The notes under the pieces were generated by a model. It worked only from the letters and a program-made list of their open reading frames with translations, did no database searches and was not told the origin of the DNA. From positions 1 to 20,800 of the IMG/VR virus record IMGVR_UViG_3300037488_001639: a stretch of 20,800 nt of DNA. One strand, 5' to 3'. The translations under genes and the position numbers were made by a program. This stretch comes from a virus. How positions within the stretch are numbered: position 1 is the first letter of the stretch; each line of letters opens with the position of its first letter. Positions 1 through 20,800 of the stretch are shown here, piece by piece.

Positions 1-77
1 TGCTGCGGTGCTGCGGTGCTGCGGTGCTGCGGTGCTGCGGTGCTGCGGTGCTGCGGTGCTGCGGTGCTGCGGTGCTG
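1..77. repeat. Octamer tandem array (CTGCGGTG)n
   Basis: About nine head-to-tail perfect copies of the 8 bp unit CTGCGGTG, cut by the left edge of the window. The unit length is not a multiple of three and the reading frames through it are pure low complexity, so I treat it as non-coding. Confidence 0.95.
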
Positions 78-130
78 GATCGGTTTTGCCCATCAGGGCC
101 CTTTTGCTAGTCCGCCACTTGCGTAACTTC

Positions 131-220
131 CGACCGACCGCCGACCGCCGACCGCCGACCGCCGACCGCCGACCGCCGACCGCCGACCGCCGACCGCCGA
201 CCGCCGACCGCCGACCGCCG
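131..220. repeat. Heptamer tandem array (CCGACCG)n
   Basis: About 12 perfect copies of a 7 bp unit CCGACCG, with a slightly irregular first copy. It is flanked by near-inverted decamers: ACTTGCGTAA at 117-126 and its near complement at 239-248 (9 of 10 match). The unit is unrelated to the octamer array just upstream. Heptamer arrays are known from some bacterial genomes, for example the short tandem repeats of cyanobacteria; whether this one shares that origin is unknown. Confidence 0.95.
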
Positions 221-553
221 TTTTCGGGGTGGCCCTATTTGCGCAAGTCCATACGTCGTAAGCCTTTGCGGATGCCCGTCGCACAACACTCATTATGTTA
301 ACTAACTCATCGGAGGGCGACGGGAGTCGGTGCGTTGCAAGCACTTGCGTCACGGATATCCGTTTTCTGGATACGGTTTTACGGGGGTGGATCAGGGGGT
401 GCGTCGGACAGTCAGATTTCGCCCGCATCTGACAGTCAGATTTCCAGAGGTAGGGGGGGGGAGGGGGGTCGGGGCTGACGGCGCGGTTTTCTACATAATC
501 CATTCGACCCCCAAAATCAAATTTTGCAGTAGCCCCTCCCCGCCATGCACGCC
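221..553. other. Non-coding stretch with short repeats and a G-rich run
   Basis: No credible gene. It holds an 8 bp inverted repeat CCCGTCGC/GCGACGGG (275-282 and 317-324), a 14 bp direct repeat GACAGTCAGATTTC at 407-420 and 431-444 (period 24), and a G-run block at 453-474 made of nine, six and four Gs separated by A and TC. That block could fold as a G-quadruplex on the + strand. Short frames on either strand here look like shadows of repeats. Confidence 0.7.
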
Positions 554-685
554 GCCAGATAGCCAGATAGCCAGATAGCCAGATAGCCAGATAGCCAGAT
601 AGCCAGATAGCCAGATAGCCAGATAGCCAGATAGCCCGATAGCCCGATGCCCGATGCCCGATGCCCGATTGCCCGATTGCCCGAC
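554..685. repeat. Octamer array (GCCAGATA)n grading into variant units
   Basis: Ten perfect copies of GCCAGATA (554-633) are followed by one GCCCGATA, three 7 bp GCCCGAT units, two GCCCGATT units and a final GCCCGAC. The array therefore changes unit sequence and length in one direction, as expected from slippage plus point mutation. Non-coding. Confidence 0.95.
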
Positions 686-709
686 TTTCCAATTAAAATG
701 GGTGAATGC

Positions 710-875
710 TTTTCCCGGTAAGAATGGGGTGGTCTCTATAAACCGCTCGCCAAATCCCTGAATCTTTTGTATTCTTTTACACGCGCGAAAAAAAATAAGG
801 GATATAGGAATAACATATGTCCATTTAGCCATCGGTTTATAAAGCCTACCCCATTTTTACCTTGACTGGGAAAAC
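710..875. repeat. Long imperfect inverted repeat, about 40 bp arms
   Basis: The left arm (710-745) and the reverse complement of the right arm (833-874) match at 32 of 36 positions, with one 6 nt insertion in the right arm (862-867). Conserved blocks are TTTTCCC, GGTAANAATGGGGT and TATAAACCG. The roughly 87 bp between the arms is AT-rich, with an A8 tract near 789-796, and has no gene. This could be a pair of oppositely oriented regulatory elements upstream of the zinc-finger gene, a large cruciform, or remnant ends of an element. Function is inference only. Confidence 0.75.
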
Positions 876-897
876 GCCCCACGTTCTGGTACTCCCC

Positions 898-1293
898 ATG
901 GCGAAGTCGAAAGCTCAATGGCGGTTTGAACAGAAGGCCCTTAACCTTTGCACCCACTGCAATGGTGCCGTGATCCCCGGCCAGACCCTGTGCCCGACCC
1001 ACTCTGCGCGAAGCGCGGAGCGTAGGGAGGCAGCACGGATCAAAAGGGCGGAGATGGTCAGACTGGGGCGGTGCGTCATCTGCGGTCAATGCGCCGTCAA
1101 GGACAGGCTCCACTGCCACCAGCACACCGCTCTTGCACAGGCCAGACTGGAGGCCAAGCTCCTGTGGAGACTACGCCACCATCAGCAAGGGCTCTGCCGA
1201 CTGTGCAGCCAGCCCGCAGCCCCTGATCGCACTCTATGCCTACCACACCTACTCAAGGAACGCCGAGCAAAGGCCATCAAGACCCACATATGA
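898..1293 (+). CDS. Small protein with three tandem CxxC...CxxH zinc-binding repeats
   Basis: The 131-residue product has three copies of C-x2-C-x10-C-x2-H at C18/C21/C32/H35, C59/C62/C73/H76 and C100/C103/C114/H117. The spacing is exactly 41 residues, with Arg/Lys-rich, probably helical linkers between. Each motif should bind one zinc, and the basic linkers suggest nucleic-acid contact; both points are inferred from pattern. I chose the ATG at 898; an upstream TTG at 862 lies inside the inverted-repeat arm. No Shine-Dalgarno is visible. It shares ATGA (1290-1293) with the next gene, which implies translational coupling, so a role in packaging or early regulation is possible. I do not recognise the family. 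Confidence 0.85.
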   Translation: MAKSKAQWRFEQKALNLCTHCNGAVIPGQTLCPTHSARSAERREAARIKRAEMVRLGRCVICGQCAVKDRLHCHQHTALAQARLEAKLLWRLRHHQQGLCRLCSQPAAPDRTLCLPHLLKERRAKAIKTHI

Positions 1294-1796
1294 ACAACTC
1301 GCCCAGAGCGATTGCAGCACGGATCAATGGCCGTAAAGGAGGTAACCCGAACTTGTCAGCCCAAGCATCCGCCACCAAGAGAACCTACCCATTGGATGCC
1401 GTTCTGGACGCATTCACCGAGCGGGCCATTAAAGGGGGTGCGATGCCACGAACCAGCACCCAAATAAAATCCATGACTGAAGATGACCGAAAAATGATTA
1501 ACCGAGTGGTGGGGGTATCTGCCGAGGAGTTCCAATCGCTGTTCTCCGAACGGCTCCGCACACTGGCTGACAAGGCTGTAGACCGGATCGAAGAGAAACT
1601 GGCCGAAGGGGGCCAGAAACTGAGCGACCTTAACATGACACTGGCCATCTCAGTGGACAAGCTGGCAGCCATGAACTCCAAGCCCTCTCAGGGGAACCTC
1701 AGCGTCCAGATCAACAACTATGGCGACATGAGCCGAGACGAACTGCTGTCCTCCTTAAAGGGCGAGAAGAAGGTCATCGACATCGACGTCATCTAG
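1290..1796 (+). CDS. Candidate terminase small subunit
   Basis: The 168-residue product starts at the ATG that overlaps the upstream stop as ATGA. Its N-terminus has a basic RINGRKGGNP stretch of the kind common in phage small terminases and other DNA-binding packaging proteins. The middle (about 60-130) looks helical and heptad-like, and the C-terminus has an INNYGDMSRDELLSSLKG segment. Small terminases recognise phage DNA and form rings that regulate the large subunit. The assignment rests on size, basic N-terminus, helical core and position upstream of terL, although an inverted cassette separates the two. It could instead be an unrelated DNA-binding protein. Its stop codon lies inside a CTAG shared with the convergent gene. 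Confidence 0.8.
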   Translation: MNNSPRAIAARINGRKGGNPNLSAQASATKRTYPLDAVLDAFTERAIKGGAMPRTSTQIKSMTEDDRKMINRVVGVSAEEFQSLFSERLRTLADKAVDRIEEKLAEGGQKLSDLNMTLAISVDKLAAMNSKPSQGNLSVQINNYGDMSRDELLSSLKGEKKVIDIDVI

Positions 1797-2275
1797 AACG
1801 CGGTCTTGGCCCTTGGCAGCTCGACGTACAAGGGGTCCCCCGTGGACTTAAACAGCTTCACGGTCACACGGTCTTGGGTCCGGTAAGGCATGCCACGGAT
1901 CTTCTGCAAAGACACCCTCCGACCGTCATCGAGCTTTATCACGACTAGGTTGTCGTTGGGGCACGGACCCCAGATCTCGGCTTCGCACTCCACAGGCCAG
2001 CCATTGTCCAGCACCGGTTCCTTGACCGCTGCGGCCTCTTCTTTGACCTCGACCACCTCAACCACCTCTCCCTCTCCCTCCAAGGCAGCGAAGAAGGGCT
2101 CGGAGGGGTGATTGTAGATCAAGGCCATTCGAGCATCCTGTAGGTTGAAGCCCCCCTTGGCGGCAATGGCTCGGGCCTTTTTCAGATCCCCCGCCATTAC
2201 GGCGATACGGACAGCGGATTTCCTATTCGCCAAGAGTCTCTTCGCTGCGACCTGTTCGGGAGTGTGTTTAGCCAT
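1793..2275 (-). CDS. Unknown 160-residue protein, last gene of the inverted cassette
   Basis: Not recognised. The N-terminal half (1-60) is Lys/Arg/Ala-rich and probably helical, a central linker (about 65-90) is Glu/Val-rich and acidic, and the C-terminal part (about 95-155) looks beta-rich (VVIKLDDGRRVSLQKI and VTVKLF segments), perhaps a small SH3- or OB-like barrel. It starts 7 bp after the stop of the upstream glycosyltransferase-like gene, so it is most likely co-transcribed with it. It ends on a TAG that overlaps the TAG of the + strand gene within the palindrome CTAG at 1793-1796. No Shine-Dalgarno is visible. Confidence 0.85.
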   Translation of the reverse strand: MAKHTPEQVAAKRLLANRKSAVRIAVMAGDLKKARAIAAKGGFNLQDARMALIYNHPSEPFFAALEGEGEVVEVVEVKEEAAAVKEPVLDNGWPVECEAEIWGPCPNDNLVVIKLDDGRRVSLQKIRGMPYRTQDRVTVKLFKSTGDPLYVELPRAKTAF

Positions 2276-2282
2276 GGTGTTT

Positions 2283-3086
2283 TTAGTAACTGTCGAGACA
2301 GAGCGAGTGAGTCGGGATGGAGGCAGGTGAGTTCAAAGCCTCGGGGGTCACTGGGTACACAACGTCGCCCACATGGCCCACTATCTGACGAGTATCACAC
2401 CACAGTTTCAAGCCAGACTTTCGGGCCAAATGACCGAAGCCGTAGTCCTCACCCAGCATTCGCGCCCCGCTGGCCCCCGTCCCCACCTCAGTCCCATGCA
2501 GAATGTCCTGTACCTCTTGGAACGTACCGGCCAAGGCGATCCGAGCCAGCTTGCCTTCAGGAGTATTGGGGCCGACCAAGCCGATGGGGAACAGCTCGGT
2601 CATGCTCTTGGTTGCCCCGCCCTCATCTTCGTAGTCGAATCGCCGCTCAGGGAAGAAGTCGACCATGTGCTGCAAGGCGGCCACCGAGGTCGACAACATG
2701 CCCGTCCCCACGAAGTCACACTGGAGCATACCGTCCTCACGGACCTCGGCACCGGGGGTCTTCACGATTAGCCATGAGACTGGGCCACTCTTCTTCTTCA
2801 CATAGGGTGCGGCCACGATGTCTTCCTCACGGGACACCAATGCCACCAACTGAGTGGGGTTCCAGAACTGGTCCTTGTCGATCTGGACCAGCTTCCAATA
2901 CCCCTGCTCTATGGCGGACTGGGCCGCGATGTTGCGGGAGATGTTGATGGCAGAGTTGCCCGACTCCATCAGGAACTCGAAATCATACTCCGCATGCTGC
3001 ATGCGGAGGGTCTGGTCATAGGCAGAGAACCAGTAGTAAGGGACTCCGCCCTTGGCGGAGCAGGTGACGAGGACACGTTTTTTCAT
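2283..3086 (-). CDS. Glycosyltransferase-like protein, GT-A type
   Basis: The 267-residue product is likely a cytoplasmic sugar transferase. Residues 4-10 (RVLVTCS) form the first strand, and IDKD at 69-72 sits where GT-A enzymes carry the metal- and nucleotide-sugar-binding DxD motif. A GTGM turn follows at 127-130. Residues 212-240 (GEDYGFGHLARKSGLKLW, then a conserved-looking GHVG) match the usual GT-A ending in which an acidic pair precedes a helix and a His-Gly motif. It overlaps the upstream gene by ATGA (3083-3086), and a GGAGAG lies about 10 nt before its start. Acceptor and sugar are unknown: host surface glycan, virion protein or modified DNA base are all possible. Family placement is from motif pattern, not a search. 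Confidence 0.85.
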   Translation of the reverse strand: MKKRVLVTCSAKGGVPYYWFSAYDQTLRMQHAEYDFEFLMESGNSAINISRNIAAQSAIEQGYWKLVQIDKDQFWNPTQLVALVSREEDIVAAPYVKKKSGPVSWLIVKTPGAEVREDGMLQCDFVGTGMLSTSVAALQHMVDFFPERRFDYEDEGGATKSMTELFPIGLVGPNTPEGKLARIALAGTFQEVQDILHGTEVGTGASGARMLGEDYGFGHLARKSGLKLWCDTRQIVGHVGDVVYPVTPEALNSPASIPTHSLCLDSY

Positions 3087-3370
3087 GCGAAGAGTCTCTC
3101 CGAAGCCCGCAACGCAAAGACCTGCCAGACTCCAGCGTTGCCTTTGAAGTTACCCACATAGCGGGCATTCTCAGGGGTCAGGGCTTGGTCCATGGTCAGC
3201 ATCATAATCTCCACCTTCTCCACCGCCCGCTCCTTGTCCTCCAAGGTCCACAGAAGGCAGTTGTTATGGCGTATGTCCAGATGGACGTCCAGCAGCTTGG
3301 CGTGCTGTGGCAGGTCTACGACCTGACGACCGATGATCGGGAGGGAGCGGGCTTGGATGGTTTGGCTCAT
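3083..3370 (-). CDS. Small DUF7352-like phage protein
   Basis: The 95-residue product has the layout I associate with DUF7352 proteins of phages: a strand near LPIIGRQVVDLPQHAKLLDV, a central LLWTLED strand, then ARYVGNF and a C-terminal VWQVFALR. Function of the family is not known to me. It overlaps both neighbours by ATGA (3083-3086 and 3367-3370), so it is translated as the middle of a tightly coupled three-gene set between the methyltransferase and the glycosyltransferase. No Shine-Dalgarno precedes its start, which fits coupling to the upstream gene. The DUF assignment is a memory-based match and moderate in confidence. Confidence 0.8.
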   Translation of the reverse strand: MSQTIQARSLPIIGRQVVDLPQHAKLLDVHLDIRHNNCLLWTLEDKERAVEKVEIMMLTMDQALTPENARYVGNFKGNAGVWQVFALRASERLFA

Positions 3371-4017
3371 AGAGGTTTGGTCAGCAGACCGAAGGTGTTA
3401 TTGTCGAGACTTTCAAAGCTGCCCCACAGACCCTGCTCGGCGACGAACCGCAACATGGCAGCGTACACGTCAGGATAAGTTGTCAGGTCATCGACCAGCA
3501 TCACACCACCCTTGCGGAGCAAGGGCCAGTAGTCGCAGATGTCCTGATAGGCGGCCCGAAAGGTATGGGAGGCATCGACGTAGATGATGTCCGCCACCAC
3601 CTCCGCAGCCTTCAACAGGATAGCCCCTTCGGCAGAGGTGTTGACGATGGGCACCACCCGGTCTTGCAGGCCACGGGACTTCATGTTCACCAAGAACTGC
3701 CAGTAGGTCATGGGGTGTCCGTTCTGACGGATCACGGTGTAGAGCTTGGCGTTATTCAGGACGGCTTCAGCAGATTCCAACCAAGTGTCCACGCAATACA
3801 ACTTGCCCTCCAGCCCCATCGCCTCGGCCCAACGCACCGCCGAGCCACCCTTGTGGGAACCCACTTCGATCACGACCTTGGCCCCCACCTTGGAGACCAG
3901 TTGATCGAAGACCGGCGAGAGCGCAGAGGGGAAGGTCTGACCGTCGAACGGCAGCCCCAACTCTTCAACGCGCTCGTAGACGGAGGCGTCGGGCAAGATA
4001 GTTTTTACGGAGGACAT
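3367..4017 (-). CDS. SAM-dependent methyltransferase, Methyltransf_24-like
   Basis: The 216-residue class I (Rossmann) methyltransferase shows motif I VVIEVGSHKGGSA at 48-60 (SAM-binding glycine loop), CVDTW at 75-79 (acidic residue that usually binds the SAM ribose), IIYVDASHTFRAAYQDI at 144-160 and LLRKGGVMLVDD at 166-177. The D-A-S-H and G-G-x-x-x-x-D-D pattern is typical of small-molecule or sugar O-methyltransferases rather than DNA methyltransferases, and I see no NPPY or PC motif. Paired with the adjacent glycosyltransferase it may decorate a glycan, which is inference. Its first 53 bp overlap the end of the regulator gene at 3965-4126 in another frame. The next gene overlaps its stop by ATGA. 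Confidence 0.93.
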   Translation of the reverse strand: MSSVKTILPDASVYERVEELGLPFDGQTFPSALSPVFDQLVSKVGAKVVIEVGSHKGGSAVRWAEAMGLEGKLYCVDTWLESAEAVLNNAKLYTVIRQNGHPMTYWQFLVNMKSRGLQDRVVPIVNTSAEGAILLKAAEVVADIIYVDASHTFRAAYQDICDYWPLLRKGGVMLVDDLTTYPDVYAAMLRFVAEQGLWGSFESLDNNTFGLLTKPL

Positions 4018-4126
4018 GATTGACTTCGGCGGGTGCGGAACGGGAGCTTTCTACCATGGCGGCAAGCATCAAAGGCTCTACGTCTTTGGCTATCCTGATC
4101 TGTTTTAGTTTTGGAGTCTTGCCCAT
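3965..4126 (-). CDS. Arc-like ribbon-helix-helix regulator
   Basis: The 53-residue product lines up end to end with the Arc/MetJ-type fold. A strand KLKQIRIAK would sit in the DNA major groove; the first helix VEPLMLAAMVESS follows, then the turn SRSAPAE in place of the common GRS-x-x-x-E, and the second helix AEVNHVLRKNYL. Such proteins dimerise and repress promoters by binding short repeats. I chose the ATG at 4126 because it gives the classic length; an ATG at 4159 would add 11 residues. It heads the inverted cassette and overlaps the methyltransferase start by 53 bp. It is divergent to terL, so it may control the cassette, the packaging genes, or both. It was identified from sequence pattern alone. 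Confidence 0.72.
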   Translation of the reverse strand: MGKTPKLKQIRIAKDVEPLMLAAMVESSRSAPAEVNHVLRKNYLARRLRLRAR

Positions 4127-4177
4127 TACGGATCTTGACAGTGGTGCATTTTGCAACATTGTCAATCAGATATTCAG
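4127..4177. promoter_or_regulatory. Divergent control region with an inverted TTGACA pair
   Basis: This 51 bp lies between the divergent starts of the regulator (-) and terL (+). It contains a perfect -35-like TTGACA at 4135-4140 and its inverse TGTCAA at 4160-4165, 19 bp apart. No good -10 hexamer sits at 16-18 bp from either (best + strand candidate CATTGT at 4157-4162). The pair may be an operator for the ribbon-helix-helix protein rather than two promoters. If the regulator starts at 4159, part of this region is coding. Confidence 0.4.
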
Positions 4178-5860
4178 ATGGCACCCAACATTCATTACGC
4201 CGACAAGTTTCAGCCCCGGTTCGGCGTACCATGGGTCCCCCCGTTAAAGCCCGAGCAACTGGCCACGATGTCCGATGCAGAGCTTAGGCAGTACGCCTCC
4301 CACCGCCACATGGTGGAAACCAAAATGCAGGAGAATCCGGTAGGCTGGGGATGGGCACCACCGGTCTGGGATCAGGTGATGGATAACTTCTGTAAGTACA
4401 ACGTACACATACTCTTGGGCGGGAACCAAAGTTCCAAGACCACGTTCGGCGCACGCATGGCAGTCTGGGCCGCATCGACCATCCCCGAGGCGGAGGTGTA
4501 CGGGTTTCACATCTCTGATCGACGGTCAATCGACGACCAACAACGCTTCGTCTACGAGTCCCTGCCAGAGAACCTTCGCAACCTGTCCACTAAGAAGGGG
4601 ACGTATCACAGTCTTCAATACTCACAGAAGAACGGCTTCACCGACTCCATTGCGATTTTGCCACCGTCCAAGGGCTACCGGAGAGGTGGGTCGATAAAGT
4701 TCTACAACTTCGCCCAGTTCGCCCAGAACAGCCAGATCATCGAAGGCATCAAGGCCCACTTCGTCTGGGCCGATGAGAAGATTCCCTATGACCTGTTTGA
4801 GACTATCCGCATGGGGCGGCTGGGTACTTACCACGGTCGGATGTTGCTGACCTACACTGTCGTCGATGGCTGGAACGAGACCATTGAAAAGATCCTCGCC
4901 AAGACGCGCACCCTCAAGACCCGCTTCTGCAATCACCCCAAGATCATGGCCAACCTGCCGGTCATGCAGGAGAGCCTGTCAGTCGGGTCTTGCTGTATTC
5001 ACTACGCTTGGACAGAGGATAACCCCTTCACCGACGTCACCGAGTTTATGAAACTGTACGGCTCGGAGAGTCGTGAGGTCATTCTCGCTCGCGCCTACGG
5101 CGTACCCACCAAGTCGGTCAGCACTGCGTTCCCCCTCTTCAGCCGGGACGTCAACGTGGTCGCCCATGAGAACCTGCCATGGATGAAGCCCAAGTTTAAC
5201 GCCAAGGGTGGTGAGATCCCCTACCCCATCACTCGCTACATGGCCATCGACTTGGGCGGGTCCAAGAACTGGTGCATGTTGTGGGTGGCCATCGACGTGA
5301 GGGGGACATGGTGGGTCTATCGCGAGTGGCCCGACGTCAGCTACGGAGACTGGGCATTGCCCGGGGACAAGGAGGGTCCGGCTCAGAAGGGGATCGGCTT
5401 GGACATCAAGGGCTACGTCAGCCTCATCAGGGATGCCGAGGGATCGGAGAAGATCTTTGAGAGGTTCATCGACCCACGCATGGGAGCAGCCGAGCGTCAG
5501 ACCATTGATCGTGGGGCGACCACCATCATCTCCGACCTAGACGACTGCGGGATCAGCATGATCCCAGCACCTGCCGCCTCCTCCGAGTCGGACAAGGGTG
5601 AGATCGAGGACGGCATCCAGCTCATCACCAACCTGCTGGCCTACGACACCAAGAAGCCCATCGACAGTCTCAACTCTCCGCACCTCTATGTGTCGGACCG
5701 CTGCGAGAACTTTATCTACGCCATGCAGGAGTACACGGGCAAGCTGGGGGGCAAGGAGCACACCAAGGATTTCATCGACTGTCTGCGCTATCTGCGGAAG
5801 GGGGGCTGCGAGTATGTCTCACCGGTCACCGAGGACCGCAACCGGACGGGAGTTTATTGA
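4178..5860 (+). CDS. terL: Terminase large subunit
   Basis: The 560-residue packaging motor ATPase and nuclease translocates DNA through the portal and cuts it. Walker A is GGNQSSKTT at 81-89 and Walker B is AHFVWADE at 193-200 with the catalytic Asp-Glu pair; LLTYTVVDG at 223-231 fits the coupling motif. The RNase H-like nuclease shows RYMAIDLGGS (Asp358), RFIDPRMGA (Asp432) and KDFIDCLRYL (Asp531/Asp534), so all three acidic positions are present. I chose the ATG at 4178; a TTG at 4151 would add nine residues, and neither has a Shine-Dalgarno. It is followed 42 bp later by the portal gene, the usual order. Confidence 0.95.
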   Translation: MAPNIHYADKFQPRFGVPWVPPLKPEQLATMSDAELRQYASHRHMVETKMQENPVGWGWAPPVWDQVMDNFCKYNVHILLGGNQSSKTTFGARMAVWAASTIPEAEVYGFHISDRRSIDDQQRFVYESLPENLRNLSTKKGTYHSLQYSQKNGFTDSIAILPPSKGYRRGGSIKFYNFAQFAQNSQIIEGIKAHFVWADEKIPYDLFETIRMGRLGTYHGRMLLTYTVVDGWNETIEKILAKTRTLKTRFCNHPKIMANLPVMQESLSVGSCCIHYAWTEDNPFTDVTEFMKLYGSESREVILARAYGVPTKSVSTAFPLFSRDVNVVAHENLPWMKPKFNAKGGEIPYPITRYMAIDLGGSKNWCMLWVAIDVRGTWWVYREWPDVSYGDWALPGDKEGPAQKGIGLDIKGYVSLIRDAEGSEKIFERFIDPRMGAAERQTIDRGATTIISDLDDCGISMIPAPAASSESDKGEIEDGIQLITNLLAYDTKKPIDSLNSPHLYVSDRCENFIYAMQEYTGKLGGKEHTKDFIDCLRYLRKGGCEYVSPVTEDRNRTGVY

Positions 5861-5902
5861 TCTTGCTTTTTGCGAGATCCGCAACCTACCTGCTAAAAAC
5901 GC

Positions 5903-8020
5903 ATGAGTTCATTTTCGGGCACCACAAATGGTCAGGCCGATGCCGGTCTGCAACTCGCCCCCGTCGGTAACGACGGGCCGGACCATGCCCTACTGTCTAA
6001 GACCTTCAGCAACACACTGGCCAACCTCCAAGGTTTCTTCGACCAGTGTGAGGAGAATTTCAATACGCGCTACGCATTGTGGTCAGGTCAAAGTGCCGAC
6101 GGTAAGAAGCACGCCCGTGAGGGGGCCAAGATCGACCCCACCCCATGGGACGGAGCTTCCGACCTTCAAGTCTTTCTGACTGACGAGGCCATCATCAAGA
6201 AGGTGGCCATGCTGTCCATGGCCTTTCGACGGGCGGGCATCTCGGCCACCCCAGTCGAAGGCAACGACATCAAGCGGGCCAAGACGGTGGCCAACTTCAT
6301 GCGCTGGATGGTCCAGACCCAGATCCCTGAGGTCTCACGCGAGGTCAAGCTGCTGGCCAACTTCATCCAAGAACAGGGTATCGGGGCCATCGGCACATTC
6401 TGGGAGGAGACTCAGGAGAAGATCCTCACCACCGTCACACTGGAGCAGCTTCAGGCCCAGTCCCCCGAGGTCGACCTGACCACCGTCCTCTACTCTACCG
6501 AGGGGGAAGACCAGTTGATTGAGATTTTCGTAGGGTTGTACGAGTGCTCTCGCGCCAAGGCCAAGAAAATGTTGGCGGAGCTTCGCAAGTCGCAGACCAC
6601 CACCGTCCCCACCCTCGGTCGCAAGAAGTCCCGGCCAGTGCTGCGAGCCTTCAACCTCAATCAGAACCTGTTCATCCCTGCCGAGTCCACCGATCCGGAG
6701 AACTGCTCGGCCATGTTCAGGGTGGAGTATTACACCGCTGAACAGCTGCGGGGGTTTGTCAATACCTCCAACTGGGACGAGGCATGGGTCGAGGCCGCGA
6801 TCACCACCTGCCGTGGTCAGCTAATCACCAACACCCAGAACGAGTACAACCAGCCGATGGGTCGCTCGTTCACCTTTCAGAGCAACCAGTTCACCAATCT
6901 CATCGGAGTGGTGTTTGCCTATCAACGGCTGTCCGACGAAGATGGCAATGCCGGTATTTACCTGACCGTCTTCAACCCCAAGATGGGTCCCGATGGGAGC
7001 CATGAGGGCTATGCCAAGACAGGGCTGCTGGGCTACGCCCACGGTCAGTATCCTTTCACTATCTTCCGTCGGGAACACCTGTCTCGCAAGCTGCACGATT
7101 CCCGGGGTATCCCAGAACCGGGCAAGCCGTTGCAGCAGCAGATCAAGGTCCACAAGGATTCGCTGATCGACAACGCCAGCATGCAGATCATGCCTCCCTT
7201 GATGTACCCTCAAGGGCGTCCACCTCTACGGTGGGGTGCAGGGGCACGCATCGCTGAACGTCGGCCCGGGGAGTATCACTTCGGCACCACGCCAGCCTAC
7301 TCACCCAGCACCGAGGCCAGTTACAAGGAGCTGAAGTCCGACTTCAACGGGTACTTGGGCTTTGCCACCAGTTCAAGCGACCCGACCTACACCCCATTGA
7401 TTACGCAGGACGAGGCCGACGAGTTCCTCATCGGGTGGAACAAGGTGTATCTCCAATGCTGGCAGCTCTTCAAGCAGTTTGGCAAAGAGGAGACCTACTA
7501 CCGAGTGGTGGGCCTCAAGCAGGTAGACCCCGTGGAGTTCCGCAAGGGCGAAGAGGACGAGCAGTTCGACTTCGTGCTGCGGTTCTCGGTCGACAGCATG
7601 AGCCCCGACCAGACCTTCGCCAAGCTGGAGCAGATCGCCAAGATCGTGGCCACGGGAGACCGTGAAGGGATGGTCAACTACTCTGAATGGCTCCAAGTCA
7701 TGGTCAACGCCATCGACCCGACCATCGCAGAGATGATCTTGGACCCCAAAGAAGTAGGCCAACAGCGGGCATCGGGCGACATGCAGGAGATGCTGACCAA
7801 GGTGTACTCGGGTATCGACCAAGACTTGACCCCCGGCACTCCTCCAGATCTGGCCCTATCAGTCATCCAGAACTACATCCAAGGAGATCCGACGGTTCAG
7901 GCCAAGATGCAGAACCCGCAAGATCCTTTCGGCAAGCGCATCGAGAAGCTGATGAAGCAGGCAGAGTTTCAAAAAGTCCAACAGAACAACGCCAAGATAG
8001 GGCGCATGGGGGCCGTCTAA
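5903..8020 (+). CDS. Portal protein, P22/SU10-like
   Basis: The 705-residue product would form the dodecameric ring at the capsid vertex through which DNA enters and leaves. N-terminal motifs RYALWSGQSADGKKH (56-70) and PWDGASD (81-87), followed by a strand-helix stretch with DEAI, are typical of the large portals of short-tailed phages. A Gln-rich, probably helical C-terminus (about 655-700, KLMKQAEFQKVQQNNAK) could be a barrel-like extension. Position directly after terL supports the call. No Shine-Dalgarno precedes ATG 5903 (CTAAAAACGC). The stop is one base before the next ATG (TAACATG), implying coupling. Confidence 0.9.
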   Translation: MSSFSGTTNGQADAGLQLAPVGNDGPDHALLSKTFSNTLANLQGFFDQCEENFNTRYALWSGQSADGKKHAREGAKIDPTPWDGASDLQVFLTDEAIIKKVAMLSMAFRRAGISATPVEGNDIKRAKTVANFMRWMVQTQIPEVSREVKLLANFIQEQGIGAIGTFWEETQEKILTTVTLEQLQAQSPEVDLTTVLYSTEGEDQLIEIFVGLYECSRAKAKKMLAELRKSQTTTVPTLGRKKSRPVLRAFNLNQNLFIPAESTDPENCSAMFRVEYYTAEQLRGFVNTSNWDEAWVEAAITTCRGQLITNTQNEYNQPMGRSFTFQSNQFTNLIGVVFAYQRLSDEDGNAGIYLTVFNPKMGPDGSHEGYAKTGLLGYAHGQYPFTIFRREHLSRKLHDSRGIPEPGKPLQQQIKVHKDSLIDNASMQIMPPLMYPQGRPPLRWGAGARIAERRPGEYHFGTTPAYSPSTEASYKELKSDFNGYLGFATSSSDPTYTPLITQDEADEFLIGWNKVYLQCWQLFKQFGKEETYYRVVGLKQVDPVEFRKGEEDEQFDFVLRFSVDSMSPDQTFAKLEQIAKIVATGDREGMVNYSEWLQVMVNAIDPTIAEMILDPKEVGQQRASGDMQEMLTKVYSGIDQDLTPGTPPDLALSVIQNYIQGDPTVQAKMQNPQDPFGKRIEKLMKQAEFQKVQQNNAKIGRMGAV

Positions 8021-8021
8021 C

Positions 8022-8315
8022 ATGCTTATGCAAGACTCGGTCAAGGCTCAGAAGCGATTGCAGAACGCCCTCCTCGGGCTGGCCAAGGATACCCGCTTCA
8101 CGGAGTTCATGGCAGAGGTCCGGTCCATGCGTGAGGCGGCGGTGTCCAACCTTTGCAATGGCAACGTGATCGTCGATGAGCGGGCCACACTGGCCTGCAT
8201 CGGAGAGATCGCCAGCTACGAATCAATCCTATCCCTGTATCAGGAAGCATTGAATCGTGCGGCTGAAGAAGTGGCCATGCGCGAGCTGAAACGCTCCATC
8301 GAAGCGGCTTTGTAA
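8022..8315 (+). CDS. Unknown 97-residue helical protein with a capsid-derived tail
   Basis: Not recognised. The protein is almost all helix by composition (KAQKRLQNALLGLAKD, FMAEVRSMREAAVSNL, ESILSLYQEALNRAAEEV) and sits between portal and scaffold, where small head-assembly or portal-associated proteins are often found. Its last residues, AMRELKRSIEAA at 85-96, are identical in protein and almost identical in DNA to residues 115-126 of the major capsid protein. The shared block is a conserved segment of that capsid family, so I infer that the end of this gene was overwritten or extended from the capsid gene. It starts one base after the portal stop. Confidence 0.85.
   Translation: MLMQDSVKAQKRLQNALLGLAKDTRFTEFMAEVRSMREAAVSNLCNGNVIVDERATLACIGEIASYESILSLYQEALNRAAEEVAMRELKRSIEAAL
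8273..8309 (+). repeat. Copy 1 of a direct repeat shared with the capsid gene
   Basis: 8273-8305 is identical over 33 bp to 9945-9977. After one mismatch (8306), GCT also matches. Both copies are in the same reading frame and encode AMRELKRSIEAA. This copy is at the very 3' end of the 97-residue gene. Confidence 0.95.
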
Positions 8316-8418
8316 TTTTGTTGTTGACCTGAAACCAGTTTTAGGGCTTGGCTATGGTTCTTGGCACTCCAGCCATGCGTCAGGATGTTAGATAACGTCT
8401 CTTGTTTACGGAAAAAAC

Positions 8419-9597
8419 ATGTCGTCAGAAAATACTCCAGCTTCTTCACCAGCTCCAACAGGTGATGCGCCAAAGTCAGGGTCGGAAAATATCTCTACGG
8501 GTGCGGCAGCGATGATGATGTTGGCCTCGGCCAGCAAGCCATCAACGTCACAGCCATCCCGCAAAGCTTCGGAAGATACTTCCACACAGACCCCAGAAAC
8601 TCCGACAGCGAGGGCCGAGCAGGCTCCCGAATTAACAGCCACCACAGAAGAGGCTCAAGCACCCGAGACGACTGAGGTTGCATCCGAGACCCCCAAAGCG
8701 GAGGCCGATCCCGTTCATTCTCAGACCCATTCGTTCACTCCCGAACAGCAGGAGATATTCAATCGACGACTGCGCAAGGAATTGGCCAAGACCGCTGCGA
8801 TCCAATCGCAAATGGAAGAGACCAAAGCCAAGCTCAGTGAGATGGAGGCCAAGCTTAACAGCCAACAGGTTGCACAGGCCGCACCCCCACCTCCACCAGT
8901 CCCATCGAACGTACCTCTCTCAGGATTCAATGACCAAGCCTCACTGGCTGACCTAAAGAAGACTGCGAAAGATGCCCTCCGCTATGTGGAAGAAGTTCTG
9001 GAAGACCCTTCACGGTGGCATACTAGCACCATAGTCGACCCAGTAACCGGAGATGAGCGCGATGTGACCTACCACAACATAGGGGATGTCTCCTATACCA
9101 AGGCAGATCTCATCAGTCAACGACGCCAAGCCCGGGCAACTTTGGAGGATCACATCCCCAAGAGAGAGCAATTCATTGCCACCCGAGTGGAGTCGACCAG
9201 ACAAGCGCACATTCAGTTCCCCTTCCTAGCGGACCCCAGCTCTCCTGAATACAAGGTAGCCGAAGCAGCCCGGAAAAACCCCGCACTGGCGTCGATCATG
9301 TCGATGCCTCAAGCGGAGTACATTCTCGGGGTACAGATCCGAGGTCTCCGCGCATTGGCGGAGGACGCAGCGGCTGCGGCAGCCAAGACCAAACCGAAAG
9401 CACCGGCCAGCAGACCGGCCAGCGATCAGGTGGTGGTATCCTCTGGTTCGGCCTCAGCAGCTCGGCAACCAGCAGCCAGTGGGGAGCGTGGCAAACTTGC
9501 CGCAGAGATGGCGAAAATGGGCTCTAAGGGTGGGATCAATTCGGCAGACGCGCAAAGCCTCCTTTTACGACACGAACAACTCAGAAAATCCCGATAA
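8419..9597 (+). CDS. Probable scaffolding protein
   Basis: The 392-residue product lies directly upstream of the capsid gene, the usual place of the scaffold that templates capsid assembly and then leaves. Residues 1-105 are Ser/Thr/Pro/Glu-rich and probably disordered. Residues about 108-150 (from FTPEQQEIF to KLNSQQ) look like a coiled coil, followed by a Pro-rich linker and a more ordered middle (about 170-310). The C-terminus is Ala/Lys-rich and ends in a basic helix (LLLRHEQLRKSR), the kind of region that binds capsid protein. Assignment rests on composition and position. A weak GGA lies 7 nt before the start. Confidence 0.8.
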   Translation: MSSENTPASSPAPTGDAPKSGSENISTGAAAMMMLASASKPSTSQPSRKASEDTSTQTPETPTARAEQAPELTATTEEAQAPETTEVASETPKAEADPVHSQTHSFTPEQQEIFNRRLRKELAKTAAIQSQMEETKAKLSEMEAKLNSQQVAQAAPPPPPVPSNVPLSGFNDQASLADLKKTAKDALRYVEEVLEDPSRWHTSTIVDPVTGDERDVTYHNIGDVSYTKADLISQRRQARATLEDHIPKREQFIATRVESTRQAHIQFPFLADPSSPEYKVAEAARKNPALASIMSMPQAEYILGVQIRGLRALAEDAAAAAAKTKPKAPASRPASDQVVVSSGSASAARQPAASGERGKLAAEMAKMGSKGGINSADAQSLLLRHEQLRKSR

Positions 9598-9603
9598 AAC
9601 ATC

Positions 9604-10632
9604 ATGGCTCTAGCAACATCATACAACGTCTCCGGAGATCGCGAAGCTCTCACGAACTTCCTCACCATCCTCGAACCCGAGGATTGCCCAAAGACGTCTT
9701 CGTTCGCGAAGACGACCAAAGTCACCAACACCTTCCAAACGTGGCAGGCCGATACCCTCGCTAATGTTGATTTCGCCGGTGTCTTGGAAGGCCAAGACGT
9801 CAATGCGTTCAACAACGAGGCCGCCAACCGCGCCCGGTTCGGCAACTACATCCAGAAATTCTGGCGTCCTTGGATGGTCTCGGACCTCCAAGAAGCCTCC
9901 GATCCGGCAGGCACCGACGGTGAGGTCGCCAACTCCAAGGTCAAGGCCATGCGCGAGCTGAAACGCTCCATCGAAGCCGCTGTCGGCTCCGACAACGACA
10001 TGCAGGCCGACACCGGCCTCCTGCCCTACAAGACCCGTGGCCTCGGCTGCTGGATCAGCAAGGGGGATGGCACCACTGGGAGTCCGGCTCAGACCGTGAA
10101 CCCAGTCCCCTCGGCATTCCGCACCCCTGCGGGCAACATCAACACCACGGCGACGGGTTCCCTCACGGAGGCTACCTTCAACGGCGTGTTCCGTTCGATC
10201 TTCACCCAAAACGGTGGACGTCGGGCCTACTCGCTGTTCGCTGGTCCATCCCTGATGACCGCCATTAACACGTTCCAACGTGTTGAAGGTGTGGGGGGCA
10301 CGACCAAGACCTATCAGGTCACCCAAGATGCCGCCAGCAATCAGATCGACCTCGATGTCTCGGTGTACAAAGGCTCGTTCCACACGGTGACTGTCATCCC
10401 TGACATGTTCAACGGCCTGTTGGACGGTTCGGCAGTCACGACCACCACGGATCAGCAGATGGCCCGTGGCTACGTCATCGACCCACAGCTGGTCGGCATC
10501 GGCACGATGCTCGGCGTAGACTCGATGGAGTTGGAAAATCAGGGCGGTGGCCGTCGCGGTCTCGTTCAATCGGCTCTCTTGCTGTTGGTCAAGAACCCAC
10601 GCGGTCTCGGCAAATTCGCCGCAACCGTCTAA
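9604..10632 (+). CDS. Major capsid protein, DUF5309/SU10-like
   Basis: The 342-residue product would build the icosahedral or elongated shell. The segment from ANRARFGNYIQKFWRPW through VSDLQEASDPAG, EVANSKVKAMRELKRSIEAA (107-126) and KTRGLGCWI (143-151) matches the pattern I know for the DUF5309 capsid family: arginine-rich segment, V-S-x-x-Q-E-A, an E-L-K-R-x-x-E helix, then G-L-x-x-W-I. Position between scaffold and a small head protein agrees. There is no N-terminal protease-cleaved delta domain and no protease gene in the window. Start ATG 9604 follows the scaffold stop by 6 bp, without a Shine-Dalgarno. Confidence 0.9.
   Translation: MALATSYNVSGDREALTNFLTILEPEDCPKTSSFAKTTKVTNTFQTWQADTLANVDFAGVLEGQDVNAFNNEAANRARFGNYIQKFWRPWMVSDLQEASDPAGTDGEVANSKVKAMRELKRSIEAAVGSDNDMQADTGLLPYKTRGLGCWISKGDGTTGSPAQTVNPVPSAFRTPAGNINTTATGSLTEATFNGVFRSIFTQNGGRRAYSLFAGPSLMTAINTFQRVEGVGGTTKTYQVTQDAASNQIDLDVSVYKGSFHTVTVIPDMFNGLLDGSAVTTTTDQQMARGYVIDPQLVGIGTMLGVDSMELENQGGGRRGLVQSALLLLVKNPRGLGKFAATV
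9945..9981 (+). repeat. Copy 2 (likely donor) of the direct repeat shared with 8273-8309
   Basis: Lies inside the capsid gene where the encoded helix is a conserved family feature, so this is the probable source of the copy 1672 bp upstream. Confidence 0.9.
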
Positions 10633-10643
10633 CCCTTAACATA

Positions 10644-10649
10644 AAGGAG
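10644..10649 (+). promoter_or_regulatory. Strong ribosome binding site of the small head protein
   Basis: AAGGAG, 10 nt before ATG 10660. It is the best Shine-Dalgarno in the window and contrasts with most neighbours, which lack one. This suggests high output of the following gene. Confidence 0.8.
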
Positions 10650-10659
10650 AACCCATACC

Positions 10660-11127
10660 ATGGCTAATACAGCAATCACGATCTCACCCACCCGCGTCAC
10701 CCCACTCTCTGAACAAGAGGTTGCAGCGACCGGCTACAACGCACGCTTCCGCGTGCTCTCGACCGATATCCTCTATGGCACTGGGGCCACCGACACCGTC
10801 ACCATGACGTTGGGCGCGACCCCTGCCAAGTGGTACATCGACAAGGCGGGTGTCAACATCACGACGGCCTTCGCAGGCATCACCGTTGCGAGCATCATCG
10901 TTGGCACCACCTCGTCTACCGCTGCGCTCACCTCGTCGACGTCTATCCTGACGGCGGCGTTTTTGAATCAAGCGGTCGGCGTGCCAGTCCTGACGAACAC
11001 CACGGGTACGGCTGCCGTCAACCTTGTCGCGACCTTCACGGCTGCGGGCACGGGCGGTCCTGCCGCGCTCACGGCGGGTCAGTTGGACATCTACCTGAAC
11101 CTGACCAATACCGCTCTCCTCCCGTAA
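10660..11127 (+). CDS. Small head protein, probable capsid decoration or cement protein
   Basis: The 155-residue Thr/Ala/Val-rich product looks all-beta (NARFRVLSTDILYGTG, DTVTMTLG, AKWYIDKAGVNITT, QLDIYLNLTNTALLP) and has no Cys. It comes directly after the capsid gene, has the strongest ribosome binding site in the window, and is followed 17 bp later by an intrinsic terminator; all three fit an abundant outer capsid component. No named family is recognised from sequence alone, and a fibre-like or head-tail joining role cannot be excluded. Confidence 0.85.
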   Translation: MANTAITISPTRVTPLSEQEVAATGYNARFRVLSTDILYGTGATDTVTMTLGATPAKWYIDKAGVNITTAFAGITVASIIVGTTSSTAALTSSTSILTAAFLNQAVGVPVLTNTTGTAAVNLVATFTAAGTGGPAALTAGQLDIYLNLTNTALLP

Positions 11128-11144
11128 TCGGGAGTTGAGTGTCA

Positions 11145-11180
11145 GGGGCACATGGCCTAGCCATGTGCCCCACCCTTTTT
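11145..11180 (+). terminator. Intrinsic (rho-independent) terminator after the head genes
   Basis: A perfect 11 bp stem, GGGGCACATGG (11145-11155) paired with CCATGTGCCCC (11161-11171), has a 5 nt loop CCTAG and is followed by ACCC and a run of five Ts ending at 11180. It should stop most transcripts after the head genes. The T-run abuts the next start codon. Confidence 0.9.
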
Positions 11181-11546
11181 ATGTCTTACGAAGCCACCGG
11201 AAGTGGAGACCTTATCACTGGCCTCCCTCAATCATTCTTAGATGAATTTGAAGCCGAGATCCGGGGGCGTGTGCCTGCGGAGAAGGTCGCTGCCCAACTG
11301 CGGCAGGAAAAACTGGCACGGGTGATGAGGCAAGTGGGCTCGACGCAGATCGACACCCTTGGCCAAAAGATCACCAGCATGGACCCTCGCCTGTACTTCC
11401 GCTGCTTCGCCGAGCGAGGCCATGAGGAGAACTGGATCGACGACCTCCTCAAAGATAACCCTGAACTTTGCGCCCCGGGCTATCGCCCCCGTCGCAAAGG
11501 CGATTTCCGCCACGGCAAGACGTTCATCAACGGCAAACCTGTCTAA
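11181..11546 (+). CDS. Conserved-looking neck-region protein of unknown function
   Basis: The 121-residue product has a charged helical N-terminal half (FLDEFEAEIRGRVPAEKVAA, RQEKLARVMRQV) and a second half with DTLGQKITSMDPRLYFRCF, DDLLKDNPEL and a basic C-terminus (PGYRPRRKGDFRHG). The G-Q-x-x-x-x-x-D-x-x-x-Y-F and D-N-P pattern resembles small proteins found near the adaptor gene in other short-tailed phages, but I cannot name a function. I chose ATG 11181; an in-frame ATG at 11163 and a GTG at 11139 lie in or before the terminator stem. The start follows the terminator T-run with no gap, so expression must rely on read-through or an unseen promoter. Confidence 0.82.
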   Translation: MSYEATGSGDLITGLPQSFLDEFEAEIRGRVPAEKVAAQLRQEKLARVMRQVGSTQIDTLGQKITSMDPRLYFRCFAERGHEENWIDDLLKDNPELCAPGYRPRRKGDFRHGKTFINGKPV

Positions 11547-11551
11547 CTATC

Positions 11552-12070
11552 ATGGACAAAAAATCTAGAAAATGCAACTGCGGAGGGGTCCCCGGAGACT
11601 GCTCTTGCGAAGACAAGGTACCTGTGACGGTGATCGCCATCGGCAAACGCAAGAATCCCGACCTTGATGAGGGCGAGGAGCTTCCCCCTGAAGACGGCAT
11701 ACCCATGACGAAGTTCACGGTCATCGGCAAACGCAAGAATCCCGACCTCGATGAGGGCGAGGAGCTTCCCTCCGAAGACGACATCCCGGTTACGAAAGTC
11801 ACGGTCACCGGCAAACGTGGGGACGCATCTAGCATTGAGAGCGGCATGGGGCATTTGAAATACCTGCGCGATCAGTTGGCTGAAGAGACCGACGAGGAGG
11901 AGATCGCCAACATTAAAAATGACATCAAAGAATGGTCTTCCATCATGTTGGAGAAGCACAAATCCAAGTCCGCTACGGAAGAGGGAGAGGGAGAGGGAGA
12001 GAAAAAGAAAAAGAAGGTCGTCTCGCTGATGGACCTGTTCAATCCCTCACGCCCCATGGGAATGAGGTAA
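11552..12070 (+). CDS. Unknown acidic/basic protein with a 28-residue tandem repeat
   Basis: The 172-residue product starts at ATG 11552, five bases after the previous stop. Residues 8-19 (CNCGGVPGDCSC) hold four closely spaced cysteines that could bind a metal. Then come two full copies and a stub of a 28-residue repeat with core IGKRKNPDLDEGEELP. After that there is a helical stretch (KYLRDQLAEETDEEEIANIKNDI) and a C-terminus with EGEGEGEKKKKK and a final LFNPSRPMGMR, possibly a docking peptide. No family is recognised. Position between neck protein and adaptor suggests a virion or assembly role, perhaps an ejected or disordered linker protein. Confidence 0.8.
   Translation: MDKKSRKCNCGGVPGDCSCEDKVPVTVIAIGKRKNPDLDEGEELPPEDGIPMTKFTVIGKRKNPDLDEGEELPSEDDIPVTKVTVTGKRGDASSIESGMGHLKYLRDQLAEETDEEEIANIKNDIKEWSSIMLEKHKSKSATEEGEGEGEKKKKKVVSLMDLFNPSRPMGMR
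11630..11818 (+). repeat. 84 bp in-frame tandem repeat, about 2.25 copies
   Basis: Unit 1 is 11630-11713, unit 2 is 11714-11797, and a partial third is 11798-11818. GGCAAACGC recurs at 84 bp spacing, and the third copy changes to GGCAAACGT. The repeat encodes 28 residues and keeps frame. Confidence 0.9.
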
Positions 12071-12074
12071 TCTC

Positions 12075-13409
12075 ATGGCCCGTCTCGTCAGTCACTATTC
12101 CACGTTCCTGACGAATTGGTGTTCGTTGGTGGGGATTCCCACGTCCCGCCTCACGACCGAAATTGCGGCGACCGCCAACGCGGCATTCAATTCCGCATTG
12201 TCGAAGATGTGGGGAGACGGGCAGTGGATGGAGGTCTGCCCCTATGGCGAGGCACGGTTCTTGGGGAACCGGCTGACCTACCCCAACAACTTGGCCAAGT
12301 CGGCGGTGTGGATAGCCTCGGGAGTGACCGCCACAGCCAACAGCATCGCCAACCCCGCCGATGGGACGGTCACGGCCACCAAGGTGATGGAGACAGCTAC
12401 AGGACTTGCGGCAGTCCACAAGGTGGTTCAGTCGGTCACGAACTTCTTCCCCTCCACCAGTTATACGGTCTCGTTCTACGCCAGACCCAATGGTCGGGCA
12501 TTCCAATACCTGTCGGTCGATGACGGGGTCACCAATTACACGGCGTTCTTCAACACATCGACTGGCGCGGTAGGGACTACGTCGAACTTCACGACGACCA
12601 CGATTGCCCAGCAGCCCAATGGTTTTTGGCTCTGCCAAGCGACCTTCACCGCCAATGTCGCCGCCACCTCCAGCGGATCGGTCACGCTGCAACTCTCGTT
12701 AGACGGCTCCACCCTCTCCTACGCGGGAGATGTCACCAAGGGTGCATATTTCTGGGGTGCCTTGGTGCAACAGACCAGCAACACCCCAGTACAAGACCTC
12801 ATTCTGGAGTGGGACCAGACGGGAGAACATGCCATCGACGTCGTCTTCAACGTCTGGCCCTGCTCTCCCTTCGCCAGCAACTTTCCCTCTCAGTTCGGCT
12901 ACAATCTCTTGCCGCAAGGCATCCAGATCATCAATGGGACGCCGTATCAGTATGTCGTATACAACAACGGCGTTGCCCAGAACAATCTCTACGGTGCCCC
13001 GCCCAGCAATCCGGTCTACATCTACTACCGCAAGACCGCCCCGACCTTTTCCGGCGACACCTACAGCGCGAGCAGCACCTACACCGTAGACCAGCAGATC
13101 TACTTCACCAACGCCGCAGGCTACGGGGATTTCTACAAGTGCGTCGTGGCCACTGTCGCTGCTGAAAGCCCTACCACCACTCCCGCCAGCTGGGAGATCA
13201 TCCCCTTCTACGACGTCTTTTTGCCCTACTGCACCTACCAGTCTTACGGTGATTGGCTAGTCGCTGATGGGCAGCTGGACAAAGCCCAAGCCGCCTACGG
13301 TATTGCAGAAAACAAGATGGGGGATCAGTTTGACGTGATCGAACGCCAGATGAACGCCATCTCCCCGATGAAGGTCCAAAGCCACTTAACCTCCCGACCC
13401 GCCTACTAA
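12075..13409 (+). CDS. Tail adaptor (head-tail connector) with inserted lectin-like domains
   Basis: The 444-residue product sits below the portal in short-tailed phages. The N-terminus (1-60: helical, SRLTTEIAATANAAFNSALSKMW, ending near WMEVCPYGE) and the C-terminus (about 376-430: FLPYCTYQSYGDWLVADGQ, QAAYGIAENKMGDQFDVIERQ) match the helical-bundle pattern of adaptors. Between them, residues about 62-233 form a beta-rich segment (LTYPNNLAKSAVW, TSYTVSFYARPNG, NGFWLCQATFTA, GAYFWGALVQQ) like the carbohydrate-binding-type domains often added to phage tail proteins. A second small insert at about 325-375 (TYTVDQQIYF, DFYKCVVAT) resembles a chitin-binding CBM5/12-like fold. A GAGGT ribosome site lies 6 nt before the start. 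Domain labels are pattern-based. Confidence 0.85.
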   Translation: MARLVSHYSTFLTNWCSLVGIPTSRLTTEIAATANAAFNSALSKMWGDGQWMEVCPYGEARFLGNRLTYPNNLAKSAVWIASGVTATANSIANPADGTVTATKVMETATGLAAVHKVVQSVTNFFPSTSYTVSFYARPNGRAFQYLSVDDGVTNYTAFFNTSTGAVGTTSNFTTTTIAQQPNGFWLCQATFTANVAATSSGSVTLQLSLDGSTLSYAGDVTKGAYFWGALVQQTSNTPVQDLILEWDQTGEHAIDVVFNVWPCSPFASNFPSQFGYNLLPQGIQIINGTPYQYVVYNNGVAQNNLYGAPPSNPVYIYYRKTAPTFSGDTYSASSTYTVDQQIYFTNAAGYGDFYKCVVATVAAESPTTTPASWEIIPFYDVFLPYCTYQSYGDWLVADGQLDKAQAAYGIAENKMGDQFDVIERQMNAISPMKVQSHLTSRPAY

Positions 13410-13410
13410 C

Positions 13411-13755
13411 ATGAGCTACATCTCCACCGCCAACGTCGCCTATCCCTTCCGCGCCATGCTTGCGGCATCTCCGGTTGCCAGCCAAGCCCTCACGGTGTCT
13501 ACCGCTGCGGTGGCCCCTGTCGGCTACACCGCATCCCCCGCCGTCGATGGGGTCAACTACGTCACCTTCGATGTCCAGACCAACTCAGTGCGTGTCCGCT
13601 GGGACGGCACCGACCCCACAGGCACCACGGGCCACATCCTGTATGTAGGTGGCTCATTCACTTGGGCTGTCTCGCAGTTCAACGCCTCCAAGTTCATACG
13701 CATCTCAACCGCCACCGCTGACGCTGTGATCTTCTCGTCGGCACTCCAGTCCTAA
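13411..13755 (+). CDS. Small beta-rich tail or decoration protein
   Basis: The 114-residue product has alternating hydrophobic strands and the segment SVRVRWDGTDPTGTTGH, followed by FNASKFIRIS. This resembles small phage structural proteins with an R-x-x-x-D-G-T-x-P-T core found in fibre and neck regions. It starts one base after the adaptor stop and is followed one base later by the fibre gene, so all three are likely translated together. Exact role unknown. Confidence 0.82.
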   Translation: MSYISTANVAYPFRAMLAASPVASQALTVSTAAVAPVGYTASPAVDGVNYVTFDVQTNSVRVRWDGTDPTGTTGHILYVGGSFTWAVSQFNASKFIRISTATADAVIFSSALQS

Positions 13756-13756
13756 C

Positions 13757-15019
13757 ATGCTCTCCAATCACCCAAATTGTCTGGGCGGAAACGGCCCCTC
13801 AGCTTCCTCAGATCTTATCGGCGATGTGGACGGCCCCGCCTCCGCAACCGACAACGCAGTCGCACGGTTCGACGGCACGACGGGCAAGCTCATCCAGAAC
13901 TCCGCCGTCACGATTGACGATAGCGGCAACATCACGCCGACGGGCAGCGTGCACGCGGCTGCGGGCTCTGTCGGAAATCCGAGTCTTGCGTTTAACGTCG
14001 ATCAAAACACCGGACTCTATAACATTGGCCCGAACAACATCGGCGTAGCGGCTAACGGGTCGAAGGTGCTCGACATTGCGACGACGGGATTGACGGTTAC
14101 GGGCGCGCTTGGTGCCTCCTCCCTCACCTCCCCCGCCGCGACCAACCTCACGCTCGCAGGCGGCAGCTCGGGCGCGAGTCTGGTGCTGGGGCAGGGGCCG
14201 ACGACGGCGAGTGTATTAGTCACGCCTACTGGGGTCGGTGGATTCTTGCGGGTGTTGAAGGCGATGCCATCAACCTCGCAGTTTACGTCCGTAGGGTCGC
14301 TCCAACTCATAAACACCGACACGACTGCAAATAACTGGAACAGCATCGACTTTGTGGACTCGCTTGGCGGTGGGACCGTTGCGGGTATTTACGTAAAGCA
14401 CACCGACCATACCAACGATTACGGCGAGCTGCAGTTTGTCACTCGCGGCGCAGGCGGATTAGCAAGTCGCGGCATCTTCACGGAAACCGGCAACCTCCTC
14501 ATCGGCACCACCAGCGAAACCGGACTCACCGGAGCGGGCGGACTCAAGATCAACTCCTCCACCGCAGGCTCCTCCGGCGCAGGCGCGCTGGTTGTCGCGG
14601 GTGGTATCAGCGTGGGGGCAGGCATTGATGCCTCAAGCCATTTTGGGGGCAAGTTAGAGATTACTGGCGAAGGCTCAACCAATTACGGCACCTCTAATCC
14701 GGTTCTTTACCTAAAACGCTATACTTCTCCAAATGGAAATTTTTTGGTGTTCCAAGGCAGAACCGCATACACCACTTACATAGGCACGATTGGCACCGCT
14801 GCTGGGATCGCGACCACGAATGACGATCTTGTCATAGGTACAACCGGCAACGCCCCGACGTTTGCGATCACTGCCTCCACCGGAGCCGCCACCTTCGCGG
14901 GCGCGGTGACGATTGGAAACACTGTGAACACCGTTTCCCCAACGTCGCCCAACCGCACGGTCACAATGGTGGTCAACGGCGTGACTCTCTACCTCGCAGC
15001 GAAAACCACTAACGACTAA
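13757..15019 (+). CDS. Tail fibre or spike protein
   Basis: The 420-residue Gly/Ser/Thr/Ala-rich beta protein is probably trimeric and involved in host attachment. Residues 32-50 (TDNAVARFDGTTGKLIQNS) are a very common repeat-type motif of phage fibres, followed by repeated strand-turn units (NITPTGSVHAAAG, GSKVLDIATTGLTVTG, NLLIGTTSETGL, PTFAITASTGAATFAGAVTIG) suggesting a beta-helix-like shaft. No intramolecular chaperone or hydrolase motif is seen. Base use changes inside the gene: about 14636-14830 is richer in AT than its flanks, hinting at a swapped segment. Start ATG 13757 has no Shine-Dalgarno. Confidence 0.85.
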   Translation: MLSNHPNCLGGNGPSASSDLIGDVDGPASATDNAVARFDGTTGKLIQNSAVTIDDSGNITPTGSVHAAAGSVGNPSLAFNVDQNTGLYNIGPNNIGVAANGSKVLDIATTGLTVTGALGASSLTSPAATNLTLAGGSSGASLVLGQGPTTASVLVTPTGVGGFLRVLKAMPSTSQFTSVGSLQLINTDTTANNWNSIDFVDSLGGGTVAGIYVKHTDHTNDYGELQFVTRGAGGLASRGIFTETGNLLIGTTSETGLTGAGGLKINSSTAGSSGAGALVVAGGISVGAGIDASSHFGGKLEITGEGSTNYGTSNPVLYLKRYTSPNGNFLVFQGRTAYTTYIGTIGTAAGIATTNDDLVIGTTGNAPTFAITASTGAATFAGAVTIGNTVNTVSPTSPNRTVTMVVNGVTLYLAAKTTND

Positions 15020-15023
15020 TTTT

Positions 15024-15278
15024 ATGACCATCATCCCAATCGCGCCCTACACAATGGGGTCTCCCGCCCAGCCGAAAGTCGGAACTCAGTTCGAAGTTAG
15101 ATACATCAACTACACGTCGCCCACCGCCGTCGCGGATTGTCATCTGCTCGACGCGGACGGCGTGGAAATCATGCCCGTGGGCCTCGTGCCTGCGACTGCG
15201 GAGCAATGCGCCGTCTGGGTCAACGACGACGTTTTTGCGGGCGTGCTGGCGGTCAACGCTGGGTTTGAACTTCCATGA
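15024..15278 (+). CDS. Small unknown protein between fibre genes
   Basis: The 84-residue beta-rich product (TQFEVRYINYTS, VADCHLLDADGVEIMPVGLVPA, AVWVNDDVFAGVLAVNAG) has no recognised family. It starts 4 bp after the fibre gene stop, and its TGA overlaps the next ATG as ATGA. A fibre-associated or baseplate-like virion part is likely from context only. Confidence 0.75.
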   Translation: MTIIPIAPYTMGSPAQPKVGTQFEVRYINYTSPTAVADCHLLDADGVEIMPVGLVPATAEQCAVWVNDDVFAGVLAVNAGFELP

Positions 15279-15415
15279 CCAAAGACGAACACAAAAACGC
15301 CATCGTGCAGCAGCTCCAACAGCAGAGCCTGAACCTGCTCGTTGACTCACTCGCGGCTGCGCTCGCGGAGATTGAACAGCTCAAGGCCGCTGCTGCTGAC
15401 AAGGACAAACCCTGA
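15275..15415 (+). CDS. Very small coiled-coil protein
   Basis: The 46-residue product begins MTKDEHKNAIVQQLQQQ and ends in AAADKDKP. The whole chain looks helical, with hydrophobic residues at heptad positions (IVQQL, LNLLVDSL, ALAEIEQL). It overlaps its upstream neighbour by ATGA (15275-15278) and its downstream neighbour by TGATG (15413-15417), so it is locked into translational coupling. Small coiled-coil proteins next to fibre genes can act as trimerisation or chaperone factors, but that is inference. Confidence 0.8.
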   Translation: MTKDEHKNAIVQQLQQQSLNLLVDSLAAALAEIEQLKAAAADKDKP

Positions 15416-15759
15416 TGGCTCTCCCGTGGGTAGACTTTGTCTGGACGATCAAACGATGGCTGTCCCTCTACCCACTGGACGCCATCAGCAATTTGCCGAT
15501 CTCAATCAAGACTGCTGACTACGTTATCCTCGACACCGACTATTACCTCGTAGCCAACAGTACTTCCCCCCTGACCTTCACCATGCCCTCCGCCGCTGAC
15601 AGCACTGGTCGGGTTCTGAAATTCAAGAACCGGGGGACGTCTAATCTAACCGTCGTCGGGACGGTCTTCTCTACACAGGTTATCACCTCCGTCACACTGG
15701 TCACGGGCGACATGGCCACCCTCACCTCCGACGGGACGTATTGGAATGTTGGAGACTGA
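15415..15759 (+). CDS. Small fibre-like beta protein
   Basis: The 114-residue product has a short N-terminal amphipathic segment (PWVDFVWTIKRWLSLYPL) and then a beta domain with DYVILDTDYYLVANSTS, LTFTMPSAAD, GRVLKFKNRG and NLTVVGT. This order is common in short phage fibre or tail-tip domains. AAGGA lies 9 nt before the start, inside the preceding coiled-coil gene. The likely role is a tail appendage; receptor and partner are unknown. Confidence 0.82.
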   Translation: MALPWVDFVWTIKRWLSLYPLDAISNLPISIKTADYVILDTDYYLVANSTSPLTFTMPSAADSTGRVLKFKNRGTSNLTVVGTVFSTQVITSVTLVTGDMATLTSDGTYWNVGD

Positions 15760-15762
15760 GCC

Positions 15763-18333
15763 ATGAACCGCTACCGCACCTACGGACAGACCGATGATCC
15801 CCCTCTTGTCGAGGGGGATCGTTCGCTCGTCGGCTCCAACGACTGGGACGCAGCAGAGAATATCCCCGCAGGCCAAGTCCAAGCGGCGGTCAACATGGAC
15901 TTCACCACGCAGGACGCCGTCACCCGTGGCGGGTTCGTGTGCCTGCCCGGCTTGGGTGCAGCCCCGTTCGACAGTGCTTGGGTACAGCGGTCCGCCTCAG
16001 AGAACGATAGTTGGAACTCGGTGACCTATGGTAATGGCGTCTTCGTTGCCATAGCTTCGGTCGGCACGAACCGGGTAATGACCTCTCCTGACGGGTTCAC
16101 ATGGACATCCCGCCTTGCGGCAGCCATGAATAATTGGTCGTCTGTCACTTTTGGCGCGGGCATATTTGTTGCCGTATCCACAACCGGCACCGGCAACCGA
16201 GTGATGACCTCGCCCGACGGCATTACATGGACAATCAAGGTCTCTGCCGCAGACAGTGCTTGGACAGAGGTGAGATATGGCGCAGGACGTTTTGTTGCCG
16301 TGGCAGCGGCGGATACTGTGCGAGCAATGTATTCGCTCGATGGCACTACTTGGGTGTCGAGTGCCTCTCTGGCATCCGAAACGTGGATAGCCGCCGCCTA
16401 TGGTAACGGACTCTTTGTTGCTGTTGGAACGAATGTGGTGGCGACAACTAACGACGGCATCACATGGACCTCTCGAACCTGCCCAACCGGAGTATGGACG
16501 GGGGTCACCTACGGTGAAGGTCTCTTTGTCGCGGTAGGATTTTCAGGTGCTACACGGGCAATGTCTTCTCCCGACGGCATCACATGGACCGCACGCACTG
16601 CGCCCGGAAGTTATAGTTGGAGAGCGGTGACGTTCGGCTATGACCGGTTCGTGGCGGTAGCGTCCTCTGGTCTGCCAGTAACCAATGCCGTGATGATCTC
16701 CTACAACGGCATAGACTGGCTGTTGCGGGAGTCTCCGACCATCATCCCCACCCCTGCTTGGCTTGCGGTTACTTATGGGGCAGGGGTTTTCGTCGCTGTC
16801 TCAGACATCAATCCCGGAACTGTGATGACCTCCTACGCCGTCACGGTCTGGGCCTCGGGGGTCTACTCCGATCCCGGAGACCCGGGCTCTCAGTGGATCA
16901 TGCTGGTGGGCAATACCTCGGTGGGTTTCTACGTCAACGGCAGAGTCCCCCACACCGTCTCACTGGGTGGCTACACGGTCTCGACCCAGTCCACCATCGT
17001 TCAGTGCAACAACCTTGTCTACCTGTTCCGTGGTCCTGACGTGGCACCCATATATTGGGATGGGAACTGGAACGGGACGTTTACTGCTGTCCCTCCCCCC
17101 TCCCCCATCGTAGGAATATCGGGCATCTCCAATAGCAATCAGGCAACCTACTACCAAGACAGGTTGTGGGTGATCTCCGGGAAGGATGAAGTCGCTGCAT
17201 CGGACAAACTTGTATTCTACAACTATAAAGACGAAACCGCGAACTTCTCTATAAACACGGGGGCGTCGGACTACCTCGTAGCGACGTTTCCGTTTGGGCA
17301 GAACAATCTCCTCGTCTTCAAAAACAAGTCCATCTCGATCCTGCAAAACGTATCGGGAGAGCTGGAGGACGTGACGTCCACGGAGCTTACCCGTCAGGTC
17401 GGGTGCATCGGCATCAATGCGGTGGTATCGGTAGGCCCGGACCTCGCCTACATGAGCGACCGTAACATCAATCTCGTTACGCTGACCAATACCAACAATT
17501 CGGTTCAGCACAAGACCCTCCCCCTTTCTCGCAACATCTCCAGCCTGCTCAAGCGGGTGAATTGGGAATACGGATACAAGGTGAGCATGGCGTATTTCGA
17601 CAACAAGCTGTTCGTGGCCGTCCCCCTCGACAACGCGGTCTTCTGCAACACCGTCCTCGTCTACAATTTCGTCACCGAGAACTGGTTTGGGGAATGGAAT
17701 TTCTCTTCCGCCATCTCCATGGGCATTCAAGGCTGGGCCGTCGCGAATTATCTGGGGCTGCAACGACTGCACGCCATCACCGAGGACGGACAGATCCTCG
17801 TCACAGGTGAGGGGCAGAACGACATCAGCGGCACCAACGTCGTGGACATCGCCACCTCGCTGACCTCCCGGGCCTACAACTTCGAGGGCAACAACGCCAC
17901 CCAACGTCGCATGTTTGCCGACCTTGCCACCAATCGTCCGGACTTCAGCGTCACCACCTATACCGACGGTGCCTCCGAGAGTTCCGCGATCCTGACCGAT
18001 CAGACCTACACCCGCTCCGAGAGCTGGCTTTTCAACGATTCGGCCTACGACCTGACCAACGTCAACAACGACTTCAACCGGGCCTACCGCAAGGACTACT
18101 CCACTGGCCCCTTGGTCGAACTAGGGTCTACGCAGGGACAACCTTCCACGGGGCTGCAATGCGGCACGGGCTTTCAGCCTGAGATGACGCAGGATTACCG
18201 GTTTCCCATTATCACTCGACGGCAAGGGCGGCTCTCATGGCTCAACATCACCAACACTACGGGAGTCATCAAGATCAGGGGAATTGGCTTTGAGAATCAC
18301 ACTGGCCAACGTGGCAGCCTCGTCCAAGTTTAA
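15763..18333 (+). CDS. Tail nozzle protein with an inserted seven-repeat beta-propeller
   Basis: The 856-residue product would form the distal tail tube. Residues 1-68 and about 367-856 carry the nozzle pattern of short-tailed phages (compare T7 gp12): a start with AAVNMDFTTQDAVTRGGF, then YYQDRLWVISGKDEVAASDKL, FPFGQNNLLVFKNKSISIL and a late DNKLFVAVP and ENWFGEW. Residues about 70-366 hold seven units of about 41 residues with consensus W-x-x-V-x-Y-G-x-G-x-F-V-A-V ... M-x-S-x-D-G-x-T-W-T (Trp at 84, 125, 167, 208, 245, 286 and 333). Seven repeats of this kind predict a closed seven-bladed propeller. A GGAG site precedes the ATG by 8 nt. Confidence 0.9.
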   Translation: MNRYRTYGQTDDPPLVEGDRSLVGSNDWDAAENIPAGQVQAAVNMDFTTQDAVTRGGFVCLPGLGAAPFDSAWVQRSASENDSWNSVTYGNGVFVAIASVGTNRVMTSPDGFTWTSRLAAAMNNWSSVTFGAGIFVAVSTTGTGNRVMTSPDGITWTIKVSAADSAWTEVRYGAGRFVAVAAADTVRAMYSLDGTTWVSSASLASETWIAAAYGNGLFVAVGTNVVATTNDGITWTSRTCPTGVWTGVTYGEGLFVAVGFSGATRAMSSPDGITWTARTAPGSYSWRAVTFGYDRFVAVASSGLPVTNAVMISYNGIDWLLRESPTIIPTPAWLAVTYGAGVFVAVSDINPGTVMTSYAVTVWASGVYSDPGDPGSQWIMLVGNTSVGFYVNGRVPHTVSLGGYTVSTQSTIVQCNNLVYLFRGPDVAPIYWDGNWNGTFTAVPPPSPIVGISGISNSNQATYYQDRLWVISGKDEVAASDKLVFYNYKDETANFSINTGASDYLVATFPFGQNNLLVFKNKSISILQNVSGELEDVTSTELTRQVGCIGINAVVSVGPDLAYMSDRNINLVTLTNTNNSVQHKTLPLSRNISSLLKRVNWEYGYKVSMAYFDNKLFVAVPLDNAVFCNTVLVYNFVTENWFGEWNFSSAISMGIQGWAVANYLGLQRLHAITEDGQILVTGEGQNDISGTNVVDIATSLTSRAYNFEGNNATQRRMFADLATNRPDFSVTTYTDGASESSAILTDQTYTRSESWLFNDSAYDLTNVNNDFNRAYRKDYSTGPLVELGSTQGQPSTGLQCGTGFQPEMTQDYRFPIITRRQGRLSWLNITNTTGVIKIRGIGFENHTGQRGSLVQV
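15796..15820 (+). promoter_or_regulatory. Perfect hairpin near the start of the nozzle gene
   Basis: GATCCCCCTC (15796-15805), loop TTGTC, then GAGGGGGATC (15811-15820): ten perfect pairs, seven of them G-C, beginning 33 nt after the start codon. No T-run follows, so it is not a terminator. It may slow the ribosome or protect mRNA, or may be incidental. Confidence 0.5.
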
Positions 18334-18344
18334 CACCTACCACC

Positions 18345-19208
18345 ATGCCAACCGTAACACCCGGCTACACTTTCACGGGGGCCACCGACCCGATCACCTC
18401 TACCAAGCTCAACCTGTTGAGCACCCCCTCCGTCACCATTGGCAACGGTGAAGTGGTTACGGCCACCATTTCGGACAACGCGGTGACTACGGCCAAGATC
18501 GCAGCCCTCGCGGTGACGACGGCCAAGATCGACGCCCTCGCGGTGACCACGGCCAAGATCGACGCCCTCGCGGTAACGACGGCCAAGATCAACGCCCTTG
18601 CGGTTACGTCCGCAGAGCTTGCAGCCAACGCGGCCACGACGGCCAAGATCAACGACCTTGCAGTGACCACGGCCAAGATCAACGACCTTGCGGTGACCAC
18701 GGCCAAGATCAACGACCTCGCAGTGAACGCAGCCAAGATTTTTGGTGGGTCAGTGACTCTTGATAAGCTTTTTACAGTGGGGAGTAACAACAGGTTCATA
18801 GCCCGATATACGACCGTTGCTCCGGCAACGGCGGAGGATTTCCAATTATTGGATACGACTGTAACTGGACTTGGATTTTACACGGGTGCTGGTGGTGTGG
18901 TTTCTCAGGGTAACACTAGCGGCAAGGCTACTACATTCACGTTGGATAAAATGTGCGGTCAAATCACGACCGATATAGCTTCACTAGCTGCGGCTACCAT
19001 TGTCTCCGCAACATGGAATAACTCACTCATCGCGGCCACTGACGTTGTCATCATCAACCACAAATCGGGTGGCACCATGGGGTCTTACACAATCAACGTA
19101 GCTTGCGGTGCTGGGACTGCTACTCTGAGTATCCGCAACAACACCGCCAGCCCTTTGAGCGACAATCTGGTCCTGAACTTCGTAGTCATCAAGGGCGTCA
19201 CCTCCTGA
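18345..19208 (+). CDS. Tail fibre with decapeptide repeats
   Basis: The 287-residue product starts 11 bp after the nozzle stop. Residues 1-45 look like an attachment domain. Residues 46-135 are nine units of ten residues with consensus A-V-T-T-A-K-I-x-x-L, a well-known fibre-shaft repeat type that probably gives a trimeric coiled or triple-helical rod. Residues 136-287 are a distinct beta-rich tip (NRFIARYTTVAPA, IVSATWNNSLIAATDVVIINH, GSYTINVACGAGTATLSIRNN) that probably binds the receptor. Codon use shifts toward AT at the repeat-tip junction (about 18735 on), suggesting an exchanged tip. Confidence 0.88.
   Translation: MPTVTPGYTFTGATDPITSTKLNLLSTPSVTIGNGEVVTATISDNAVTTAKIAALAVTTAKIDALAVTTAKIDALAVTTAKINALAVTSAELAANAATTAKINDLAVTTAKINDLAVTTAKINDLAVNAAKIFGGSVTLDKLFTVGSNNRFIARYTTVAPATAEDFQLLDTTVTGLGFYTGAGGVVSQGNTSGKATTFTLDKMCGQITTDIASLAAATIVSATWNNSLIAATDVVIINHKSGGTMGSYTINVACGAGTATLSIRNNTASPLSDNLVLNFVVIKGVTS
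18480..18749 (+). repeat. 30 bp in-frame tandem repeat in the fibre shaft
   Basis: Nine units of 30 bp, most containing ACGGCCAAGATC and encoding AVTTAKI plus three residues. Units 1-4 and 6-8 are closest. Unit 5 (TSAEL) and unit 9 (NAAKI) have diverged. Confidence 0.93.
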
Positions 19209-19209
19209 C

Positions 19210-20800
19210 ATGGCATCTTTTGGAATATACGACGGGACCGATGACGAGCCCGAGGACGAGCGTCTTGCAAGGCTTGCTCGCGAAGAGGTGGAGAAGGAAC
19301 TTGCAGAAGCGGCTGCTGCGGAGTCTCAGAAGTTTAGGGATACCAATCCGTTTTCAGATGGCGTGACCACGGGAGCGGACGGTGGGAGTGGACCCTTCAA
19401 TCTGGCCCCTTTCAACGTGATTGGCGTGCGCGAGACGGAGACGGAGAGAATCGCGAGAGAGTCCCGTGAGGGAGATCCATTCTTTGGGGGTTCGTCTGGT
19501 GGTGCAGGAAGTTTAGCCACCACTACGAATGTCACCGTGCCGACTTCTGTTCTCCCAGTTCAAACGATGTCTCCCGTTTACGTCCCGGCGTCTTATGGAG
19601 ACCCTCTGATGGACAGGATACAGAATGAGCTGCTGGCGTCGATGAATGCAGAACGCAAAGCGCAGAATCTTCCACCTCTCACGGAACTGGATGCGAGAAA
19701 TCGTAATCTAGGCGTAACCCTAGCGGATTATGTAACTAAGAACCTTCCCGGAGAGCAATCTAGGCAACAATACGAGAAAGAGAGAGCGGCGGAATTGGAG
19801 AGCAGGGAGAAGGCGGAAAAACTTCGACAACTGAGAGAGCTTAACCCGCTCAATCCCATCTTCGACATTGTCAGGTCTTCCGCCACCGGAGCGTGGGAAA
19901 TCGTTAAAGACCCCGCACAAGGTCTCAGCAATGTCGCCACGAACATTGGACAGATCTTTGAGCCGGGTGCGGACACCAACGTCATACCCCTGCCGATACC
20001 CGCTGCCGTGGGAGCAGGTATTACCATAGCCGGACTTGCAAATCCCAACGATGTGACGAGGGCGACCGATAAGCTGAATGAGGCGAAAGCCGCAGCAGCA
20101 CAGGGAAGGAGAAACGGAGTATCCGACGAAGAGCAAGCTGACTTGGATGACGAGGTAGTGAACCGCCAAGGGATATTGGACACTGCCAAAGGAAGTACGC
20201 CATCACAGGGAGGTGCCGCTGGGGTTGTGACTGCGATTGGTGCTGCCGCAGCCGGGGGTACCGCTGCTGGTACTGGTGCCGGGGCCGGAGGTGCCGCAGC
20301 CGGTGGTGCCTCAGCCGGTGGTGCTGGTGCCGGGGCCGGGGCCGGTGCCACTCAGACGACGACTCCGACCACGGTGGTCACCGGTCCCGGTGATGCGTTT
20401 GAGCAGCCCGGGACCACCACTACGGCTCCAACTGATTGGACCAAGTTAAAGGCAGCCCAAGATGCCGCAGCCCAAGCAGGCCAAACAGCTCAAACCCAAG
20501 CGATAGCCGGAATGGGGGTTACCACACCTACCACGACAAAGACAGGCCCCGACGGCTTATTCGAGCAGCCCGCAGCCACGACAACTCCTACTGATTGGAC
20601 CAAGGCAGATGCGGCCCGAACAGCCGCAGCCCAAGCAGGCCAAACAGCTCAAACCCAAGCGATAGCCGGAATGGGGGTTGCCACACCCACCACGACACAG
20701 CAAAACCCCGACGGTACGTTTGTAGTTGGTGGCGGCGGTGGCGGTGGCGGTGGCGGTGGCGGTGGCGGTGGCACCAATAAATGCCCCGACGGGTCAGATA
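19210..20800 (+). CDS. Long low-complexity virion protein, cut by the window end
   Basis: Open from ATG 19210 (one base after the fibre stop) to the edge: 530 codons and no stop. It is not recognised. Residues 1-45 are acidic and helical (DEPEDERLARLAREEVEKEL). About 187-212 is a charged coiled-coil stretch, and 258-277 (VIPLPIPAAVGAGITIAGLA) is hydrophobic and could cross a membrane. About 334-380 is Ala/Gly-rich, two near-identical 53-residue repeats lie around 394-499, and a run of 14 glycines follows near residues 508-521. Position after the nozzle and fibre fits an internal or ejected virion protein, or a tail accessory protein. That role is inferred from place and composition only. Confidence 0.8.
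   Translation, partial: MASFGIYDGTDDEPEDERLARLAREEVEKELAEAAAAESQKFRDTNPFSDGVTTGADGGSGPFNLAPFNVIGVRETETERIARESREGDPFFGGSSGGAGSLATTTNVTVPTSVLPVQTMSPVYVPASYGDPLMDRIQNELLASMNAERKAQNLPPLTELDARNRNLGVTLADYVTKNLPGEQSRQQYEKERAAELESREKAEKLRQLRELNPLNPIFDIVRSSATGAWEIVKDPAQGLSNVATNIGQIFEPGADTNVIPLPIPAAVGAGITIAGLANPNDVTRATDKLNEAKAAAAQGRRNGVSDEEQADLDDEVVNRQGILDTAKGSTPSQGGAAGVVTAIGAAAAGGTAAGTGAGAGGAAAGGASAGGAGAGAGAGATQTTTPTTVVTGPGDAFEQPGTTTTAPTDWTKLKAAQDAAAQAGQTAQTQAIAGMGVTTPTTTKTGPDGLFEQPAATTTPTDWTKADAARTAAAQAGQTAQTQAIAGMGVATPTTTQQNPDGTFVVGGGGGGGGGGGGGGGTNKCPDGSD
20390..20707 (+). repeat. 159 bp in-frame tandem repeat, two copies
   Basis: The block from 20464 is identical over 57 bp (to 20520) to the block from 20623 (to 20679), giving a 159 bp period (53 codons). 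The flanks also align: GAGCAGCCC and ACTGATTGGACCAAG recur at the same offset. Each copy encodes T-D-W-T-K, then an Ala/Gln-rich helix (AAAQAGQTAQTQAIAGMGV) and P-T-T-T. Confidence 0.92.
20731..20771 (+). repeat. (GGTGGC)n microsatellite encoding a poly-glycine run
   Basis: A run of GGT and GGC codons gives 14 consecutive glycines within the open gene. It is a slippage-prone tract that probably forms a flexible linker before a following Cys-containing segment (NKCPDG). Confidence 0.9.

Follow-up and report, generated by a model that had tools for sequence, protein, structure and literature searches.

A probable templated insertion of capsid-gene sequence near the 3' end of a small head-cluster gene in a tailed phage

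The SU10 capsid has spine helices and follows the HK97 fold (PMC9509320), and SU10-type major capsid proteins (Pfam PF17236; PDB 7z45, 9ny2) are the closest known counterparts of one of the two genes dealt with here. Microhomology-assisted template switching is a class of mutation known in other organisms, where it comprises FoSTeS/MMBIR-type and short-range template-switch mutations (PMC7954356, PMC8421209). In phages, low-homology joins are a feature of mosaicism generated by illegitimate or homeologous recombination (PMC2327257, lambda Red). The locus analysed in this work lies in a 20.8-kb tailed-phage virus record, whose whole stretch of DNA is called the window below. It carries a segment of its own SU10-type capsid gene inside a small gene located upstream. 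The donor gene is a member of the SU10-type group, whereas the recipient codes no capsid protein and has merely 12 residues in common with it. The event resembles FoSTeS/MMBIR-type mutations in that a short insert comes from another site while its flanks are kept exactly, in the near-homology found at a breakpoint and, possibly, in the presence of one non-templated base. Those studies concern ape or cancer genomes, whereas the present case is a single event in a phage, on the same strand and over a distance of 1.67 kb. The likeness to phage mosaicism is limited to low-homology joins inside a phage genome: mosaicism exchanges genes between phages, whereas the locus displays an internal 33-bp copy with no exchange. 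No account of a comparable templated insertion in a phage was found in the literature searched.

Organization of the head gene cluster

The genes and segments relevant to this analysis are the following (window positions):

4151-5860, terminase gene
5903-8020, portal-like protein gene
8022-8315 (+), small gene, an ORF between the portal-like and scaffold-like genes, coding 97 aa (ancestrally 86 aa) with a predicted all-helical product
8272-8304 (+), 33-bp templated insertion TGGCCATGCGCGAGCTGAAACGCTCCATCGAAG in the small gene, made of T plus 32 capsid-identical nucleotides, absent from all close relatives
8273-8305 (+), the 33-bp exact repeat as it stands in the recipient (36/37 identical on to 8309)
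8301-8309 (+), zone of the right breakpoint, GAAGCGGCT, in which the donor (GAAGCCGCT) matches the recipient (GAAGCGGCT) at 8/9 bases
8419-9597 (+), scaffold-like gene, an ORF of 392 aa between the two repeat copies, its role suggested solely by position
9604-10632 (+), major capsid protein gene, 342 aa, SU10_MCP family (Pfam and PHROG matches), the donor
9945-9977 (+), donor copy in the capsid gene, encoding AMRELKRSIEAA and aligned to the SU10 major head protein 7z45

The donor capsid protein matches the full-domain profile of Pfam PF17236 (E=1e-39, residues 7-338) and PHROG 1328 major head protein (E=3e-41). Its relatives in known phage records are at most 41% identical, and no capsid relative was found in the genome collection. 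The capsid segment at window 10048-10085 (around residues 149-160) differs in length among near relatives. The position of the scaffold-like gene between the small gene and the capsid gene is kept in relatives. The 103-bp intergenic region separating the small and scaffold-like genes (8316-8418) has an identity of 0.94 to the ~11% diverged relatives, against 0.87-0.92 in the flanking genes, which suggests a promoter or other regulatory element.

One relative has an insert of ~0.9 kb (L045:4356-5219, +) between the portal-like and small genes, at the equivalent of window 8013-8031 and thus directly upstream of the gene that bears the capsid copy in the window. It holds a 288-aa ORF with an HNH-like stretch (WHVDHLVPCSSFD...NLRPLWAKDN) and no confident Pfam match. 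A methyltransferase-like gene (window 3370-4017, -; Methyltransf_24, E=2.8e-18) is missing as a block from a near relative, L041, whose sequence joins window 3374 to 3996. Three short tandem arrays are found by the contig start (window 1-90, 134-231 and 554-656), with units TGCTGCGG (8 bp), CCGACCG (7 bp) and GCCAGATA (8 bp). An in-frame 84-bp tandem duplication, 88% identical, lies at window 11638-11805 in the gene of a small acidic protein.

The terminase of close relatives is interrupted by an intein at its Walker A motif (GGNQ/C...HHN/SSKT; Pfam Intein_splicing, E=1.8e-5), for which the window has the empty allele at about 4430. Nested antisense in this intein is a 210-aa HNH_3 endonuclease ORF (E=3.6e-10), represented by the feature

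L046:1774-2406 (-), antisense endonuclease ORF inside the terminase ORF L046:1332-3935 (+); also in L136-L157

The antisense arrangement within a terminase-like open frame with intein ends occurs at 22/22 IMG/VR loci having relatives of the endonuclease (48-100% identity). In the terminase inteins of cyanophage Mic1 the endonuclease domain is part of the intein itself (PMC7156551). No description of an antisense endonuclease within a terminase intein was found in the open-access literature searched, and this lead may be more interesting than the capsid-copy finding.

The repeat, the inserted block and its origin

A repeat search aligned positions 8273-8309 with 9945-9981 at 36/37 identical bases, the first 33 of which (8273-8305 and 9945-9977) match exactly. 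This is the longest exact repeat within 861-11600; when sequence of equal length was simulated 200 times with a second-order Markov model, the longest exact repeat averaged 13.2 bp and never exceeded 17. Position 8273 is a third codon position of the gene that begins at 8022, as is 9945 of the gene that begins at 9604, and both copies encode AMRELKRSIEAA. The exact in-frame repeat yielding one peptide in two proteins, which an earlier note on this DNA had reported, is confirmed at 33/33 bases and in the same codon phase. The placement of the copy at the C-terminus given there is right as to its near-end position and wrong as to the very end, since the block precedes the native last codons GCG GCT TTG TAA. 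The additional sequence is thus inserted, not appended, ahead of the last native residues AAL, three codons before the stop.

The ancestral state of the small gene is readable from its relatives. A search of IMG/VR with the 97-aa protein returned nine loci, in 9/9 of which the protein has 86 aa and the 33 bp of 8272-8304 are cleanly missing, with matching flanks on either side and a matching intergenic region beyond. The recipient site reads there GCTGAAGAAG immediately followed by CGGCTTTGTAA, or a diverged equivalent, running straight into CGGC.. or CAGC... Note that the boundaries of the insertion are set by these relatives without the block and differ slightly from those of the repeat. Against every near-relative contig covering the site, no gap-type insertion in the core region is larger than this block. 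The insert is thus identical to a second site in its own genome, and the ancestor lacked it.

On the donor side, every relative covering this part of the capsid gene has the segment, several close ones being unchanged over the 33 bp, and capsid relatives bear out the helix conservation that had been claimed for this family. The alignment of the donated segment with 7z45, the major head protein of SU10, falls in the helix region and extends to chain residue 132; together with the HK97 fold of SU10, it suggests that AMRELKRSIEAA is part of a spine helix. A capsid structure predicted from the alignment (pLDDT 39) is too poor for placing the helix or modelling a complex.

In a tree of the small and scaffold genes from which the insertion was excluded, the window nests inside an insert-free clade. 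It is 4-5% distant from its nearest relatives, with insert-free outgroups at about 11% (L009, L043). The clade uniting the window with insert-free near relatives, which excludes the insert-free 3300020042 contig, has a UFBoot value of 82, inner nodes ranging from 42 to 97. Insert-free relatives, a conserved donor and the nested position of the window together indicate that the copy went from the capsid gene to the small gene, in the window lineage alone. The derived status proposed earlier for the copy in the 97-residue protein is therefore supported, as is a recombination or copying event behind it. When this protein is aligned with its homologues, as had been advised, none rather than all of them carries the tail. 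The event looks fairly recent; the identity of the two copies dates it poorly because near relatives at 4-5% overall divergence have the very same donor 33-mer.

Breakpoints and mode of copying

The window reads GCTGAAGAAG T GGCCATGCGCGAGCTGAAACGCTCCATCGAAG CGGCTTTGTAA across the insertion, and the donor reads AAGGTCAAGGCCATGCGCGAGCTGAAACGCTCCATCGAAGCCGCTGTC. At the right breakpoint, donor and recipient share GAAGC exactly and agree at 8/9 bases overall (GAAGCsGCT), an agreement whose frequency is 2.2e-4 for a random pair of places. The left breakpoint is either blunt with a non-templated T or has a GGC microhomology if one C>T change is assumed. This junction lacks a clean microhomology, which counts against a template-switch account. 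Even so, the locus is most probably explained by a one-off, fairly recent insertion through a microhomology-assisted template switch. While phage DNA was being replicated or repaired, a stretch of ~32 bp from the capsid gene, corresponding to part of the conserved long helix, would have been copied to the small gene, which lies ~1.7 kb upstream; the 3' end of that gene would thereby have gained 33 bp, in frame and ahead of the native stop. We infer a polymerase template switch rather than, for example, annealing of a short single-stranded fragment.

The frequency of such events was surveyed in 116 related contigs (1676 alignments) by collecting insertion alleles of 15-200 bp. Among the 78 alleles obtained, only the capsid-to-small-gene event is clearly templated, with a 33-bp match in its own contig; it is counted twice in the survey, one relative aligning it as 30 bp. 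The next-best own-contig match is a 15-bp simple GA-rich sequence and the rest reach 12 bp or less. Templated insertion is a rare one-off and not a habit of this phage group, and a single clear case in 78 alleles does not point to a general mechanism.

The evidence for the insertion comes from one metagenomic contig. Neither of its junction sequences was found in any other IMG/VR contig, and relatives show no comparable event. These observations speak for a 33-bp copy made in PCR, whole-genome amplification or assembly and absent from the phage. Such an origin in the library or assembly is nevertheless unlikely. It would take a pair of chimeric joins leading back precisely into the recipient with the reading frame kept, and the sequence common at these joins amounts at most to 5 exact or 9 near-identical bases, far below assembler k-mers. 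Simple repeat collapse, for its part, would drop a copy and not add one.

The small protein and the meaning of its extension

The small protein has no significant match in Pfam or PHROGs, and a profile search of the PDB was also empty. Foldseek with the 97-aa model returned nothing with an E as low as 0.2 from the PDB and viral libraries, and no relatives were found in known phage records. Fifty relatives were collected elsewhere. The AlphaFold2 model (51 sequences) is all-helical with a pLDDT of 93, its last helix running as one continuous element from 53 to 96 (pLDDT about 93), so that the added residues are predicted to continue the pre-existing C-terminal helix by about three turns. Lengths in the family range from about 83 to 109 aa and vary mostly at the C-terminal end, several distant groups being longer-tailed, and a C-terminal extension is therefore plausibly tolerated. 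The effect of the insertion would then be near-neutral, with a last helix longer by 11 residues.

The earlier note had proposed that the tail is a molecular mimic which lets the small protein bind the capsid or scaffold. The insertion is indeed in frame, carries the exactly conserved helix peptide AMRELKRSIEAA, ends up on a confidently predicted helix and affects a gene of the head-assembly cluster. Selection for binding is nonetheless very unlikely as its explanation. The tail is kept by no relative, hence there is no sign of selection on it; a third of random insertions would be in frame, and here the stop follows after 3 codons; and the added helix merely continues one that was already there. 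The mimicry claim thus finds no support, and the insertion is probably a harmless copying error and not a functional mimic. The same note pointed to loss of the scaffold gene by recombination between the copies. This deletion is formally possible; its product would be 312 aa long, with the small protein joined to capsid residues 115-342, and the scaffold-like gene and capsid residues 1-114 would be gone. Such a headless capsid fusion is presumably inviable and would be lost. That the block is instead an ancestral element deleted by all relatives, a logical possibility and nothing more, is extremely improbable, as both the near clade and the ~11% diverged outgroups lack it at the identical site and several parallel exact 33-bp deletions would be required.

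There is a slight chance that the captured capsid helix constitutes a putative new capsid- or scaffold-binding face on a small head-cluster protein; if true, templated insertion would here have given rise to an interaction in a phage, in a manner akin to exon shuffling. On its own, the insertion leaves the understanding of phage assembly unaltered. As a probable template-switch product, it offers a clean natural case of a phage gene gaining a piece of another gene by a copying error, in which source, direction, boundaries and ancestral state are all readable, and it illustrates the way in which mistakes of this kind lengthen proteins. That 78 insertion alleles include a single clearly templated one is also informative as to how frequently proteins change in this way.

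Follow-up and report, generated by a model that had tools for sequence, protein, structure and literature searches.

Introduction

The tail nozzles of the phages T7 and SU10 are hexamers whose channel is formed by a propeller of seven blades and which can take up further domains; in both, the platform/blade-1 side of the nozzle faces outward, close to where the fibres dock (PMC6702177, PMC9509320). A nozzle can also bear on host choice. In the accessible part of a report on the Acinetobacter phage Abp4, tail tubular protein B, a nozzle-type protein encoded at a hypervariable locus, determines host range and adsorption, its recombinant form competes for adsorption and the receptor is capsule; the change described there is a point mutation in a repeat locus, and that part mentions no inserted propeller (PMC10904470). 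The propellers of phi11 gp45 (five-bladed), phiKZ gp131C (seven-bladed) and PRD1 P2 have been proposed as receptor binders (PMC4901313), and the head spike of RcGTA binds capsule (PMC10218006). The accessible text on the lactococcal 936 and P335 phages further describes evolved Dit and similar proteins, in which a tail-core protein that is itself conserved has gained a carbohydrate-binding module (PMC10688798, PMC6669499). Accessory domains on nozzles, propellers that bind receptors and the exchange of modules are all known separately.

Here we analyse a 20,800-nucleotide stretch of viral DNA (IMG/VR record IMGVR_UViG_3300037488_001639; hereafter the window), in which the putative tail nozzle contains a predicted extra propeller. 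Whereas the propellers of phi11, phiKZ and PRD1 are found in dedicated receptor-binding or baseplate proteins, that of the window is an insert in a presumed DNA-conduit protein. It resembles the evolved Dit in placing an accessory module within a tail-core protein; however, going by the accessible text on those phages, the fold and the core protein are different, and in the window the phage is short-tailed and the module is exchanged among close relatives. A literature search of open-access full texts found no nozzle described as carrying a whole inserted propeller that related phages exchange.

Results

The window encodes a putative nozzle with an internal repeat domain

The genes for terL (4151), portal (5903), MCP (9604), an adaptor candidate (12075) and the nozzle (15763) follow one another in the window, a synteny shared by its relatives. 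The nozzle gene is thus located downstream of the portal, capsid and adaptor candidate genes, as expected for a podoviral nozzle. The features considered here are as follows.

12075..13409, + strand: putative head-tail adaptor gene (gene position and the earlier note's call, without a family match)
12267-12773, + strand: carbohydrate-binding-type insert in the adaptor gene, residues 65-233 (NCBIfam NF048003 GTA_spike_fiber, E 1.7e-20)
13757..15019, + strand: tail-fibre-like gene (weak match to phrog_28766 tail fiber, E 7e-4), which in close relatives forms the second hypervariable island (DNA profile)
15763..18333, + strand: putative tail nozzle gene (P22 gp10/head-closure Hc3-like core) with inserted propeller, an 856-aa ORF
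15763..15972, + strand: N-terminal core segment, residues 1-70, conserved, stopping at the insertion site (alignments, including the empty-site alignment)
15979..16848, + strand: inserted, predicted seven-bladed beta-propeller, residues 73-362 (AlphaFold pLDDT 90.4, pTM 0.90, 28 strands; PDB matches with TM 0.7-0.82)
15979..16104, + strand: repeat unit 1, its first strand predicted to close blade 7 (repeat analysis and AlphaFold)
16105..16230, + strand: repeat unit 2 (repeat analysis)
16231..16353, + strand: repeat unit 3 (repeat analysis)
16354..16467, + strand: repeat unit 4 (repeat analysis)
16468..16587, + strand: repeat unit 5 (repeat analysis)
16588..16716, + strand: repeat unit 6 (repeat analysis)
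16717..16848, + strand: repeat unit 7, without the Asp-box-like turn, its strand d predicted to come from the N-terminus (repeat analysis and AlphaFold)
16849..18330, + strand: C-terminal nozzle core, putative channel-propeller body, residues 363-856 (alignment and homology to insert-free nozzles)

The assignment as a podoviral nozzle is made by homology, through the protein C75C1, annotated "head closure Hc3". C75C1 matches the core of the window protein (E 4e-15), is co-linear with it at the N-terminus and itself matches the phrog_578 Hc3 family (E 1.1e-10), and hhalign connects the window protein to P0002, annotated as a phage stabilization protein (E 1.2e-8). By its place in the head-tail module and by the homology of its N-terminus and core via C75C1, the protein resembles P22 gp10, Hc3, T7 gp12 and the SU10 nozzle, whereas the complete extra propeller between N-terminal segment and core sets it apart from these. 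Searches of the window protein against PHROG, Pfam and NCBIfam returned no nozzle or receptor family, a PDB sequence search gave chance matches only and a PADLOC scan nothing; single-protein scans with the insert or P0002 as query reached almost nothing. The AlphaFold model of the whole protein is weak outside the insert, with a mean pLDDT of 66 and values under 50 in the N-terminus and across much of the C-terminal third; the core is mostly beta, with pLDDT mostly 50-85 and long stretches below 50. Because fold searches with the whole chain were swamped by unrelated multi-propeller proteins that superimposed poorly, the insert was folded on its own.

Seven repeats are predicted to close into a propeller

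The insert consists of seven units of 42, 42, 41, 38, 40, 43 and 44 residues, in agreement with the earlier note, which had described seven units of about 41 residues and placed them, correctly to within a few residues, at 15970-16860. The motif [YF]G-x3-FVA[VI] occurs seven times in the insert and [ST]-x-[DN]-G-x-[TD]-W six times, compared to maxima of one and two, respectively, in 20,000 shuffles, which rules out a chance origin of the repeats. That every unit contains W-x-x-V, F-V-A-V and S-x-D-G-x-T-W proved too strict: the motifs recur, but they are degenerate in units 1 (FVAI), 4 (W-I-A-A and T-N-D-G-I-T-W) and 6 (S-Y-N-G-I-D-W), and unit 7 (TSYAVTVW) has no S-x-D-G-x-T-W-like motif. Seven units are also the rule among the relatives, as a blade profile run on 36 inserts gave seven matches in most. 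The inserts of L033/L036 and L052/L054 gave eight, since an insertion splits one blade, and the most divergent (e.g. L047 and L048) just 3-5.

AlphaFold, run on the insert alone with an alignment of the 36 inserts, places one N-terminal strand before six full blades and three last strands, whereby the N-terminal strand completes blade 7. Foldseek matched this model to PDB structures including virginiamycin B lyase (2z2o; TM 0.79/0.82, rmsd 2.7) and YCF48 (TM about 0.7); phiKZ gp131C is absent among the PDB fold matches listed. Strand order, pTM and these seven-bladed matches indicate that the insert is a closed seven-bladed propeller, as the earlier note had anticipated. In the model the chain enters at the start of strand d and exits at the end of strand c, both in blade 7; both ends therefore lie on the face of the ab and cd turns, consistent with the previous proposal of flanks that connect on one side.

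The repeat style and fold are akin to propellers of the DUF6242, EPTP and YCF48 types. However, the window propeller scores 16.4 bits against DUF6242 (PF19755), under the Pfam gathering cut-off of 29, and EPTP (PF03736) matches one partial repeat (21 of 42 positions), barely over its cut-off, rather than seven repeats. A DUF6242 protein in BFVD superimposes with a TM of 0.89 by target at 35% identity. Pfam BNR had no match in the window protein at the family threshold; the S-x-D-G-x-T-W turn is shorter than the BNR Asp box. Five columns are invariant over the 36 inserts (S43, S85, W91, W132 and S204).

The propeller occupies a site that accepts different domains

Close relatives, defined by a core at least about half identical, all carry the propeller (38 of 38 after removal of redundancy), making it a hallmark of the lineage. 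L063, the sole relative without an open nozzle frame, has several apparent frameshifts and was excluded. More distant homologues differ at this site. In L152, L153 and L155 it is empty and the nozzle flanks are joined by a short linker, while in C75C1 and L151 it is occupied by a different stretch of ~105 residues, itself less conserved (36/104 identical between the two) than the flanks (41/62 and 418/558). The site thus appears to have accepted accessory domains repeatedly. The propeller is a true insertion at the junction of the N-terminal segment and the first core blade; that it is an integral part of the nozzle core is ruled out by the insert-free homologues, although every close relative has it. 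C75C1 and L152 carry another insertion, of ~100 residues, in the blade 2/3 region, which the window nozzle lacks.

The region of blade 2 offers another insertion site: the two insert-free nozzles L155 and L152 are near-identical save for an extra stretch of ~67 residues there.

The propeller is exchanged as a cassette and varies on one face

Over 703 pairs of nozzles, mean pairwise identity is 68% in the N-terminus and 67% in the core but 31% in the insert; the mean column identity of the C-terminal core alignment is 74%. The drop is sharp even in close pairs, with N-terminus/insert/core identities of 94/34/94 for L028/L053 and 88/38/96 for L029/L024. The DNA of L013 and L011 is mostly about 87-100% identical, with two exceptions, the propeller and the tail-fibre region, where identity is lost. 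In the insert, synonymous divergence exceeds that of the flanks several-fold in most close pairs and up to tenfold (dS of insert vs core, 1.74 vs 0.17 for L010/L014 and 1.39 vs 0.17 for L029/L030); point mutation under selection on the protein alone therefore does not account for it. Insert and core dS are similar in some pairs (L012/L027, L027/L028 and L053/L009), as would be expected if only part of the pairs have swapped. Nearest neighbours by insert differ from those by core, and the insert alignment rejects the core clades L011+L013 (p 1.4e-4), L036+L038+L041 (p 6e-83) and one of six members (p 3e-57); the core groups L029+L024 (p 0.32) and L010+L014 (p 0.15) are not rejected by it. The raised insert dS and the rejected core clades show that cassettes have been exchanged between phages. 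The propeller is a hypervariable cassette swapped among relatives.

When the inserts are aligned, entropy in the b-c and d-a loops is 1.37 bits above that of the ab and cd turns (p 1e-4; the same in two subsets), and most of the indels fall in these loops. They are located on one face of the model, opposite the chain entry and exit. As a sign of a binding face this counts for less in that propellers in general often have one side on which the loops are longer and vary more.

Related propellers and other loci in the window

A profile built from eight propellers matched at least 554 viral stretches, of which 80 were kept. Among the matches listed, the propeller lies at or near the C-terminal end of a collagen-type tail-fibre protein (L089), C-terminal to an Mtd_N (major tropism determinant N-terminal) domain and collagen (L113:1783-3933), within Sipho_Gp37 (L145), behind an N-terminus with weak similarity to Mu gp48 (L015) and within a homologue of the solved tail nozzle 8ck1 (L112:2428-5253; E 1.5e-71, phrog_376). 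In the last, it spans about residues 196-490 and probably separates channel blade 2 from blade 3. Since a profile comparison found no similarity between the window core and the L112 nozzle, two nozzle types seem to have gained a propeller independently. The propellers of L096, L089 and L118 pass the DUF6242 cut-off, and BFVD includes similar ones in cyanophage baseplate and giant-virus proteins. BFVD entries M1PQ47 and Hokovirus A0A1V0SF56 are 46% identical to the window propeller; one is from a giant virus of protists. A search of the genome collection gave only one relative, a contig binned in an alphaproteobacterial MAG, which is too little to assign a host.

The adaptor candidate was reported previously to show the same design as the nozzle. 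It does hold an accessory insert, so that in a loose sense the design occurs twice, but the insert is a different, conserved domain: its GTA_spike_fiber match rules out a second propeller, and across relatives it is 63.8% identical, compared to 58.5% for the adaptor core. Neighbouring tail proteins of this phage thus seem to carry accessory modules of two kinds, one conserved and the other exchangeable.

In the gene that follows the nozzle, positions 18479-18739 encode nine 10-residue units, AVTTAKI[DN][AD]L, that resemble tail-fibre shaft repeats. Beside the terminase, on the minus strand (2283-4017), are an O-methyltransferase (Methyltransf_24) and a DUF7352 protein, possibly glycan-modification cargo. 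The contig end (1-681) contains perfect and near-perfect 7-8 bp tandem arrays (TGCTGCGG, CCGACCG, GCCAGATA), and a perfect 6-bp GGCGGT array at 20734-20772 encodes a run of glycines in the final ORF, which is open-ended.

Discussion

We consider it likely that the phage displays six outward-facing, exchangeable propellers that bind the host surface, with glycan as the likeliest ligand. The nozzle would keep its own core, a platform segment and a channel body, and carry a complete second propeller at the junction of the N-terminal segment and the first core blade. With entry and exit on the conserved face, the hypervariable face with its b-c and d-a loops would point away from the nozzle and bind host-surface structures, most likely polysaccharide. 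As the nozzles of solved relatives are hexamers, six copies would ring the tail, variable face outward. The earlier note had set this ring around the tail tip; by comparison with T7 and SU10, the site instead maps to the outer platform/blade-1 side, where their fibres dock, and not clearly to the tip (PMC6702177, PMC9509320). Swapping the cassette between phages would change binding specificity and leave the DNA conduit undisturbed. That relatives keep the tube but swap the propeller suggests recognition of the host surface, as do, indirectly, the similar propellers on collagen fibres and behind an Mtd_N domain, and the nozzle-type protein of Abp4, with its capsule receptor, together with the GTA head-spike-type domain of the putative adaptor, makes a glycan the best inference for the ligand. 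It is doubtful that the propeller is a trigger as well, tethered to the first blade of the gate core such that a ligand-bound ring of six pulls the nozzle open.

The same variability could arise if the variable face bound the N-terminus of a matching tail fibre, with the two co-varying to fit. The inferred location on the side where T7 and SU10 dock their fibres (PMC6702177, PMC9509320) favours such a dock, as does the finding that the variable islands of L013/L011 are those two, the fibre region and the propeller. Yet the two vary independently, which weakens the idea and leads us to regard it as improbable: propellers 90% identical accompany fibre ORFs of 24% in L050/L007, the values are 77% and 39% in L029/L030, and over 300 pairs the propeller-fibre identity correlation is 0.09, fibre ORFs having been picked mechanically as the largest in the interval, with a few picks that look wrong. 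Somewhat less probable still is a ligand-free spacer or stabiliser of the hexamer that diversifies under weak constraint. Propellers are rigid and nozzle cores themselves use one (PMC6702177), and every close relative keeps the insert at its site, but relaxed constraint would raise dN and not dS, whereas here most close pairs show a dS several times that of the flanks; whole cassettes are swapped, and insert-free nozzles indicate that the core works without it. We think it very unlikely that the propeller is a virion enzyme, such as a glycan hydrolase or lyase that opens a surface layer. Virginiamycin B lyase (TM 0.8) is indeed among the fold matches, as are GH74 enzymes when the whole model is searched, and some phage endosialidases use propellers (PMC4901313), but there are no enzyme family matches and, outside the fold motifs, the 36 inserts share no residue set conserved across relatives.

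Exchangeable host-surface-binding propellers on the nozzle thus remain the reading we favour. Fibres and spikes are where one usually looks for the host range of a short-tailed phage; here, the putative DNA-exit protein bears a module that can be exchanged and whose turnover is as rapid as that of the fibre region. The family consists of uncultured phages and counts over 50 contigs, and propellers of a similar kind are found at the ends of tail fibres as well as in an unrelated nozzle. Should the propeller bind the host, the nozzle would also have to be read in host prediction and in phage engineering, and the trigger for nozzle opening would become testable through a discrete domain. Were the propeller itself that trigger, a host sensor would lie within the gate, partly independent of the tail fibres.
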